Under the pieces are notes generated by a model, which saw nothing but the letters and a program-made list of their open reading frames with translations, was not told the origin of the DNA and did not search any database. A program made the position numbers and the translations under genes. From Prochlorococcus sp. AG-402-M23 (GTDB lineage Bacteria > Cyanobacteriota > Cyanobacteriia > PCC-6307 > Cyanobiaceae): a DNA stretch of 57,510 nucleotides. Shown here one piece after another: positions 1-57,510 of this stretch (its first letter is position 1; each line of letters begins with the position of its first letter). The stretch lies in contig QCIR01000009.1 of assembly GCA_003216575.1 (NCBI GenBank), positions 1-57,510 of the forward strand, read 5' to 3'.

Positions 1-206
1 TAGAAAATTCCAGGAATGATTTGACCGGTTGTGAAGTATGAAACCAAAAGGCTGATCATGCCGATCATTGCCCAACGGCCATTTGTCTTTTCAGCTTCTT
101 CTGGATAGCTGGTGTAATCTTCTACAAGCTGAGGCTGTGTTTCACGGCCAAAGATGTTTTGCTTGCCATACTCAGTTATTACCTGTGAGGAGGTTGAAGT
201 TGTCAT
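1..206 (-). CDS. hli: High-light-inducible protein (Hlip), inverted copy
   Basis: Small single-helix chlorophyll-binding-like protein of the Hlip/SCP family, expected in the thylakoid membrane where Hlips protect photosystems under excess light and other stress. The 68 codons run from ATG at 206 to position 3; only two bases of the stop lie inside the window. The helix carries the family pattern EKTNGRWAMIGM and ends in TTGQIIPG. The protein is identical to the one at 56847-57053, and the DNA differs at one codon third position (TAT versus TAC). By analogy with the right end, further hli genes probably follow just outside the window. It could only be another Hlip. Confidence 0.95.
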   Translation of the reverse strand, partial: MTTSTSSQVITEYGKQNIFGRETQPQLVEDYTSYPEEAEKTNGRWAMIGMISLLVSYFTTGQIIPGIF

Positions 207-285
207 TACTGGAATTGCGGTGATGTGGAGTAATGTAAAGTATTAATTTTCTAAACGAAAGATACGGTCCGGTACGGCTTACTCA
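207..285 (-). promoter_or_regulatory. Conserved hli upstream region
   Basis: About 75 bases upstream of the left hli gene match the region upstream of the right copy (56772-56846): both hold AAGCCGTAC, GACCGTATC, CGTTTAGAAAATTAATACTTTA and CGCAATTCCAGTA before the ATG. Beyond this the two flanks differ, so the shared block probably contains the promoter and leader. No transcription start can be fixed from sequence. Confidence 0.6.
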
Positions 286-339
286 CTTCATGAAGAGCTA
301 AAGACCGATTTTTAACAAAACAATTCCAATGAAGATTAC

Positions 340-540
340 TTAGTGGATTAAATATAGAATTGCTAAATCCTGATTAGATTCTGCGACTTTTCTTCTTAAA
401 AAAGTTAATGCCTCATCATTCATACTTGACTCAGCAATCATTTTTTCGGCTTCATTAATACCATGCTCAAGATTTTTAATTTTTAATTGAAGAACTTCCC
501 TATCTTTTCTGCACTGAGCCATTGTGAAGTCATCAATCAT
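340..540 (-). CDS. Small coiled-coil protein, unknown
   Basis: A 66-residue soluble protein with no signal peptide or membrane segment. It is rich in Glu, Lys and Leu with heptad-like spacing in the middle (LQLKIKNLEHGINEAEKM), suggesting a helical hairpin or coiled coil. I do not recognise the family. Similar size and character are seen at 29405-29608, 48062-48265 and 55918-56160, without clear sequence identity. Start is the first ATG. Confidence 0.6.
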   Translation of the reverse strand: MIDDFTMAQCRKDREVLQLKIKNLEHGINEAEKMIAESSMNDEALTFLRRKVAESNQDLAILYLIH

Positions 541-574
541 TTTAGTAAATATTTTAAGCAGCTAAAAATTTTAC

Positions 575-1306
575 CTAGCTTAATAGGTCAAATAAAATGT
601 TTAAAAACTCTAATCTAGAATCTAATGTTTTATGACCAAATTCTTTTTGTTGTTGTTTTAAAATGGATTGACCGTCTGCCCCTAATGCTGAACAAATAAA
701 TTTCTGATCTTCTGAAATCCACGTATCAACCATCTCGTCGTCAATCTCAACGTGGAATTGCAACCCATAAGCTAATGAACCGATACTAAATAATTGCTCT
801 TTACATCTACAACTACTAGCGATCAGCTCAGCAGAATTAGGCAATGAAATTCTGTCACCATGCCAATGCAAAACAGGGAAAGGATGACTTAAAAATCTTG
901 TCAGTTTGAAATTATCCTTTAGTGATTGAGCAAAGATATTGTCCCAGCCTATTTCAGCTAATGGTTGATGAGACACCTCATCTTGAATGATTTCAACATC
1001 ACCACCAGCGGCATAGGCTAACAGTTGAGCTCCCAAGCATACCCCTATTACCCCAACGCCTTGATCTAAGGCTTCTTTTATTAGACCAACTTCTTCAACA
1101 AGCCATGGATAAGTTGAAGTACCAATGTCTCTTATACCCATAGGTCCACCCAACACCAAAAGCAAATCTCCATTCCTAATTTCTGGAAGAGAGTCTCCTA
1201 GATCCAAACGAAAAATACAAACACTAAATCCTCGTTCCTTAGCAAGATTGACAAAGAGTCCGGGTCGCTCGCGTTCTAAATGCTGGAGAACAAGTAAACG
1301 ACTCAT
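575..1306 (-). CDS. Class I glutamine amidotransferase-like protein
   Basis: A 243-residue cytosolic protein of the GMP-synthase-like class I glutamine amidotransferase family, which hydrolyses glutamine and passes ammonia to a partner or acts on a gamma-glutamyl compound. The triad is visible: nucleophile Cys90 in GVCLGAQ, and His185/Glu187 in GLQFHVEI. The oxyanion-strand motif LVLGGPMG lies near residues 50-57. No synthetase domain is fused, so it is a stand-alone member and its substrate cannot be read from sequence. It is the last gene of a compact minus-strand group (1697 to 575) with gaps of 7-9 bases behind two small membrane/exported proteins. Confidence 0.9.
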   Translation of the reverse strand: MSRLLVLQHLERERPGLFVNLAKERGFSVCIFRLDLGDSLPEIRNGDLLLVLGGPMGIRDIGTSTYPWLVEEVGLIKEALDQGVGVIGVCLGAQLLAYAAGGDVEIIQDEVSHQPLAEIGWDNIFAQSLKDNFKLTRFLSHPFPVLHWHGDRISLPNSAELIASSCRCKEQLFSIGSLAYGLQFHVEIDDEMVDTWISEDQKFICSALGADGQSILKQQQKEFGHKTLDSRLEFLNILFDLLS

Positions 1307-1313
1307 AAATAAA

Positions 1314-1553
1314 TTAAAAATCTACATTTTCATTTGGAGTAAAAACCGAGCAATACAATTTGATGAATAGCTCTGCCTCACTTTCATCTTTACCCTCATA
1401 TTTGAGTTTGAGGTCTTTTATTGCGACTAAAGCAGTTTTCTCTTTTAACCTATATCTTGCACAAGTATCTAGAACTTTAAACATTCGGGTAGTAACTGCG
1501 CTCGAAGGAGTGTTAAGACCAAACAAGACAGTCACTAGAAGTAGATATTTCAT
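1314..1553 (-). CDS. Small exported two-cysteine protein
   Basis: 79 residues. An N-terminal signal peptide (MKYLLLVTVLFGLNTPSSA) would send the mature part to the periplasm. The mature part has one Cys in DTCARY and another near the end in KLYCSVF, about 37 residues apart, with a helix containing AIKDLKL between. The same layout (Cys, Ala-rich helix, N/K-L, Cys) occurs at 3882-4088 and 18920-19171, so I treat these as one loose family, possibly disulfide-bonded. Function unknown. The stop is 7 bases before the amidotransferase start. Confidence 0.75.
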   Translation of the reverse strand: MKYLLLVTVLFGLNTPSSAVTTRMFKVLDTCARYRLKEKTALVAIKDLKLKYEGKDESEAELFIKLYCSVFTPNENVDF

Positions 1554-1562
1554 ATAGATAAT

Positions 1563-1697
1563 TCAATCATCTTTTTTAGATAAAACTCTAGAGCGTTGAA
1601 ACCAGTTATTGCTTTTATACAAAAGAAGGAACATTGTAGACAAAAGAAAAAAAGTAAACGCTTCTAAATAAATAAAAAAATGATCATTCAAGTTCAT
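1563..1697 (-). CDS. Small single-pass membrane protein
   Basis: 44 codons from ATG at 1697. One hydrophobic segment (FFIYLEAFTFFLLSTMFLLL) is followed by a basic tail ending KKDD, so the C-terminus is probably cytoplasmic. It lies 9 bases upstream of the exported two-Cys protein and heads the three-gene minus-strand group. No family recognised; support is the membrane segment and tight spacing. Confidence 0.55.
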   Translation of the reverse strand: MNLNDHFFIYLEAFTFFLLSTMFLLLYKSNNWFQRSRVLSKKDD

Positions 1698-1720
1698 ATT
1701 TTTTCTTAATTTACATTAGA

Positions 1721-1966
1721 TTAAAGTTGCTTGAGTTCTTCATCTGTTAATGGGCAAAAACCACCTGAACATCTCTCAGATTTATTTGAATCTGCAACAG
1801 ACTCCGACCCACCGATAATTAAATTATGTTTTGACATTTTATAAAACTTCTCATGAACAGAATGACTAAACTTTTTTTCCTTCTCATACTCTAATTCGCA
1901 AGGATCAATATTTTTATCAAACCACTCATCGTATTGAATTAAATTTCGCTTTACATAATATGTCAT
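1721..1966 (-). CDS. Hypothetical protein with C-terminal CSGGFCPLTDEEL
   Basis: 81 residues, no signal or membrane segment, charged N-terminal half (YDEWFDKNIDPCELEYEKEK). The C-terminus holds two close cysteines (C-S-G-G-F-C) followed by PLTDEELKQL, an arrangement that could bind a metal or be redox active. Not recognised. It starts at the only upstream ATG. Confidence 0.6.
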   Translation of the reverse strand: MTYYVKRNLIQYDEWFDKNIDPCELEYEKEKKFSHSVHEKFYKMSKHNLIIGGSESVADSNKSERCSGGFCPLTDEELKQL

Positions 1967-2042
1967 ATAACTAGATTAATACGACATAAGAATAAATACC
2001 ACCTATTCAAGTCAAAGCTTGTTTGTTTTTTTTACTAAATTT

Positions 2043-2141
2043 TTAAGATATTTCTTTTTTAGTTGCTTTTTTCTTTCTTTCAAGAATTTTTTTAATTGTT
2101 GGAACTTCAAATCGATCAGTGAAGATATTAAGCAGATTCAA
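2043..2141 (-). CDS. Possible short basic peptide (TTG start)
   Basis: 32 codons opening with TTG at 2141 and ending in a lysine-rich tail (KKILERKKKATKKEIS). No ATG is available and there is no close homologue in the window, so this rests only on composition and its place just downstream of 2154-2522. Confidence 0.25.
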   Translation of the reverse strand: MNLLNIFTDRFEVPTIKKILERKKKATKKEIS

Positions 2142-2153
2142 TGTACATCAAAG

Positions 2154-2522
2154 TTAGTTTGATGGAGTGCATTTTGGAGAAATATCATTTCCATCAAGCT
2201 TTTGAATTTTGGATAAATCCAAATCAGATATTCCCAGACCATAAAGTTCAGCGATCTTAGTCATCGCCAAACCCTCTGCTCCTGTCCATGCTTCTGCTAA
2301 TACCGTCCAAGTTTTTTGACTAAACTCAACTCCCAGATTTTCATTGTTAACTCTTTTTTTATCTATCTCCACCACTTTCTTTAGCCCCTCCGTAGATAGG
2401 TGACTTTTAATCCTTAAGAAAACAACCTCCAACATTGAATAATAGAACTTTTCCATAGCTTTGTTATATGCCCACTCAGCTTCCTTTTGTGCCTTTTTTG
2501 CAGATTCGGTTGTAATCTCCAT
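2154..2522 (-). CDS. Helical hypothetical protein
   Basis: 122 residues, soluble, mostly helical by composition. The N-terminus (KKAQKEAEWAYNKAMEKFYY) looks like an amphipathic helix, and the centre contains KTWTVLAEAWTGAEGLAM. There is no signal peptide. The family is unknown to me; 7403-7687 has a loosely similar SDTWSKMMEAYAKAE stretch but no convincing overall match. Confidence 0.7.
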   Translation of the reverse strand: MEITTESAKKAQKEAEWAYNKAMEKFYYSMLEVVFLRIKSHLSTEGLKKVVEIDKKRVNNENLGVEFSQKTWTVLAEAWTGAEGLAMTKIAELYGLGISDLDLSKIQKLDGNDISPKCTPSN

Positions 2523-2712
2523 ACTGATTTTTTTGAGGAAGTGGGTTCTTTCTTATATTGTAGTTTTCAGAGTTAAGTCTTTAAAAATAAATTTTTTAAA
2601 TCAACTTCGTAAATAAATAATTTAAATAAATGCTATCCTCATAATCAAATAACTTTTTACAAACTGCTCTTTCCATTAAAACTATGGATTTGTAGATTGG
2701 ATTAAATTAAAA

Positions 2713-2994
2713 ATGTCTCTAGAACTTACAGATTTAATTAAGGATTTTATAGCAACAAAACTCCTCTCAAAAGTTGAACTAGATTTCTTAGAGAGTGAAC
2801 TGTGGGAGACCTTCGAGCATATCGATGAAATAACTTCCTTAACCTCTGCTCCAGTCAACATTTCTAAAGAATTGAAATTAAAAGATGGTTCATCATGGCA
2901 ATTATGTTGTGCAGCAGTACTTGATGATGCAAGACCACAAAAAAACTCTCGAACAGAACAACTTAGAAAATTAATAGAAAAATATTCTCTCTAA
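2713..2994 (+). CDS. Hypothetical protein
   Basis: 93 residues, acidic first half (LTDLIKDFIATKLLSKVELDFLESELWETFEHIDE), a central SSWQLCCAAV, and a basic C-terminal helix. No signal peptide or membrane segment. Divergently arranged with 2154-2522 across a 190-base AT-rich gap. Not recognised. Confidence 0.6.
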   Translation: MSLELTDLIKDFIATKLLSKVELDFLESELWETFEHIDEITSLTSAPVNISKELKLKDGSSWQLCCAAVLDDARPQKNSRTEQLRKLIEKYSL

Positions 2995-3057
2995 TAGTTG
3001 TCCATCTCTAAGATTAATATTTTATAGATTTGAAAAGTTTCACCAGAGATTTAAATC

Positions 3058-3534
3058 TCACTGATTTAATAAAACTATCTTTCTAAATTTATAAAAAAAC
3101 ATTCCTGTTTTCTCATAAAGATGTTTTGGATCTTTTTTAAGTTCTAAATCATATGGATTGATAAAAATATTCAACAATGTTCTAAAGACAGTATAAAAAT
3201 TTTTACTAGACTTTATATCCTGATATTTTTCATTTCTCAATTTAGAAATCACATGCTTATCTAACAAAATCTCTAGAGATTTAAGGACTATATCTTTCTC
3301 TCTTTTGCTGATTGTAGATAACAAAACCATCAATCCTTTTATTGAAGAATCATCACCATTGATAACATTTTGAACAACGCTTTGATAGAGATTCTCCCAT
3401 TTGTAGGGTTCATTCCTAAAAAGATTAGAAGCGGGTTCCTTTGAATTGAGCTTTAACAGTCTTTTCTTTTCATCATTCTCGTCTTGATCAGAATTCCAAT
3501 ATTCATACAAAGGCGATGATTGAGCGATATTCAT
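3058..3534 (-). CDS. Hypothetical protein
   Basis: 158 residues, soluble and predicted helical. It starts MNIAQSSPLYEYW and ends KFRKIVLLNQ. Repeated Leu-rich helices (SIKGLMVLLSTISKREKDIV, ILLDKHVISKLRN) could form an armadillo-like fold, but no repeat is clear. No family recognised. Convergent with 2713-2994. Confidence 0.65.
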   Translation of the reverse strand: MNIAQSSPLYEYWNSDQDENDEKKRLLKLNSKEPASNLFRNEPYKWENLYQSVVQNVINGDDSSIKGLMVLLSTISKREKDIVLKSLEILLDKHVISKLRNEKYQDIKSSKNFYTVFRTLLNIFINPYDLELKKDPKHLYEKTGMFFYKFRKIVLLNQ

Positions 3535-3602
3535 ATTTGTTTAGTGAGAACGAGAATGACGAAAAATGAAAAATAACATTTACTTGAGTATGCATTTTTA
3601 CA

Positions 3603-3836
3603 TCAGTATTGTGCATTTAGAACTTTTCTTTCACAAGTGTATAAGTCTGTTTCATTATGCGCTATCCATTTAAAATTAAATAACAGAACTGTTCCTTCAA
3701 CGATGTTTGATCCTCTACCTGGTAGTAGTATTACTATCAGATAGAGGAAAAAAACTATGATAACAGAAGCATTAAAGTTATTGTGCCTTATATAAACATC
3801 TAGTTTTATTAAGCAAAATTTATAGTCGAAGATCAA
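3603..3836 (-). CDS. Possible small membrane protein
   Basis: 77 residues with one hydrophobic stretch (VIIVFFLYLIVILLPG) and a C-terminal half with a Cys. No good ribosome site and no homologue in the window, so it may be chance coding. The N-terminal 20 residues look less protein-like than the rest. Confidence 0.35.
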   Translation of the reverse strand: MIFDYKFCLIKLDVYIRHNNFNASVIIVFFLYLIVILLPGRGSNIVEGTVLLFNFKWIAHNETDLYTCERKVLNAQY

Positions 3837-3881
3837 TAATTATCTAAATTTAATAGATATAAACAAAAAAGAACTTAAAAA

Positions 3882-4088
3882 CTAGGCGCAAAATATTCTT
3901 GCAGTATTATTCAAGCCTATTGAATAATCATCAATGTTTAGATCCATAGCCTCTAAGGCTTTGAGGGCATCTATTTTACCTGCCGCAAAACTTTCACAAA
4001 CAGAACTTACATTATCTGTTCTTGATGCATGCATTTTGGTAGGGAATAAAAAGCACAAAGATATAGGTAAAACAACTAGTAATTGCAT
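3882..4088 (-). CDS. Small exported two-cysteine protein
   Basis: 68 residues with a signal peptide (MQLLVVLPISLCFLFPTKMHA). The mature part has Cys in SSVCESF and a second Cys as the penultimate residue (ARIFCA), separated by the helix ALKALEAMDLNID. The layout matches the proteins at 1314-1553 and 18920-19171. It is the second gene of a pair behind the membrane protein 4094-4297, 5 bases apart. Confidence 0.7.
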   Translation of the reverse strand: MQLLVVLPISLCFLFPTKMHASRTDNVSSVCESFAAGKIDALKALEAMDLNIDDYSIGLNNTARIFCA

Positions 4089-4093
4089 TAGGT

Positions 4094-4297
4094 TTAGCTA
4101 TTTTGAAAAGTTTTTTCCAGTGAATTCACTTGAGCTCTATATGCATCACCTTTAGAACCGCATAATTTCTCATGATCCGTTAATGGAATCCAAGACCAAT
4201 CAAGTCTTACAGTTAAAAACCAAAACATGATGATGTGACCAACAAAAAGAATGGGCCAATCAAGTCCTATAAGCTCAGAATGAAAAACAGGATGCAT
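4094..4297 (-). CDS. Small membrane protein
   Basis: 67 residues with one or two hydrophobic segments (IGLDWPILFVGHIIMFWFL) followed by DWSWIPLTDHEKLCGSKGDAYRAQ and a helical tail. The first gene of a two-gene minus-strand unit with 3882-4088. No family recognised. Confidence 0.65.
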   Translation of the reverse strand: MHPVFHSELIGLDWPILFVGHIIMFWFLTVRLDWSWIPLTDHEKLCGSKGDAYRAQVNSLEKTFQNS

Positions 4298-4304
4298 TAG
4301 TTAA

Positions 4305-4514
4305 GCAAACAGAGCTAAATACCCTACTCGTAAGAACCCGCCAGGAAAGGTAACAGGAACCTTAAACAGTACCGGTATCCTCAAATATGTGGGCTTGTTG
4401 GGAGCAGAAGATATTAAAAATTTGATACTAACCACTCATACTCTTGCTAATCGGATGAATAAGGTAGGGACAACCAGAAAGAGTGATGTAAAGCAAAAAG
4501 AAAAAAAACCTTAA
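4305..4514 (+). pseudogene. N-truncated coding remnant
   Basis: An open frame of 69 codons directly after a stop, with no ATG until late. The composition is clearly protein-like and richer in GC than its neighbours (KYPTRKNPPGKVTGTLN, then KYVGLLGAEDIKNLI, TLANRMNKVGT). Presumably the C-terminal part of a larger protein whose 5-prime end has been lost, next to the start of 4094-4297. Family unknown. Confidence 0.5.
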
Positions 4515-4575
4515 AAACGAATGCTTCTGCTCAATTTCATCCTAAAAAATCATTGATTTCTTAATGATGCAGTTA

Positions 4576-4746
4576 ATGAGCGGCGACAATTTGCTAGGAG
4601 AGCAACCTCTAAAGTTTTACTCAGAAGAGATAACTCAAACCAAAATCGAGCTAGTTCATCGATTACTAATTCTTAATGCTCAAAAAAATTCAATAGTTGA
4701 TTTAGATAGGAAACACAAAGAATGGGGAAATGAATTAGCAAGTTAA
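4576..4746 (+). CDS. MSGDN-type small protein (paralogue of 40308-40481)
   Basis: 56 residues from the third in-frame ATG, chosen because the paralogue begins with the same MSGDN. The two share QPLKFYsE, a following T-T-K helix, NSI/NSV and the pattern LD-K. Probably a soluble helical protein of unknown role. An alternative start lies 12 bases upstream (4564). Confidence 0.7.
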   Translation: MSGDNLLGEQPLKFYSEEITQTKIELVHRLLILNAQKNSIVDLDRKHKEWGNELAS

Positions 4747-4939
4747 AAAATTGCTCAGACGGGTTTAGAGAAGACTTTTTTATCCATAATTATCTATAAA
4801 TCTCTTCACAAGCTTTGATAGATCTAATTTCAAGCCATAAATCCCTAAAAATCCTAGAGTTAAACCACATTTAATTTTTACCTAGGATATATTCATTTGT
4901 ATTGTTTTTAAATTTATTTTTACTAGATCTTTTGGATCA

Positions 4940-5353
4940 ATGATTAATCGATTTTTATCTTTCTTCTTTTCAATTCTTATTGTGCTTGCAATTACCCCCC
5001 ATAAAGCAAATGCAATAACAACTGATCTGCCAGAGTGTGTTGTCATAACTCACTGCGTGAGAGAAGACTTTAAAGTAAATGATTTAGAAAATGCTTTTAA
5101 GAAAGCAATCAAAATAGTTTCTGAAACAGCCAGAACAAACATAGTTGAACAGACTGATTCATTTATTCATGCTGAAGCAAAGACAAAATGGAGAAGATAT
5201 ACTGATGATCTACTCCTCAAAGCAATTCCAGAAAAAGGTATTATTCAAGTCAGATCAGAATCAAGAGTTGGAATTGGAGATAATGGAGTAAATCAGAAGA
5301 GGGTTGATGATTTTGCTTATCGTCTAATGACAGAGAGAGACCTCACTGACTAA
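4940..5353 (+). CDS. DUF1499 exported protein
   Basis: 137 residues with an N-terminal signal peptide (cleavage probably after HKANA, residue 25). The remainder is a DUF1499 domain: paired Cys in PECVVITHC, the middle AEAKTKWRRYTDD, and the typical ending RSESRVGIGDNGVNQKRV. The family is common in cyanobacteria and proteobacteria and has no established biochemical role. A plausible periplasmic or lumenal location. Complete length for a minimal member. Confidence 0.85.
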   Translation: MINRFLSFFFSILIVLAITPHKANAITTDLPECVVITHCVREDFKVNDLENAFKKAIKIVSETARTNIVEQTDSFIHAEAKTKWRRYTDDLLLKAIPEKGIIQVRSESRVGIGDNGVNQKRVDDFAYRLMTERDLTD

Positions 5354-5491
5354 CACTCCAAAATTAACTTTAAATAACCCGGTAAAGTCATTGATTTTGA
5401 ACATACTAAATTTTTCGATTAAGTTTGTTTGCGAAGGTATGGCTTAAGGATAAAAAGTAAGTGATTTTTTATACAAATTGCTTTTCTTTTT

Positions 5492-5872
5492 ATGCTTCTA
5501 GCAGCATTTGACCCTGGTAGAGAAATGGCCATCGCCAACTTTTTACTAGCCATTTTTTGTCTGTTTACCGTTGCCCTTCCTTTCTTACTCATCACCCGTG
5601 GAGACAAAACAGAAGCTAATCGGGACTTCATTGCAGCAACAGTTAACCCATGGTCTCAAGTTGTTAAAGAAGCTGAGTTAACACAAGTGGTTCTTTCTGA
5701 GGTCACCTCGTCAATAACAATGGAGCCCAATCTGGAAATAGCTACCGAGCAAAATGTCGGAACCAATCCAGAATCAGTAGACGTTATTTCTCTAGAAATA
5801 AACGGAAGTGATGAATTAGATGAGTCAATAAATCAAATATTACCAACGGAGGATGAACTATTAGCTGCTTGA
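5492..5872 (+). CDS. Membrane-anchored acidic protein
   Basis: 126 residues. One hydrophobic segment at residues 14-34 (ANFLLAIFCLFTVALPFLL) is followed by ITRGDKTEANRD and a long acidic, Ser/Thr-rich tail ending LPTEDELLAA. The membrane part with a following charged turn resembles 53699-53905 (AIAIPFLIIFNAARNSDREN). A good hairpin terminator follows at 5919. Confidence 0.7.
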   Translation: MLLAAFDPGREMAIANFLLAIFCLFTVALPFLLITRGDKTEANRDFIAATVNPWSQVVKEAELTQVVLSEVTSSITMEPNLEIATEQNVGTNPESVDVISLEINGSDELDESINQILPTEDELLAA

Positions 5873-5918
5873 GAGATCTAAACACAACTAGTAAATTCTG
5901 ATTAAACGACGATTATCA

Positions 5919-5942
5919 AGGGGTAACTAAAGCCCCTTTTTA
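5919..5942 (+). terminator. Intrinsic terminator
   Basis: AAGGGG-TAACTAAAG-CCCCTTTTT: a short GC stem followed by a T run, 47 bases after the stop of the upstream plus-strand gene. Confidence 0.75.
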
Positions 5943-5987
5943 ATGATCGTTTTAACTTTTGGGTCACATCTTATTCATATAAAGAAC

Positions 5988-6109
5988 TTAAGGGTTTTTA
6001 TTTCCTCCTTCACTAGCTTCTAGACATTCTTTATATTCCTCTGTTAATGCTTTACTGTCTTTATCATCTAATTTCTTTATATCCTTAGGAATTTATCTTT
6101 CACGGTCAT
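5988..6109 (-). pseudogene. Frameshifted small acidic protein
   Basis: Reads MTVKDK from ATG at 6109, then continues one frame off as IPKDIKKLDDKDSKALTEEY and CLEASEGGNKNP to a stop at 5988. The span is 122 bases, one short of a whole number of codons, and the break falls in an A-run (GATAAATTCC), so a one-base A deletion explains it. Also possible: a sequencing error. Downstream of the 6145-6246 gene on the same strand. Confidence 0.55.
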
Positions 6110-6144
6110 GTCAAGTGTGTTTTTTTAACTTATCGAAGGTGTCT

Positions 6145-6246
6145 TCATACTAAATTGATCACCAACGAATGAGCGATGAAAGTACAAACTACAAATTCAA
6201 ATGTCATTGCCAAGGGCTTTTGAAATAGTTGATTAGGTGAGTTCAT
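6145..6246 (-). CDS. 33-residue membrane peptide (paralogue of 55238-55339)
   Basis: Starts MNSPNQLFQKPLAMT and has a hydrophobic core FEFVVCTFIAHSLVINLV. The copy at 55238-55339 shares M-SN-LF-KPLAMT and FVVCTF-A-SL, so conservation at protein level supports a real gene. Single-pass membrane peptide of unknown role. In both loci it follows a shorter MSL(L/F)FIYC peptide on the same strand. Confidence 0.7.
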   Translation of the reverse strand: MNSPNQLFQKPLAMTFEFVVCTFIAHSLVINLV

Positions 6247-6257
6247 ATAGATAACTA

Positions 6258-6308
6258 TCAGTTAGCGAAGCATGCTAATGAAACACAATAAATAAAAAGC
6301 AAACTCAT
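6258..6308 (-). CDS. 16-residue MSLLFIYC peptide
   Basis: MSLLFIYCVSLACFAN. Its paralogue at 55348-55413 is five residues longer (MSLFFIYCGALACF...), so this copy is either a natural short form or truncated by a TGA. Located 11 bases upstream of 6145-6246, as in the other locus. Confidence 0.45.
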   Translation of the reverse strand: MSLLFIYCVSLACFAN

Positions 6309-6465
6309 TTCCAATGGTTGGCGTGGAAAAACATATAGGTAAAAATTGAATAAATTATAATTAATTACGATCTAAACATTTGATACTTTCTGCGTGTTCG
6401 GGTTCCCCATATGACATTGCATATAAATATGTTGTGAACATTAGTAAGATCGCCATTATGAAAAT

Positions 6466-6795
6466 ATGAAACGCTTATTTCCTCTATTATTGATATTGTT
6501 TGTTCTCTTATTTTCCTCTGTCATATCAGTTAATGCTGAGTCTGAATTTGATATGTATTTAAGTGACTTTTATCAAAAACAAGAAAAAGCAAGCAAAATA
6601 CTGAAAGAAATTGAGACAGATCTAAAATATGGATCCAGGGACAGAGTTTGTGAAAGGCAAAGAGAAGCTGCTAGCTATGGAATCGAAGCTATGGAGTCGT
6701 TGATTAAAGCACTTAAAACAAATGGTTCGAAAACAGAAATGGAGAATCTTCAAGCAGGACTAGATAAATGGAGAGAATTGAGGGATTATTGCTAA
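6466..6795 (+). CDS. Exported helical protein
   Basis: 109 residues with a strong signal peptide (MKRLFPLLLILFVLLF..., cleavage near VNAES). The mature part is helical and charged, with Cys in DRVCERQ and a terminal Cys (LRDYC), which may pair. First gene of a three-gene plus-strand unit (6466-7206). No family recognised. Confidence 0.75.
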   Translation: MKRLFPLLLILFVLLFSSVISVNAESEFDMYLSDFYQKQEKASKILKEIETDLKYGSRDRVCERQREAASYGIEAMESLIKALKTNGSKTEMENLQAGLDKWRELRDYC

Positions 6796-6817
6796 CAACT
6801 TTACCCAAACAAAATAA

Positions 6818-7066
6818 ATGAATGTATTAATTATTGTTTTTTTTATTGCCTCAATTTGGCTCATAAGAAAATTGGCATGGAATGTAGAAGAGGGAACCAA
6901 TGAACAAAGAGAACGTAATCCAGAGTTAAATACAACAAACTTTGATATGCATGAAAGAAGACTTGAACAATTTTCAAAGTCAAAATACAAAAACCGTATG
7001 TTTTATATCGGGGCTAATGGTACCTGCTACTATTACTCAGCCACTGGAAAGAAAATTTTTTGCTAA
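6818..7066 (+). CDS. Membrane-anchored small protein
   Basis: 82 residues with an N-terminal membrane segment (LIIVFFIASIWLIRKLAW), a charged middle (EEGTNEQRERNPELN) and a C-terminal aromatic part (MFYIGANGTCYYYSATGKKIFC) with two Cys. Its stop overlaps the next start as TAATG, a sign of translational coupling. Unknown family. Confidence 0.7.
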   Translation: MNVLIIVFFIASIWLIRKLAWNVEEGTNEQRERNPELNTTNFDMHERRLEQFSKSKYKNRMFYIGANGTCYYYSATGKKIFC

Positions 7067-7206
7067 TGGATGAAATATCTCAATGGGGTTTTGCTGCTTT
7101 AATTGGAACATCTATGGCCGCTTTCTTAGCTTGGTTTAATAAATCCGGTTCTGATTTCAAAGAAGGATTTGAGCTAAAAAGCAAAAGGACAAAAAAGAAG
7201 AAATAA
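7066..7206 (+). CDS. 46-residue membrane protein
   Basis: One membrane segment (WGFAALIGTSMAAFLAWF) followed by NKSGSDFKEGF and a Lys/Arg-rich tail. Starts inside the stop codon of 6818-7066 (TAATG). The coupling and topology support it; the role is unknown. Confidence 0.65.
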   Translation: MDEISQWGFAALIGTSMAAFLAWFNKSGSDFKEGFELKSKRTKKKK

Positions 7207-7402
7207 ATTGCATCCTTTAGAAGAACAAAAGACCTTTTGCGTATACGAATTAGAACTTAATGAACTCAGAGGCAATAAACTTCTGAAGTATTACCAAAGC
7301 AATTAGATAAAAATAATCAATATACTTAAAACGTAAAGAAGTCAATTATTCAAATGAATTAGCACATAAAATATTTTTTAATGATGGATTGATCTGTATT
7401 AT

Positions 7403-7687
7403 TTACTTACCAACTCCAGTAAAAACAAACCCATTAAGGATACAAAAATCATAAGCAAAAATCTTGAGATCAGCAGTCATCTCATTCCATTTCATCTCCT
7501 CAATTTTATTTAATTGCTCTGAACTTAAGTTCTCCGCTTTAGCATATGCCTCCATCATCTTTGACCAAGTATCAGAATAAATATCTACGTAAAATGCCTT
7601 TTGATTTTCATCAAAGAAATTAATTTTGTCTTGCTTAGTACTAACCTTTTTAGAAAGTTGTTTATAATATTCAATGTCAGATGTCAT
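7403..7687 (-). CDS. Hypothetical soluble protein
   Basis: 94 residues, mostly helical (SEQLNKIEEMKWNEMTADLK), ending in NGFVFTGVGK. No signal peptide or membrane segment and no recognised family. Flanked by about 190 bases without clear genes on each side. Confidence 0.6.
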   Translation of the reverse strand: MTSDIEYYKQLSKKVSTKQDKINFFDENQKAFYVDIYSDTWSKMMEAYAKAENLSSEQLNKIEEMKWNEMTADLKIFAYDFCILNGFVFTGVGK

Positions 7688-7872
7688 GATTATTTGCTTA
7701 TTTAAAATCTAACCTAATAAAATTACTTTTAAAAAGTGAAGAGCTGTTCAAAATCTATACATTAAGTAGTCTAGAAAGAAAACGGTTTGACCGATTTTCA
7801 TTTTAAAGTGGAAAGATAAAATACCAAACCTCAATTAATCTGCGAATTATAAGAACTTCATTATTTTGATCA

Positions 7873-8106
7873 TTAATCCCATTGTGGGTCAACACGTCTC
7901 CATCCAGTTGATAATAAATCTCTCCAAAGCTTTACTGCCAATCCTCTTCTCATCCTCTTGCGATTTTTTAAAAGTGGGGGCCCATTTAATTCAAGCCTTC
8001 CCTTCTCAATCAAAACCTTAGGGTTTTGCTCCCAGCTCTTCAAATCATACCGAAACCTAAGTATCCATATTCCATTTTCTTCCTTAATCCAACCATCTCT
8101 CTTCAT
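7873..8106 (-). CDS. DUF1651 protein
   Basis: About 77 residues from the second ATG (MKRDGWIKEENG), with 8118 as an alternative start. The DUF1651 signature is clear: GIWILRFRYD, then SWEQNP, RLELNGPPLLKNRKRM, and the ending LWRDLLSTGWRRVDPQWD. The family is small and largely limited to marine cyanobacteria; its function is not known. A divergent second member is at 12750-13013. Confidence 0.85.
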   Translation of the reverse strand: MKRDGWIKEENGIWILRFRYDLKSWEQNPKVLIEKGRLELNGPPLLKNRKRMRRGLAVKLWRDLLSTGWRRVDPQWD

Positions 8107-8158
8107 ACAAACATTCAATAGATTAATACAAATGTACCATCAAGTGGTATTTTTCTTT

Positions 8159-8251
8159 TTAACGGGATTTTTTGGATGTAGCTTTATTTTTTCGTTTTGG
8201 AAGAGCTGTCATATCTGACTTAGGAATGCTGAATGGAGTAAACAATTTCAT
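8159..8251 (-). CDS. MKLFT-type basic peptide (paralogue of 55469-55579)
   Basis: 30 residues: MKLFTPFSIPKSDMTALPKR followed by a Lys/Ser-rich tail. The copy at 55469-55579 shares MKLFT-FSIPK--M--L. In both places a broken MLTPYH-type gene lies divergently upstream, and the intergenic region is conserved too. Role unknown. Confidence 0.6.
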   Translation of the reverse strand: MKLFTPFSIPKSDMTALPKRKNKATSKKSR

Positions 8252-8403
8252 ACTGTCAATAAATTAATTACGCGTATTTATGTTTTAGGTCATCAAAAAG
8301 TTAAGTGCATGGGTGAAACTACCCTAAAAACCTTTCAATTGCACTACAACATGCGATGTGTAGTGAAAGTAGTAGCTAATTTCATTAAAAAGCAAAACTA
8401 AAG

Positions 8404-8479
8404 ATGTTTACTCCCTAAATCTCTTATGATTGGTATGTTACTGATAACAGGTTCGGCATCGATTTTCCAGATGTCATAA
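8404..8479 (+). pseudogene. Frameshifted MLTPYH-family membrane peptide
   Basis: ATG reads MFTP then stops, but one frame over it continues KSLMIGMLLITGSASIFQMS. This matches the intact 14453-14545 peptide (MLTPYHIILFAILL...SASIFQMS). The span of 76 bases is one over a multiple of three. Upstream at 8326-8352 is the conserved ...TTGCACTACAACAT... segment also found before the other members. Confidence 0.6.
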
Positions 8480-8570
8480 GGAGAAAACGGATTAAGAAAA
8501 AATCAAATAACGATTTCAAAGCAAACTTCGATTTGAACAGTTATTAAATTATTTTTGAGTAGAAAACTTT

Positions 8571-8747
8571 TTAAGCAAAGCAAGTCCAATCTAGATTTCG
8601 ATGATTTGTTAAAAATGGAGCTGGTGTACAAACCTTCTCACCATCTGGTGTTACGTAGCACCTTTCAATGCCCCAACTTCGTTCAATGATTTTTACCTCA
8701 GTTGAGCCTTTTGGTAAAGAAGGTGCCGCAATTTGAACTCTCGTCAT
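8571..8747 (-). CDS. Small protein with paired-Cys middle
   Basis: 58 residues starting at MTRVQIAAPSLP; an upstream ATG at 8795 would add 16 residues that look unrelated. The centre reads IIERSWGIERCYVTPDGEKVC, giving two Cys ten residues apart, and a third Cys is penultimate. No signal peptide. Unknown family. Confidence 0.6.
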   Translation of the reverse strand: MTRVQIAAPSLPKGSTEVKIIERSWGIERCYVTPDGEKVCTPAPFLTNHRNLDWTCFA

Positions 8748-8885
8748 ACGAATATGTAACTGTACATTTTTAGCTACTGAAAAGGTTTTTTTCAATCGGT
8801 AAATAAATCCATTGACATTTAATCAAGTACAAACCATACAAACTTAATAAAAATAAATTTAAAAGCGATGATGTAGCTTTTTTTC

Positions 8886-9050
8886 TTATCTTAAGCAGCT
8901 AAATAAAGTTGGTTTATAGATATCGAACTTTCTAATCAGATTAAAAGACAGCAGATCATCTAAATGCTTCTCATGCAGATTATCACCAAACAAGTAGTTC
9001 CTTAGTTCAAATAATTCTCCCACTACAAATGAAATTCCTGAAATAGCCAT
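8886..9050 (-). CDS. 54-residue hypothetical protein
   Basis: Begins MAISGISFVVGELFELRNYL and continues GDNLHEKHLDDLLSFN to SCLR. Acidic helix pattern, no signal peptide. No homologue in the window; support comes from composition and a clean start and stop. Confidence 0.5.
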   Translation of the reverse strand: MAISGISFVVGELFELRNYLFGDNLHEKHLDDLLSFNLIRKFDIYKPTLFSCLR

Positions 9051-9191
9051 TGAACTGGCATTTACTTAAAGGGCGAAGAATTAAAGTCGTTTCAAAAGAA
9101 AACTTCATTTTATCAAGTGAAAGAACATGACACCTCTACTCCTATAGCTTTGGTAAGAGAGTGAATTAGAAGAATCTTATAAAAACTCGAA

Positions 9192-9296
9192 ATGAAAAGA
9201 ATAAAGATCAATAAAGCATCTGAGGAAGTTGGATCCACTTATAAAGTGATCGCAATATCATTAACAGTTGGACTAAATATAATTATCTTTACTTAG
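9192..9296 (+). CDS. Possible 34-residue membrane peptide
   Basis: A basic N-terminus (MKRIKINKASEEVGS) precedes one hydrophobic segment (VIAISLTVGLNIIIF). No paralogue seen. It could be a small membrane peptide or a chance frame. Confidence 0.4.
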   Translation: MKRIKINKASEEVGSTYKVIAISLTVGLNIIIFT

Positions 9297-9532
9297 TTCT
9301 TTCTCTTCTCAGGGTTAAACAAATAAATAATCTAAAAACAAAAGTTTAAATATGAAGTTAATCAGAGTATCCATAAATCAAATAAAGCGGGTTAATAACG
9401 CTTAAATCACCCAATGGATTAGCTTTATTTACTTTTATAAGTATATTTTTTACATACAAATCACAAACAAACGAGTCAAAAGAAAATACACAGATTTTTT
9501 TTATATGGTTGAGAAATAATCCACCAAGAAAA

Positions 9533-9757
9533 ATGCAAGTAGATCTAAATGAACTAGTAAATTCATACGAAGTAGTTCCAGTATCTCTTAGTGATCCTTT
9601 TAAATCTTTAGTTGCGGAACCTTCCACGATGGAAGTACTTAGATTCATACCCATTATTGCTTTCATTGCTTTAATAATTACAGCTGTATGGAGACAGGGT
9701 ATGAAGTTCCCAGTAAAAGCTATTGGCGAATTAAAAAAAGACAGCAAGCAAGATTAA
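9533..9757 (+). CDS. Small single-pass membrane protein
   Basis: 74 residues from ATG 9533 (MQVDLNELVNSYEVVPVS). An acidic N-terminal domain, one membrane helix (IPIIAFIALIITAVW) and a basic tail ending KKDSKQD. An alternative start at 9509 adds an unlikely Asn/Pro/Arg stretch. The antisense frame over the same bases is a shadow. Confidence 0.65.
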   Translation: MQVDLNELVNSYEVVPVSLSDPFKSLVAEPSTMEVLRFIPIIAFIALIITAVWRQGMKFPVKAIGELKKDSKQD

Positions 9758-9849
9758 ATCAATGAGTGAATTTAAACGATTTTCTTGTAATTTCTAATGG
9801 GTGTAGGATTAATTAAATATCATTGAGATCAAGTAACAGCTAATGAAAA

Positions 9850-10800
9850 TTAGGTGTTAAAGGAGGAATTAGCTAACTCATTCGTCAACTCAATTAATTT
9901 TTTAGAGATTCCAATCTCTTTCATTGAGTGTCCTGCACTATCGATTACATAAAGTTTTGAAGAGGGCAATGATTTATTAAGATCCCATGCACTTCTCATG
10001 GGACAAACCACGTCATATCTTCCCTGAACAATCGAAACAGGAATATCTTTTAGCTTAGTAATGTTTTTTAAAATATAATTTTCCTCTAAAAAAATGTTAT
10101 TAACAAAATAATGACATTCTATACGCGCAAAAGAATCTGAGAAATTATCATTTGCAGCTTTTTTAATGGATAATTCCTTTGGCATGAGAAAGCTTGTTGA
10201 CATTTCCCATCTCGTCCAAGCATGAGCCGCTTTGGCTCTCTCAGACCTATCTTGACTGGTTAATCTCTTATGGAAAGCATTAATCAAATCGTCTCTCTCA
10301 TTTTTCGGAATAACAGACTGATAAAGATCAAATTCTTCAGGAAAAATCTCACTAGCACCTTTTTGATAGAACCAACTTAATTCGGTTTTTCTGCACAAAA
10401 ATATACCCCTAAGAGTAAGACTTAAAACTTTTTCCGTGTGTTGAATGGCATAAATCAAGCTTAATGTTGAGCCCCATGAGCCCCCAAAGACATGCCATGA
10501 TTCAATTTTTAAGAGTTGTCTTAATTTTTCAATGTCTTCAATTAAATGATGAGTTGTATTTTCTTTTAACTCTGAATGAGGAGAAGATCTACCGCATCCT
10601 CTTTGATCAAATTGAACAATATTGAATTTCTTTGGGTCAAAATATCTTCTATAAGAAGGACTACTCCCACCCCCTGGGCCTCCATGAACAATCAAGACAG
10701 AGGATCCATTTGGATTGCCGCTTCTTTCCCAGTAGATTGAGTGTAGTGGGCTCACTTTCAATATCCCTTGTTCCTTAGGTTCTATTTCTGGAAATAACAT
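9850..10800 (-). CDS. pip: Proline iminopeptidase (alpha/beta hydrolase, S33)
   Basis: 316 residues, the usual length for bacterial prolyl aminopeptidase, which removes N-terminal proline from peptides in the cytosol. The oxyanion motif HGGPGGGS is at residues 39-46, the nucleophile elbow GGSWGS places Ser108, the catalytic Asp lies in QGRYDVVCP and the His in SAGHSMKE near the C-terminus. The family-typical QFDQRGCGRSSPH is present. No in-frame damage. Monocistronic, convergent with 9533-9757. Not part of any visible pathway here; it may serve peptide recycling. Confidence 0.95.
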   Translation of the reverse strand: MLFPEIEPKEQGILKVSPLHSIYWERSGNPNGSSVLIVHGGPGGGSSPSYRRYFDPKKFNIVQFDQRGCGRSSPHSELKENTTHHLIEDIEKLRQLLKIESWHVFGGSWGSTLSLIYAIQHTEKVLSLTLRGIFLCRKTELSWFYQKGASEIFPEEFDLYQSVIPKNERDDLINAFHKRLTSQDRSERAKAAHAWTRWEMSTSFLMPKELSIKKAANDNFSDSFARIECHYFVNNIFLEENYILKNITKLKDIPVSIVQGRYDVVCPMRSAWDLNKSLPSSKLYVIDSAGHSMKEIGISKKLIELTNELANSSFNT

Positions 10801-10900
10801 TTTTAATTAAATTTTCGTCTTTTGCTTTTGAGACATTTCATTCAACTCAAGCATACATAACAAAATTAGCTATAAAGGATTATTAAAAAGGAATTGATCA

Positions 10901-11122
10901 ATGCGTAAGAAGAATTGGCTCAAAAGCCTTCGATTAAATATTCAAGCCCCTGGAACAGGTTTTGCCCTAATGATCTTGGCTTTAACTCAAATACCAGTAG
11001 GAATAAAAAATGCAGCTGAAGTTGCTTGTATTGGTCAAACTTCAAATAAGATTTGGAAATCAGAAAAGAATCATGTGGATGCAAACATGCTTGCAGTTCA
11101 AAGATGCAATGGAAGAAATTAA
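10901..11122 (+). CDS. Hypothetical exported protein, possibly truncated
   Basis: 73 residues with a basic N-terminus and a hydrophobic segment (TGFALMILALTQIPVG) that could act as signal or anchor, then VACIGQTSNKIWKSEKN and a second Cys in VQRCNG. After the TAA the same frame stays open for another 22 codons (LESCVRLQAKLDKK...), so the stop may be a recent truncation. A ribosome site AAAGGA lies upstream. Confidence 0.6.
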   Translation: MRKKNWLKSLRLNIQAPGTGFALMILALTQIPVGIKNAAEVACIGQTSNKIWKSEKNHVDANMLAVQRCNGRN

Positions 11123-11241
11123 CTGGAATCATGTGTTCGTCTTCAAGCAAAATTAGATAAAAAACTAAAAAATGTAACGTTGGCCTAGAACTTGATTTTT
11201 AACACGATAAAAAGATGAATATTTGAAAATTCTTCTTTTTT

Positions 11242-11559
11242 ATGACTTCAGCGCTAAAAATAATCGATCAAGAACTAGCACAGTTTGGCTGGGTTGAGTC
11301 AATAGCTACTAATTCAATAAGTGATTTTCAGTCACCCAAGATAGATGTTGAAGAACAAACAACTAATGAAAAAGAATCTGATCTCATAGACACATTCATA
11401 TGTCATCTTATTTTCTATGTGGTTTTTTGCTATTCCCTACTTCTATATATTTTTATTGATTTGGGTTTTGGTTCCTTTTTAAAGAATAAAGTAAATACAT
11501 TATTTAAACTCCAAAAAAAGTTTGAACCACCTTCCTTTATCAGTGCTCATTCCAATTAA
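11242..11559 (+). CDS. Membrane protein, paralogue of 27696-28025
   Basis: 105 residues: a soluble N-terminal half with QELAQFGWVESIATNSISDF, then a membrane region (FICHLIFYVVFCYSLLLYIFIDLG) and a basic tail. The protein at 27696 shares QEL--G--ESA-NSI-DF, then F-CHLIFY and IDLG-G-F-KNK. Function unknown; it appears to be an island-specific family. A strong terminator follows at 11655. Confidence 0.7.
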   Translation: MTSALKIIDQELAQFGWVESIATNSISDFQSPKIDVEEQTTNEKESDLIDTFICHLIFYVVFCYSLLLYIFIDLGFGSFLKNKVNTLFKLQKKFEPPSFISAHSN

Positions 11560-11654
11560 TACAGACTAGGCTTGTCTTAAACAAATTATTTGGGTATTCC
11601 TTACTATCGCAAGAACTAAAATAATGTATTTAGATAGGAAAGAAGTAATTCACT

Positions 11655-11686
11655 AACGGTCTGAGTCTGCACAGACCGTTTTTTTA
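11655..11686 (+). terminator. Strong intrinsic terminator
   Basis: AACGGTCTG-AGTCTGCA-CAGACCGTT followed by seven further T. A nine-base-pair stem, one of the clearest in the window. Confidence 0.85.
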
Positions 11687-11691
11687 TTTTA

Positions 11692-11796
11692 ATGCAAAAT
11701 TTTTTCGCCAAACTATCAAAATATTTTTATGGATTTGAAGTTGGTCAATTCTATGAAGAGCCCATAGGAGACGATTACTTATATCCAGATTGGTAA
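11692..11796 (+). CDS. Possible 34-residue acidic peptide
   Basis: MQNFFAKLSKYFYGFEVGQF followed by YEEPIGDD and YLYPDW. Aromatic and acidic, no membrane segment. Begins only six bases after the terminator and has no clear ribosome site, so it needs its own promoter. No paralogue seen. Confidence 0.35.
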   Translation: MQNFFAKLSKYFYGFEVGQFYEEPIGDDYLYPDW

Positions 11797-12067
11797 ATAG
11801 ACGTCAAATGCGTTTATCATCGTTCAATCCAAGATTATTCATTACTACACAACCATTTAGAAAATGAGACAATCAATTGATTTTTAACTGATAATAACCA
11901 CAGACTATATTTTTTTAACTTGGTAAAGCTTTAAGCATAGCCTCTACTCATATAATTCTTATCTTTGATTCGTTAATCGACTAATAGTTAATTCTACTTG
12001 AGTAAAAGCCGAGGTGTATAAATTTAACAAGATCGATTAGAACATTTATATACAGATACGGAGGGTT

Positions 12068-12232
12068 ATGAAACTAAAAACTCCTTTGAACATGATCAAA
12101 AATGCATTAAGTGATATTCGAACAATGCATGACTTCTCTTACACGGTTCCCAATGAAACTAGAGATGAGTTTTGGGAAAAAGAATGTAGTAATCATCCAA
12201 CAGCATCTACTTGCAAAGTTTATGAGGGCTAA
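12068..12232 (+). CDS. 54-residue small protein
   Basis: Starts MKLKTPLNMIKNALSDIR behind an unusually strong GGAGGG motif two bases before the ATG (the in-frame ATG eight codons later has better spacing). The C-terminal half contains FWEKECSNHPTASTCKVYEG with two Cys. Soluble, unknown. Confidence 0.55.
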   Translation: MKLKTPLNMIKNALSDIRTMHDFSYTVPNETRDEFWEKECSNHPTASTCKVYEG

Positions 12233-12287
12233 TAAAAATAAACTTTATACGAGAAAATAGCTGTTCAACCAAACAAGAATTATCTAA

Positions 12288-12320
12288 GCAAAAAAAAGGG
12301 CCCTGCCTAGCAGGGCCTTA
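12288..12320 (-). terminator. Intrinsic terminator of the DUF4278 gene
   Basis: GGCCCTGC-TAGG-CAGGGCC stem on the minus strand followed by a run of seven to eight T, 18 bases after the stop of 12338-12514. Confidence 0.85.
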
Positions 12321-12337
12321 TAAAAAGAGTTAACAAC

Positions 12338-12514
12338 CTAATGTTGATAGCGATGACCGCGATAAGCCAATTGGGCATTTAGCTCAGACTTAGCATCGCT
12401 TCTGCATGTGTTGTAGTGATTACGCCTGTAAGTCAGCTCAACACAATCCTTTTGAGCTTTTTGCTCTTTGTGCTGGACATAGTTTTGTCCACGATATAGA
12501 AGAGTTGTCATCAT
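12338..12514 (-). CDS. DUF4278-like small protein
   Basis: 58 residues beginning MMTTLLYRGQNYVQHKEQ, then DCVELTYRRNHYNTCRSD and a final LAYRGHRYQH. The repeated L-YRG--Y unit is typical of DUF4278, small cyanobacterial proteins of unknown function. Followed by its own strong terminator and preceded by a hairpin-bearing leader at 12593-12617. Start at the first of two adjacent ATGs. Confidence 0.7.
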   Translation of the reverse strand: MMTTLLYRGQNYVQHKEQKAQKDCVELTYRRNHYNTCRSDAKSELNAQLAYRGHRYQH

Positions 12515-12592
12515 CCATACTCCGAATGTTGATTTAAGTCCCCGTTCCTTGGCTTAAATCGAGATGCGGCTCGCTATGTAACGAGTTGAACG

Positions 12593-12617
12593 TTTTTGTA
12601 GCGGTTGCTACAAAAAC
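12593..12617. other. Palindrome in the leader of the DUF4278 gene
   Basis: TTTTTGTAGC-GGTT-GCTACAAAAA: a perfect ten-base-pair hairpin about 80 bases upstream of the DUF4278 start. It has U runs on both strands, so it may be a bidirectional terminator or an attenuator. Confidence 0.5.
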
Positions 12618-12749
12618 TATTATGTTATGCATGGATGGCCCATGTAGTTCATCTGGATACAAAACTATCTAGTGGTATATACTCAAATTTTAAAATCTTT
12701 TTTTCTTAAATATCAACTTAAAAGAGAATTCTGCTAATTTTTCTAAACT

Positions 12750-13013
12750 TTAAGAGGTCTCCCATAAAGGTTTCGTAGAGACTTCCCATTCAGTTTCCAC
12801 TGACGACCTCCATAGGTCTCTTGCTTTTTCATAAGTTAGCTTCTCACTTTCATGTAATTGAACATGAGGAGTAATGCCGTGTAGGAATCTGAGCCTGCAG
12901 CTAGCGTAGTGAACCCTTATGTATGTAGTTCCGTCTTCATCAGGGTGTTTATCTTTTAAAAACCTCATTGCCCAGACTCGATCTTTTTTCACAAGCCAAC
13001 TTTCATTTTGCAT
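12750..13013 (-). CDS. DUF1651-like protein
   Basis: 87 residues related to 7873-8106: ESWLVKKDRVWAMRFLKD at the start, then an RLRF stretch, and an ending KARDLWRSSVETEW near the C-terminus. The central part is longer than in the other copy. It starts two bases after the stop of 13016-13231, so the two form one transcription unit. Confidence 0.75.
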   Translation of the reverse strand: MQNESWLVKKDRVWAMRFLKDKHPDEDGTTYIRVHYASCRLRFLHGITPHVQLHESEKLTYEKARDLWRSSVETEWEVSTKPLWETS

Positions 13014-13015
13014 TT

Positions 13016-13231
13016 TCAGTAGGCGCTTGGATTATCTCTTTTATGCTGCCTAGCCTTTGAATGACAACTATCTGGTGACCATCGATTTTTAACAACTTCA
13101 AGGAAATCACATATGAATTCATCTGGGCAATCAAGCTCATACTGCAATTCAGCTAATTCATCAATAAAGAATTCGAATGTTCTACTTATTAAACCTGACT
13201 TTTGCTTTGGGGAGGGAATCCATTTGTCCAT
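13016..13231 (-). CDS. Small protein with LDCPDEFICDFL
   Basis: 71 residues. The core ELQYELDCPDEFICDFLEVV resembles the ELQCPPSFIALMLRDI core of 13832-14044 and the ELQCPPEFIAV core of 40978-41151, so it is probably a distant member of that family, but it lacks the C-terminal CDC motif. First gene of a pair with the DUF1651-like protein. Confidence 0.65.
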   Translation of the reverse strand: MDKWIPSPKQKSGLISRTFEFFIDELAELQYELDCPDEFICDFLEVVKNRWSPDSCHSKARQHKRDNPSAY

Positions 13232-13264
13232 AACTAGTAAAACAATAATTAGCTAAAGTAATAA

Positions 13265-13375
13265 TTAAACTATTACTGCAGAACCTATTTGGTAAACACC
13301 AGCTATTAAAAGCAAAACAGGAAGGTTTATTAAGACTAAAAGCTTAGCGGCAGTAATTTTATTGATTGCTGTCAT
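13265..13375 (-). CDS. 36-residue membrane peptide (paralogue of 56455-56565)
   Basis: MTAINKITAAKLLVLINLPV then a hydrophobic run to SAVIV. The copy at 56455 shares NKITAAKL-VL-NLP-LL--AG. One membrane helix, N-terminus probably cytoplasmic. Upstream bases 13440-13475 are also conserved between the loci. This is a real small gene by paralogue conservation; its role is unknown. Confidence 0.75.
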   Translation of the reverse strand: MTAINKITAAKLLVLINLPVLLLIAGVYQIGSAVIV

Positions 13376-13439
13376 TGCTAAAGTGTTTTTAAAATTTAAA
13401 TCGAGTATCGAGACCATAACCAGGGATTATCTATTTCTA

Positions 13440-13475
13440 AAGGTCGGTTCTGGTAGGGCTAACCAGTTCGGGTTT
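13440..13475 (-). promoter_or_regulatory. Conserved leader shared with 56635-56670
   Basis: GGTTnnnGTAGGGCTAACCAGTnCGGG (plus-strand reading) occurs 65-75 bases upstream of both 36-residue membrane peptide genes. The conserved core contains an inverted GGTT...AACC. It could be a promoter, operator or RNA element; sequence alone does not decide. Confidence 0.5.
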
Positions 13476-13541
13476 TAAAGAGGAAATCCCTCCAAAAACG
13501 TGAATTAATTCTGGATAGAGTTGGACATTAGGAGAAGATCA

Positions 13542-13748
13542 ATGAAACGTAATTTATTATTTTTGTCATCGGCTATGTTTTTGACAGCTATGAATGCATA
13601 AGCCGAAAGTTTTTGGTTGATCCTTCAAAACAGTACTTACGGAATAGAAAAGATAGAAATGAAAAACATGTCTCAATGCGAGGAACAAGGCAAGCTGTAC
13701 ACAAAAAGTTCGGGTATTCCTCGTTACTTGTGCTTAATAGGCAAATAA
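13542..13748 (+). pseudogene. Exported small protein broken at the signal-peptide junction
   Basis: ATG at 13542 behind AGGAGA gives MKRNLLFLSSAMFLTAMNA, then TAA at 13599-13601, then in the same frame AESFWLILQNSTYGIEKIEM and a tail ending RYLCLIGK with two Cys. Joined, it is a 67-residue exported protein with cleavage after AMNA. The lone nonsense codon falls exactly where the signal peptide ends. Recent decay or a sequencing error are the simple explanations. Confidence 0.7.
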
Positions 13749-13831
13749 AAAAGTATCAAACAAAATACCTTATTGGTCCAACTGGATAGTTAACTTGCTG
13801 ACTTTTAATTAGTAGACGAATTGAAGGTGGT

Positions 13832-14044
13832 TTAACAACAATCACAACTTTTGTCTCCTATTATTGCATTATCTTCAAAAGTATCAGCAATATCTCGAAG
13901 CATTAGTGCGATAAATGAAGGAGGACATTGGAGTTCACTAGCATACTTAGCGTATTGCTGAGCAGTTCCCTGCATTGCTGGAATAATGATGTTATCGATT
14001 TGATCTTCAGTGGGTGACCACTTCGTTTCACATTGTTCAGTCAT
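13832..14044 (-). CDS. CPP..FI / C-terminal CDC family protein
   Basis: 70 residues. Core ASELQCPPSFIALMLRDIAD, acidic stretch, then C-terminal SCDCC. The copy at 40978-41151 has NELQCPPEFIAVMPRDVADAFE and SCDCS. The conserved Cys in the core plus two or three terminal Cys suggest a metal site or redox role, but no function is known. Convergent to nothing; about 80 bases from the upstream plus-strand pseudogene. Confidence 0.75.
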   Translation of the reverse strand: MTEQCETKWSPTEDQIDNIIIPAMQGTAQQYAKYASELQCPPSFIALMLRDIADTFEDNAIIGDKSCDCC

Positions 14045-14132
14045 AGTTTAGATTCACCCAACAACAAAAATGTAAATGTGTTTTACATGGAGTCAATATT
14101 GTAAATCCATTTACCACTTGCTTAGCATTTGA

Positions 14133-14318
14133 TCAAACGACACCCAATTTCATTCCACTTTTCACCTTCGCAAGAATCTTATCGTCTAAATCATTGTCTG
14201 TTTGAAGAACTAGCCACTCAATTGCACTGATAATAAAAGCTTTCATTTGCTTCTTGAAAAATTTTTTCAACATCAAAAAGAGTACTGGCTTAAGTATTAA
14301 GAAAAGGAAACTAACCAT
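14133..14318 (-). CDS. Small membrane protein
   Basis: 61 residues: N-terminal hydrophobic segment (FLFLILKPVLFLMLKKFF), then basic residues and an acidic amphipathic helix (LVLQTDNDLDDKILAKVK). Divergent to 14453-14545. No family recognised. Confidence 0.55.
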   Translation of the reverse strand: MVSFLFLILKPVLFLMLKKFFKKQMKAFIISAIEWLVLQTDNDLDDKILAKVKSGMKLGVV

Positions 14319-14452
14319 TGCATTCCAATTTATTCAATATGGTTGTACCTCATATTCTCAAATATTGGTGTAACCACCCCAAAAAACTTCGCATTGCACT
14401 ACAACATCGACTTAGTTCGTTGGTTAGATTCTTCAGGACTTTAAACTTTTAC

Positions 14453-14545
14453 ATGCTTACTCCATATCACATAATTTTATTTGCAATCCTTTTAGTAGTT
14501 AGTTCTGCTTCTATTTTTCAAATGTCTACTGCAGAGCAAAGCTGA
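14453..14545 (+). CDS. MLTPYH-family membrane peptide
   Basis: 30 residues: MLTPYHIILFAILLVVSSAS then IFQMSTAEQS. I choose ATG 14453 because the paralogues at 8404, 47249 and 55717 align from here; the open frame runs on upstream to 14318. One membrane helix. Its TGA overlaps the next ATG (TGATG). This is one of two intact members in the window. Confidence 0.75.
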   Translation: MLTPYHIILFAILLVVSSASIFQMSTAEQS

Positions 14546-14634
14546 TGACATCATTTTTCATAATTGCTATGGCTGGTTATTTCTATTTGATGGCCTGCTT
14601 ATGGAGAGATTTAAGAAGAACCAAAACAAGTTGA
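14545..14634 (+). CDS. 29-residue membrane peptide (paralogue of 53190-53297)
   Basis: MTSFFIIAMAGYFYLMACLW then RDLRRTKTS. Shares MTS-FF, a membrane helix and YxMACLWRDL with 53190-53297. Translationally coupled to the upstream peptide by a TGATG overlap; the paralogue is coupled to a different peptide (53077-53193), so this small gene has been recombined with two partners. Confidence 0.75.
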   Translation: MTSFFIIAMAGYFYLMACLWRDLRRTKTS

Positions 14635-14720
14635 AATTCACTTAATATTTCAATTTTCAAAATTGCTTGGTAACTTCAAAGAAGACTAAACAAAATCTTC
14701 TTAATTATTTAGCAAAACGC

Positions 14721-14873
14721 ATGAATAGCATTACAAGATTTTCAGTTATTGGTATACCCTCAATAATTGGGATGGGAATTGCCTGGGTCGGTAATCGAAT
14801 TATTAAAAATGAAAAAGGTCTCAAAGATCGTGAATTAGAACTTAAGCTTCAACTAAACAATAAATTTCATTGA
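14721..14873 (+). CDS. Small membrane protein
   Basis: 50 residues from ATG 14721 (MNSITRFSVIGIPS), with one membrane helix and a charged tail (LKDRELELKLQLNN). A TTG at 14667 would extend it by 18 residues. Its stop lies inside a TTG that opens the HAD frame, but the HAD start is more likely at 14900. Confidence 0.5.
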   Translation: MNSITRFSVIGIPSIIGMGIAWVGNRIIKNEKGLKDRELELKLQLNNKFH

Positions 14874-14899
14874 ACATCTTTAATCAGAAGAAAAACTCA

Positions 14900-15700
14900 A
14901 TGATGAATAATATTGGCCTAATTTTATTTGATATAGATGGGGTTATTCGTGACGTAACAAACAGCTATCGATTGGCTATCCAAGAAACTGTAAATTTTTT
15001 TAGTGGATGGAGACCCTCGATAGAAGATATTGATTCCATAAAAAGTGAAGGCTGTTGGAACAATGATTGGGATTTGAGCCTAGAAATGATTAATAGATAT
15101 GTACAAACAAACAATCTTTCTTTTTCAGCTCCGTCTAGAAAAATATTAATTGAATGCTTTGAAAACTTTTATTTTGGTGGAGATCCAAACCATGACTCTA
15201 GTGAATGGTCAGGTTTTATTAAAGATGAAACGTTATTAGTCAAACAAACACTTTTTAAGGAATTAACTGAGCAAAGAATTGGTTGGGGTTTCGTAAGTGG
15301 AGCTGAATTACCATCGGCGAAATTCGTCTTAGAGCAGAGGCTTGGCTTAACCTCTGCTCCCTTGATTGCAATGGGTGAAGCGCCTGAAAAACCCGATCCA
15401 ACAGGTTTTATTTCACTATCTTCTAAACTTTCAAAAAATCCTTTAGGCCTTATCAACCCTCCAATTGCATATATTGGAGATACTGTTGCAGATGTTAAAA
15501 CAGTAATAAATGCTCGAATTAAGATCCCTGATCAGAAATTCATCAGTATCGCTATTGCCCCCCCACATTTACATGTAGATTCAAGTCGAGAGAAACGTCT
15601 AAGTTATGAGGCAGAGTTGAGAAAAGCAGGTGCAGATCTAATTATTAAATCGATGGACAATTTAAAAAATGAAATTCTAAATTTGTTTATAACCCAATAG
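14900..15700 (+). CDS. HAD-superfamily hydrolase (TIGR01548-like)
   Basis: 266 residues from ATG 14900. Haloacid-dehalogenase fold phosphatase, cytosolic. Motif I is LFDIDGVIRDV (Asp11 nucleophile, Asp13 acid/base); the later GWGFVSGAEL supplies motif II Ser, a Lys in GEAPEKPDP serves as motif III, and AYIGDTVADV is motif IV. The sequence resembles the subfamily IA group TIGR01548 found in cyanobacteria and archaea; its natural substrate is not known. An alternative TTG start at 14870 adds ten residues. Confidence 0.9.
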   Translation: MMNNIGLILFDIDGVIRDVTNSYRLAIQETVNFFSGWRPSIEDIDSIKSEGCWNNDWDLSLEMINRYVQTNNLSFSAPSRKILIECFENFYFGGDPNHDSSEWSGFIKDETLLVKQTLFKELTEQRIGWGFVSGAELPSAKFVLEQRLGLTSAPLIAMGEAPEKPDPTGFISLSSKLSKNPLGLINPPIAYIGDTVADVKTVINARIKIPDQKFISIAIAPPHLHVDSSREKRLSYEAELRKAGADLIIKSMDNLKNEILNLFITQ

Positions 15701-15847
15701 ATAATTCAATAATCTAATTTTTATTTTTCATAATTGTTCAGTTGAAGAATAAAAAATCTACATAAGATACTTTGTTAGAGAGATGCTTAAAACAATTAGT
15801 AAATTATAAGCAATTAACGATCTTTTTCACGTTACTGCAAAACGAAA

Positions 15848-16132
15848 TCAAGCTGAAACTGCTTCAGCATTAATTACATCATCGTCAGACATGTTTACTT
15901 CATCATCATTTGATTTCTTATTTTGAAGAATGTAGTAAGCAGCTCCTCCAGCAACTGTTGATGAGACAATTAATCCAGAGACAAGTGTAAGTGCAACGAG
16001 TCCGCCTATCAGTCCACCTTTCAAACGAAGAAGGTTTGATTTAATTAAAAGAAGTAAAAGTAATGTTGAAGTTGCTTTTAATGAAGCGATTCTTAAAGCT
16101 GTTAAAGGCCAAAATGGGTTAAAGAAAAACAT
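15848..16132 (-). CDS. Two-segment membrane protein with acidic tail
   Basis: 94 residues: hydrophobic N-terminal part, basic turn (LRLKGGLIGG), a second membrane helix (LVALTLVSGLIVSSTVAGGAAYYIL) and an acidic C-terminus (DDEVNMSDDDVINAE). Gly-rich second helix. Unknown family. It lies 57 bases downstream of the three-gene membrane operon on the same strand. Confidence 0.65.
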   Translation of the reverse strand: MFFFNPFWPLTALRIASLKATSTLLLLLLIKSNLLRLKGGLIGGLVALTLVSGLIVSSTVAGGAAYYILQNKKSNDDEVNMSDDDVINAEAVSA

Positions 16133-16188
16133 TTTAAAATTTCTTTCTTCAAATGTAGAGGCTTTTTTGACTTATTGAGGAAAAAAAA

Positions 16189-16371
16189 CTAGAAAATGGT
16201 GAAATTGCTTGTAGTTCCTTTAGGTGTAACAAAGTCTTGTACAATTTCTTCGTTCATACATTCAGTTGGATAGGAGATCACATTCTTTGCTGTGAATCCA
16301 GCACCAATGGCAACCACACCAATCACAAAAATCCATTTGGATCTTTCACTTGAAATAAGTCTGTTAATCAT
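16189..16371 (-). CDS. Small membrane protein, operon third gene
   Basis: 60 residues with one hydrophobic segment (WIFVIGVVAIGAGFTAKNVI) followed by a possible exported tail containing one Cys. Its ATG directly abuts the stop of 16372-16569 with no gap. Unknown. Confidence 0.65.
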   Translation of the reverse strand: MINRLISSERSKWIFVIGVVAIGAGFTAKNVISYPTECMNEEIVQDFVTPKGTTSNFTIF

Positions 16372-16569
16372 TTAGGAAAAATCATTGATTTTTATTCTGT
16401 CAAATAGTCTGAAAATTGGGTCAAAAAGATATTGATCGAGAGTTTTATCAGCATTTTGAGAAGTCATTACCCAATAAATAAAAACCCCAATACAAAGAAG
16501 AGTTAATATTTTCGGCCAAAAGTTTTCTGGATAATTCGAATCAGAGTTGAATTGATTTTCTTTTCTCAT
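16372..16569 (-). CDS. Small membrane protein, operon second gene
   Basis: 65 residues from ATG 16569 (MRKENQFNSDSNYPENFWPK), chosen because it overlaps the upstream stop as TAATG. One membrane helix (ILTLLCIGVFIYWVM), then LDQYLFDPIFRLFDRIK. Unknown. Confidence 0.65.
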   Translation of the reverse strand: MRKENQFNSDSNYPENFWPKILTLLCIGVFIYWVMTSQNADKTLDQYLFDPIFRLFDRIKINDFS

Positions 16570-16781
16570 TACTTCCAACGTATACGTTCTGGATGATCTT
16601 TTTCAATTTTCCTAATTAGCAAAACCAAACCCACAAGACTCAATGGTCCTATTACAAGTGCAACTTGCATAAAGGTTTGAATTAAAGGATCTAAAACCGC
16701 AAAACTATTCATTATCTCAACAAATGTCGCCACCATTACAACCAATAATCTTGAAAGTGAGTCTGGAGGAATCAAGAACAT
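16569..16781 (-). CDS. Small membrane protein, operon first gene
   Basis: 70 residues with two hydrophobic stretches (LLVVMVATFVEIMNSFAVL and ALVIGPLSLVGLVLLI) and a charged C-terminus (EKDHPERIRWK). Coupled to the next gene by TAATG. The three genes together look like a small membrane complex; no homology recognised. Confidence 0.65.
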   Translation of the reverse strand: MFLIPPDSLSRLLVVMVATFVEIMNSFAVLDPLIQTFMQVALVIGPLSLVGLVLLIRKIEKDHPERIRWK

Positions 16782-16858
16782 ATTTTCTTTCTGATTTACT
16801 TGTTGCTTTTATCTTAGTATTAGCTTGAATATAAATATTCTATTTAATTATTTTTGGA

Positions 16859-16963
16859 ATGTGCGGTCAACGTCCAAATATTCGACTAGTCCGTCCTCGG
16901 GTGTTCTCTGTTAAACAACAAACCCGGTTTCAATCTCTGGTAAGTTTCTTTATAAAATATTAG
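16859..16963 (+). CDS. Possible 34-residue basic peptide
   Basis: MCGQRPNIRLVRPRVFSVKQ then QTRFQSL and a hydrophobic end. Arg-rich, no membrane segment in the first part. A clean ATG-to-TAG frame but without a paralogue here. Confidence 0.35.
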   Translation: MCGQRPNIRLVRPRVFSVKQQTRFQSLVSFFIKY

Positions 16964-17025
16964 TTGTTGTATTAGGAAGATTTCAATAATGTTGCTAATT
17001 TCGTATTAGCTCCAAACTAATTTAA

Positions 17026-17622
17026 TTGACCTTCAGAGAATTATTATTATTAGTACATCTACAAGCAGTTCTCATCCCTATACTTATTGGAATTAAGTCC
17101 ATAAATAGATTCAAGCATATTAGATTTCCTCTGCTACCGCCTTTTGCCTTTATCTCATTAGGTCTTGCCTCAATGTTTGAGATGTTCGATCATACGACTA
17201 CGGATTGGATATATATAGATCACTCATCAATATATAATTGGCTATTTTATTCATTTCTTTCTATTGGATTATCGTTATTTAATATTTCAGTCGCTAAAAA
17301 CAAGTCGATTATAGCTAGCAATATTTTACTAATAATTGCAGCGGTTTTTTCTTATTGGTTTCTAGGCAAGTCAACAACTCTTTTAATTCAAGTATTAATA
17401 AGTATTCTACTTATATCGCAATGGTGGAGACGATTTAAAGATTGGGTCTTCTTTCTTTATCCAATCACCGGAGTAATCTTTACAACATTTTTTGGGATTC
17501 TACTTTCAAGTTCAGGTGAACAAATATGGCATGTATTTATAGGTCCATCTGGAACGATAAGTGTTTTAGCTTTTTACTCAGTTTTAAAGAGATCAAGAAA
17601 AAAAGAAATAATTTCTGCTTAA
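17026..17622 (+). CDS. Polytopic membrane protein
   Basis: 198 residues from TTG 17026, with about seven hydrophobic segments. Conserved-looking polar residues sit between them (FEMFDHTTTDW, SGEQIWHVFIGPSG), including a His/Asp pair that could be catalytic, faintly reminiscent of ceramidase-like CREST hydrolases, but this is too weak for a call. C-terminus basic (KRSRKKE). Confidence 0.75.
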   Translation: MTFRELLLLVHLQAVLIPILIGIKSINRFKHIRFPLLPPFAFISLGLASMFEMFDHTTTDWIYIDHSSIYNWLFYSFLSIGLSLFNISVAKNKSIIASNILLIIAAVFSYWFLGKSTTLLIQVLISILLISQWWRRFKDWVFFLYPITGVIFTTFFGILLSSSGEQIWHVFIGPSGTISVLAFYSVLKRSRKKEIISA

Positions 17623-17732
17623 TAAGATATTGATCAACATCAAGATCCCTATGATTTATTAAAATTACATTTGCAGTTATCTACTTAGATAATATGATTC
17701 ATCCCGTAACGTTGATTAGTGTTTAAAAGCTA

Positions 17733-17897
17733 ATGAGTCTGAGTTCTCATAGGCAACACAAAATTTATATTGCTGCAACGATGGGGTATGGACTTGGTTC
17801 TGAAGATCCAGAAGAATTGGCGCTTTATGAAACGATCAAGAAAGAAATAGAAAAAGGCAGCAAAAACAGAAATATGGGCATTCAAAGAACAGATTAA
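17733..17897 (+). CDS. 54-residue hypothetical protein
   Basis: MSLSSHRQHKIYIAATMGYG then LGSEDPEELALYETIKKEIE and a basic end. Soluble; clean start and stop between the membrane protein and tRNA-Gly. Unknown. Confidence 0.6.
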   Translation: MSLSSHRQHKIYIAATMGYGLGSEDPEELALYETIKKEIEKGSKNRNMGIQRTD

Positions 17898-17962
17898 ACT
17901 CTCATTTCAGAAAGTGTCTAAAGATAGGGGTAGGCCATTTAACTTCGCTAACTTAAAGATCT

Positions 17963-18034
17963 GCGGGTGTAGTTCAGTGGTAGAACGTCAGCTTCCCAAG
18001 CTGAATGTCGCCAGTTCGAGTCTGGTCATCCGCT
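17963..18034 (+). tRNA. trnG: tRNA-Gly (anticodon CCC)
   Basis: Full cloverleaf over 72 bases: acceptor GCGGGTG/CATCCGC, D arm GTTC-AGTGGTA-GAAC, anticodon stem TCAGC/GCTGA with loop TTCCCAA (anticodon CCC, reads GGG), T arm GCCAG-TTCGAGT-CTGGT, discriminator T. CCA is not encoded. It is the only complete tRNA seen in the window. Confidence 0.95.
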
Positions 18035-18141
18035 TAAAAGAAAATCGAAACTAAAGTCTAATTGTGTGGTGTAACTCACAACAGCAAGTTCAGTCCACAG
18101 ACAATAATTGATATCGACATAATTTAATTTTAGATATTTTT

Positions 18142-18486
18142 ATGGATAATCCCTCTAAGGAACAAATTCTTGCGGCATCCAGTGGATGGGTAGCTACAAC
18201 ATTAAATTTCCTTCCTGGCTTAGGTGCTGGATACCTTTACCAACGTCGCTGGATTCCTTACTTTGTAACTGCAAGCGCAGCTACAGCTTGGTTTGTTCTA
18301 GGAGCCATATTAAATGGTGATACAGAGCCAACAAAAGCCGAACAATTAATTGGAATAGGAGGCTTATTTTTGATCTCAATCACAACAATGGTTGAGGCTA
18401 AAATTGCTCATAAGAAAGCAATGTTGGCCGTAGAAGAACAGCTTCAGGCAAAGACTCCACAAAAAAAACGAGGTCTTTTTAGATAA
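18142..18486 (+). CDS. Cyanobacterial two-helix membrane protein
   Basis: 114 residues. A TM2-domain-like first half (FLPGLGAGYLYQRRWIPYF), two or three hydrophobic segments, then a charged tail ending PQKKRGLFR. Conserved hypothetical type in cyanobacteria; function unknown. Confidence 0.75.
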   Translation: MDNPSKEQILAASSGWVATTLNFLPGLGAGYLYQRRWIPYFVTASAATAWFVLGAILNGDTEPTKAEQLIGIGGLFLISITTMVEAKIAHKKAMLAVEEQLQAKTPQKKRGLFR

Positions 18487-18627
18487 ACAGCCATTTAGAA
18501 AATCAATAGTGATGACAGTAAAAACTCATAATTGTGTTAGAAGAGGCTGAAGATATGATGAATGAGACAAAATTTTATATAAAAATATGCAATGCTCTTT
18601 TTGTCTCCTAATCATCTGATCAAATAA

Positions 18628-18912
18628 GTGGCTCTTGAAACAACCCTATTCAGCTTTAAAATTTCTGTTCCGTTTGAACAATGGGCAGCGGTCTATGACA
18701 GTGAAGAAAACAAACAACTTATGAAAGAAGAAGAAATTGTTTGTCTTTATAGAGGTATAAAGAAAGAGGATCCAAGTAGTGCCGTTGTTATAGAGCAAGC
18801 TGAAGAAGGAAAATCAATCGCAATGTTTCCCAATCCTGAAGTAAGACCTTTAATCGAGGAAGCTGGACAGATTTATGATTCAACCGTCATCACTAGTTAC
18901 TTACAAAGTTAA
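18628..18912 (+). CDS. DUF3764 family protein
   Basis: 94 residues from GTG 18628. The family pattern is clear: ETTLFSFKISVPFEQWAAVYDS at the N-terminus, LYRGIKKEDPSSAVVI-QA-EG in the middle, and an end with STVITSYLQS. A ferredoxin-like alpha/beta barrel monooxygenase-type fold is likely, but no reaction is known. Seven bases upstream of the lipoprotein gene, so probably co-transcribed. Confidence 0.8.
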   Translation: MALETTLFSFKISVPFEQWAAVYDSEENKQLMKEEEIVCLYRGIKKEDPSSAVVIEQAEEGKSIAMFPNPEVRPLIEEAGQIYDSTVITSYLQS

Positions 18913-18919
18913 TTAAAAG

Positions 18920-19171
18920 ATGAAACACTTTATTTCTCTTGTTGTATTGGCTGTATTTATAAGTGGCTGTACCAAGAACACTTCTCAAGTCAGTTCCTTA
19001 AAACCAAATGAAATCTCTGAGACTCAAAGACAAAGAGATCTTTGCCTAGATTGGTATGCTTACAGAATTGAAACTGCTAAAGCAATCTCAGACCTAAATC
19101 TCAAAACAGAAAAAGAGTCGGATTTAATGGTTTATTGTGAGTTCTTTAAAAATGTAGCTGATACAAATTAA
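18920..19171 (+). CDS. Small lipoprotein with two-cysteine pattern
   Basis: 83 residues. Lipobox LAVFISGC places the lipidated Cys at residue 17. The mature part has Cys in RDLCLDWYAYRIETAKAIS and in MVYCEFF, about 27 residues apart, with DLNLKTEKES between, matching the layout of the exported proteins at 1314 and 3882. Co-transcribed with DUF3764. Confidence 0.75.
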   Translation: MKHFISLVVLAVFISGCTKNTSQVSSLKPNEISETQRQRDLCLDWYAYRIETAKAISDLNLKTEKESDLMVYCEFFKNVADTN

Positions 19172-19382
19172 CTTTTTACATGGAATTGAATTTACCTTGT
19201 AGTTTTATGTCTTAAAACTTTCTCAAGGATACAGCTGAATAAAAATATTTTACTCTCCATTTTTTAGACTTATTGGCTAGTTCAAAACAAAATTTAAGAA
19301 CATTAAAGCTTCGAATCTATGCTAGAAATATACATGAAAGAATCATCAAATTAAAGACTTAACCAACTACAAAAAGATCTAA

Positions 19383-21077
19383 ATGAGCAGTACTAAAGCT
19401 ATGCAGACAACTAGAACTTTCTCTGAGTTTGCAAAACAAGCTGACTACTCATTCATGGATTCTCTCGAACCTGATCCTCAGGCAACAGATGATGGTGACG
19501 ACCACCTCACAAGAGAGGTCTTTTCTGGTCACTATGTACCTGTCACTCCAACAGCAATTCCAAAACCAGAATATGTCGCTCACAGTAAAATATTATTTAA
19601 CGAGTTAGGTTTGAGTCAGGAACTTGCTCTAGATGAGCTTTTTCGTCGTCTATTCTCCGGCGACATAAGTGTTGCAACAACTCCGATGCGACCAGTTGGC
19701 TGGGCCACCGGTTACGCACTATCTATCTATGGAACTGAATATACTCAGCAGTGTCCATTTGGGACAGGTAACGGCTATGGAGATGGGAGAGCCATTTCAA
19801 TATTTGAAGGTCTCTTTAATGGCAAAAGATGGGAGATGCAACTTAAAGGGGGAGGACCGACACCATACTGCAGAGGAGCTGATGGACGAGCAGTGCTTCG
19901 TTCAAGTGTTCGTGAGTTTTTAGCGCAGGAATATATGCAGTCACTCGGAGTACCAACAACACGATCTCTCACACTATATGTCTCTAAGTCTGAAACAGTC
20001 CGCAGGCCATGGTATACAAAAGACTCCAATTCAATCGATCCAGACATATTGATAGAAACACCAGCTGCAATCTCAACACGAGTCGCACCATCATTTTTAC
20101 GGGTAGGTCAGATAGAACTCTTTGCACGTCGAGTACGCAACAATGAGCATCAAGATGCAATGAAAGAGCTCGAGATGATTGTGAAGCACTTAATCGTGAG
20201 AAATTACAAGGAGGAAATTGATCCGACACTTAGCTTTACCAATCAAGTCGTTGAGCTTGCAAATTCATTCAGAGAACGACTCACATCATTAGTAGCCAAT
20301 TGGATGCGAATTGGCTATTGCCAAGGCAATTTCAACAGTGACAACTGCGCTGCAGGAGGTTTCACCCTCGATTACGGTCCATTTGGATTTTGCGAACACT
20401 TCGATCCCAGATTTCAACCTTGGACAGGAGGTGGTGAACATTTTGCATTCTTTAACCAACAAGTTGCTGCCGAAGCAAATTATCAAATGTTTGGGGGGGC
20501 GCTTCGACCTCTGCTTATCGGCAATGCAAATGCACTCGACAGGCTAGATAGCATCCGCGATGGATTTACTACAGTAATGAATCAGAAAATGGAGAGCATG
20601 TGGACAAAAAAACTGGGCCTAGACACCTATGACGCATCTCTAGTAAATGAAATGTTACAGCTCATGGTTCACACAAAGGTCGACTACACAATCTTTTTCC
20701 GAAAGCTTTCAAGTATTCCACAAAAAATTAAGGATATAAAAGATAGTTTCTACCTACCAATTTCAGAAGAGATTGAGACCAAATGGATCAATTGGCTACA
20801 AAGATGGCGGGAGAACGTAATTAACAAAGGTGATCAAAATGAAATATCAGCAAAAATGAAACGCATTAATCCAAAATACACATGGCGGGAATGGCTCATC
20901 ACACCAGCATACGAAATGGCAGAGAAAGGCGACTATGGTCTCATAATGGAACTCCAATCTGTCTTAGACAAACCTTACGAGGAACAATCATTAGAGGTAC
21001 AGAAAAAATATGACCGACTCAAGCCAAAGAAATTCTTTGGGGCCGGAGGGGTTTCGCATTACAGCTGTTCCTCATGA
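19383..21077 (+). CDS. selO: SelO protein adenylyltransferase
   Basis: 564 residues, near the usual length for SelO (YdiU/UPF0061), a pseudokinase-fold enzyme that transfers AMP from ATP to protein Ser/Thr/Tyr and is linked to redox stress. Signature blocks: [32 protein letters not shown], and the metal-binding region [20 protein letters not shown]. It ends HYSCSS with Cys at the antepenultimate position, where human SELENOO has selenocysteine. By eye GC is higher than in neighbours and codon use differs, suggesting transfer. No obvious partners next to it. Confidence 0.95.
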
Positions 21078-21263
21078 ATCAAAAACAAAATTTAAAATCT
21101 ACGTGGTTAGGGCTCTAGAATTTAAAATTTAGTTTAATTTGCTTCAATAGAAACAAAAAACAAAAAACAATTCTTTGAATGGCTTTTTTATATAGGTAAC
21201 CGAACCAATAATTCTCTCAATATAGAAATAATTAACACATGATTAAGTAGTTTAATTTAGAAC

Positions 21264-21392
21264 ATGTCTGAAGATACAAAATCTAAAATCAGAACTTTTC
21301 TTCCGTTTAGTTGGTTCATTCCCGCACTCATTTCTTTTGGAGTGATTAATTACCACCAACTTTCTGCAGGCATCTCACCCATATCCCTTTAG
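21264..21392 (+). CDS. 42-residue membrane protein
   Basis: MSEDTKSKIRTFLPFSWFIP then ALISFGVIN and YHQLSAG. One membrane helix. Five bases before the next start, opening a run of three small genes (21264-21698). Unknown. Confidence 0.6.
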   Translation: MSEDTKSKIRTFLPFSWFIPALISFGVINYHQLSAGISPISL

Positions 21393-21396
21393 CACT

Positions 21397-21531
21397 ATGT
21401 CATCACACTTTCCTGAATTCTACGAATCAATAGTTGAGGCTTCGAACAGAGGCGAGTTGTGGGGGCTAGATCAATTTTCAAATAATATCAATCAACTTGA
21501 AATCGACTATGCCCCTTTAGGTTACAAATAA
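21397..21531 (+). CDS. 44-residue acidic protein
   Basis: MSSHFPEFYESIVEASNRGE then LWGLDQFSNNINQLE and ending APLGYK. Its stop overlaps the next ATG (TAATG). Unknown; support is the tight spacing on both sides. Confidence 0.6.
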   Translation: MSSHFPEFYESIVEASNRGELWGLDQFSNNINQLEIDYAPLGYK

Positions 21532-21698
21532 TGCTTAACTTCGATAAAATTAATTCTCTAAATCAAGAAGATAGAGAATTAATTTCTGATTTAAAATCTA
21601 GCTTTGACCTTGGGACCCGAACTTTTATTGGACAAGATGAAGATGAGATAGTTGATGAACTAATTGATTTAGTGACTGAACCTATTAAAGATCTATAG
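21531..21698 (+). CDS. 55-residue acidic helical protein
   Basis: MLNFDKINSLNQEDRELISD then LGTRTFIGQDEDEIVDEL. Strongly acidic, soluble. Coupled to the upstream gene by TAATG. No family recognised. Confidence 0.6.
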   Translation: MLNFDKINSLNQEDRELISDLKSSFDLGTRTFIGQDEDEIVDELIDLVTEPIKDL

Positions 21699-21825
21699 AT
21701 AGCATTAAGACTTTAATATAAAATAATTGGATACAGAAATTTCTTTTTTCGAATAAGATTGAATCGCAAAGATTAATTGAAACCCCAGAAAGTAAAAAAG
21801 AAAAATCTCAACCATTAATTTTTTG

Positions 21826-22053
21826 CTAAATAATTTCAGCATCTCTAAGAAGGTAAATAGCTTCTTTCCTTCCAACGGCTCTTTCAGCATCATTCATCAA
21901 CTTAATGTAGCTCTCTCTCAAAGCCTGCTTTTCCATGACTACTTTGGTAAGCATATGAAGCTTTTCAGTTCGATCGTCAACTTCGCTATTGACTACATTC
22001 TTTATGAAGCCATGTGGGTATTTAGCTTTTACCCGAACGTTGTGCCTACTCAT
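21826..22053 (-). CDS. 75-residue basic helical protein
   Basis: MSRHNVRVKAKYPHGFIKNV then a long helix (LTKVVMEKQALRESYIKLMN) and RAVGRKEAIYLL. The plus-strand frame over the same bases (21823-22122) is longer but less protein-like, so I keep the minus one. Confidence 0.55.
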   Translation of the reverse strand: MSRHNVRVKAKYPHGFIKNVVNSEVDDRTEKLHMLTKVVMEKQALRESYIKLMNDAERAVGRKEAIYLLRDAEII

Positions 22054-22473
22054 TTAACAAAATTTTGGTTATTGATTTATCATTCGAATATTCTGAAAAG
22101 GGAACTTATCAACCACGTGTAGGGTTAACCTCAAATTCTTTAATTCAACGAGAAAGATTTACCTACTTCAATTCAAGAGTCTTTCGCGAGTTCAATTAAC
22201 TCTTACAATGACATGTCAACTAGATAACTTCGGATACATTCGAAAGCATTAAAGCTCTTAATACTTTTCCTCTCATTGAGCATTGCACGAGAGATTCTTA
22301 GAGCTAAGGCTTCTTTAGTGAAGAGTGCACAAAAACAACTACTAAAATGCTATTAAACTTCTGGATATGTTTGCGTACAAATCATCTAAAAAAAAAAATA
22401 AGATCAATATAATTGCTCTCAAAGTCACACTCTTCAAATTGACCTTTTAATATTTTATTTAAATAAAATAACT
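22054..22473. other. Mostly non-coding gap with a weak remnant
   Basis: No convincing gene. On the minus strand 22203-22340 an open stretch reads ALRISRAMLNERKSIKSF and ends at TAA 22203; only 26 residues follow a Met (22283), so it is at most a fragment of something lost. Confidence 0.3.
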
Positions 22474-22686
22474 ATGACAGAAGCTAAGAAAAACAAAAAA
22501 TTTGGATTCAACCCAAAAACTTCAAAGACTTCAGAAAAAAAAGAGGTAATTAAAGAAACCAAAGGAAGACTTATCTCCTGGTCTCCCTGGCCTCCAGCTA
22601 ATTTCAAAACTCGTTACCCCGCATTCCCTTTGGTTACGACTGTTTTGATTTTAATAATTTTACGCTGGCTAACCTTGGCTAATTAG
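22474..22686 (+). CDS. Tail-anchored small membrane protein
   Basis: 70 residues: Lys-rich soluble start (MTEAKKNKKFGFNPKTSKTS), then SWSPWPPANFKTRYPAFP and one C-terminal helix (LVTTVLILIILRWLTLAN). Tryptophan/proline-rich boundary. Unknown. Confidence 0.7.
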   Translation: MTEAKKNKKFGFNPKTSKTSEKKEVIKETKGRLISWSPWPPANFKTRYPAFPLVTTVLILIILRWLTLAN

Positions 22687-22737
22687 CTTAATTAAGTACT
22701 AGTAAATATTGAAAAGTTATATAAGGGAAATTGTATT

Positions 22738-22938
22738 TCAAAAGTGAAAATAGGGTATTTCTCTTGGGGGGACGGGACGCGCAGAACAGATACCAAATTG
22801 CAAGCACTCCATCACATCATCATCATATTTTGGCTTATAATTAGAAAACAAATCAGACATTTCATTTTCTTGAATAGCAACCCCAGAAAAATTTCGAAAT
22901 AATTGCTTTGAGAATGGCATGGGAAGACATCTAAACAA
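22738..22938 (-). CDS. MECLQFGICS-family peptide, copy 1
   Basis: 66 residues (or 60 from the ATG at 22920). The C-terminal part reads YDDDVMECLQFGICSARPVP, sharing an acidic run, MECLQFGICS and a following Arg-Pro with 24243-24410 and 24818-25006. The N-terminal halves of the three differ. The two Cys are separated by LQFGI. Possibly a precursor peptide with a conserved tail, or a small Cys-pair protein; function unknown. Confidence 0.75.
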   Translation of the reverse strand: MFRCLPMPFSKQLFRNFSGVAIQENEMSDLFSNYKPKYDDDVMECLQFGICSARPVPPREIPYFHF

Positions 22939-23142
22939 CTTGCTTAATTTCTACTCGTATTGGTTTAAGAAATCTATAGGGATGAACACTCAAGTATTTA
23001 TACAGTCACGAAAACAATTCAATAAATAGAGAAAATTGTCGAAGAATCAACTAGAACTTCTTTTAATAGAAATTGTTTTATTAACACGCGTCTAATTTTT
23101 CTCCACGCTTTACTTTGGCTTTTCTCGAAAATAAAAGTTAAA

Positions 23143-23394
23143 TTATTTTGATTTTTCTCTTTGACTAAAGCCATCCGGAGACTGAAGATAAGAAGTTTGG
23201 CCTAAATAGGGATCTTCGCCAAAAAGATCGTTCATTTGCTTTTCTGTCATTTGCCTAGGAGATTGAACGGTTTCAGTAGGATCTGTTTCTATAAGGGAAG
23301 AATCTATTTCATCTGCATTAACAGCCGGAGGACAAAGAGTCAGAAGAAGACCAAGAGAGAAAGAAACGATTCGAATTAGCAATGAGTTATTCAT
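23143..23394 (-). CDS. Exported GE..YLG-family protein
   Basis: 83 residues from ATG 23394. Signal peptide (LLIRIVSFSLGLLLTLCPPAVNA), short acidic linker, then TEKQMNDLFGEDPYLGQTSY. The copy at 38124-38378 has TEEQLNDLLGEEMYLGETDW at the same place. Overlaps the stop of 23387-23560 by eight bases, so the two are coupled. Unknown role in the periplasm. Confidence 0.75.
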   Translation of the reverse strand: MNNSLLIRIVSFSLGLLLTLCPPAVNADEIDSSLIETDPTETVQSPRQMTEKQMNDLFGEDPYLGQTSYLQSPDGFSQREKSK

Positions 23395-23560
23395 TTTCTT
23401 GAAAGTACTTATCGGTAGAATCGGAAGTATCAACTTGCTCAATCTTCTCACCTTGACTTGCTTTGTTCTTATTAGATAAAGAGCATCCACCTTCACCCCA
23501 TGCCAAAACAGGATGTGTCGTAAAAGAAAGGGCAAATACTAAAGGTGGAATTTTATTCAT
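23387..23560 (-). CDS. Small exported protein
   Basis: 57 residues from ATG 23560: MNKIPPLVFALSFTTHPVLA is a signal peptide, followed by WGEGGCSLSNKNKASQG and an acidic end. Single mature Cys. Overlaps the downstream exported gene. Unknown. Confidence 0.65.
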   Translation of the reverse strand: MNKIPPLVFALSFTTHPVLAWGEGGCSLSNKNKASQGEKIEQVDTSDSTDKYFQENE

Positions 23561-23618
23561 AAGAAAAATTGGAAGCAAAGCAATATTAAAGCCTTTTAAG
23601 AAAGTTCATTTAACTGAC

Positions 23619-24083
23619 TTAATTCATGTCCATTCCTATTTCCATTTCATTCAGAGAAGCCTCACTCTGATCACTATCTAAAGGTCCTAGACCTATTTCA
23701 GGCAAATTTTCCTCACTTACTTCAGGCAAGGATGGTTCAATAACAATCCCGAGAGGATTCTCACCATTGTTTTCTAGAATTGACGGCTCATCAAATTGAG
23801 ACTTGTCTTCTTGATCTGTCAGAAATTCTGATTCTGTTAAAAGATTATTATCTTCACTAGGTATTCTTTCACTTGTATCCTTTATTAGTAATTTCGAAAG
23901 CTCAACACCGTCTATGATTACTGACTTCTGATTTTCATACATATCTTGTATCACATTAATTATTTCACCAGATTTTGTGGGTTGGGAAATAAAAGCAAAA
24001 CAAGTCCAGCCAGCCAGAATAATTGAGATTAAGACAATAGAAATAAAAGCAGAATACATTGCTCTTATTATTGTTTTGATCAT
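23619..24083 (-). CDS. Membrane-anchored acidic protein
   Basis: 154 residues. One N-terminal membrane helix (AFISIVLISIILAGWTCFAF), then a low-complexity acidic tail rich in Ser, Glu and Pro (VIEPSLPEVSEENLPEIGLG) ending MDMN. Upstream of the two exported genes on the same strand. No family recognised. Confidence 0.7.
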   Translation of the reverse strand: MIKTIIRAMYSAFISIVLISIILAGWTCFAFISQPTKSGEIINVIQDMYENQKSVIIDGVELSKLLIKDTSERIPSEDNNLLTESEFLTDQEDKSQFDEPSILENNGENPLGIVIEPSLPEVSEENLPEIGLGPLDSDQSEASLNEMEIGMDMN

Positions 24084-24242
24084 TCGGTAACTTTAGATAT
24101 TGTTAAATCTAGGCACATCATTTAATACTTAAAACGGCCTCTTCACACCCTGTAAAGGCGTATAAATACTTTGGGGTTTACTCTCTGGTTTTTCCTACAC
24201 GAATAGAGTAGAAAAGTAGAAGGGTATTTAGGGAGCTTAATT

Positions 24243-24410
24243 ATGTCCTTTAATCCATTCAAACCTTTAATGCAAAAAATACAAGAATTATTCGTTACTA
24301 ATATGTCAATGAAGAATCATAAAAACGATGAAGATATGGAATGCCTACAGTTTGGCATTTGTTCTATACAAACAAAATCACCTAGACCAGAAGAGTTGTA
24401 TTTTAGATAA
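24243..24410 (+). CDS. MECLQFGICS-family peptide, copy 2
   Basis: 55 residues: MSFNPFKPLMQKIQELFVTN, then KNDEDMECLQFGICSIQTK and a tail with PRPEELYFR. The amphipathic N-terminal helix differs from the other copies; the acidic run and MECLQFGICS are the same. A ribosome site AGGGAGC lies ten bases upstream. Confidence 0.8.
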   Translation: MSFNPFKPLMQKIQELFVTNMSMKNHKNDEDMECLQFGICSIQTKSPRPEELYFR

Positions 24411-24797
24411 AACCAAATACGGTACATTGCCACTTCAGGAATCATTTTAATAAATTCAGCTAATTCTTTGAATTTCGTTCTAAATCAATGATCTTTATAG
24501 TTTCCGTAATGTAATCAAAATAAAATTTTAATGGTAAATGAGAAAGCAGATTGTCACAACTCATTAATCAAATTCAATTGATTTTTCTATCTATTTAAAC
24601 TATTAATAATAAAGAAACAATTTCTAAAACTCTTAAAATGTTATCTGCCTCTCTTGAAATATTGAAGAAATATACACAAAAGTAAGTTTATATAAATGTT
24701 TAATTCAAAAAAGAGACTATTTAATGAATATTAAAACCGCATAAAACTTAAGTCTTTATGCTCTAGGTATCAATCACCCGATAGGAGTAGAAATAAT
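24411..24797. other. Gap between two MECLQFGICS genes
   Basis: 387 AT-rich bases. I see no gene, tRNA or strong terminator. The last 30 bases before copy 3 hold a purine-rich ribosome site (ATAGGAGTAG). Confidence 0.4.
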
Positions 24798-24817
24798 ATG
24801 TGGATCTTCGACCTCCT

Positions 24818-25006
24818 ATGTCATACGGGAATTGTTTCGCTCAATTGACAACAGATGCTGCTGAAAATGCTGCTCGACTTGTACTTACACAACTTACTGA
24901 AAGGCTAAATATTAATAGGCGTCACAGAAAAAACGATGAAGAAATGGAATGTTTACAATTTGGCATATGTTCATATCGACCTCAAAATCAAAGAGTAATT
25001 CAATAG
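24818..25006 (+). CDS. MECLQFGICS-family peptide, copy 3
   Basis: 62 residues from ATG 24818 (MSYGNCFAQLTTDAAENAAR); a GTG at 24800 would add six. After the helix LVLTQLTERLNI comes KNDEEMECLQFGICSYRPQ. It shares KNDE-MECLQFGICS with copy 2 exactly. Followed at 10 bases by a 27-residue membrane peptide, possibly in one unit. Confidence 0.8.
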   Translation: MSYGNCFAQLTTDAAENAARLVLTQLTERLNINRRHRKNDEEMECLQFGICSYRPQNQRVIQ

Positions 25007-25016
25007 GAGAAATCAA

Positions 25017-25100
25017 ATGAAACTAAATGAACTAATTTTAATATTTTCATCATTATCATTGACTTTTTTAGGTTATTCATTTCTACTATTTAAGTCATAG
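25017..25100 (+). CDS. 27-residue membrane peptide
   Basis: MKLNELILIFSSLSLTFLGY then SFLLFKS. A single helix with a good ribosome site (AGGAGA) that overlaps the end of copy 3. Probably co-transcribed with it. Confidence 0.55.
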   Translation: MKLNELILIFSSLSLTFLGYSFLLFKS

Positions 25101-25154
25101 AGACATATTTGAATTAATTAAAAATGATATTTAATTTGGAAATGAGTTGGGAGC

Positions 25155-25487
25155 TTATTCATTATCAGAATCTTCCAAAAGATCTGAATACTCAGTTGAC
25201 TGTGGTATCGGCAACTCAGAAGCGCTATTAGTTGATCTCACTAGCAAAGCAGTTAATTCAGCAGTCCTTTTATTATTTATAACATTGCTACCATGTGCCG
25301 AAACTGCAGCTCCAGCGACAAGAGCCGAAATTGGTTTCCACCATAGTAAAGACTTTAGCTCGTTCTTTTGAAATTCCGCCCAGAAAAAACCCAACCCAAA
25401 TAAAACACCAAATATAGCTCCAGACCATTGACAAACTTCAGCTGGTATAGATTTGGCATTTTCAGCTGAATTAATTTGATCTTCCAT
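25155..25487 (-). CDS. Membrane protein with EYSDLLEDSD tail
   Basis: 110 residues from ATG 25487 (MEDQINSAENAKSIPAEVCQ). Two Gly/Ala-rich membrane segments (GAIFGVLFGLGFFWAEF and WKPISALVAGAAVSAHGS), then a helical region and C-terminal TEYSDLLEDSDNE. The tail is nearly identical to that of 54160-54261. Unknown. An ATG at 25559 is less likely. Confidence 0.65.
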   Translation of the reverse strand: MEDQINSAENAKSIPAEVCQWSGAIFGVLFGLGFFWAEFQKNELKSLLWWKPISALVAGAAVSAHGSNVINNKRTAELTALLVRSTNSASELPIPQSTEYSDLLEDSDNE

Positions 25488-25674
25488 TAGGTGAAAAAAT
25501 AAAAAGTGTAGACTCTGGTTCTCATCAATATAAAAGCACTTTTTAAAACCAAAGAACATAAGTAATTAATCACATAGGTGAAAACAATATCTATTTGTAG
25601 CTTCTATTACAATTGATCGTAAAATTAAAATTATTCAGGTCTCCCAGTATTTATTTAAATAGAAGCTCAACAAT

Positions 25675-25848
25675 TCAATTCAAGTGAAATACCTTTTCGC
25701 TGAGGACAAAGATCAAAAGTCCAATAGAGCTCATTGCAAGTAATATTCCACCAAAGATAAGAGTATTACTTTTGTTGAGTTGTTGCTGTTCGACAAATTG
25801 TGGAACTTGTTCGTTTTTTCCTTTTTTTACTTTCTTTTTCTTACTCAT
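25675..25848 (-). CDS. 57-residue Lys-rich membrane protein
   Basis: MSKKKKVKKGKNEQVPQFVE, a Gln-rich linker, then one helix (TLIFGGILLAMSSIGLLIFV) and a short tail. The Lys-rich start followed by a helix is a common picocyanobacterial small-protein layout. Unknown. Confidence 0.65.
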   Translation of the reverse strand: MSKKKKVKKGKNEQVPQFVEQQQLNKSNTLIFGGILLAMSSIGLLIFVLSEKVFHLN

Positions 25849-26734
25849 TAGCTTGTTATTTAAATAGTTGCTTAACTGTTTATCGGGAAAACTCTTTCTT
25901 AACTACCTCTAACTAAAATTTCCATACTATGTATTTCAAGTCTTGATAGTCTACGACATATTTTTAATTTTAACGACTTTAAATAATCCCAATTTTAGTC
26001 CAGTAATTTAAAATAATTCTTGTTTTGATCTTCCTCAAACATTTTCGATTATAAATCAAAAGTTTAAGCGACAGTATTTGCGTCAGAGTCATTACAAATA
26101 CAGAAAACTAGAAGGCATTTCTATTCCTGCTTGAGGCTCTAAGCTTATACCTCTATAAACTCCAACAAGCAATCTAGACACCACATACTGCCAGGCCGAC
26201 AAAAGCAGCAGTATAAGTATCACCATAAGCAGCACTCAGAATAAAATCATCATCTTCTCTACCGAAATAACACCTAGAAATATTATATTTAGGAAGAAAT
26301 CCATTGGTCCTAAAGTCCTTCGCATGAAAAAATTATTTAGCAAGAAACAACCACTACAATCGATTCGGTTTTTCTAAAGAAGAATTAATATCATTATCTT
26401 AACATTTTCAAATTCTGCATTTTTAGCGATTGGATATGATAACCCTACAACTAGTAGAGGAAAAATTAATTGTTAGGTATAGTCCGTAGTTGAAGCACGA
26501 TGATTTTCTTAATCAACGAGAATCCTCATGTAGAAATAATATATGGCATATTAATTGAAGTCATTTATGATAAATATATCTATAAACCAAAGTCTTAAGA
26601 AGAAACATAGATTCGACCTACTTCTAAGGACACTAATACTTAGGGCTGACGATACGTAAATTATATTTAAGAGAATTTGAACTTTATGAATTATCTATAA
26701 AGGACTAGGACAAACGTCGTTTTTTTACATTAAT
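25849..26734. other. Gene-poor AT-rich stretch with a coding remnant
   Basis: No intact gene. The only protein-like segment is the minus-strand remnant at 26174-26338. The rest is AT-rich with frequent stops in all frames. Confidence 0.4.
26174..26338 (-). pseudogene. Coding remnant without start
   Basis: Open frame reading KYNISRCYFGREDDDFILSA then AYGDTYTAAFVGLAVCGV and TAG. It is denser in Gly/Ala/Val and GC than the surroundings but has no ATG; the neighbouring frame has one (MRRTLGPMDF), so a frameshift is possible. Not identified. Confidence 0.35.
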
Positions 26735-26821
26735 TTACTGACCATGACAAATACACTTTCCACCTTTCCATGCTGAACATTTTTTCTTTTTGCACTTCTT
26801 TTTTTTCTTCTTATCTCCCAT
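26735..26821 (-). CDS. 28-residue Lys/Cys-rich peptide
   Basis: MGDKKKKKKCKKKKCSAWKG then GKCICHGQ. Four Cys plus a His in C-x4-C-x7-C-x-C-H spacing behind a polylysine start. Looks like a tiny metal- or nucleic-acid-binding peptide, or an antimicrobial-like peptide. Clean ATG and stop in an otherwise empty region. Function unknown. Confidence 0.65.
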   Translation of the reverse strand: MGDKKKKKKCKKKKCSAWKGGKCICHGQ

Positions 26822-26965
26822 AAAAAATTAATTTTTCTTTATTTTAGTTAAAGTTAATATGGTTTGTTGGATTATCAACTTTAATATTTCGCATCTATAA
26901 ATCATTTGTACATATATGGAAACATATTATATAACCTTAATCTCTCTAAAGAAGCATAAAATTCT

Positions 26966-27148
26966 TCATTGGTTGTAGTACCTTACTAAATCAACAATCA
27001 AAAAGATTACAAACCCAAAAGCAAGAACAATTGGCAAAATTTGATTTCTCCTAAGTTTTTGGAAAATATTGGGATTATCATTCGTCTTTTCTTTTTTTAT
27101 GTTCCTAGGAGGTAACCCCTGTTCTTTTCTCCTTTTAGCTTCTCCCAT
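26966..27148 (-). CDS. DUF2839-like membrane protein
   Basis: 60 residues from ATG 27148: MGEAKRRKEQGLPPR is the hallmark start of this cyanobacterial family. A basic linker precedes one membrane helix (ILPIVLAFGFVIFLIVDLV). Shorter than usual family members. An ATG at 27181 adds eleven residues before the conserved start and is unlikely. Confidence 0.75.
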   Translation of the reverse strand: MGEAKRRKEQGLPPRNIKKEKTNDNPNIFQKLRRNQILPIVLAFGFVIFLIVDLVRYYNQ

Positions 27149-27260
27149 GATTTGTAAAAACTCAGCTACTTTACTTATCATGACAACTTATTTATTGGAT
27201 TTCCTCTTTCGTAAAGACCAATCGATAGTTTCGATAAACATATTCTCTTTCAATTTCTAA

Positions 27261-27695
27261 TTCTTAATAAAATATAGTTTAGGAAAGAGGCGTCATAAAA
27301 ATACGAATAACAAATCCGATGTTCTAAAAGCGATAATTACTAAAGGATGAATCTAATAAGATTCAGTATTAATCAATGTGAAAATTAACATAATAAGATC
27401 CTTCAAAGTAATTCAACGACAAACAAGTTAAGGAAAGGTGCAAAAAGAAAAAGTGTTAGATGTAATGCAATCTATCTCTTCTCTTTGATAGAACCTTTTT
27501 TAGATTGAATCTGATAGCTACAATCAAAAACTTACATATCAATACGCATTCACTTTAGTGAAAATAAAAAATGAAGAAGGCAGAAACTAGTATATGAATG
27601 AAGCAAAAGTGGCAAATCTTTTATAGCATAAAATAGTTAATGAAAAATCAGAAAATAAACCTAGAGTTAATTGTCGAACATAGCAATCTGTTTAA
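27261..27695. other. Non-coding AT-rich gap
   Basis: 435 bases with no protein-like frame longer than about 15 codons, no tRNA and no clear hairpin terminator. Confidence 0.4.
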
Positions 27696-28025
27696 TTAAG
27701 CGAATACGGGACTCTTCTCAAAAAAAATTTTATTAGGTAGTCTAGTTAAATTGGCAAATTTATTTTTAATAAAATTTCCAAGTCCAAGATCAATAAGGAT
27801 ATGGAAAACAATCGAAACGCAGAAAAACGAATAAAAAATTAGATGACAAATAAACACATTTATAAAATCATCCATTTCCATTGTTTTACTCACTTCGCCT
27901 TTATTAGATTTAGATGTAGTGAAGTCAGTAATTGAATTCACACTTGCAGACTCAATTAAGCCGATTTTGACTAACTCCTGATCTTTTACGGTTGGGGCTG
28001 TGGAAATAGTCATTGCAAACATCAT
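27696..28025 (-). CDS. Membrane protein, paralogue of 11242-11559
   Basis: 109 residues (start may be the third ATG, 28013: MTISTAPTVKDQELVKIG). Shares with 11242-11559 an N-terminal QEL-x-x-G-x-x-ES-x-x-NSI-DF block, the membrane block FICHLIFYSFFC, and IDLGLGNFIKNKF. C-terminus basic. Island-specific family of unknown function. Confidence 0.7.
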   Translation of the reverse strand: MMFAMTISTAPTVKDQELVKIGLIESASVNSITDFTTSKSNKGEVSKTMEMDDFINVFICHLIFYSFFCVSIVFHILIDLGLGNFIKNKFANLTRLPNKIFFEKSPVFA

Positions 28026-28320
28026 AATTTAATCAAGCCTACTAACTTATCGATAAGTTTGGCTTGTATTCCTTCTTTTCGTTTTATATCTTTTTCAAAT
28101 ATGACATTGCTTCGAGATCTTTTTGCAACATGACTGGCACTTTTTGAACATCAAACCTATTTATAATCTTGGAAATCCTTTTTTTTATAAAAGCAATGAT
28201 AGACATAAAACCATAATATTTTCTCTATTAAAGCTAAGGTTCAAACAGATTCAATATGTAAGAATTACCCAAAGTGGGTGCTCCTATCCTCACTCCAAGT
28301 AAATTAATAAAAACAATGCT

Positions 28321-28518
28321 CTACTTAGTAAAAAGAGAACTCTTAACACCGGCTTGCTCCCATTTTTTAATTATGGGTCTAAGAAATGACATTGGTAGAG
28401 CTGTCAAAACTGCAAAAGAGACAACAAGTATTAAATCAGTAGTAAAATGATTTACTCCAAAATCAGTCCCAGCAAGCCAGAGCCAAGGGAATGCAGAGGA
28501 GAATAAGTTGATCAGCAT
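28321..28518 (-). CDS. Small two-segment membrane protein
   Basis: 65 residues: an N-terminal hydrophobic part, the turn GVNHFTTDLI, then LVVSFAVLTALPMSFLRP and a basic tail. The G-V/I-x-x-x-x-x-D/N-LI-hydrophobic-ALP pattern recurs at 31243, 33018 (weaker) and 49853. A run of 12 G lies about 90 bases upstream. Confidence 0.6.
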   Translation of the reverse strand: MLINLFSSAFPWLWLAGTDFGVNHFTTDLILVVSFAVLTALPMSFLRPIIKKWEQAGVKSSLFTK

Positions 28519-28601
28519 TAAAACTATTAATATTTTTTAAATCTTATACTAAAATTTTAAGTAAATATTGTTTACTTATTAAAAATTATTAGTCTCTTTC
28601 A

Positions 28602-28613
28602 GGGGGGGGGGGG
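28602..28613. repeat. Homopolymer of 12 G
   Basis: Twelve consecutive G in a region that is otherwise over two-thirds A+T. It lies 84-95 bases upstream of the start of 28321-28518 (as a C run on that gene's strand). Long G tracts are prone to slippage. Confidence 0.9.
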
Positions 28614-28836
28614 AACAGAATACAAATTTTTCGGAATGGCTTAAGCTGATATAAAAAAAGAGATAGTTCATCATTTAAATGATTTTTATCCGTTGATATA
28701 CAGAGCAAGTTGAAAGAAGAAAATGACCTCTACCAGCGAAGATTATTTTTCAGGAATTAAAGAGGAATAGTAAATAAAGAAAATTTTAGGATGATTGTTA
28801 ATTAAAAGATAAATAAATAAATTGTTGATAAAAGAA

Positions 28837-29241
28837 TCAATATGCACATGTATTAATTATAGTTTTTTTAGTTAATTTATCATCATTAGGCTTTATCCAA
28901 CTCTTTACTTGAGAAAACTTACCATTTATTGGAAGTTTATTAAATAATCTATTTTCACAATCAATTAGCATTAAATATGCATTTAAATTGGCAATGTCTT
29001 TGTCCTCGGCATCAATCTTGGAATTTTTTGTTATAACCGAAAGAAAGCCACTCTTGTTGTATTTTATAGAGTTGGAGTCAATAAATTGGATCTCATTATC
29101 TGTATTGGCTATTTCTACCCAATTAATCTCAACAGCAGATAAGCTTAAAAAAGAAAATAAAAAAATTATAACCAGGCTAGAGGATAGGATTATCGCCTTA
29201 ATAAAATAAAATCTAGCAAAGATCATTGTTTTATAATTCAT
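28837..29241 (-). CDS. Exported protein, possibly adhesin-E-like
   Basis: 134 residues with a long hydrophobic signal region (AIILSSSLVIIFLFSFLSLSA). The mature part begins INWVEIANTDNEIQFIDSNS, a W-x-x-I-...-x-x-ID--SI pattern seen in surface-adhesin-E-like proteins, and has two Cys (LIDCENR and NTCAY). The family link is tentative. Several ATG choices exist at the N-terminus. Confidence 0.65.
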   Translation of the reverse strand: MNYKTMIFARFYFIKAIILSSSLVIIFLFSFLSLSAVEINWVEIANTDNEIQFIDSNSIKYNKSGFLSVITKNSKIDAEDKDIANLNAYLMLIDCENRLFNKLPINGKFSQVKSWIKPNDDKLTKKTIINTCAY

Positions 29242-29404
29242 TTCGAATTAATAACCACTTAAGGCCATTAACTTGTAAAACAATCAAAGACTTATAGTAA
29301 ATATACATAACTTATCGTTTCTTATCAGTCTAAGGATCAATGATTTTAATCATAAAAATAATATGTATTAAAATCGCTTGAATATCATTGTCATTAACTT
29401 TAGA

Positions 29405-29608
29405 TTACTTATGGAACTGATCATAAACAAAATGCTCTTCCATTTCTTTACCTAAAGAAAAAAGTACTTCGTTGACTCTCTTCAACTGTTTCTCTAATTC
29501 ACTTCTTTTAAACTGGAGATCAACAAACCTCCTTTGCATCTCTGCTTGATATCTCTTTCGACAATCCTCATTTTGACTGCCTTGATTTACTGAAAGTTGA
29601 TTTTTCAT
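29405..29608 (-). CDS. Small coiled-coil protein
   Basis: 67 residues, charged and helical throughout: RKRYQAEMQRRFVDLQFKRS, then ELEKQLKRVNEVLFSLGKEM. No membrane segment. Unknown, similar in type to 340-540. Confidence 0.55.
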   Translation of the reverse strand: MKNQLSVNQGSQNEDCRKRYQAEMQRRFVDLQFKRSELEKQLKRVNEVLFSLGKEMEEHFVYDQFHK

Positions 29609-30146
29609 TGTTATTGCCTGTAGTTATTTAGTAAGAGAATTAATGAAATCCTTTTAAGCTTTTTAGGATTAATAGAATTAGTTTTTGATATACATGCTTT
29701 ACTAGATTTAACAGCAAAGAGTAAACCCGTCTTAATGCTGGAGTATTTTGACCTCCATTCTCTTACCTAAGCATTTATATCAACAAAATATTATGAGAAT
29801 TAATTCATAGGTAACAAGATAAAATAGATGTAAGAAATGAATTTATTAATATAATTCAGAGCAAAATCATAAGAAGACAATCCAATCTCATTTCCAAGAA
29901 AATTTTTCAGGAGCAAAAAGGAGAGGTTTACTAATCATGAGGAGCAGAAAGTAATTAAGTGAATAGAAAACTTGCTGCAAAGACATATTTAGGTAATACC
30001 AAGAGAAATCAAGACTCTTTAAAATGTTTTTTGAAGCATAAACATTACATAACTACCTAATTAACTTTGCAATAAGAATTCAATCTAAGACTTACATCAA
30101 GATATTATTACATCTTAAAGTGGATTAATACTAATAGATTGTATCG
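29609..30146. other. AT-rich gap
   Basis: 538 bases. A 48-codon open stretch on the plus strand (29622-29770) has no start codon and no homologue, so I do not call it. No RNA gene or clear terminator. Confidence 0.4.
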
Positions 30147-30404
30147 TTATCTTTTTTTCTTTGGTTTCTTAAGTTTATAACCAAACTCAAGAAGTTGATG
30201 ATATGTCATTCTGGCTTGCAGAGCACTTAAAGATAGACGTTTATCATTATCTTTTTGAAGGTAGAAATTTCCTTTATTATTAGTATTTCTCTCAATAGTT
30301 ACATACTCTTTGCCTTTCTTAAGGATCCAAGGCTCTTTTATATAGTTAACATCTCCATCTCTCAAATCCCATGGTGCTTGTGCTGTTTTTTTATTTAATG
30401 GCAT
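30147..30404 (-). CDS. Basic hypothetical protein
   Basis: 85 residues: KEPWILKKGKEYVTIERNTN, then FYLQKDNDKRLSLSALQARM and a Lys-rich end (KLKKPKKKR). A beta-rich first half and helical second half are likely. No membrane segment. Unknown; the W-x-x-KK start faintly recalls DUF1651-type proteins but not enough to assign. Confidence 0.6.
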   Translation of the reverse strand: MPLNKKTAQAPWDLRDGDVNYIKEPWILKKGKEYVTIERNTNNKGNFYLQKDNDKRLSLSALQARMTYHQLLEFGYKLKKPKKKR

Positions 30405-30534
30405 TCCACGAAATTTACCATCTATACTATATTACATACAAATCTATTATAATCCATAAAAACATGAATATCTAATTTTATTGTGACACTGGCATAGTTC
30501 CATGTAAAAAGCAGCAACTACTAATTATTATTCG

Positions 30535-30699
30535 TTAATCTCTCGTTAAATCAGTTTTAAGTTTAGATGCAATTATTTGAGAGGCAATTGGATTAACTCT
30601 ATTCTCGTATTTTCTAGATCTAAAGATTTCAAATTTACAAATATCATCTCTGCTTAGAAAGCAATCATCAATAAAATCATCAAGTACTCGTGATGGCAT
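30535..30699 (-). CDS. 54-residue hypothetical protein
   Basis: MPSRVLDDFIDDCFLSRDDI then FEIFRSRKYENRVNPIASQI. Soluble and charged with two Cys. Clean start and stop in a gene-poor region. Unknown. Confidence 0.55.
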   Translation of the reverse strand: MPSRVLDDFIDDCFLSRDDICKFEIFRSRKYENRVNPIASQIIASKLKTDLTRD

Positions 30700-31242
30700 A
30701 ATAGAAATAAGATTATTTAATTAATACGTCTAGAGAGGGTAAACACAAGTCGGTAATAACACCTAATTATAAATATGCTTATCTAAAGAGAGATTCGAAT
30801 TGAAATACCATTAGAATTAGTGACGGTTTAGTTTTAAATAACTATTTGCTCCAAGAATATAAAATCTAACTCACTAATTTTTATTAAAATTTAAACAATC
30901 TATCTCAATAGTAAAAAGACTAATCAACTTAATTTAGAATGATAGAAAATTATGAGTAATTCAAAGAAAATACTCTATATAAAAAAATACTTGTAAAATA
31001 GTAGAAATAATTTAATAAGAAGTAAAAATTGTCTTAAAAAAACGTTAGAAAGATAATTTTCAATAAATCACTTAAACCAATTTTTTTATTGTGATGTAAT
31101 TTTCCTATAAACCAGAATCATAAATATACAAGTCTTTTAATTTTAATAATTCCACAAAATAAAGAATAATAATTTTTGCTAAGCCATTATTGAATGTTTG
31201 AAAATACAGGATATCTTTTCAAAGACATTAAAAAAGATCAAA
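30700..31242. other. AT-rich gap
   Basis: 543 bases, very AT-rich, stops dense in all frames. Nothing supported. Confidence 0.4.
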
Positions 31243-31413
31243 ATGTATTCAACAACTTTAGGACTGGCCTTCTCAGAGTGGGGGATAGGAAGATTTCCTC
31301 TAGATCTGATCGTATTCCTATCCGTAGTTCTAATTTTTGCCTTACCAGCAGGTATCAATAGAAAAAAGATTTTTGTTGAAGGTGATGCATTTACCAACAG
31401 ATTAAAGAATTAA
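31243..31413 (+). CDS. Small membrane protein (FSEWGIG type)
   Basis: 56 residues from ATG 31243: MYSTTLGLAFSEWGIGRFPL, then LIVFLSVVLIFALPAGIN and a charged tail. The AFSEWGIG...L-helix-ALP layout matches 33018-33206 (SLSEMGIS) and 49853-49993 (SSSQLGVS). Single helix. Confidence 0.6.
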   Translation: MYSTTLGLAFSEWGIGRFPLDLIVFLSVVLIFALPAGINRKKIFVEGDAFTNRLKN

Positions 31414-31820
31414 AGTGGAATAACATAAATATTTAAAACTTATTACCTAATTTTATTTTAAATAGTGGTCATGTAATTATGGAGTCCGAGTAGAAGGGAA
31501 AGTAAGTCAGAAATAGTAGGACCTACAAATTTTCCTTTCCATGAATCTTGTAAATCAATGAAATGATTATTTTTATTTTACTCAGACCAACTATTTGAAG
31601 ATATAAGATTTTATTAATAAACAAAAAAATTATTTTCAGAGTTACATCTAAATAACGAGCTTATTTTGATTTAATAATAGTTTCTCTTCATCAAGTTCGG
31701 TTGAAGTAATGAAATGATACAGGTGGAGGAGATACTTAGTATTTTTGTCGCAATAATTCAGAAGTTAATGTAAATGATATTAAAATTACAAAATCTATCC
31801 AAAAGTAGGGTTTAACTTTG
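31414..31820. other. Gap upstream of the NRKDCPV gene
   Basis: 407 AT-rich bases. A purine-rich hairpin-like segment lies near 31495-31540 (GAAGGGAAAGT... ACTTTCC-like pairing is imperfect). No gene. Confidence 0.35.
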
Positions 31821-32363
31821 ATGTATGAACAAATTGAAGTCCTTGGACAATTTGATGTAAGGAGAAATATTGATGCTAATCAGCAAGATATGGACCTTAG
31901 TAATAAGATGCCAATTGAAACAGCGCGAATAACAAATACCTTCGGAGGAGACCAATTAAATGCGGCTTTGGAGGCAGTAAAGAATAAAAAAACATATGAG
32001 AGAGGTTATGAAAGTCAATCTAAAAAGTTTTATATAAATAGAAAAGACTGTCCTGTAAGAAATTATTGTGAGGACTTGGCAGGGCCTAATAAAAGAAAAG
32101 AAGCAATAGAAATGTTTGATGCATTATTTTGGGGTTCATGGATAGCATGTAATAAGATGCCATCACAAGCAAAAGAGTGGCTTCAAGATAGAGTAAAAGA
32201 TTATAAGAATGGAACTTATATGGACTTCATATGTGATTGTCGGAAATTCAGAGGTAATGATGCTAATAAAACCCAATCAAGTGAGATGACTAGAGCAGAA
32301 TATCCATTTGATTGTCATGGTTATACTCTAAAAAAATACATAGAAGAAGAGAGCAAGAAATAA
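31821..32363 (+). CDS. NRKDCPV-family protein, copy 1
   Basis: 180 residues from ATG 31821. Blocks shared with 33284-33712: IEVLGQFDVRRNI at the start, NTFGG, then KKFYINRKDCPVRNY, a helical middle with a D-x-x-x-W motif, and the C-terminus HGYTLKKYIEEE. Longer than copy 2 by inserts, one carrying extra Cys (FICDCRKF). No signal peptide or membrane segment. Family unknown to me; predicted soluble. Confidence 0.75.
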   Translation: MYEQIEVLGQFDVRRNIDANQQDMDLSNKMPIETARITNTFGGDQLNAALEAVKNKKTYERGYESQSKKFYINRKDCPVRNYCEDLAGPNKRKEAIEMFDALFWGSWIACNKMPSQAKEWLQDRVKDYKNGTYMDFICDCRKFRGNDANKTQSSEMTRAEYPFDCHGYTLKKYIEEESKK

Positions 32364-32472
32364 AATAATTTATACTCAATTAAAATAAGCTTCATGAACC
32401 TTATTTTGATGAAGTTGGAAATAATTTGATTCACTTACTGTAAATACTTTAAGCAAGCCGGAGGACTATAAA

Positions 32473-32799
32473 TTAGCCTTTCATAGTCGCTTCTATAATC
32501 GAGATCTCTCTAGTATTTTTTTTATTAAGCCCGCGTAATTCTAATTGGAAACGTATTACCTCTAAGGCAAGCTTGTTAAAACGAAAGGTAGCTTGGACAT
32601 AACCATGTGAAAAATTAGATTCAAAATAACCAAAGCCTTTCAAATCTTTTACTAACAAGTAACTATCAAAGATTTTGCTATACCATCTAATTAACATACT
32701 GTTATCCATAATGTCAGCGATGGCTATACGAGATATGGTCTTAGTTCTCACAGCAAAGTAATCATTAAGGTCTTTATAGATAGGTACAAAAAATCGCAT
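32473..32799 (-). CDS. Hypothetical protein
   Basis: 108 residues: VPIYKDLNDYFAVRTKTISR, IADIMDNSMLIRWYSKIFDS, and a C-terminal basic helix region (ALEVIRFQLELRGLNKKN). Soluble, alpha/beta by composition. Unknown. Confidence 0.6.
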   Translation of the reverse strand: MRFFVPIYKDLNDYFAVRTKTISRIAIADIMDNSMLIRWYSKIFDSYLLVKDLKGFGYFESNFSHGYVQATFRFNKLALEVIRFQLELRGLNKKNTREISIIEATMKG

Positions 32800-33017
32800 T
32801 ATGCAGAAAAAATAGCATTAGTTAATTCAAGAACACCAGATGAGTTGATAGTAATAGTTACATCAACTCATTATGATGCCTTTACTATTGAATTTCCAAT
32901 AGAAAAAAAGTAGATACATCTCGAAACAACTTCCTTATTAATTCTTACTGATTTTAAAAGTGACATAAAGAAATAAAATAAAACTTAGTAAATTGACCGT
33001 ATCGAATTAAAGAATGT

Positions 33018-33206
33018 TTATGACTTGTTGTTGCCTATCCAATCTTCTGGCTTTTTCATCATCCAATTCATAATCCCATTACTATCCATATTTTTTGAGC
33101 TAAGTACAAAACTTAAGACAAATAAAATGCCAAACGAAATTATAATGACAAGAATCAGAGGGCTTATTCCCATTTCAGAAAGAGAAAAACTAAAAAGATA
33201 TTTCAT
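33018..33206 (-). CDS. Small membrane protein (SLSEMGIS type)
   Basis: 62 residues: MKYLFSFSLSEMGISPLILV, one long membrane segment, then SSKNMDSNGIMNWMMKKPED. Same layout as 31243-31413 and 49853-49993. Probably one helix. Confidence 0.6.
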   Translation of the reverse strand: MKYLFSFSLSEMGISPLILVIIISFGILFVLSFVLSSKNMDSNGIMNWMMKKPEDWIGNNKS

Positions 33207-33283
33207 AAGACAAAATTGAAGACTTTATTGAAGGGTTAACACTATCATAAGTAAAATCAAGTAAATAAAAAAACTAAATATCT

Positions 33284-33712
33284 ATGGATCCCATTCAAGT
33301 TTTAGGTCAAAAGGACGTGAGGCGAAAGATTGAAGTTAAAGACGAGAATAAAGCAGGTCAGTTATTAGTTAAAAATACATTTAATGGAGAAAGGTATTTA
33401 AGAGGAATGTCTAAGACTGCTAAAAAGCATTTTATTAATAGGAAAGATTGTCCAGTAAAAAATCACTTCATAGGTCTACCAAAGTGGAGCAGAGAAGAAG
33501 CGGTAAAAGCATTTGATACATATTTATGGTCTCAGCACCAGAAAGATGCAATAGAGAAACAATCTAAAGATTGGTTTAAAGCCAGAGTAAAGGAGTTGAT
33601 GGCAGGACATAGCATAGACCTTATTGATGATATTGATTTTGTAAAAAACAATGATGACTCACATGGCTACACATTGAAAAATTATATTGAATATTTAGCT
33701 AAAGAACGCTAG
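33284..33712 (+). CDS. NRKDCPV-family protein, copy 2
   Basis: 142 residues: MDPIQVLGQKDVRRKIE, NTFNGERY, KKHFINRKDCPVKNHF, then an acidic-basic helical middle and SHGYTLKNYIEYL at the end. Clear paralogue of 31821-32363 and more compact. The invariant Asp-Cys-Pro and His-Gly-Tyr suggest a structured functional site; no known enzyme motif seen. Confidence 0.75.
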   Translation: MDPIQVLGQKDVRRKIEVKDENKAGQLLVKNTFNGERYLRGMSKTAKKHFINRKDCPVKNHFIGLPKWSREEAVKAFDTYLWSQHQKDAIEKQSKDWFKARVKELMAGHSIDLIDDIDFVKNNDDSHGYTLKNYIEYLAKER

Positions 33713-34476
33713 GTCAGGTTACAACTTCTACCTTTTTGGAGAATAAACTTAGAAATTGATCCGACCTTTTTTATAAGAAACTTATAAGTCTTACAGAAAT
33801 GTATTGCAAGATAAATTCATTATTGAGCAGTTAATAAAATTTATTAAAAATTCATTTCATTTATGAGCGAGATAGAAATTACTCATTAAAAGCAAGTAAA
33901 GAAGGTAAGAAAACACTTATATTTTTTTGAACGTATTCAATATTGAAGCTTTGAAACATAAATGGGAACATTAGCGAGAAAGGATCCAATTAATGATAAG
34001 ACTACAAATTCAATATTTATTCTATTAAGTTTATTGAATAATTGAATGCTCAAATATCGAATAAAGGGAGCATGGACTGCAAGCACGACTCAAAAAGACT
34101 AATGGCTTGTAAGAAAACAATAAAGAAAAGCATTAGTAATACTACCAAGAGAAAAAACATTAGATGTTTTTTTGTGGCCTGATAATAGCTACTCTTTCTT
34201 GGGGTATAAATAACATCGTAAAAGTCTATAAATTGACTTAACCCATTAAACCTTGTAATTTATATAGCTGAAACATTTAAAAAAATTACTAGCTATCCTT
34301 TGCAAATTTGATTAATTAAATAATTAAATTAATTTTGATCAACTAAATTCTAAGATGATGGAAGAAATACTTTTTTTAAAATTAGCATTTAATGCACTCA
34401 GATTTTGATTTTCTAATTCGATCTAAAATAAAATATAAGGAACTTTGAAAGTCTTTACTAAAATGTGTAAAGACTT
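33713..34476. other. AT-rich gap
   Basis: 764 bases with no supported gene. Only frames under 20 codons follow ATGs. No tRNA-like or strong hairpin element apart from the one at 34448-34476. Confidence 0.4.
34448..34476 (-). terminator. Possible terminator
   Basis: AAGTCTTTAC-n8-GTAAAGACTT: a perfect ten-base-pair stem immediately after the stop of 34477-34617 on the minus strand, followed by a weak T run (TTCAAAG). Confidence 0.55.
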
Positions 34477-34617
34477 CTAGATAAAGAATCTGTGATGATC
34501 TCCAGAATCCTGAAGAGGAAATTCGTTTTCAAACTGCTCAACAGTTTGAGGGGTAACACCAAATCTACTTATTAGATTTGCGATTCTGTTGCTGATCAAA
34601 CGGGAAAAAAATGCCAT
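34477..34617 (-). CDS. 46-residue soluble protein
   Basis: MAFFSRLISNRIANLISRFG then VTPQTVEQFENEFPL and DHHRFFI. Helical start. Followed immediately by a hairpin terminator, which supports expression. Unknown. Confidence 0.6.
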   Translation of the reverse strand: MAFFSRLISNRIANLISRFGVTPQTVEQFENEFPLQDSGDHHRFFI

Positions 34618-35117
34618 AAAATTAATCAAGTTTTGCCCTTTATAACGACAGAGCAGATACTTTCAAGTGGTACATACGTAAAAAGAAATTTTTCTTTCGA
34701 ATTTAATTTGAAATAGGAATAGCTAGAAATTTTTATCAGTACATTAGATTTCATTGATTACTCTTCTGCTTCCATGGATTATTAATAAAAAAAAAGGTGC
34801 TTGCTAACAGAAGAAAAGATAATAATTACTAAAGAACTAAAATCTTAAATGTACTAAATTTATAGGTACGAGCTTAGATTATAATTTTTTTCTCAAAATT
34901 AATTTCAAAATTTAAACCTACACTGGTCTCAAAGATTTAACTAGCGGATTAGTTTTCCTAAGGCATGAATTAAAGCTGAGACTTCCTAGGTATGAGCCAA
35001 CTAACAATTCAAAATTTCACATATTCAAGAAAGTCCCACCTTAGAACTGGCACGTGAATGAGCAATTATTCCTAAATTCGTATTATCTTTCATTTTCACC
35101 TGCGAGTACAAGGTCAA
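34618..35117. other. Gap upstream of MAQRINVALNSIP gene
   Basis: 500 AT-rich bases. No gene seen. The last ~45 bases (TTTCACCTGCGAGTACAAGGTCAA) resemble the region before the paralogue at 53077, so they probably carry its leader. Confidence 0.4.
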
Positions 35118-35234
35118 ATGGCTCAACGAATAAACGTTGCTTTAAATTCAATTCCACCAGGTTGTAGAGACTTAGTAGAATTTGCTTTCTTCTGCGGTAT
35201 TGGATTAACCTTTGGAAGCTTAGGACTCATATGA
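35118..35234 (+). CDS. MAQRINVALNSIP peptide, copy 1
   Basis: 38 residues: MAQRINVALNSIPPGCRDLV then a membrane helix ending TFGSLGLI. The paralogue at 53077-53193 shares MAQRINVALNSIP, RDLVEF, FFC and GSLGLI. The TGA overlaps an ATG (ATGA) as in the paralogue, but here the coupled second gene has been replaced by a heptamer repeat. Confidence 0.8.
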   Translation: MAQRINVALNSIPPGCRDLVEFAFFCGIGLTFGSLGLI

Positions 35235-35245
35235 TTATAATTAAC

Positions 35246-35301
35246 GAATACAGAATACAGAATACAGAATACAGAATTCAGAATACAGAATACAGAATAC
35301 A
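35246..35301 (+). repeat. Tandem heptamer repeat (GAATACA)x8
   Basis: Eight head-to-tail units of GAATACA, the fifth being GAATTCA. It begins 12 bases after the coupled ATG (35231), so translation from that ATG runs through the repeat (NEYRIQNTEYRIQ...) for 38 codons. A seven-base unit shifts frame with every gain or loss. Confidence 0.95.
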
Positions 35302-36111
35302 ATCAAGTTTCATAAATTTTATTCCCTACAGATTGCTGGGAAGCTAACAATCTAAATTTGTTTTCTTATCTTCATTATGTGCAGATATGTAATAACTTCT
35401 GAATTACTTTGATTCAATTTCTTATTTTTACTACGTAATAGTTTCCCAGTAAATTGACATAAAAAGAAGATAAAATACTATTTATATTAGATAAGATCTT
35501 TAAATTTTTTGTAGCGTAAATAAAGATATCTACTTGAAATTTCTCATGCTTTTACCAAGTAAAGATAAAATTCTATTTAATTCAATCAAATATTGAAAAT
35601 TCACAAATCTCCAATGAATTTAATTACAAAGATACTAAAGAAATCTTAGGGCAAAAGCTAATGATAGTAAAAGCAAAGTGGGCTTGAGAATTGGCCAAAG
35701 AAATAAGAATTAAATTCATATGTCATTACAATTTAAAGAGTATTGAGCAATGCGTCGAAGAAAAGATTCCTTAGAAACGATATGAAATCATTTGAATCCT
35801 TGAAGGAAATTAATATTGAACCTTGAGTTGATGTATAAGAAAAAATCTTATTGCAAAAAATACATGGGCTATACGAAGGGAAAATATTTTTTATTATACC
35901 TAAATTAGCTAATTAGTTTTGAAAAAGTATTCAAGAAAAAAACAAATAAACATCGTCCTTTATTCTAAAACAGTATTTTATAGATTATTAAATATAATAT
36001 TGTCAACTTTCTCTATAAAAAATAGATTTTAATAAAATTTGATTAGAAACAAAGGAAAAGTCACTCCTAAATAATAATCTGATATAATTGAAAAAGTTTT
36101 AGTTTTTAAAC
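35302..36111. other. Long AT-rich gap before the TPR gene
   Basis: 810 bases, the longest stretch without a gene. No frame over about 20 codons with a start, no tRNA, no clear terminator. Presumably holds the promoter of the TPR gene near its end (TATAAT-like at 36081). Confidence 0.4.
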
Positions 36112-37989
36112 TTGATTGCGAACATTGAATCGGCAAAGTCACTCTTTGACCAAAAGAGATTCAAAGAATCAATCAATATCTGCAAGAAAATCTTACATAA
36201 AGATAATACTTCCATAAGCGTCCTTAAATTGATTGCACTTTCTTTATTTAATACTAATGAACTTCAGGAATCGATATATTATTTTAATAAAGCCTTAAAA
36301 ATAAAACCTAATGATTATGAAATAATTAAAGATCTAGGAAATGTATATATAGCACTAGGGAAAGAAGAAACAGCAAAAGAATGTTATGAAAAATCCCTAA
36401 ATATTAAAATTGATTATGCACCAGCCCTGTCAAATCTTGCACTATTAGAACTTAATAATAATAAAGTAGAGAAAGCAATTTTATTACTCAAAAAAGCTAC
36501 TAATTCAGATCCAAAACTTAACGATGCATGGATAAATCTTTCCAATTTATATTGCATATTAGGAAAGATAAAAGAAGCTAAGGATTCCTATCTAAAATCA
36601 ATAGAGTTTAATCCAAATATACATACATCTTATTTTCTTCTTGCAAACATACTTATAAATGAGGGGAAACTAAATGAAGCAGAATCTCTTTTAAGAAAAG
36701 CTATTGAGCTTAAACCTGATTTTGCTAATGCATATGCAAATCTTGGATTCATTTTAACTGAATTTGATAAACTCGAGGAGGCTGAGCTTATTGTCAATAA
36801 ATCTATTGAGATAAATCCTAATTCTCCAGAATTTCATTTGAATTTAGGAGTTTTATTACTTGAGAAAGGAAAGCCTAAAGAAGCAGAATTGTCGACCAGG
36901 AAAGCTATTGAATTAAATCCCAATTTTGCAAAAGCTTTTTCTAATCTTGGGAGAATATTGCTCGATTATGGAAAATTAAAAGAAGCAAAAATATCAATAC
37001 TCAGGGCTATTGAAATCAAACCACATTTTCCAGACTCTTATTTCTATCTTTCATTAATAGAACTTCTACAAGGAAATTATGAATCTGGCCTAAAAAATTA
37101 TGAGTTTAGATCTAAAAAAAAGAGACCATCAAATTTACATGCCAAGCCTAAAATTAAACATATTGATGAAAAAGAGTTTTTGAATAATCAGAAACTTTTA
37201 GTAATCAGTGAACAAGGACTGGGAGATACCATACAATTCATGAGATATATTCCTATCCTCAGGGATAAGGGATTTGATGTTGAATTTTGTACTTTACCTA
37301 AACTTCATTCATTGATAATAGAATCAGGAATTGATAGCAATCCATTAACTCCAGAACAAGCTAATTCAATTTCAAAAGGCAAATGGATACGTCTGTTATC
37401 TCTTCCCAGATATCTTCAAATAAATCCAAAAAGCCAAATCACTACAAATCCTTATATTCATTCATCTTATGAATTAAAAGCAAAATGGAAAAAAATATTT
37501 TCAGAAGAGAAAAGACCGATAATTGCCATTAATTGGCAAGGCTCTCCAAAGTCTGAAAGATCCCACCTAAAAGGTCGCTCTATACCTCTTGAAGCCTTTT
37601 GCAATATTTGTAGAAACGAAAATTTCAAATTCTTATCCCTTCAAAAAGGATTTGGTGCAGAGCAACTTGGGAAGTGCTCTTTTAGAGATAAATTTGTCAG
37701 TTGTCAGCAAGATATTGAATCTATTTGGGATTTCCTCGAGATTGCTGCAATCATATCCAATTGTGATCTTGTTATCACATCTGACACATCAGTTGCTCAT
37801 TTAGCAGGAGGGATGGGGAAAACTACATGGTTACTTCTCAAAGACATACCTGATTGGAGATGGGGTTTAGACGGTCACAAAACTTTCTGGTATCCATCAA
37901 TGACATTATTTCGTCAAAAAGAAAAAAACAATTGGAGTGAAGTAATCGAGAGAGTCTCGAAGAAGTTAAAAAAAGATTTTGAGTTATAA
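36112..37989 (+). CDS. TPR-repeat glycosyltransferase-like protein
   Basis: 625 residues from TTG 36112; an in-frame TAG 10 bases upstream excludes a longer form. Residues ~1-330 are about nine tetratricopeptide repeats (motifs such as AKECYEKSLNIKIDYAPALS, AESLLRKAIELKPDFANAYA). Residues ~360-620 resemble the GT-B-like C-terminal domain of TPR glycosyltransferases (family 9/41 type): EQGLGDTIQFMRYIPILRDKG, IAINWQGSPKSERSH, and CDLVITSDTSVAHLAGGMGK. Likely adds sugars in surface-polysaccharide or protein glycosylation. It stands alone, with no other polysaccharide genes nearby. Confidence 0.85.
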   Translation: MIANIESAKSLFDQKRFKESINICKKILHKDNTSISVLKLIALSLFNTNELQESIYYFNKALKIKPNDYEIIKDLGNVYIALGKEETAKECYEKSLNIKIDYAPALSNLALLELNNNKVEKAILLLKKATNSDPKLNDAWINLSNLYCILGKIKEAKDSYLKSIEFNPNIHTSYFLLANILINEGKLNEAESLLRKAIELKPDFANAYANLGFILTEFDKLEEAELIVNKSIEINPNSPEFHLNLGVLLLEKGKPKEAELSTRKAIELNPNFAKAFSNLGRILLDYGKLKEAKISILRAIEIKPHFPDSYFYLSLIELLQGNYESGLKNYEFRSKKKRPSNLHAKPKIKHIDEKEFLNNQKLLVISEQGLGDTIQFMRYIPILRDKGFDVEFCTLPKLHSLIIESGIDSNPLTPEQANSISKGKWIRLLSLPRYLQINPKSQITTNPYIHSSYELKAKWKKIFSEEKRPIIAINWQGSPKSERSHLKGRSIPLEAFCNICRNENFKFLSLQKGFGAEQLGKCSFRDKFVSCQQDIESIWDFLEIAAIISNCDLVITSDTSVAHLAGGMGKTTWLLLKDIPDWRWGLDGHKTFWYPSMTLFRQKEKNNWSEVIERVSKKLKKDFEL

Positions 37990-38123
37990 TTTTAAACTCA
38001 AAAATTCCAATCAATTTTCTTTACAGAACCTTTGTCCCTATACAAATCAAATTTAAGTATTAGTGCCGAGAGCTAAGAAAGAGAGTTTTAGCCTTTAATA
38101 GGAAAATCAGTCGATTAAGGGAG

Positions 38124-38378
38124 ATGAAAAAAATCTTTTCTTTTGTTCTTGCTCTTCAGTTGATTTTATGTCCTTTTGCAGTTCAAGCAGAAGAAGTTGA
38201 GCTAATGCCCCAAGAGGAAATAGCTGAAGCACCTGCACTTGAAGCAATAACGGAAGAGCAACTAAACGATTTACTGGGTGAAGAAATGTATTTAGGCGAA
38301 ACTGATTGGCGTGGTAATAAGGTCTCAACTAAGAGCAATCGCAGCAAGAAAATAGATACATCACAAAACAATTTTTGA
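38124..38378 (+). CDS. Exported GE..YLG-family protein
   Basis: 84 residues. Signal peptide (IFSFVLALQLILCPFAVQA), acidic linker, then TEEQLNDLLGEEMYLGETDW and a basic tail. Paralogue of 23143-23394, with which it shares signal-peptide character, acidic linker and the conserved block. Periplasmic, unknown role. The antisense frames here are shadows. Confidence 0.75.
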   Translation: MKKIFSFVLALQLILCPFAVQAEEVELMPQEEIAEAPALEAITEEQLNDLLGEEMYLGETDWRGNKVSTKSNRSKKIDTSQNNF

Positions 38379-38433
38379 GGGATATAGGTGACACCCAAGA
38401 GACTTTGTTTATTTAAAAAAGACGAAGATGAAT

Positions 38434-38487
38434 AGCTGATCAAGACAACGAATTTGCTCTTAGTTCTCGCATAAATGATCAGCTTTT
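38434..38487 (+). terminator. Possible long-loop terminator
   Basis: AGCTGATCA ... TGATCAGCTTTT with a loop of about 33 bases, downstream of the exported protein gene. The long loop makes it uncertain. Confidence 0.35.
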
Positions 38488-38585
38488 GACATTTTATTTT
38501 CTTACTACTCCATCCAATTCAGCATGAAAAAAAGTATTAACCTTCAATCTTTTTAAACTTTGGTCCAATTATTTATGAATTTTGT

Positions 38586-38804
38586 TTAAACCTTTCGAGC
38601 CTTTTGATTGGCTGAATTCCTATTTGAAGGATGAAACCTAAGCTGATCTCTAAAATTTTTATCACCCCAATAGTAATCATCGTAAAATGAAAAAGATGAC
38701 ATGGCGACACCAGCCGTAAGGAGCGCCCCGACAATCAAAACAATATATAGAACGGAATAAGAAGGAACCCAATTACCAGTTCCAGAAATAATCGCAAAAG
38801 GCAT
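38586..38804 (-). CDS. Small membrane protein
   Basis: 72 residues: one or two membrane segments (VLYIVLIVGALLTAGVAMSS), aromatic acidic turn (FYDDYYWGDKNFRDQLRFHP) and a basic tail. Unknown. Confidence 0.65.
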   Translation of the reverse strand: MPFAIISGTGNWVPSYSVLYIVLIVGALLTAGVAMSSFSFYDDYYWGDKNFRDQLRFHPSNRNSANQKARKV

Positions 38805-38990
38805 CGTAGCAAGAAAGATTAGATTTCTATATCACTAGATTCGCTAAGGACAAAGATTTTTACTACCTGAAGGAAATACCCATTATCTCAATATTGAATC
38901 TCAAGTCTAATTGTATAGCTTCCTTAAAATATCTCCATAAGTTACTTATCGTGGAGTCTCGTGATTCTCTTCTACGCTTTTTGGGTGGAA

Positions 38991-39018
38991 TGCCACAGGT
39001 TCGAATCCTGTCACCCCG
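38991..39018 (+). tRNA. tRNA 3-prime remnant (proline-like)
   Basis: CCACAGG-TTCGAAT-CCTGT and CACCCCG form a complete T arm and 3-prime acceptor strand, but no matching CGGGGTG 5-prime half precedes it. The acceptor strand suits tRNA-Pro. TTTTGGGTGG just upstream may be the tail of an anticodon loop. A partial tRNA like this typically marks an integration or excision site. Confidence 0.7.
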
Positions 39019-39134
39019 TTCAATCAGAGAATGGTTTTCCAAGTTTTGTTCTTTATGGCCATCTACGCAATCAGCGAAACTTCTGAAATCTTTTTTGTAT
39101 TTAATTAGATTTTCCTTCGTTTAAAAAGATCTCT

Positions 39135-39242
39135 TTATTCTTCCCTTTTCCACTCGCTGTACCATTGTCGATCATAAAGGCATCTAATAAGAAGCCAATT
39201 AATGAGTATGTATATAACAGAACGATATAAGCAGATAATCAT
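39135..39242 (-). CDS. 35-residue membrane peptide
   Basis: MIICLYRSVIYILINWLLIR then CLYDRQWYSEWKREE. One helix and a charged aromatic end. Its ATG overlaps the TGA of the broken gene 39239-39331 (GGATGA), so the two were translationally coupled. Confidence 0.55.
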   Translation of the reverse strand: MIICLYRSVIYILINWLLIRCLYDRQWYSEWKREE

Positions 39243-39331
39243 CCTGAATTCATAGCAAATAGAAGAGTAGAAAGTACAGATATAATTGCTAATGTAAGAA
39301 AAGCTTATCTAGGGTACATCTTTGATCGCAT
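39239..39331 (-). pseudogene. Membrane peptide with nonsense codon
   Basis: ATG at 39331 gives MRSKMYPR, then TAA (39305-39307), then the same frame continues AFLTLAIISVLSTLLFAMNS to a TGA that overlaps the next ATG. A single point lesion in an otherwise typical 30-residue peptide. Confidence 0.55.
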
Positions 39332-39544
39332 AACTAGATCTTATCCTTTTTTAGTATTTATTCCTTCTCTCATTAAGTCTCTAATAATTTGTTAATATTG
39401 TTTTACTAAGGCTATAAAAATGAGACGTATCCTGTTTCATGATTTTGACGATTACTATCAATTTCGCTCTTTCAGGTGACCACCATAATAGACGATTACT
39501 ACCGTATAAAAAGTTTTCCGTTCGTGTAACAAATAAGCAATAAT

Positions 39545-39874
39545 ATGCCAAGGTTCGCCTTGGCTAAAGTGTCTGATCTATTATTCAAGATAAATATCGA
39601 GATTGATCAAGTTCAGAAAAGTTTTAATTGCAAGTCAGACCAGACCGTATTAGAGGCTGCAGCAGATGCAAATGTGGAGCTCCCGAGTTCTTGCCTTGTA
39701 GGGATGTGTTGTACATGTGCTGCCTTTCTTAAAGAAGGTTCAGTCGATATGGATGCAATGGGGTTGAAGAGTGAATTGCAAGATCAAGGTTATGTACTTT
39801 TATGTCAGGCCTATCCCCAATCAGATTTAAAAATAGTTGCGAATCAATTTGATGCTGTTTGGGATCAACGATAA
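39545..39874 (+). CDS. Plant-type [2Fe-2S] ferredoxin
   Basis: 109 residues. Soluble electron carrier with a plant-type cluster site: Cys50, Cys55 and Cys58 in SSCLVGMCCTCAA, and the fourth ligand Cys87 in YVLLCQAYP. An additional Cys56 lies inside the loop. The N-terminal part is ten residues longer than minimal ferredoxins. It differs from photosynthetic PetF (CRAGACSTC) and is probably an alternative ferredoxin. Followed by 39931-40227. Confidence 0.9.
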   Translation: MPRFALAKVSDLLFKINIEIDQVQKSFNCKSDQTVLEAAADANVELPSSCLVGMCCTCAAFLKEGSVDMDAMGLKSELQDQGYVLLCQAYPQSDLKIVANQFDAVWDQR

Positions 39875-39930
39875 ATTTAAAAATAATCCTAAAATTGAAT
39901 TACAAGTATTAAATTAAGTTCTTTCATGCC

Positions 39931-40227
39931 ATGACGGTTCATCCAGATTACGAAATCAAAATTAACATAAATGATTTGATAGAAAAAAGAATTCCTTGCT
40001 GCGATTTACTACATCCTGATCATTGCTTAACAGAGCGACAAGTTTCGGAAATAGCACATGGCGTTAGTAAGGACTTAAATCTACATGACATTTATAAACA
40101 AGTTGATCAACACATTATGAATTATGCAACTGCCGCTGGTGTTGACAATAAATCTCATTGGATCGAGCCAAATCTTCCCGATCTAGATAGAGATATGAAA
40201 GAAGAAGTGGAAATTGATTTTGAATAG
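39931..40227 (+). CDS. Hypothetical protein with Cys/His-rich middle
   Basis: 98 residues: ININDLIEKRIPCCDLLHPDHC (three Cys and two His close together), a helix, then NYATAAGVDN and an acidic end (EEVEIDFE). The Cys/His group could bind metal. It lies 56 bases behind the ferredoxin gene and may share its transcript. Confidence 0.65.
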   Translation: MTVHPDYEIKININDLIEKRIPCCDLLHPDHCLTERQVSEIAHGVSKDLNLHDIYKQVDQHIMNYATAAGVDNKSHWIEPNLPDLDRDMKEEVEIDFE

Positions 40228-40307
40228 TTAATTTAATTGTGTATTCATTAATGCAATCAAATTATTAATACGCTTAAATAATAGAGAGATGTTCTGGAAA
40301 TTTTTTA

Positions 40308-40481
40308 ATGAGTGGAGACAATCAGTATGTTTCTCAGCCTTTGAAGTTCTATACAGAAGTAATGACAGAAACAAAAAGAATTGCAATAGCTCACTTAGAA
40401 AAGAAATTATTTCCTGTCGCTAACTCTGTAATTTATTTAGACCAAAAGCGCAATGAATCAAGAGCGACTGAAGCTGCATAG
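40308..40481 (+). CDS. MSGDN-type small protein (paralogue of 4576-4746)
   Basis: 57 residues: MSGDNQYVSQPLKFYTEVMT then a helical second half ending RATEAA. Shares MSGDN, QPLKFYtE and a T-TK helix with 4576-4746. Soluble, unknown. Confidence 0.7.
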   Translation: MSGDNQYVSQPLKFYTEVMTETKRIAIAHLEKKLFPVANSVIYLDQKRNESRATEAA

Positions 40482-40539
40482 CATTACAAAGTATAAATAT
40501 CATTAGGGCATAGTGCAATTTCACTCTTGCTATTTATTT

Positions 40540-40620
40540 TTACGATTTCTCCTTTGTCATCGCTTCCCTAATTTTTTCTTCGTTCTTAGTAACGAATGCT
40601 TTCAGCTCCTTTCTCTCCAT
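40540..40620 (-). CDS. Possible 26-residue charged peptide
   Basis: MERKELKAFVTKNEEKIREA then MTKEKS. The same frame is open for about 19 codons further upstream without a start codon, so this may be the tail of a degraded gene. Confidence 0.3.
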   Translation of the reverse strand: MERKELKAFVTKNEEKIREAMTKEKS

Positions 40621-40739
40621 TTTGAGTTGAGATATGTCGAGAGGAATAAAAAGATTTTTGTGTCTAGACCAAGATGTTGAATAAATTTATAAAGTGATTT
40701 AGTTTCGTATAATTTTCGTCTTATTCTTCCTTAATTGGT

Positions 40740-40886
40740 TTATTTAACATAAATGGTTTCATTGTGAAAAACTTCTGCCATTAAGGGGATTAAGGCTGTT
40801 TCTATTTGTTCTTCTGTTTTGAAACCAAGGGCCTCTGGAGGTTCATTTCCTAACGAGATGGCAACTGATTCGACTGAATTAGTCAT
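40740..40886 (-). CDS. 48-residue acidic protein
   Basis: MTNSVESVAISLGNEPPEAL then TEEQIETALIPLMAEVFHNE. Soluble, acidic. The EEQIETALIPLM stretch recalls the start of the CPP..FI family (DQIDNIIIPAM) that lies just upstream on the same strand. Unknown. Confidence 0.55.
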   Translation of the reverse strand: MTNSVESVAISLGNEPPEALGFKTEEQIETALIPLMAEVFHNETIYVK

Positions 40887-40977
40887 TAGTTGATTAGCTG
40901 TCTTCTATAAATCTGTATGAAAGTTACCTCTAAAACATTTGCAATTAATAGCTTTGTGTTGAAGAGAAGTTAATTAA

Positions 40978-41151
40978 TTAACTACAATCACAACTACTTT
41001 CGTCTTCGGGCGCTGGGTTCTCGAATGCATCAGCAACATCCCTAGGCATGACAGCAATAAATTCAGGAGGACATTGAAGCTCATTAATATAAGCAGCGCA
41101 TTGCTGTGCTATCCCTTCCATAACCGGAAGAATATTTATAGACTTGCTCAT
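40978..41151 (-). CDS. CPP..FI / C-terminal CDC family protein
   Basis: 57 residues from ATG 41151 (MSKSINILPVMEGIAQQCAA). Core NELQCPPEFIAVMPRDVADA and C-terminal SSCDCS align with 13832-14044. The upstream ATG 41184 would add eleven residues with no counterpart. Possibly metal-binding; function unknown. A tRNA remnant lies about 120 bases upstream. Confidence 0.75.
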   Translation of the reverse strand: MSKSINILPVMEGIAQQCAAYINELQCPPEFIAVMPRDVADAFENPAPEDESSCDCS

Positions 41152-41274
41152 CTTTTGGTTGCCAAGTCTATTTGCTTTTATCAATCATCAATTAAGAGAA
41201 GTTAATTAGCGCATAATGCTGGATTGCAATCGCCCTTAGCAAGAATTAAATATCAGCTTGTTTTGTCAGAAATA

Positions 41275-41303
41275 GGTCGCAGGTTCGAATCCTGTCGAAC
41301 CCA
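41275..41303 (+). tRNA. tRNA 3-prime remnant
   Basis: GGTCGCAGG-TTCGAAT-CCTGT-CGAACCCA: intact T arm and 3-prime acceptor strand ending in the discriminator A, without a GGGTTCG 5-prime strand upstream. The identity of the donor tRNA is not certain. Second such remnant within 2.3 kb. Confidence 0.7.
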
Positions 41304-41896
41304 TTAGTAATATTCTAAGTTCTAAGAGCATTCTTCCTTATGGAAGTGAGCCACGCTATTTATAGGGGTAGCCAAATCGATGAAGCATCCATTAACACAG
41401 AGGTTTACAAAGCTTCTAGCTACACCTCAAGTATGTCTTTTCAGTACCTTCACTTCTGCGTTGCTTCTCTGAGCTTCGATCTTCGCTTCTTGTTTCGCAG
41501 GAGATGGGTATTCGGTCAGTTTGGTCATTAGCTCCAAAGTAGTATGCTCGATAATTTGAGAGTAAACAAACGGCTTATCTGGTGTCGAGACCATTAAAGT
41601 TTAACGAACTTACACCAAGGGTAGTGATTCTGGGAGGTTTTGGTGTGTGATCTTTACATAGGAATTGCTCGTGCTCAAAATGAGCCTCAGAGAAACTCAG
41701 AATCGTAATCTTTTTGAATTATGGATTTGTGCCTACTATTTTTTTCTCTATTACTGTTTATCTGGCGTTAGATACCGAAAAACAATAAAGCATAGGATAG
41801 AAGTTGTGTGTGGGCTGAGAAATATTGCTTCCATTTATAAAATGAGTCATAAAAAATATGAAAGGGGAGCTATAAATTAACAATTAGCAATTTTTA
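41304..41896. other. Degenerate stretch after the tRNA remnant
   Basis: 593 bases, GC richer than the 26-36 kb region but without a convincing gene. A 63-codon frame at 41340-41531 starts MEVSHAIYRGSQIDEASINT, which looks like a DUF4278 YRG unit, then loses protein character, so it may be a frameshifted DUF4278 remnant. A second frame at 41665-41880 is not protein-like. Confidence 0.35.
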
Positions 41897-42049
41897 ATGA
41901 ATTACTTACAAAATCTTTCTCCAATTAACCAACTTCTAGTTTTAGTAGCTTTTATTGGACTCTTATTTGGTTTTTTGGTGGTTTACCTAGACAACAGTAA
42001 AGACTATGTATTAAAGCGAGATTGGCGAGACAAAAAGACTAAACAATAG
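41897..42049 (+). CDS. 50-residue membrane protein
   Basis: MNYLQNLSPINQLLVLVAFI, a helix to about residue 31, then YLDNSKDYVLKRDWRDKKTK. One membrane segment with a charged C-terminus. Unknown. Confidence 0.6.
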   Translation: MNYLQNLSPINQLLVLVAFIGLLFGFLVVYLDNSKDYVLKRDWRDKKTKQ

Positions 42050-42182
42050 CCTAATTAATTGAAAAAGAGCTAATCGCTATCGCTCTTACAGGTGGAGCTA
42101 GAGAAAGATTGCAACTATATATGATGTCTCACCCGACAACAGTCAAAAGATGGCCTATACCTATATAAATATTTTATCTAAA

Positions 42183-42356
42183 ATGGCGAAGGCATTTCGG
42201 GTTGATGCAGGATTTGATAACCCTGACGTAAGCAGGACATTTTTGTGGATTCAGTTTGCTGTCTTTACTGGTTTAAATGTTCTTTTCTTAGTTGTTTTCC
42301 TTCTATATAGATTCAATCCTGCTTTTCATAGCGTTATAACTGGTAGACCTGTGTAG
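42183..42356 (+). CDS. 57-residue membrane protein
   Basis: From ATG 42183: MAKAFRVDAGFDNPDVSRTF then a membrane helix (FAVFTGLNVLFLVVFLLYRF) and a short end. The ATG at 42150 would add eleven residues. Unknown. Confidence 0.65.
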   Translation: MAKAFRVDAGFDNPDVSRTFLWIQFAVFTGLNVLFLVVFLLYRFNPAFHSVITGRPV

Positions 42357-42697
42357 CATTATCTCAATAGACATAACGTATTCTCTGGTTTAAAAAACTT
42401 AGAGAGATTTCTCTAAAGATAGATGACCTTAGTGCCTGCTTTTTCCATTTGCTTCTGGACTATTTCTTGGAGCGATTGGCTGTTTTGCTCTAACTGGAAA
42501 AATGGCTGAAATGGTCCGCTGATAAAACAATAATTAACAGGTAAAGAAATTTGGCTGGACATGAAGCGATCTCACGAAAATCCATGGAGTTAGTCTTACT
42601 ACTGCTAAGCAGTGGTCTATCGGGTAATAAACACAAGAAGTTAAATTCATTCCAAATTAATTAACCTATGATTATCAGCACGTTTCTGTAAATATAA
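42357..42697. other. Gap with a possible gene tail
   Basis: 341 bases. At about 42440-42522 one plus-strand frame reads FPFASGLFLGAIGCFALTGK then MAEMVR and stop, a membrane-like segment without a start codon; probably the end of a degraded gene. Nothing else. Confidence 0.35.
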
Positions 42698-43180
42698 ATG
42701 CAAAAACTATATAGATCCCAAGTTTTAATTGTTTTCCTTTTTCTTACCCAACTAATGTCTCAGCCAGTATTTGCCTGCGTTGAGGGTTTGACGTGGGGAA
42801 TGGACCTCCAAAATGTAGAGAGCCATCTTGGTATATCTTTCAGTCCCATTAAAGAAGAAACAACTCAGAATCTTTTTGAGGTTAAAGATATTCAGATCAG
42901 TGGTTTACCTGTAGAGGTTCTTCGAGTTCGAATTGAAAATGAGGCTGGATTAAAGCAACTTGCTTATGAAATAGACAATGAAAATATGACTGAAGTCCTG
43001 GCAGGATTAAGGTATCGCTTTGGTCCTCCAGTTGGTACAAGTGTTGATTTTGAAGGTGGCGCTCCTCAACAACAATGGATTTGGCATACAGGAGAGGATG
43101 TCATTGTGGCAGTTAAAAGCGAGAATCGACCATTTTTGCTTTCTTATCGACCATCACTTTTAGATCCCTCTTTCCTGTAA
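42698..43180 (+). CDS. Exported conserved protein
   Basis: 160 residues. Signal peptide (VLIVFLFLTQLMSQPVFA) followed by CVEGLTWGMDLQNVESHLGI, a TWGM-type periplasmic domain of cyanobacterial hypothetical proteins. Alternating beta strands are likely through residue 150. The Cys right after the signal peptide might be lipidated, but the preceding residues are not a standard lipobox. Function unknown. Confidence 0.75.
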   Translation: MQKLYRSQVLIVFLFLTQLMSQPVFACVEGLTWGMDLQNVESHLGISFSPIKEETTQNLFEVKDIQISGLPVEVLRVRIENEAGLKQLAYEIDNENMTEVLAGLRYRFGPPVGTSVDFEGGAPQQQWIWHTGEDVIVAVKSENRPFLLSYRPSLLDPSFL

Positions 43181-43243
43181 AAGAGCTTTTCTGTCCCATA
43201 ACTTTCAGACGCTGCTCTATGGCTGGAAGACTAGACACAAGAA

Positions 43244-43270
43244 AACCCTCTTTTTAAGGAGGGTTGCCAA
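43244..43270. terminator. Hairpin terminator
   Basis: AACCCTC-TTTTTAAG-GAGGGTT, 64 bases beyond the stop of 42698-43180. The T run (TTTTCTTG) is on the minus strand, so it may act bidirectionally. Confidence 0.55.
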
Positions 43271-43369
43271 GCTTTAATAATTACTCAAAGCGCCTAATAA
43301 ATGTCTTCAAAAAACTGGTTCATGACCGGTATGTAGGAAATGCAAGGGTATAACCTGAGTTTTGGTTGA

Positions 43370-43570
43370 CCTAAAAAAGTTCAGATCTAATGAACCTTTT
43401 AAGATTTGCGAGCAAAGGGACAGGATTTCGACGACCATCCCCTTCTCTGACTAGAGCTATCGCATCATTTCTATAATGACTCTTGCTTTATATCAACATA
43501 AAAAGAAGTTATCTAAAACTGATGTTCATTTAGGTAGGGCTTTCCATGCTTTGCTTGTTTTTTAAGTTGA
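43370..43570 (-). ncRNA. Candidate small RNA A
   Basis: Minus-strand non-coding unit ending in a nine-pair hairpin and T run (AAAGGTTCA...TGAACTTTTTT at about 43370-43395). It shares CCTACCTAAA-GAACA-CAG and GGTCGTCGAAATCCTGTCC with candidate B (47620-47791), and the first element with candidate C. No open frame is conserved between copies, which favours RNA over protein. Confidence 0.5.
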
Positions 43571-43690
43571 TATCGCCTATAAATTAATTGAGGCCAAACC
43601 TCATCAAGACATAGATTGACTTCATATAGTACGAGTCAATTTAATAACCCCTTTAGTTATTGGAATTTCTAGAGGGGTTTCTTGTTGGTT
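43420..43690 (-). repeat. Inverted-repeat arm, left
   Basis: The reverse complement aligns with 47460-47745 over about 280 bases; the first ~150 are close to identical (for example GAAACCCCTCTAGAAATTCC and GTCTTGATGAGGTTTGGCCT). The arms are about 3.8 kb apart and enclose the DUF3104, DUF1330 and hupE genes. Confidence 0.8.
43646..43681 (-). terminator. Terminator of the DUF3104 gene
   Basis: AACCCCTTTAG ... CTAGAGGGGTT stem just after the stop of 43689-43946; an almost identical hairpin occurs in the other repeat arm (about 47472-47510). Confidence 0.65.
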
Positions 43691-43946
43691 AATGCTGCTG
43701 CTGTTGTATTTTCTCGTAAAAAGTAGAAGGCTTTTTAATTGTTGTCCGATATTCACTAACTATCTCAGTAACTTCGTCTCCATGAATCCAGCGGATTTCG
43801 CCAGAGTCCACATTTGCGATTTGAAAGAGTGTCGGTGCGTCTGGATCTCTTGAACCACCAATAAAAGTAAGAATTTTTCCTACCTGATCTTTTTCATAGA
43901 GAACAGCGTCCCCAGGTCTAACTTTTAAAAATAGAGGGTCATCCAT
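43689..43946 (-). CDS. DUF3104 family protein
   Basis: 85 residues: MDDPLFLKVRPGDAVLYEKD, then IGGSRDPDAPTLFQIANVDS and ending in a Gln/His run. The pattern (PLFL-V-PGDA, GG-RDP, FQ-A-VDTG-I) fits DUF3104, a small SH3-like marine cyanobacterial family without a known role. Followed by a hairpin terminator inside the inverted repeat. Confidence 0.8.
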   Translation of the reverse strand: MDDPLFLKVRPGDAVLYEKDQVGKILTFIGGSRDPDAPTLFQIANVDSGEIRWIHGDEVTEIVSEYRTTIKKPSTFYEKIQQQQH

Positions 43947-43987
43947 AAATACTTTCTAACAAACTCCATAGAAAAAGAGAAGTATTT

Positions 43988-44098
43988 TTAATTACCAATC
44001 CGGATACTCGCCTTAAAGTGGTTCTTCATAGAAATCACCTTTTCTATGCCTAACAAATATTCATTTAAATCTTGAGAATCATCGTTTGTATTAGTCAT
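43988..44098 (-). CDS. 36-residue small protein
   Basis: MTNTNDDSQDLNEYLLGIEK then a basic end. Its ATG overlaps the TGA of the membrane protein 44095-44319 (ATGA), so it is translationally coupled. Unknown. Confidence 0.6.
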   Translation of the reverse strand: MTNTNDDSQDLNEYLLGIEKVISMKNHFKASIRIGN

Positions 44099-44319
44099 TT
44101 TTGTTGCTGATCTTCTTGTTCCCATTCTTGAAATTGGAAATAAAATATTGCCGCAATCGCTACGAAGATTGAAAGAAGTCCGGCCCAACCCCAAAACTTA
44201 TGCTCAGTAAAAAGATTTGTCAGCGATGACTGTTCTACATATCTGGCATCCATCTCGTTTTGAATATTCCCAGTCCATGCATCAGCAGCAATTATAAAAT
44301 TCCCAATTAAATCAACCAT
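44095..44319 (-). CDS. Tail-anchored membrane protein
   Basis: 74 residues: soluble helical start (IAADAWTGNIQNEMDARYVE), one C-terminal membrane helix (WGWAGLLSIFVAIAAIFYF) and an acidic, Gln-rich end. First gene of a coupled pair with 43988-44098. Unknown. Confidence 0.7.
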   Translation of the reverse strand: MVDLIGNFIIAADAWTGNIQNEMDARYVEQSSLTNLFTEHKFWGWAGLLSIFVAIAAIFYFQFQEWEQEDQQQK

Positions 44320-44351
44320 TTCAGCATTCTGATTAAGAAGAATATTAGTAA

Positions 44352-44510
44352 AAAGAAAACCCTCTTTGTGGAAGGTTTTCTAAAGATTGTGTGTGGAAGT
44401 TTTCGGAGAAACGAAGTTGAACATTTCAGACCTCCTATGCTCTCCAAAAATAAAAAGGATTTATTAAATACTGCTGTTCAGTTTAGGTAGTGCCTTCCTA
44501 CTCCCTTTTC
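44352..44510 (-). ncRNA. Candidate small RNA C
   Basis: Begins near CACTACCTAAACTGAACAGCAG, shared in form with candidates A and B, and ends in ACCTTCC-n-GAGGGTTTTCTTTTT, a terminator resembling that of B including the preceding CTTCC(T/A)CACACA. No conserved reading frame. Confidence 0.45.
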
Positions 44511-44655
44511 ACAAATAAGAGGGGTAGACCAAAGATGTCGGACGGAGGCCTTCTGAAACTCTTTACTCCTTTCATCATTCCTCAAAAAGAAAATTGCGAT
44601 CTTTACAGGATAAAACTAATAAAAGAAGAGAAACTGAAAACCCATTTTAGGTCAA

Positions 44656-44802
44656 CTATTTAAAACTCTCTACAGGGATAGATTTGATTTCGTTATCGAC
44701 TGAGTGGGGTTGATTCATTTGTTGATACATCGGCGAATTAAGAGCCAAGAAATAAATACCAAGTGACGCAAGAAATGGAAAAACAACTTTTAATTGATTC
44801 AT
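44656..44802 (-). CDS. 48-residue small exported or membrane protein
   Basis: MNQLKVVFPFLASLGIYFLA is a signal-anchor-like start, followed by NSPMYQQMNQPHSVDNE and an end VESFK. Unknown; support from the typical hydrophobic start and clean frame. Confidence 0.6.
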   Translation of the reverse strand: MNQLKVVFPFLASLGIYFLALNSPMYQQMNQPHSVDNEIKSIPVESFK

Positions 44803-44840
44803 TAGCTATTTCTAGTAGACAGGAGTAAATCATGCATTTT

Positions 44841-44926
44841 TTATTTTCTAGTCATCCGATAGGTGAAATAAAACACATTCCAAGAACTGAAAGATTTGCA
44901 ATGGCATAAGTGATTGCTATTCCCAT
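44841..44926 (-). pseudogene. Frameshifted copy of 51760-51846
   Basis: Begins MGIAITYAIANLSVLG and its DNA continues to match the intact MGIAITYAIANLAVLGLFFY peptide through TRK-stop, but it is one base short (86 bases), so the frame breaks after about 16 residues. Confidence 0.75.
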
Positions 44927-45041
44927 TAGCTACCAATCTTATTTCTCATAAGAAAATAAACCCAAGTAAAAAGCCATTTAGAAAGGTTGCATCAGGAACA
45001 AGATGCAAAGGAGCTAAAAGGTTATGGACAAGGTCGTTCAT
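44926..45041 (-). pseudogene. Frameshifted copy of 51846-51962
   Basis: Begins MNDLVHNLLAPLHLVPDATF and aligns at DNA level with the intact MSDLIHNLLAPWHLALDATL gene to the same TAATG junction, but is 116 bases, one short of 39 codons. The missing base is in a T run after GGC. Confidence 0.75.
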
Positions 45042-45072
45042 TAGCCTTCAATTATTGTTTCTTAGAACTATT

Positions 45073-45174
45073 TCAGACTGATTGTTTAGGAGCTCTAAAT
45101 TTTACTTGAAAATCCTTAAATACCTTTTTCCAGTAATCAATAACAGAATCAGGAATGGGTTTGTTAATAGGCAT
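45073..45174 (-). CDS. 33-residue small protein
   Basis: MPINKPIPDSVIDYWKKVFK then DFQVKFRAPKQSV. Soluble, basic. Clean frame just downstream of the DUF1330 gene on the same strand, 27 bases away. Confidence 0.5.
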   Translation of the reverse strand: MPINKPIPDSVIDYWKKVFKDFQVKFRAPKQSV

Positions 45175-45201
45175 GCTCAGGCTTATAAAAATTTGTTGTT
45201 T

Positions 45202-45498
45202 TTAATGAGTTACATCGCCATCCATGATGGTGATATTAGTTTCAGTTGAATTGGCCCAGCGTAACTGGCTTAATTCTTGATATTCCGAACTGTTGTAAGC
45301 ATTAATGGCAGCTTGCTTTGATGGAAACTCAATGATGACAGCTAACTTTCCACCCTTCCCTTCAACAGTTTCGGCTTCCATATCTTTGGCAAGAACTGAA
45401 CCACCTACCGATTCAACCCAAGGTTGAAAAGCTTCAACATATTCAGCAAAAGCTGGATTCGTAACTGTTGTAGTAACGAGCCAAAAACCCTTAGCCAT
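45202..45498 (-). CDS. DUF1330 family protein
   Basis: 98 residues from ATG 45498 (MAKGFWLVTTTVTNPAFAEY). Ferredoxin-like (dimeric alpha/beta barrel) small domain; key block GKLAVIIEFPSKQAAINAYN followed by SSEYQELSQLRW. DUF1330 proteins are cytosolic with no proven reaction. A second, exported member lies at 46712-47098 on the other side of hupE. Confidence 0.85.
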   Translation of the reverse strand: MAKGFWLVTTTVTNPAFAEYVEAFQPWVESVGGSVLAKDMEAETVEGKGGKLAVIIEFPSKQAAINAYNSSEYQELSQLRWANSTETNITIMDGDVTH

Positions 45499-45685
45499 CA
45501 AATAAAAATCAATTCAAGAAATTTTTACATACTCCATCTGGTTTGGATAGAAATATCAGAGAACCAAATACTGAAGATCGCAGTTTCTTCAAATAACTAA
45601 AAATCCTCAAGCTAAATCGCTTCTGCAGGAATGGCTTTCATTCCCCGTGTGACATAAATATGAAATAAACAACTAAAAGCCATTA

Positions 45686-45716
45686 AAAAGGACAGGCTGG
45701 GAAACCTGTCTTTTTT
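45686..45716. terminator. Intrinsic terminator
   Basis: AAAAGGACAGG-CTGGGAAA-CCTGTCTTTTTT: seven to ten pairs with T runs on both strands, between the minus-strand DUF1330 gene and the riboswitch. Confidence 0.75.
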
Positions 45717-45797
45717 AATGCCTGTTTTTTGTTGAACCCAAAGCTGAACCCACAAGCTATACGGAATAAGGGAAGTTAACTGGATTTAACGGACTTA

Positions 45798-45980
45798 GGT
45801 GTAACGGTGCTATTACGTTCTAATTATGTTTGGCACTCGAGGGTTAAATTATTTCTGAGGTTCTAATAGTGATCAGCTATTGGAAGCAATGGGGAAAAGT
45901 GGTGCGAATCCGCTGCTGTCCCGCAACTGTGATGTATCGAGCTTCTTCGATACCAGTCAGAATGCCCGCCTTATTTACTA
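45798..45980 (+). promoter_or_regulatory. Cobalamin (B12) riboswitch
   Basis: The B12-box core is clear: GGGAAAAGTGGTGCGAATCC, then GCTGCTGTCCCGCAACTGTGA, and after a peripheral hairpin (GTATCGAGCTTCTTCGATAC) the closing AGTCAGAATGCCCGCC. The 5-prime part (GGTGTAACGG...) begins near 45798. It ends about 20 bases before the hupE start, with GACGAGG as ribosome site, so it probably blocks initiation of hupE when cobalamin is bound. Confidence 0.9.
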
Positions 45981-45998
45981 TTCGACGAGGATCGACTT

Positions 45999-46631
45999 AT
46001 GAGGTTTCACTTTTTGGTGCGCAAGTATTCTCTTGCAGTTTTAACTCCATTATTTTTATTACTTACCTTTTTATCTAACACAGCTTTAGCTCATCATCCT
46101 TTTGGAATGGGAGAGAGTACTGATCTTTCAGTTTGGCAGGCTCTCCTTAGTGGTATTGGTCATCCATTGCTTGGACCTGATCATTTGCTTTTTATGTTAG
46201 GAATCGCACTGGTGGGATTAAAGAGATCCATAAAATGGATTCTCCCACTTTTAGCTGTTGGATTAGGAGGAAGTGCACTAGTACAACTACAGCCCTTGCC
46301 TGATTTAGTAGCTCCTTGGGCCGAAGCACTTGTCTCTTTAACTTTGGCTGTAGAGGGCTTAATTGTTCTTAATCTTGTTAGCACTAAATGGCTTTTGCCG
46401 ATGTTTTCATTACATGGCTACTTACTTGGAAGCACAATCGTTGGAGCAGAACCTACACCGCTGATTGGTTACTTTTTAGGCCTTCTTCTTGCACAACTAT
46501 TCTTACTTTTACTGGTCACACAATCCACTCAATCAATTATTGATAAGTTTGGACTGAATGGTCGCAATTTATTTGCAGGAATTTGGATAGGAATAGGACT
46601 TGCTTTCTCTTGGGTTGCTGTAATCCCTTAA
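45999..46631 (+). CDS. hupE: HupE/UreJ-family metal transporter (probable cobalt)
   Basis: 210 residues with a signal peptide ending TALA and six membrane segments. Family motifs: HHPFGMGES at the mature N-terminus, GHPLLGPDHLLFMLGIALVG (metal-binding His and Asp), and SLHGYLLGS. HupE/UreJ proteins take up nickel or cobalt; control by a B12 riboswitch points to cobalt for corrinoid synthesis. Inner-membrane location. A terminator at 46688 ends the unit. Confidence 0.93.
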   Translation: MRFHFLVRKYSLAVLTPLFLLLTFLSNTALAHHPFGMGESTDLSVWQALLSGIGHPLLGPDHLLFMLGIALVGLKRSIKWILPLLAVGLGGSALVQLQPLPDLVAPWAEALVSLTLAVEGLIVLNLVSTKWLLPMFSLHGYLLGSTIVGAEPTPLIGYFLGLLLAQLFLLLLVTQSTQSIIDKFGLNGRNLFAGIWIGIGLAFSWVAVIP

Positions 46632-46687
46632 GTTTTTAGATGACTGTTGCTTGTAAACTAAAAGCTCGGTTGACAGTCGATTTATTA

Positions 46688-46711
46688 GGGGGCTAACTGC
46701 CCCCTTTTTAT
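46688..46711. terminator. Intrinsic terminator
   Basis: GGGGG-CTAACT-GCCCCCTTTTTATTT after hupE. The preceding GGTTGACAGTCGATTTA is repeated exactly before the terminator at 47419. Confidence 0.85.
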
Positions 46712-47098
46712 TTATAGTTTTCCTTCTGTGAGTCGGAAATTCCAATTGGTATGAGGCGCTCGTATTGCTTTTAGCCTTTGATATTCATCAGATTCGTAGC
46801 ATTTAATTACTGCATCCTTACCCTTTGGATGTCTTGCAATAACAGTTAGAGGACCACCATCTCCTCTCTTATTTCCTTCTCGTATATCTGTATTTCTATC
46901 TAATACCAAGGTTGTAAAACCACATTCTTTAGTGAATTGATTTACGTTTTGAAAATACTCTTTAGCTGCTTCTCTATCTTTTGTGGTTCCTGTAATTACG
47001 GCATATCCCGCAGTACCAGATTTAGGAAGTTGAGAACCTACAGCAAGCCCTAAGGCCGCTGCAACAACACCTACAATCGCAGTTTTCTTCATTTTCAA
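46712..47098 (-). CDS. Membrane-anchored DUF1330 protein
   Basis: 128 residues. N-terminal signal anchor (TAIVGVVAAALGLAVGSQL), then a DUF1330 domain: GYAVITGTTKDREAAKEYFQ, GPLTVIARHPKGKDAVIKCY, and SDEYQRLKAIR. Two Cys (ECGF and KCYE). It ends at the hupE terminator, convergent with hupE. Unlike 45202-45498 it is exported or anchored. Confidence 0.85.
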   Translation of the reverse strand: MKMKKTAIVGVVAAALGLAVGSQLPKSGTAGYAVITGTTKDREAAKEYFQNVNQFTKECGFTTLVLDRNTDIREGNKRGDGGPLTVIARHPKGKDAVIKCYESDEYQRLKAIRAPHTNWNFRLTEGKL

Positions 47099-47248
47099 TT
47101 TTTAAAGATCATTGGCAGAATATCGGCTTATTACTGAACTGACTACCTCCTAGCAGTAGTAGCAGAAACACCCCAGAAACATTCGCTTTGTACTACATCA
47201 CTGCTATATCTCAACTGATTAGATTTTTTTAAGTATAGGTTTTAGAAA

Positions 47249-47401
47249 ATGTTTACTGCATATCACGCAATCATGTTCGCAGTTTTATTGATAGGTGGAG
47301 CTGGAGTTATTTTTCAAGCCTCCTCAGGAGATGATTCTTTAGCAAATAATCCAATTCCAGTTAAGGCTACTGAATCAAAATTCGACTTAAACACTTATTA
47401 G
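47249..47401 (+). CDS. MLTPYH-family membrane protein with long tail
   Basis: 50 residues: MFTAYHAIMFAVLLIGGAGV then IFQASSGDD and an acidic tail. Same layout as 14453-14545 (M-T-YH-I-FA-LL...IFQ-S), extended by about 20 residues. One membrane helix. Followed by a terminator at 47419. Intact. Confidence 0.7.
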   Translation: MFTAYHAIMFAVLLIGGAGVIFQASSGDDSLANNPIPVKATESKFDLNTY

Positions 47402-47418
47402 GTTGACAGTCGATTTAC

Positions 47419-47443
47419 TTGGGGGCATTGGCCCCCATTTTTA
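47419..47443 (+). terminator. Intrinsic terminator
   Basis: TGGGGGC-ATTG-GCCCCCATTTTT 18 bases after the stop. Preceded by the same GGTTGACAGTCGATTTA found after hupE. Confidence 0.8.
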
Positions 47444-47459
47444 TGGATCAAGTCAAAAC

Positions 47460-47745
47460 AGGTTAAAACAAGAAACCCCTCTAGAAATTCCAATAACTAA
47501 AGGGGTTTTTAATCGACTCGTACTATATAAAGTCAATCATGTCTTGATGAGGTTTGGCCTAAATTCACTTATAGGCGAAATCAGCTTAGAAAACAAGAAA
47601 AGATTGGATAGCCCTACCTAAACCGAACACCAGGACTCAATAAATCCTCTTTAAACTAGTCCTATATTGATGGCGTGATACTGAAGCATCATCAAGCTAG
47701 ATCGGGGGACGGTCGTCGAAATCCTGTCCTCTCTTCGCTAAACTT
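47460..47745 (+). repeat. Inverted-repeat arm, right
   Basis: Plus-strand match to the reverse complement of 43420-43690. The near-identical part covers the hairpin AACCCCTCTAGAA...CTAAAGGGG, the ACTCGTACTATAT promoter-like segment and GATGAGGTTTGGCC. It diverges more in the RNA part. Confidence 0.8.
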
Positions 47746-47791
47746 CCTCACACAGTTTTAGTTAACCCTCCATAGAGAGGGTTTTCTTTTG
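47620..47791 (+). ncRNA. Candidate small RNA B
   Basis: Plus-strand counterpart of candidate A: CCTACCTAAACCGAACACCAG, then GGTCGTCGAAATCCTGTCCTC, then CTTCCTCACACAG and the terminator AACCCTC-CATAGA-GAGGGTTTTCTTTT at 47764-47790. No conserved frame. Whether this belongs to a known picocyanobacterial sRNA family needs a covariance search. Confidence 0.55.
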
Positions 47792-47798
47792 CCTATTT

Positions 47799-47942
47799 TT
47801 AACTAACTCTCCTCATTCTTTTTCTAAAACCTTTAGTTGAGCATTGAAGCTTAATTCCTTTATGTAATAGCTTTTCTGCGATATCGGATGGCATTGACCT
47901 TGCGGCTTTAACCATTGCGAAAACGCATGTAATAGATGTCAT
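47799..47942 (-). CDS. 47-residue basic protein (VKA.R.MP type)
   Basis: MTSITCVFAMVKAARSMPSD then IAEKLLHKGIKLQCSTKGFR. The segment FAMVKAARSMPSDIAEK matches FELVKASRKMPVDRAEK in 53328-53537, so both belong to one small family. Basic C-terminus, unknown. Confidence 0.6.
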   Translation of the reverse strand: MTSITCVFAMVKAARSMPSDIAEKLLHKGIKLQCSTKGFRKRMRRVS

Positions 47943-47962
47943 TAGTTTTTAGAAATGCTTTA

Positions 47963-48073
47963 ATGCCGAGTGAGAACCAACAAGTTCTGCGCGTTCGACT
48001 TTGTTATTTTATTCGCCACTTTTTACTATTAGCCCTAACCGCTGGGCTTCTCATCTTTGATCTAGTCAGGTAG
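47963..48073 (+). CDS. 36-residue membrane peptide
   Basis: MPSENQQVLRVRLCYFIRHF then a hydrophobic helix (LLLALTAGLLIFDLVR). Overlaps the tail of 48062-48265 by 12 bases. Plausible small membrane protein. Confidence 0.5.
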   Translation: MPSENQQVLRVRLCYFIRHFLLLALTAGLLIFDLVR

Positions 48074-48265
48074 ATTTTCTTTCTCTATGTCCTTTAACTT
48101 TAGGTTGATATCGTTCAATCTATTCTCAGCCATTGAAATATATTCTTCCGCACCGTATCTACCTTCAAAGGTTTTAGACTCTCCTTTAAGAAAATCCTTG
48201 TACATTTTTATATCCCTCTCCCATTGATTTCTGGCTTCAATTAAAGATTTATATTGTCTACACAT
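48062..48265 (-). CDS. Small coiled-coil protein
   Basis: 67 residues, charged and helical: LIEARNQWERDIKMYKDFLK and MAENRLNDINLKLKDIEKEN. No membrane segment. Nine bases after the stop of 48275-48586, possibly the same unit. Unknown. Confidence 0.6.
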   Translation of the reverse strand: MCRQYKSLIEARNQWERDIKMYKDFLKGESKTFEGRYGAEEYISMAENRLNDINLKLKDIEKENLPD

Positions 48266-48274
48266 TTTCGATAT

Positions 48275-48586
48275 TCATAAATTAGTTAGATTAACCTTTG
48301 ACATAACTAAACTTGAAATAATAGAAATTATATTTGCACTCAAGCGCCCCATAGGAGTCGAGATTGATAAAGATCTTTCAAAATTCCTAACTAGATCTAA
48401 TCTTGACTGCTTGATACTCTTTTCACCTCTAGTATTTAAAATGTTTTCAATTATTTCATGCATTTGGTTATGCATAGGGTGTGAGTTGTTTATACTCCAA
48501 TATTGGTCTAAGGCATGTAGCTTACTATTACTAAAACATTCTGCTCGACTCTTAAAGAAAATAGAATCAGCAGATGACATGAACAT
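48275..48586 (-). CDS. Hypothetical helical protein
   Basis: 103 residues: ADSIFFKSRAECFSNSKLHA, NSHPMHNQMHEIIENILNTR, then a Ser/Ile-rich C-terminus. Soluble. Upstream of the coiled-coil gene. Unknown. Confidence 0.6.
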   Translation of the reverse strand: MFMSSADSIFFKSRAECFSNSKLHALDQYWSINNSHPMHNQMHEIIENILNTRGEKSIKQSRLDLVRNFERSLSISTPMGRLSANIISIISSLVMSKVNLTNL

Positions 48587-48786
48587 ATACTGTCTCAGAC
48601 TTGGAAAATATGTATTTCATTTTCGCTTCTATACCTAAAGACAGTCTAGAAAAAATGAAACATAATCTTGTTTCTTATTTACATCAAGGTATCTCAAGTA
48701 ATTACTACACGGATTAATTTAAGCCATAAAACCATTAAAAAGTATTAGATTTAATTTACAAAATAAACGTCTATCGTTTCATGAAA

Positions 48787-49017
48787 TCACTTGAGATCGA
48801 TAGTCCAACGGCGTTTACCCATGCGATCTGATTCGGAATAACAATTAGCAATCAAAGCTCCATTTTTTTTTCTGACTGAACACTCAATACCATCCTCAGT
48901 TCGATAGAAACTAGATGTCGCAGCTGAAGCTTCAGTTGACAAGTTGGAGGTCAAATTATTTAAAATCAATGACCAAATAACTTCTTCACTTGAATCTTCA
49001 TTAGTTGTGAACTGCAT
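48787..49017 (-). CDS. Small protein with Cys pair
   Basis: 76 residues: acidic helical start, then FYRTEDGIECSVRKKNGALI and ANCYSESDRMGKRRW. Two Cys 16 apart. Its start overlaps the end of 49001-49225 by 17 bases, so the two are coupled. Unknown. Confidence 0.65.
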   Translation of the reverse strand: MQFTTNEDSSEEVIWSLILNNLTSNLSTEASAATSSFYRTEDGIECSVRKKNGALIANCYSESDRMGKRRWTIDLK

Positions 49018-49225
49018 TTTCAGTTGAATCTTTTGTGGTTTGGACCTTGCCTGTCTCTAAGATATCAGTTCCAGGAATGCCTTTAGCTACTGATCCAATC
49101 AAAGTCGTATGTGTTTCTGGATCTTTCTTTAAAGTTGTGACGCCAAGATCATTTTTTGAAATTAATATGAAAATAATTATCCCAATAAATGTCAAGATAA
49201 TTGCTAGAGCTAATGAGGATTCCAT
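49001..49225 (-). CDS. Small single-pass membrane protein
   Basis: 74 residues from ATG 49225 (MESSLALAIILTFIGIIIF), then a soluble Thr/Lys-rich tail (GVTTLKKDPETHTTLIGSVA). Overlaps the downstream gene. Unknown. Confidence 0.65.
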   Translation of the reverse strand: MESSLALAIILTFIGIIIFILISKNDLGVTTLKKDPETHTTLIGSVAKGIPGTDILETGKVQTTKDSTENAVHN

Positions 49226-49453
49226 AAGCAATTTTTATTAGTCTTATTAAATTAAGATAAAAAATAAAATCTATATACAAAAAGGAACTAACTAAGATCA
49301 CTATGTATTCAAAGAACTTTGTAAATTTATACTATTTTGAAGTAAAAAAAACACATGGAGGTTTGAAGTATAAAAGGAACTTTAATCTCGTAAAATAAAT
49401 TGACATGCAATACAACAATTAATAGATAATTTAAAATCCTTCTACTCGAATAA

Positions 49454-49738
49454 ATGCCTGAAGATAGTTTAAATGTAAGCAACCCTGAGAATGCAAATCA
49501 TCATTGGTTTCCCTTCCTAAGATTTAAGAAAGAATGCGAAGAGGCAGGTAAGGAAGTCAGTGTGAATGAATGGATGAGAGCAACAGGACAACTAGAGGAA
49601 AAGATAGCTCATGAAGAATCAGTTGCATTAGCAACAAAAATAGCTTCTAAAAAAGAAGCAGATGCAAAAAAAGAAATCGAAAAAGAAGCTCTAAAGAAAA
49701 AGAAAGAAATACAAAGTGAACTCAATACAAAACCATAA
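49454..49738 (+). CDS. Lys/Glu-rich helical protein
   Basis: 94 residues: HHWFPFLRFKKECEEAGKEV, MRATGQLEEKIAHEESVALA, then a Lys/Glu/Ala-rich single helix. Soluble. Unknown. Confidence 0.65.
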   Translation: MPEDSLNVSNPENANHHWFPFLRFKKECEEAGKEVSVNEWMRATGQLEEKIAHEESVALATKIASKKEADAKKEIEKEALKKKKEIQSELNTKP

Positions 49739-49852
49739 ATCAGAATAATGACAACCAAATCAAAAAGTAGAGAATAATTGCTACAACCTTTTACAAGAAA
49801 AAATTTTAAAAAGAATATAGTTAAAAATAAAACTACTTCGACTTCAAATCCA

Positions 49853-49993
49853 ATGTTTTTTGCATTATCATCTTCTCAACTAGGAGTGAGTTCGTTGACT
49901 ATCAATCTAATACTGATTACTTCAGTAACAGTTCTATTAGCATTGCCTACTTTATTTCTTCTTAGATCAGGTAAAGGCAAATCAGCATTTTAA
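49853..49993 (+). CDS. Small membrane protein (SSSQLGVS type)
   Basis: 46 residues from ATG 49853: MFFALSSSQLGVSSLTINLI, membrane helix to LPTLFLLRSGKGKSAF. Member of the layout family with 31243 and 33018. A TTG at 49778 would add 25 unlikely residues. Confidence 0.6.
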   Translation: MFFALSSSQLGVSSLTINLILITSVTVLLALPTLFLLRSGKGKSAF

Positions 49994-50009
49994 AATGCTT
50001 GAAAACTAT

Positions 50010-50276
50010 TCAAGAAGGATGAAACTTCTTATATAATTGATTTTCTGATAATTCAATCCCAAAACACACAATATTATCAAAGTCGCCATTCTTATGCATA
50101 ATTGTCATGTTATCTTTAATTTCTTGGCTATCAAATATTAGTCCAAATTCACTACAATATTTAAACAATATATTCATCGCAGCCTCATGATTGGTAAGGA
50201 ATTCCTCGCAAAGTTCTGATAAATTTTCATCATTCAAATTTTTTATCATTTTTTGAAAATCGTTAAAATTACTCAT
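50010..50276 (-). CDS. Nif11-like small protein
   Basis: 88 residues. The first ~55 (MSNFNDFQKMIKNLNDENLS, NHEAAMNILFKYCSEFGLIF, DSQEIKD) fit the pattern of a Nif11 leader: helical, A-x-x-x-A/I..., G-x-x-F-x-x-x-E-I. There is no Gly-Gly processing site and no lanthionine synthetase nearby, so it may be a stand-alone Nif11-like protein rather than a peptide precursor. Confidence 0.5.
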   Translation of the reverse strand: MSNFNDFQKMIKNLNDENLSELCEEFLTNHEAAMNILFKYCSEFGLIFDSQEIKDNMTIMHKNGDFDNIVCFGIELSENQLYKKFHPS

Positions 50277-50301
50277 TTGATTTACTAGAAGTCGAAGTTA
50301 T

Positions 50302-50385
50302 CTATTCATAACTTTTTTCAATAATCTCGTCATAACAAATATTTCTTTGGGATGTAATGAAATACTCACCAGAGTGTAACCTCAT
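50302..50385 (-). CDS. 27-residue peptide, second of coupled pair
   Basis: MRLHSGEYFITSQRNICYDE then IIEKSYE. Its ATG overlaps the stop of the upstream peptide (TGATG). Soluble, acidic. The coupling is the main support. Confidence 0.45.
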   Translation of the reverse strand: MRLHSGEYFITSQRNICYDEIIEKSYE

Positions 50386-50462
50386 CAATGAGCATAGTAG
50401 CCAACATGATTCTCATCTCTTCTTGAAATTTTAATTCCAGGCGTAAAACTATTTATTTGCAT
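50385..50462 (-). CDS. 25-residue peptide, first of coupled pair
   Basis: MQINSFTPGIKISRRDENHV then GYYAH. Shares one codon region with the following ATG. Alternatively the two are a single 50-residue gene broken by a one-base shift. Confidence 0.4.
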   Translation of the reverse strand: MQINSFTPGIKISRRDENHVGYYAH

Positions 50463-50597
50463 AGACTATTTTAAGAAGTCAATTTTTATTTTCCGATAAT
50501 GTATAAATCAAGACATAGTAATGTATTAATTAATAGCATTCATTTATAAAAAAATAAAGTAAAATTACATAAGAATAAAAGAAAACTATTTCTCAAT

Positions 50598-50726
50598 ATG
50601 AATAAAGATCTAAGTCAAATGATAATTGAAAAAGATATAACCCAAGCTGATTATCCAACACTGTTCAAAGGAATATGGACAGGTGTTTTAATCTCCTTGA
50701 TAGTGCATCAGTTTATTAATCATTAA
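50598..50726 (+). CDS. 42-residue small membrane protein
   Basis: MNKDLSQMIIEKDITQADYP then TLFKGIWTGVLISLIVHQFI. Soluble start and one C-terminal hydrophobic helix. Unknown. Confidence 0.55.
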   Translation: MNKDLSQMIIEKDITQADYPTLFKGIWTGVLISLIVHQFINH

Positions 50727-50783
50727 GTTTGGTTTTTTCCCGTACGTCAACCTCTCATACTTATAGATAATTAACTTACACGT

Positions 50784-51056
50784 CTATAAGTTCATCTTTC
50801 TGATCGGATTACTTGGTCTCCATTGCAATATTCCTTTGAGATATTGATCTAATGGTGAATGGCCTCGTGGATGCAAATCAAGATATTTTTTACCGTCAAT
50901 ATTGACTTCATAAGGCTTTAACCAGCCATCTTTGCGTACTTTATAAAGAGTTGATCTAGAAGAATATCAAAGAATTCGTGCTGTCTCTTTGAGTTGTTGG
51001 AGGCGTAAAGGGAGCTCTATAGTTTGGAAGCCAGGAGAGTCTTTAGAACTATTCAT
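50784..51056 (-). pseudogene. Helix-turn-helix DNA-binding protein with internal TGA
   Basis: ATG 51056 gives MNSSKDSPGFQTIELPLRLQ, then a HTH-like segment QLKETARIL-stop-YSSRSTLYKVRKDGW, then DGKKYLDLHPRGHSPLDQ to a TAG at 50784. The single in-frame TGA (50967-50969) lies inside the HTH. Without it the 90-residue protein would resemble small excisionase/regulator-type proteins. Its N-terminus overlaps the truncated DUF4214 frame. Confidence 0.6.
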
Positions 51057-51089
51057 TACAAAAGAATTCGGGATGCGAACAATCCAATC

Positions 51090-51506
51090 TTTTTGAGTGT
51101 AGCTAATGATATTTTGGCTCCGTTTGATCAAGTCACAGGCCTCAACGACGTATCAGGGCAATTTTTCAGATTATATAACGCTGCTTTCGATAGACTTCTA
51201 GATTCAACTGGTCTCAATTATTGGATAAATCAAAATAGTGAAGGATTAAATTCGCAGACTGAGATTGCAGAATTATTTATTGCATCATCTGAATTTATGA
51301 GCATGTATGGCTCAGATATAACTACAACTCAATTTGTAACTTCTCTCTATAATAATGTCCTTGATCGAGATCCAGATGTAGGTGGTCTAAATTATTGGAC
51401 CAATAATATTGATTCAGGCTTGGAATCAAGAAGTGAGGTCTTACAGGGATTTTCTGAATCACATGAAAATAAGTCGATTTTTTCTCAAATAACAGGCTTC
51501 ATTTAA
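51090..51506 (+). pseudogene. Truncated DUF4214 protein
   Basis: About 139 residues of DUF4214: two repeats, FRLYNAAFDRLLDSTGLNYW and VTSLYNNVLDRDPDVGGLNY, each with the D-x-x-GLNYW signature, ending SQITGFI. DUF4214 occurs in large secreted or surface (RTX-like) proteins. The 5-prime end runs antisense into the HTH pseudogene and only a TTG (51024) is available, so this is the C-terminal stump of a larger gene. Confidence 0.75.
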
Positions 51507-51520
51507 AAGTATTAGTCTCA

Positions 51521-51640
51521 ATGAGAATGGAGTGGCGCTGGGTATATTATCAACTCGATACAAGAACATTAAAGTCTTTTCAGAATTGGATCAAAAGACT
51601 AAGAAATGGGTGCCTAAATGAAGCTTCTTCCTGTGAATAA
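51521..51640 (+). CDS. 39-residue basic protein
   Basis: MRMEWRWVYYQLDTRTLKSF then QNWIKRLRNGCLNEASSCE. Trp/Arg-rich with two Cys at the end. Starts 14 bases after the DUF4214 stop. Unknown. Confidence 0.5.
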   Translation: MRMEWRWVYYQLDTRTLKSFQNWIKRLRNGCLNEASSCE

Positions 51641-51731
51641 ATCACTTGGAGAATAACTCCAGTGTTTACTCTATGGTTATGAACAAGCCAGTGAAATATG
51701 TGTTTGCGATCTCATTATTTATTAAAGGCTA

Positions 51732-51770
51732 ATGAACGAACTTGTCCATAACCTTTTAGCTACTTTCTAG
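51732..51770 (+). repeat. Inverted fragment of the MNELVHNLLA start
   Basis: Plus-strand ATG AAC GAA CTT GTC CAT AAC CTT TTA GCT reads MNELVHNLLATF then stop, matching the first ~10 codons of the minus-strand peptide 51846-51962 and its broken copy. A 30-base third partial copy in opposite orientation. Confidence 0.6.
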
Positions 51771-51846
51771 TCATTCGATATGTGGCATAAAAGAACAAAC
51801 CAAGTACTGCAAGATTTGCAATGGCATAGGTGATTGCTATTCCCAT
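51760..51846 (-). CDS. 28-residue membrane peptide
   Basis: MGIAITYAIANLAVLGLFFY then ATYRMTRK. One helix. Coupled to 51846-51962 by TAATG. The intact member of a duplicated pair; the copy at 44841-44926 is frameshifted. Confidence 0.7.
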   Translation of the reverse strand: MGIAITYAIANLAVLGLFFYATYRMTRK

Positions 51847-51962
51847 TAGTTATCAGCCTTATTTCTTCTAAGAAAATAAACCCAAGTACAAAATCCAATT
51901 AATAAGGTCGCATCAAGAGCGAGGTGCCAAGGAGCTAAAAGATTATGGATTAAGTCACTCAT
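51846..51962 (-). CDS. 38-residue membrane peptide
   Basis: MSDLIHNLLAPWHLALDATL then LIGFCTWVYFLRRNKADN. One helix. First of a coupled pair; its degraded duplicate is 44926-45041. Confidence 0.7.
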   Translation of the reverse strand: MSDLIHNLLAPWHLALDATLLIGFCTWVYFLRRNKADN

Positions 51963-51998
51963 TTGAAAAACTGTTTTCAAGTACAAATGGTTGGTATT

Positions 51999-52445
51999 TT
52001 ATTCAAGCATTGGTTTGCTTTTTGGAGCAGGAAATGCGACTTCGTGTTCCCTAACCCAGTCAATATCAGCATCATGCTTCCCTCCAAACTGCTCTATTCT
52101 TTTTAATTTTCTAATTGAATAATTCCAACGCTCTTCATCTGGTATTTTCCCTCTTGTATTCCAATAATCATTAGCCCAATCATCTTTTTTCCTGAAAGCA
52201 AAATTTGTTAATGCTTTAGATATTGACTCAATGCTTACAACAAAATCGTCAAATTCACTAGGGACTAATTCCTGAATAACCTTGTCAACTTTTGGATGGA
52301 TCTTTTCTGGGCTTGATTTGCTTTGCAACATCTTTATGCAATTATTTCGACCATTTTCCAATCTTTGATCCCACTCATTGGCCTCTTCTTCTGTATAGAA
52401 AAATCGTCCGTCATCTGATTTGAATAAATGAAATCTTTCTGCCAT
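51999..52445 (-). CDS. Hypothetical soluble protein
   Basis: 148 residues from ATG 52445 (MAERFHLFKSDDGRFFYTEE); an ATG at 52469 adds eight. Charged, helical: ANEWDQRLENGRNNCIKMLQ and WNYSIRKLKRIEQFGGKHDA. No membrane segment. Unknown. Confidence 0.7.
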   Translation of the reverse strand: MAERFHLFKSDDGRFFYTEEEANEWDQRLENGRNNCIKMLQSKSSPEKIHPKVDKVIQELVPSEFDDFVVSIESISKALTNFAFRKKDDWANDYWNTRGKIPDEERWNYSIRKLKRIEQFGGKHDADIDWVREHEVAFPAPKSKPMLE

Positions 52446-52546
52446 TAAAACTCTTAGGGATAAGCCCAATTAGAACACACACTATTTTCACTATGATGTT
52501 TTTGCAACGTTCTTTTGAAAGATCAATTTATAATTAATGACTACTA

Positions 52547-52663
52547 CTAGGGGGTGGAGCCTGTGTAGAAAAAGAAACTTAGAAAAATAATTAATGACCA
52601 GAGAAAAAGCGGAAGACCAACAGGCTCTTCTTTCTCTACTCTTTTTGGGCTTGCGTGGGTCAT
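52547..52663 (-). CDS. 38-residue membrane protein
   Basis: MTHASPKRVEKEEPVGLPLF then a helix ending YTGSTP. One membrane segment after a charged start. The long antisense-frame reading at 52491-52889 overlaps it but is less protein-like. Confidence 0.65.
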   Translation of the reverse strand: MTHASPKRVEKEEPVGLPLFLWSLIIFLSFFFYTGSTP

Positions 52664-53076
52664 TAGAGCAGAATTTTGTATGACCAACTGGCTGAAACAA
52701 ATATTCGTCTTGAGGTAATGAATAACTCCCTTCGTTCCTTTTATACAAAAAATAGTTTCCTAGAAAATCACAGTTCTTATTTTTAAATTTTAAAATATAA
52801 AAAAAACAATAGATATGAAGCATTTGGATAAAACAGGAATGTTCTTGATCGTGTTTAGTATCTCTAGCACTCTTCCATATCAGTTTCATTACCTAAGTAA
52901 TCTTGGCTAGGTCAAGTTTAAGCAGAACCTTTTGCTATCTAACTAAATGTGGTAATTCTATGAAACTTAAAGAATCCTACTTATAAGTCTAACTAATACC
53001 CGTAAACCCTACATTTAAGTAGGTACGCCCTTAAGTTTTTTCTTCTAGATTCACGGTTATGTGAATATAAGGTTAA

Positions 53077-53193
53077 ATGGCTCAACGTATTAACGTCGCA
53101 CTAAATTCAATTCCAACAGCAAGTAGAGATTTAGTTGAATTTATTTTTTTCTGTGCAGTTGGTTTTACTGCTGGGAGCTTGGGATTAATATGA
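53077..53193 (+). CDS. MAQRINVALNSIP peptide, copy 2
   Basis: 38 residues: MAQRINVALNSIPTASRDLV, a membrane helix, GSLGLI. Paralogue of 35118-35234. The upstream AAGGTTAA sits where copy 1 has AAGGTCAA. Its TGA overlaps the next ATG (ATGA). Confidence 0.8.
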   Translation: MAQRINVALNSIPTASRDLVEFIFFCAVGFTAGSLGLI

Positions 53194-53297
53194 CTTCTCT
53201 ATTTTTTCTAATTGCTTCTGCTGCTTTTTTATATGTAATGGCGTGCCTGTGGAGAGACTTAAATAATAATCCAAAATATTATTATTTAAAAAACTAA
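53190..53297 (+). CDS. 35-residue membrane peptide (paralogue of 14545-14634)
   Basis: MTSLFFLIASAAFLYVMACL then WRDLNNNPKYYYLKN. Shares MTS-FF and YxMACLWRDL with 14545-14634. Coupled to the MAQRINVALNSIP peptide here, to an MLTPYH peptide there. Confidence 0.75.
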   Translation: MTSLFFLIASAAFLYVMACLWRDLNNNPKYYYLKN

Positions 53298-53327
53298 GTT
53301 GAGAACAAATTTTAAATTTAAGCCTCT

Positions 53328-53537
53328 CTATCTAAACTTTTTATTAGTTCTTAGTCTCAAAGATTTTTGTAGATAGTCCTTTCTTATTTCTTGAATATGA
53401 GGTTGCTTTTCTGCACGATCGACTGGCATTTTTCTTGAAGCCTTTACTAGCTCGAAAGCATATTTATGAGTTTCTTTGTGAGAATCCATAGTCGAAGTAA
53501 GGATCTGCATATACATATTGGACACGGTCAGTAGCAT
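53328..53537 (-). CDS. Small basic protein (VKA.R.MP type)
   Basis: 69 residues, or 53 from the later ATG 53489 (MDSHKETHKYAFELVKASRK). Shares F-x-x-VKA-R-MP-x-x-AEK with 47799-47942. Basic tail. Unknown. Confidence 0.55.
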   Translation of the reverse strand: MLLTVSNMYMQILTSTMDSHKETHKYAFELVKASRKMPVDRAEKQPHIQEIRKDYLQKSLRLRTNKKFR

Positions 53538-53698
53538 TTGTCTAGTAAAAGAAAATAAATAAGTATTAATTCTGTTTGGCTAGTTAGTCTGGTTTTCTAA
53601 TTATTCAACGCCTTCTCAATTCTGATGGACTAATAAGAAAAACATCCCACGAATTGTTCAGAATCCTTTTAGTCTATAAAAATAAAGTGTTCCTTCAT

Positions 53699-53905
53699 AT
53701 GATCCTGTTATCGACTGCCTTGTTTTTTCCCGATTATGGAAGTTCAGGAGTTCCTTGGGACCTTCTTTTATTGCATTTTTATTTCTTTGCAATAGCTATT
53801 CCATTCCTAATAATTTTTAATGCAGCTAGAAACTCTGATCGTGAAAATCCAAACAGAGTTAAAGATGAAACGACAAGTTACCCAGATTTACATCCGAGAG
53901 CTTAA
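53699..53905 (+). CDS. Small membrane protein
   Basis: 68 residues from ATG 53699: MILLSTALFFPDYGSSGVPW, one or two helices (LLLLHFYFFAIAIPFLIIF), then a charged tail (NAARNSDRENPNRVKDETTS). The ATG at 53654 would add 15 residues. Topology resembles 5492-5872. Confidence 0.65.
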   Translation: MILLSTALFFPDYGSSGVPWDLLLLHFYFFAIAIPFLIIFNAARNSDRENPNRVKDETTSYPDLHPRA

Positions 53906-54159
53906 TTTTCAGTAGGGCTTTTTTTATTAGAACCTTTTATTAGATCCCAGTTTTAACGCTGGATGTAGCTATATGTTTTTTTTTAATCAAAATCCTTTAA
54001 AGTATATATCTAATGGCATAGTTTAGAGTACTACAATAGATAGTCCATATTTATAACTAATCACAAGTCGATGAAGGATATCTAAAATAATTAGCTTTTA
54101 ACTATTTTTCTAGATATCTTTTCAATAAAAAGTAAGTATGAACGTAGTCGATTGGTTTT

Positions 54160-54261
54160 TTACCAATCAGAGTCTTCTAGAAGATTTGAATACTCGTTGT
54201 AATCAAAGAATAGGTCTTCCTCTAATACTTCTTCCAGAGTGATTCTATTAAAATAAGTCAC
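54160..54261 (-). CDS. 33-residue acidic peptide with EYSNLLEDSDW tail
   Basis: GTG start overlapping the previous TGA (GTGA). MTYFNRITLEEVLEEDLFFD then YNEYSNLLEDSDW. The end matches the EYSDLLEDSDNE tail of the membrane protein 25155-25487. Coupled to 54258-54398. Confidence 0.6.
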   Translation of the reverse strand: MTYFNRITLEEVLEEDLFFDYNEYSNLLEDSDW

Positions 54262-54398
54262 GCTTCACCTCGAAAAGGTGAGTTGTAATAAGCCTTGTTG
54301 ACTGTATAAAGTGTGTAAAGAGATACAGCGATCCCTAAAAAACCTACAACTAGGATTGGCGAGAATGTAGGAAAATCATAAGTAGGAATTGAAGTCAT
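54258..54398 (-). CDS. 46-residue membrane protein
   Basis: MTSIPTYDFPTFSPILVVGF, one helix, then TVNKAYYNSPFRGEA. Coupled to the acidic peptide that follows. Unknown. Confidence 0.65.
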   Translation of the reverse strand: MTSIPTYDFPTFSPILVVGFLGIAVSLYTLYTVNKAYYNSPFRGEA

Positions 54399-54492
54399 AA
54401 TGATAGTAAAGATGACTAATACGTTCTATAACATCTGCATACTTTTTGATTGAGGCTTGTACGACAATTTTTTACGCTTAACACGACAAAGG

Positions 54493-55023
54493 CTAAGGAT
54501 TAAAAAACTCACTAAGTGATGAATCATTTCTTTTTAACATAGCAAAAGTTGTACCCTTGTAACCTTTGCATATACGTAAGTTGGGAGATAATACAGTTGT
54601 ATCTAGCCAACCTTTTTGAGTTTTTTTTATTTCTGATAAGAAACTAATCTTACTACCTAGAAACTTTGGACCTGTTATTCCTGCTTTTTTAAAGCTAACG
54701 TTTATACGTTTCTGATCAACAATCTCTAAGCTCGCAAGAATATTAGTAGAAAATAGTTTTCCTACAAAAACTTTGGTTCTTAATAAATTTAGTCCTCTAC
54801 TTCTCTCTGGCTCAAGAATCTGTAAGTTATCTAATAGCGGTGAATAATTTAAAAAAGGAGAGTTAGAAGTACTCCATTTGAGTTCTCATACACCTGTGAG
54901 TAGATCAATTTGTTTTGTTATGTCTACAGAGGATTCACTTTCAGCTATTTTTATTAGCTCTACGATCTGATTTGATTTAGGGTTATGTTCAAGAACTTCT
55001 ATCAATTTTGATATTGCATTCAT
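54493..55023 (-). pseudogene. PAP/fibrillin family protein with internal TGA
   Basis: 176 codons. MNAISKLIEVLEHNPKSNQI, a helical start, then IDLLTGV-stop-ELKWSTSNSPFL, SPLLDNLQILEPERSRGLNL and later LEIVDQKRINVSFKKAGITG. This is the plastid-lipid-associated protein/fibrillin pattern (LTG-W-L-W-TS). The only lesion is TGA (54886-54888) exactly at the expected Trp. Intact members sit at thylakoids or lipid droplets. A single-base nonsense mutation or sequencing error. Confidence 0.75.
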
Positions 55024-55043
55024 GATTATTATTTGTTTAAAAC

Positions 55044-55241
55044 CTACAGTTGTTCAATATTTATCTGCGTAGCATAAAGAACGTGTGGCTGGTCTTTACT
55101 ACCCTCACTTGCTTGAATCCATTCTTTGTACTCTTCTATAAGAGCTTTTTTATCAAGCCCATCAATTTCCATTAGTCTCGTTGAAGCATCATTCATTGTT
55201 ACTTCAAGAGTTCTTTTTAAGCTAATAGTTGGAATGTTCAT
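55044..55241 (-). CDS. Small soluble protein
   Basis: 65 residues: MNIPTISLKRTLEVTMNDAS, LIEEYKEWIQASEGSKDQPH, then YATQINIEQL. Its ATG overlaps the TGA of 55238-55339 (ATGA), so it is coupled. Unknown. Confidence 0.6.
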   Translation of the reverse strand: MNIPTISLKRTLEVTMNDASTRLMEIDGLDKKALIEEYKEWIQASEGSKDQPHVLYATQINIEQL

Positions 55242-55339
55242 ACAAAGCTACCAATAAGAGAGTCAGCTAAAAAAGTACAAACAACAAAAGATAAAGTCAT
55301 TGCTAAAGGCTTGTTAAATAAATCATTAGAAGAGTGCAT
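55238..55339 (-). CDS. 33-residue membrane peptide (paralogue of 6145-6246)
   Basis: MHSSNDLFNKPLAMTLSFVV then CTFLADSLIGSFV. Shares LF-KPLAMT and FVVCTF-A-SL with 6145-6246. Middle gene of a minus-strand row 55413-55348, 55339-55238, 55241-55044. Confidence 0.7.
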   Translation of the reverse strand: MHSSNDLFNKPLAMTLSFVVCTFLADSLIGSFV

Positions 55340-55347
55340 GGAATTTC

Positions 55348-55413
55348 TTAGTAGTGACCAATTGCGCTAACGAAACAAGCTAGAGCTCCGCAATAAATAA
55401 AAAACAAACTCAT
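55348..55413 (-). CDS. 21-residue MSLFFIYC peptide
   Basis: MSLFFIYCGALACFVSAIGH then Y. One helix. Paralogue of 6258-6308, which stops five residues earlier. Confidence 0.5.
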   Translation of the reverse strand: MSLFFIYCGALACFVSAIGHY

Positions 55414-55468
55414 TTCTAATGGTCTACGACTAAAAAATGAAAGGTAGAAACTATGTGATTTCATTGTG

Positions 55469-55579
55469 TTAGATAAAATGTCTAAAAATGTTTGGTTGTT
55501 TTATCTTTACTGCTTTTTGAATGCGGCAAAGCTCATTCATCTCAGGTTTTGGAATGCTGAAAGAAGTAAACAATTTCAT
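55469..55579 (-). CDS. MKLFT-type peptide (paralogue of 8159-8251)
   Basis: 36 residues: MKLFTSFSIPKPEMNELCRI then a basic tail. Conserved N-terminal half with 8159-8251. Divergent from the broken MLTPYH-type gene 55717-55809, as in the other locus. Confidence 0.55.
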   Translation of the reverse strand: MKLFTSFSIPKPEMNELCRIQKAVKIKQPNIFRHFI

Positions 55580-55716
55580 AAATTCTCCTGTAGAACATCA
55601 AAGTTCTAATGCATTTATATGGTCCTCTAGACGTGTAGAAACCCCTAATAAAAGTAGTAGTTGCACTACAATATTTGATCATCAAATCTGCCTAATGCAA
55701 TTTATGTTCTGTCATT

Positions 55717-55809
55717 GTGTTTAATCCTTATCACGAAATATTGTTTGGAATCTTTTTGATAGTCAGCTCTGCTTAGATTTTTCAAATTTCTAGGCAGAGC
55801 AAAGTTAAA
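55717..55809 (+). pseudogene. MLTPYH-family peptide with nonsense codon
   Basis: GTG start, reads VFNPYHEILFGIFLIVSSA, TAG (55774-55776), then IFQISRQSKVK. Aligns with PYHIILFAILLVVSSASIFQMS of 14453-14545; the stop replaces one Ser codon. The upstream 55648-55675 contains the conserved TTGCACTACAA. Confidence 0.6.
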
Positions 55810-55917
55810 CAATATTTTCATTGTTTTATAAATTTGCTAGCTCAGAAGCCATAACAATATAGGGAAATTGTATGAGTATAGAAAATTGCTAAAAATCATT
55901 GACTAGATATTTTGAAA

Positions 55918-56160
55918 TTAATCAAAAATTGCTCTAATACTCGAAATCCATCTGTCCATTCGTGATGAAGAAATAAGAGATTCAGATAGTAGATTTATTT
56001 GCTCCTGCCTATTTTTGTAATTAAGCTCAAGTTCGGTGTTTGCAATATCAAGCTTTTGAAATTGAATAAAGCAATCATTGTTTTCTTCCCAGTCGTCGGT
56101 ATTTGGCTTTAATTCTTTAATCCCCTCTTCAGTGGCTTTTATTTTTTCTTGTCTTGTCAT
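55918..56160 (-). CDS. Coiled-coil protein
   Basis: 80 residues, acidic/charged helical: MTRQEKIKATEEGIKELKPN, ELELNYKNRQEQINLLSESL, end WISSIRAIFD. AGGAG eight bases upstream is a good ribosome site. Follows 56164-56280 by three bases. Confidence 0.65.
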   Translation of the reverse strand: MTRQEKIKATEEGIKELKPNTDDWEENNDCFIQFQKLDIANTELELNYKNRQEQINLLSESLISSSRMDRWISSIRAIFD

Positions 56161-56163
56161 AAT

Positions 56164-56280
56164 TTATCTCCTCATCATGTAAATAAGAAATACAGAAAAG
56201 ATTGATAATTTCGCAGCTATACTGTAGGCAAGAACTTTCCCGAATCTTTTGTTATTTCTAATATTGTTCGTTGAAATCAC
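56164..56280 (-). CDS. 38-residue basic membrane peptide (GTG start)
   Basis: GTG-initiated: MISTNNIRNNKRFGKVLAYS, one helix (IAAKLSIFSVFLIY), ending MMRR. Directly followed by the coiled-coil gene. The start codon choice is uncertain. Confidence 0.5.
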   Translation of the reverse strand: MISTNNIRNNKRFGKVLAYSIAAKLSIFSVFLIYMMRR

Positions 56281-56286
56281 CGGTTA

Positions 56287-56448
56287 TTAAATAGTAGTCA
56301 TATAAGCAAGGAAGCCAACAGGAACGAAAAGCAATGCAGCAATCGTAAAGCGAACAAACTTGCCAGTACCTGAGTCTCTTGAATAATCAGTGAAATGCTT
56401 GGTGTTATTCCACTCGGACCAATTTTTGGGGCTTTTAAATGATGTCAT
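56287..56448 (-). CDS. 53-residue membrane protein
   Basis: MTSFKSPKNWSEWNNTKHFT, DYSRDSGTGKFVRF, then one C-terminal helix (TIAALLFVPVGFLAYM). Typical small picocyanobacterial membrane protein. Six bases behind 56455-56565 on the same strand. Unknown. Confidence 0.65.
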   Translation of the reverse strand: MTSFKSPKNWSEWNNTKHFTDYSRDSGTGKFVRFTIAALLFVPVGFLAYMTTI

Positions 56449-56454
56449 TGTTAG

Positions 56455-56565
56455 TTAAGCAAATACGGTAGTACCAACTTCAATAGCACCAGCTAAAAAA
56501 AGAAGTGCAGGAAGATTCCAGAGAACAATTAGTTTTGCAGCAGTGATCTTGTTGAATGCAAGCAT
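56455..56565 (-). CDS. 36-residue membrane peptide (paralogue of 13265-13375)
   Basis: MLAFNKITAAKLIVLWNLPA then a helix to TTVFA. The start at 56565 is chosen by alignment with 13265-13375; the frame stays open to an ATG at 56703. First of four close minus-strand genes (56565 to 55918). Confidence 0.75.
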   Translation of the reverse strand: MLAFNKITAAKLIVLWNLPALLFLAGAIEVGTTVFA

Positions 56566-56634
56566 GACTAAAAGTTTTTTGGGGTTGGATTTAAAGACTT
56601 GCCTAACATAAAGAAGAGTTCTCAAGTGCTGTAG

Positions 56635-56670
56635 GACGGTTGAAGTAGGGCTAACCAGTACGGGATATTT
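56635..56670 (-). promoter_or_regulatory. Conserved leader shared with 13440-13475
   Basis: GGTTGAAGTAGGGCTAACCAGTACGGG (plus-strand reading), matching the region before the other 36-residue membrane peptide gene in position and sequence. Confidence 0.5.
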
Positions 56671-56771
56671 ATACTTATTAGAGTCATCAATAGATCTAAT
56701 CATTGAAAAAATATCTTTCTAACTAGTTGCTACCGTTAGCTTTTTAGACTTATTTTTATTGATTTTTAGAA

Positions 56772-56846
56772 GAAGCCGTACATGACCGTATCTATCGTTT
56801 AGAAAATTAATACTTTAACTTCATTTACATCAACGCAATTCCAGTA
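56772..56846 (+). promoter_or_regulatory. Conserved hli upstream region
   Basis: AAGCCGTACATGACCGTATC ... CGTTTAGAAAATTAATACTT ... CGCAATTCCAGTA, matching the left copy. Probably promoter and leader of the right hli operon. Confidence 0.6.
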
Positions 56847-57053
56847 ATGACAACTTCAACCTCCTCACAGGTAATAACTGAGTACGGCAAGCAAAACATC
56901 TTTGGCCGTGAAACACAGCCTCAGCTTGTAGAAGATTACACCAGCTATCCAGAAGAAGCTGAAAAGACAAATGGCCGTTGGGCAATGATCGGCATGATCA
57001 GCCTTTTGGTTTCATACTTCACAACCGGTCAAATCATTCCTGGAATTTTCTAA
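56847..57053 (+). CDS. hli: High-light-inducible protein, first of operon
   Basis: 68 residues, identical in protein to the inverted gene at position 1-206. N-terminal hydrophilic part with KQNIFGRETQPQLVEDY, then the Hlip helix KTNGRWAMIGMISLLVSYFT and TGQIIPGIF. Thylakoid photoprotection. Heads a row of at least five hli genes; 20 bases separate it from the next. Confidence 0.95.
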   Translation: MTTSTSSQVITEYGKQNIFGRETQPQLVEDYTSYPEEAEKTNGRWAMIGMISLLVSYFTTGQIIPGIF

Positions 57054-57073
57054 ACCAATAACTACTAATAACA

Positions 57074-57193
57074 ATGCAACCATCTAACAAAACAATCCTA
57101 GAAAGAAGCATCGGCAGACCAGCCATGATGGCCTTCGTTCTACTAACAGGTATCTACCTAACAACCGGTCAACTTATCCCAGGTGTCGTTTAA
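57074..57193 (+). CDS. hli: Minimal high-light-inducible protein
   Basis: 39 residues: MQPSNKTILERSIGRPAMMA, helix, LTTGQLIPGVV. Little more than the Hlip helix (E-x-x-x-GRxAMM). Its stop overlaps the next start (TAATG). Confidence 0.9.
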   Translation: MQPSNKTILERSIGRPAMMAFVLLTGIYLTTGQLIPGVV

Positions 57194-57339
57194 TGACTAC
57201 TCGAAATAACAACAACATAAATATTGATCCTGAAAAGGTAACTGCAGAAAGACTTAATGGCTATGCAGCATTATTTGGTTGCATTGCTCTGGTCGGTGCC
57301 TATACCACAACAGGTCAAATCATCCCAGGTTTCGTGTAA
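57193..57339 (+). CDS. hli: High-light-inducible protein
   Basis: 48 residues: Asn-rich start, VTAERLNGYAALFGCIALVG, then TTTGQIIPGFV. Hlip helix with E-R-x-N-G. TAATG overlaps on both sides. Confidence 0.9.
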   Translation: MTTRNNNNINIDPEKVTAERLNGYAALFGCIALVGAYTTTGQIIPGFV

Positions 57340-57485
57340 TGAAGAATCAAACCACTGAAACATCAAGAGTCGAAGAAGGCAAAGTGTTTGCTGAACGACT
57401 CAATGGTCTAGCTGCTTCTGTTGGCTGTTTAGCTCTCATTGGCGCATACCTAACAACTGGTCAAATCATTCCTGGAGTTGTGTAA
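57339..57485 (+). CDS. hli: High-light-inducible protein
   Basis: 48 residues: MKNQTTETSRVEEGKVFAER, LNGLAASVGCLALIGAYLT, TGQIIPGVV. Closest to the preceding gene, suggesting tandem duplication. Stop overlaps the next ATG. Confidence 0.9.
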   Translation: MKNQTTETSRVEEGKVFAERLNGLAASVGCLALIGAYLTTGQIIPGVV

Positions 57486-57510
57486 TGAATTCCGAAACTA
57501 ACTACTGGAA
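57485..57510 (+). CDS. Partial gene, probably a further hli
   Basis: MNSETNYW then the window ends. TAATG overlap with the preceding hli gene and an N-terminus like that of other Hlips (MNSE-NYW) support it. Confidence 0.6.

What the first reader, a model, noticed from the sequence alone, without database searches (positions are those of the whole stretch)
22738..25006. Three paralogous peptides with a conserved MECLQFGICS tail
Three genes of 55-66 codons in 2.3 kb, on both strands, have unrelated N-terminal halves but share an acidic run, MECLQFGICS and a following basic/Pro residue. A conserved Cys-pair core with variable leader is the reverse of the usual RiPP layout (conserved leader, variable core) and could be a secreted signal, a redox or metal peptide, or a recognition tail. 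I know of no described family with this motif.
Basis: partly seen in the sequence, partly recalled or inferred. Interest (0 to 1): 0.85.

Follow-up and report, generated by a model that had tools for sequence, protein, structure and literature searches.

The report
Prochlorococcus small proteins sharing cysteine tail
The three tiny genes are real members of an apparently undescribed family of small proteins from the ocean cyanobacterium Prochlorococcus that have different front halves but the same two-cysteine tail, and some are encoded right beside a tiny membrane peptide; what they do is unknown but testable.

Summary
The three window genes (C, 60 aa, minus strand; A, 55 aa; B, 62 aa) belong to an orphan small-protein family with an acidic run and core E-C-[LM]-[QT]-[FY]-G-[IFN]-C. 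A profile finds it in 94 of 400 Cyanobiaceae genomes, 5 of 59 genera; of the best 80 named relatives (of 174) 79 are titled Prochlorococcus. Pfam, NCBIfam, PHROGs and PDB give no significant family match; six sequence strings occur in no held paper. The genes are coding: the three window copies spell the core with different synonymous codons, and median dN/dS is 0.13-0.36.

New here: eight or more subfamilies; a shared upstream promoter-like element before most low-light-type subfamilies; a 23-27-aa one-span peptide behind B and some other types (32 of 39 peptide hits lie directly behind a family gene; dN/dS 0.09); in high-light-type genomes another one-span protein within 1 kb of 43 of 50 listed genes; and a rubredoxin directly behind one subfamily.

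Best reading: intracellular, membrane-associated microproteins with interchangeable fronts and one common thiol/metal or recognition tail. This mechanism is inferred. I found no support for a secreted signal or RiPP.

The parts
22738..22920 (-). gene C, 60 aa, MPFSKQLFRNF...DDDVMECLQFGICSARPVPPREIPYFHF (stop included; TTG start at 22938 less likely)
   Evidence: A1 profile hit E 2.5e-19 (this protein is in A1)
22944..23006 (-). upstream element of gene C (TATAAATACTTGAGTGTTC...GAGTAGAAAT)
   Evidence: model R1 match E 6.7e-17; this leader was in the model's training set
24157..24218 (+). upstream element of gene A
   Evidence: model R1 match E 4.7e-12; in the training set
24243..24410 (+). gene A, 55 aa, MSFNPFKPLMQKIQELF...NDEDMECLQFGICSIQTKSPRPEELYFR
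24735..24797 (+). upstream element of gene B
   Evidence: model R1 match E 2.4e-11; in the training set
24818..25006 (+). gene B, 62 aa, MSYGNCFAQLTTDAAENAARLVLTQLTERL...NDEEMECLQFGICSYRPQNQRVIQ
   Evidence: AlphaFold2 model of one helix 3-48
25017..25100 (+). one-span micropeptide mp, 27 aa, MKLNELILIFSSLSLTFLGYSFLLFKS, starts 10 nt after the stop of gene B
   Evidence: E 5.9e-7 to a relative's peptide; family dN/dS 0.09; 32 of 39 hits directly behind a family gene

Best explanation
Shown: a coding family of about 49-68-aa proteins, so far seen in Prochlorococcus only (one of 80 named records is titled uncultured Synechococcaceae), with a variable front and a conserved C-terminal acidic E-C-[LM]-[QT]-[FY]-G-x-C tail. 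Shown: most low-light-type subfamilies share one upstream promoter-like element, and several subfamilies are encoded in tiny gene pairs: with a one-span micropeptide (mp behind B-, E- and MSCGNPFNHLF-type genes; a 44-aa one-span protein behind most D genes; P1 before or opposite the gene in high-light-type genomes) or with a rubredoxin (F type). Inferred mechanism: the product stays in the cell, its helical front docks on the membrane or on the one-span partner (different fronts for different docks), and it presents a common two-cysteine tail at the helix end that either binds a metal / exchanges thiols or is recognised by one common partner. Members would be interchangeable adaptors made under one regulator.
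For: Tail: picking A, B and C genes by their FRONT only, all 22, 23 and 11 distinct ORFs carry EC[LM]QFG[IF]C; core column conservation is 1.00, 0.99, 1.00 against 0.78, 0.90, 0.91 in the front; median dN/dS 0.34, 0.16, 0.13. With motif-filtered sets dN/dS is A 0.36, B 0.17, C 0.16, D 0.13, high-light 0.27. Partners: mp 32 of 39 hits (E <= 2.3e-5) within 40 nt behind a family gene, dN/dS 0.09; P1 43 of 54 strong hits within 1 kb of a family gene (15 same strand, 28 opposite), and 43 of 50 listed genes have P1 within 1 kb; 44-aa one-span protein behind 9 of 11 D genes; rubredoxin 13 nt behind the gene at all 3 F loci fetched, Pfam PF00301 E 1.6e-21. Common control: shared element; of 25 model hits at E < 1e-3 in G000, G003, G004 and G007, 19 lie directly upstream of a family gene and 6 in the intergenic region of D (my tally). 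Model: one helix 3-48, pLDDT 75.7. Hydropathy of mp, P1 and the D partner fits one span.
Against: No expression, localisation, metal or binding data. The 27- and 65-sequence alignments and the sets were picked with a motif filter, so their invariance is partly by construction; avoids the filter but still uses loci found with full-length proteins. Copies with a broken or changed core exist (L030 ECLQFCIC, L031, L203 1147-1338, L035 ECLEVYIC). A and C genes have no one-span peptide directly behind. Amphipathy of the fronts beats shuffles clearly only for D and the G007 B protein (P 0.006, 0.005); not for the window's own A, B, C (P 0.08, 0.15, 0.33). The leader model was trained on these genes, only 150 of roughly 1,740-2,045 first-look candidates per low-light genome were scored, and it also matched places without a family gene at E 1.8e-5 (G187), 3e-5 (G079) and 3e-4 (inside an FtsH-like gene of G043). 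F, G and the second-in-operon high-light genes do not show the element. pTM only 0.42. Two Cys alone rarely make a full metal site.
Confidence: 0.38

Rival explanations
1. The conserved tail is purely a recognition tag: one common protein (protease adaptor, chaperone or photosynthetic complex) binds E-C-x-Q-F-G-x-C, and the cysteines are packing residues, not redox or metal ligands.
For: Conservation covers the whole block, not only Cys; tail at the end of a predicted helix followed by coil; fronts differ.
Against: Cys, Gly, Cys are the only invariant positions in the more divergent 27-sequence set (motif-filtered); other Cys-tail proteins stand beside it (P1, P3) and a rubredoxin behind F genes.
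Confidence: 0.27
2. Toxin-antitoxin-like pairs: the tiny hydrophobic peptide is a membrane toxin and the family protein restrains it.
For: 23-27-aa hydrophobic peptide directly behind the gene, as in some small membrane toxins (recalled); dN/dS 0.09.
Against: A and C genes lack it, F has a rubredoxin instead, high-light P1 carries its own Cys tail; 7 of 39 mp hits have no family gene directly in front.
Confidence: 0.1
3. Small metal chelator or storage peptides (metallothionein-like).
For: C-x5-C in the tail, extra Cys in D (C3, C22, C32) and MSCGN types; rubredoxin next to F.
Against: Window A and C (from its ATG start) have only the two tail Cys and window B one more, so few ligands per chain.
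Confidence: 0.12
4. Secreted signal, bacteriocin or RiPP precursor with a C-terminal core.
For: Small size, Cys pair, several paralogues.
Against: The would-be core is the conserved part and the front varies; no signal peptide, modification or export gene noticed in the ORF lists, though neighbours were not all scanned by profile.
Confidence: 0.05

Closest known systems
Short new ORFs of Prochlorococcus MED4 (Steglich et al. 2008, PMC2518516; passages seen only)
   Same: 113 new ORFs of 33-130 aa in Prochlorococcus, found because short genes are missed by annotation; individual members of this family may be among them (not checked, supplements not available).
   Different: The passages seen describe no shared Cys tail, no such family, no shared promoter and no micropeptide partner.
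One-span small proteins of cyanobacterial complexes and other small membrane regulators (recalled)
   Same: Tiny one-span peptides, strongly conserved, encoded beside another gene.
   Different: mp has no Pfam match at E <= 1; the family has no significant match in Pfam, NCBIfam or PDB.
CP12-type small redox proteins (recalled)
   Same: Small intracellular protein with Cys pairs and an acidic stretch.
   Different: No CP12 match among Pfam hits at E <= 1 or 5; Cys spacing C-x5-C.
Prochlorosin-type RiPP precursors (recalled)
   Same: Many paralogous short genes with Cys in picocyanobacteria.
   Different: Opposite layout; no NCBIfam match at E <= 1 for the family proteins.

Membership tests
RiPP precursor (e.g. 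prochlorosin) | conserved leader, variable core | tested here: not met
   variable front, conserved tail
RiPP precursor (e.g. prochlorosin) | modification or export gene nearby | tested here: inconclusive
   none noticed in ORF lists; neighbours not all profile-scanned
Toxin-antitoxin pair | fixed two-gene pair | tested here: not met
   neighbour varies or is missing between subfamilies
Toxin-antitoxin pair | toxicity of the small peptide | not testable with these tools
   needs expression
Described family in Pfam, NCBIfam, PHROGs or PDB | significant profile match | tested here: not met
   PHROGs best 0.31 for window proteins and 0.0093 for D to phrog_7283, NinB-like; Pfam best 0.10 for family proteins; NCBIfam none for family proteins; PDB none at E <= 1
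Metal or thiol redox protein | conserved Cys ligands | tested here: met
   both Cys in all 22, 23 and 11 front-picked A, B and C ORFs; but a few degenerate copies lack or change them
Metal or thiol redox protein | bound metal or disulphide | not testable with these tools
   needs purified protein
Cyanophage auxiliary gene | homologue in phage or viral records | tested here: not met
   family: no relative by tblastn in IMG/VR and no significant match in the phage records; the P3 neighbour family does have one, in P-TIM68

The most novel reading that the evidence does not exclude
Prochlorococcus runs a modular set of micro-operons in which one-span membrane micropeptides are combined with soluble microproteins bearing one of a few stereotyped cysteine tails (ECxQFGxC here; FCSKSxSxPYC in P1; KECxxHPTNxxCxxYCD in P3, the last also carried by a cyanophage that has a photosystem II gene annotated nearby), forming a lineage-specific membrane thiol/metal relay that tunes electron flow under stress.
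Probability: 0.15. Interest if true: 0.85.

Novelty: categorically new. Interest (0 to 1): 0.6.

Why it matters
Prochlorococcus is a hugely abundant phototroph with a very small genome (general knowledge), yet the six single-contig low-light-type genomes G002-G007 carry four to six members of this family each, and the 45 positive genomes of genus g18 (high-light type by inference) one to three. A conserved, coding, lineage-restricted microprotein family with a fixed cysteine tail and one-span neighbours is a concrete, testable entry into the unannotated part of its genome; the 23-27-aa partner shows how much coding content annotation can miss. 'Categorically new' means only that no described family matched; the activity is unknown and could turn out to be ordinary.

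Tried and rejected
Phage origin: phrog_987 matched the C protein weakly (E 0.31). Searched back, it hit 4 of 11 genomes; one of the four hits is a C-type family gene (G015, E 0.006), the other three lie in 155-227-aa frames not examined further; it also rang in 2 of 14 control genomes. Left as unproven. Relatives outside the family Cyanobiaceae: of 292 genomes of the phylum 11 had a match at E <= 0.01; 9 are Cyanobiaceae, one is antisense to uvrC with a stop inside (L200), one is a 21-aa frame with a stop inside, not read (G643). L004 (E 0.025, two stops inside; region read): no family gene noticed. RNA structure of the leader: no pairs predicted and no Rfam match there, so I read it as a DNA element. 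Leader hits elsewhere: L229 lies inside an AAA/M41 (FtsH-like) gene; L219 and L220 show no family ORF behind. Literature: sequence-string searches found no paper; keyword searches showed no title or abstract start on this family in the listings; only passages of PMC2518516 were seen. No fold search was run (single-helix model); the second structure job was not used.

Full report
What is there. The window is contig C9 of a 1.68 Mb, 69-contig genome. Its nearest named relatives are Prochlorococcus single-cell genomes such as AG-402, so it is a low-light-type Prochlorococcus (inference; the clade names low-light and high-light are my reading throughout, the latter for genus g18 and loci like MIT 9302). 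The three ORFs exist; conservation puts the starts of C and B at 22920 and 24818. The core DNA differs by synonymous codons only.

Family. With gene A as query 35 of 41 genomes of the genus match at E <= 0.01; 20 have A, B and C on one contig (my count). A profile of 27 members (A1) matches 94 of 400 Cyanobiaceae genomes (39 of 41 in g1, 45 in g18, 8 in g11, one each in g4 and g28), 63 of 251 of the more complete ones, 5 of 59 genera. Some near-complete g18 genomes have none (e.g. G172, G201, G212, G223). In the 84,980-species contig set 207 stretches fit EC[LM][QT]FG[IF]C, 174 encode a relative, and of the best 80 shown 79 are titled Prochlorococcus and one uncultured Synechococcaceae. G002-G007 carry four to six members, G032 (incomplete) seven, but G001 three and G008 one. 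By front I distinguish A (MSFNPFK), B (MSYGNRF), C (MPFSKQ), D (MSCGNPFKHAIED...ECLQFGNCSMDY), E (MTCGNPFNHM...ECLTYGFC), F (MSCGNPFVH), G (MSCGNPFNHLL), H (MSLSSEAVENAARSVLKQL), a MSNR/MANQ type and the high-light MSCGNPYKH/MTCGNPIKH type. Degenerate copies also exist.

Selection. Motif-filtered sets of the commonest length (at most 25 sequences) give median dN/dS A 0.36 (153 pairs), B 0.17 (119), C 0.16 (210), D 0.13 (28), high-light 0.27 (75). Because those sets were chosen by the core, I repeated the test choosing ORFs by the front alone: 22 A, 23 B and 11 C ORFs, all with the core; dN/dS 0.34, 0.16, 0.13; core columns 0.99-1.00 conserved against 0.78-0.91 in the front. The loci themselves came from searches with full-length proteins.

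Partners. A 25-aa one-span peptide, MKYTELILIFSSLSLTFLGFSFLAI and variants, starts 9-13 nt behind B genes and behind E genes, and behind MSCGNPFNHLF genes (coordinates). It is found in 31 of 41 genomes at E <= 1; of 39 hits at E <= 2.3e-5, 32 are directly behind a family gene. Of the seven others, the 20 nt before the one in G033 resemble the end of the E-type leader although no family gene lies between (L245); in L246-L249 I noticed no family gene; G011's lies near a G gene on the other strand; G039's is at a contig edge. A further 19 weak hits (E 7.5e-4 to 0.14) lie on the strand opposite to mp about 600 nt away; the one I read is a 26-aa peptide (L251). mp is under strong purifying selection, dN/dS 0.09 over 320 pairs. 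In the window it is 25017-25100. D genes are followed by a 44-aa one-span protein in 9 of 11 cases. In MIT 9302 the gene is the middle of three closely spaced genes, each with a GGAG-type ribosome site: P1 (one span, tail FCSKSQSDPYC), the family gene, and P3; the P3 tail KECxxHPTNxHCLxYCD is present in some loci and lost in MIT 9302-like ones. In other loci the family gene stands opposite a P1, P3 or twin-CX3C gene. Of 54 strong P1 hits (E <= 6.6e-7) 15 lie on the same and 28 on the opposite strand within 1 kb of a family gene and 11 do not; 43 of 50 listed family genes of g18 have P1 within 1 kb; among the genomes so listed 40 have both, 3 only the family, 4 only P1. The three fetched F loci are followed after 13 nt by a rubredoxin; a fourth F-like hit, G026:C22, was not fetched.

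Leader. Upstream of A, B, C, D, E, H and MSNR/MANQ-type genes lies a ~65-nt element, TATAAATACTTRAGTGTT...CTCTAGG...~20 nt...GAGTAGAAAT, with a near-palindrome AATACTTRAGTGTT and a -10-like TAGAAAT (my reading). No RNA structure is predicted. In G000, G003, G004 and G007 there are 25 hits at E < 1e-3: 19 directly upstream of a family gene, 6 in the intergenic region of D. The model holds leaders of this family and only 150 first-look candidates per genome were scored, so this shows association rather than exclusivity; G187 and G079 each have a hit (1.8e-5, 3e-5) with no family ORF behind it. In 4 of the 7 D loci read, D is divergent from a 56-aa gene MTRKRDKIWTAIIAT....

Structure. AlphaFold2 on window B with 65 sequences gives one helix 3-48 and a coil, mean pLDDT 75.7, pTM 0.42; C45 is near the end of the helix, C51 lies beyond it, behind G49.

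Phage. The family was not found in IMG/VR or significantly in the phage records. The P3 neighbour family is in cyanophage P-TIM68, as MKLTTPFSVIKNAMSDIKRMHDFNYTLPKENYWDNECKEHPTNSHCLVYCD beside a putative heat-shock gene.

Reading. The evidence shows a coding, lineage-restricted microprotein family, part of it closely linked to one-span micropeptide genes, and a shared upstream element. That the tail binds metal, exchanges thiols or is recognised by one partner, and that the products sit at a membrane, is inference; I give the membrane-associated adaptor 0.38 and the purely recognition version 0.27.

Noticed in passing
L231/L252 (G154), L171 (MIT 9302): These loci hold further small Cys-tail proteins: P3 types, a protein ending RCEENPSYCGCEI, and twin-CX3C proteins (MNTFRNKQFKN...CLRSC, MKKDILSNIKN...CITSC); hli-like genes lie near in some high-light loci.
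   Followed up: partly
L254 (KM359505.1 129293-129448): Cyanophage P-TIM68 carries a P3-type Cys-tail microprotein; P-SSM2 and P-SSM5 records match its first 30 residues at an hsp20 gene (E 4e-3).
   Followed up: partly
L042, L044, L054: A soluble rubredoxin is encoded 13 nt behind F-type genes.
   Followed up: partly
upstream of G genes (L038, L045, L048) and F genes (L042, L044): Instead of the common leader, inverted repeats (GGGGAAGGCATTC...GAATGCCTCCCC; GACCCTG...CAGGGTC) precede the start (by eye); possible attenuators.
   Followed up: no
window 43590-43665 +, 47488-47561 -, 12533-12595 -, 45841-45987 +: Two Yfr13 small RNAs, a glutamine-II riboswitch and a cobalamin riboswitch.
   Followed up: no
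L201, L205, L209, L211 (D loci): D genes are divergent from a 56-aa gene MTRKRDKIWTAIIATKQWFTKLFTSEADALVDDF...; element hits on both strands lie between them in some.
   Followed up: no
L251 253-333 -: A second one-span peptide, MKTTELLLILFSLSFSFLGISLLVFY, about 600 nt behind mp on the other strand.
   Followed up: no
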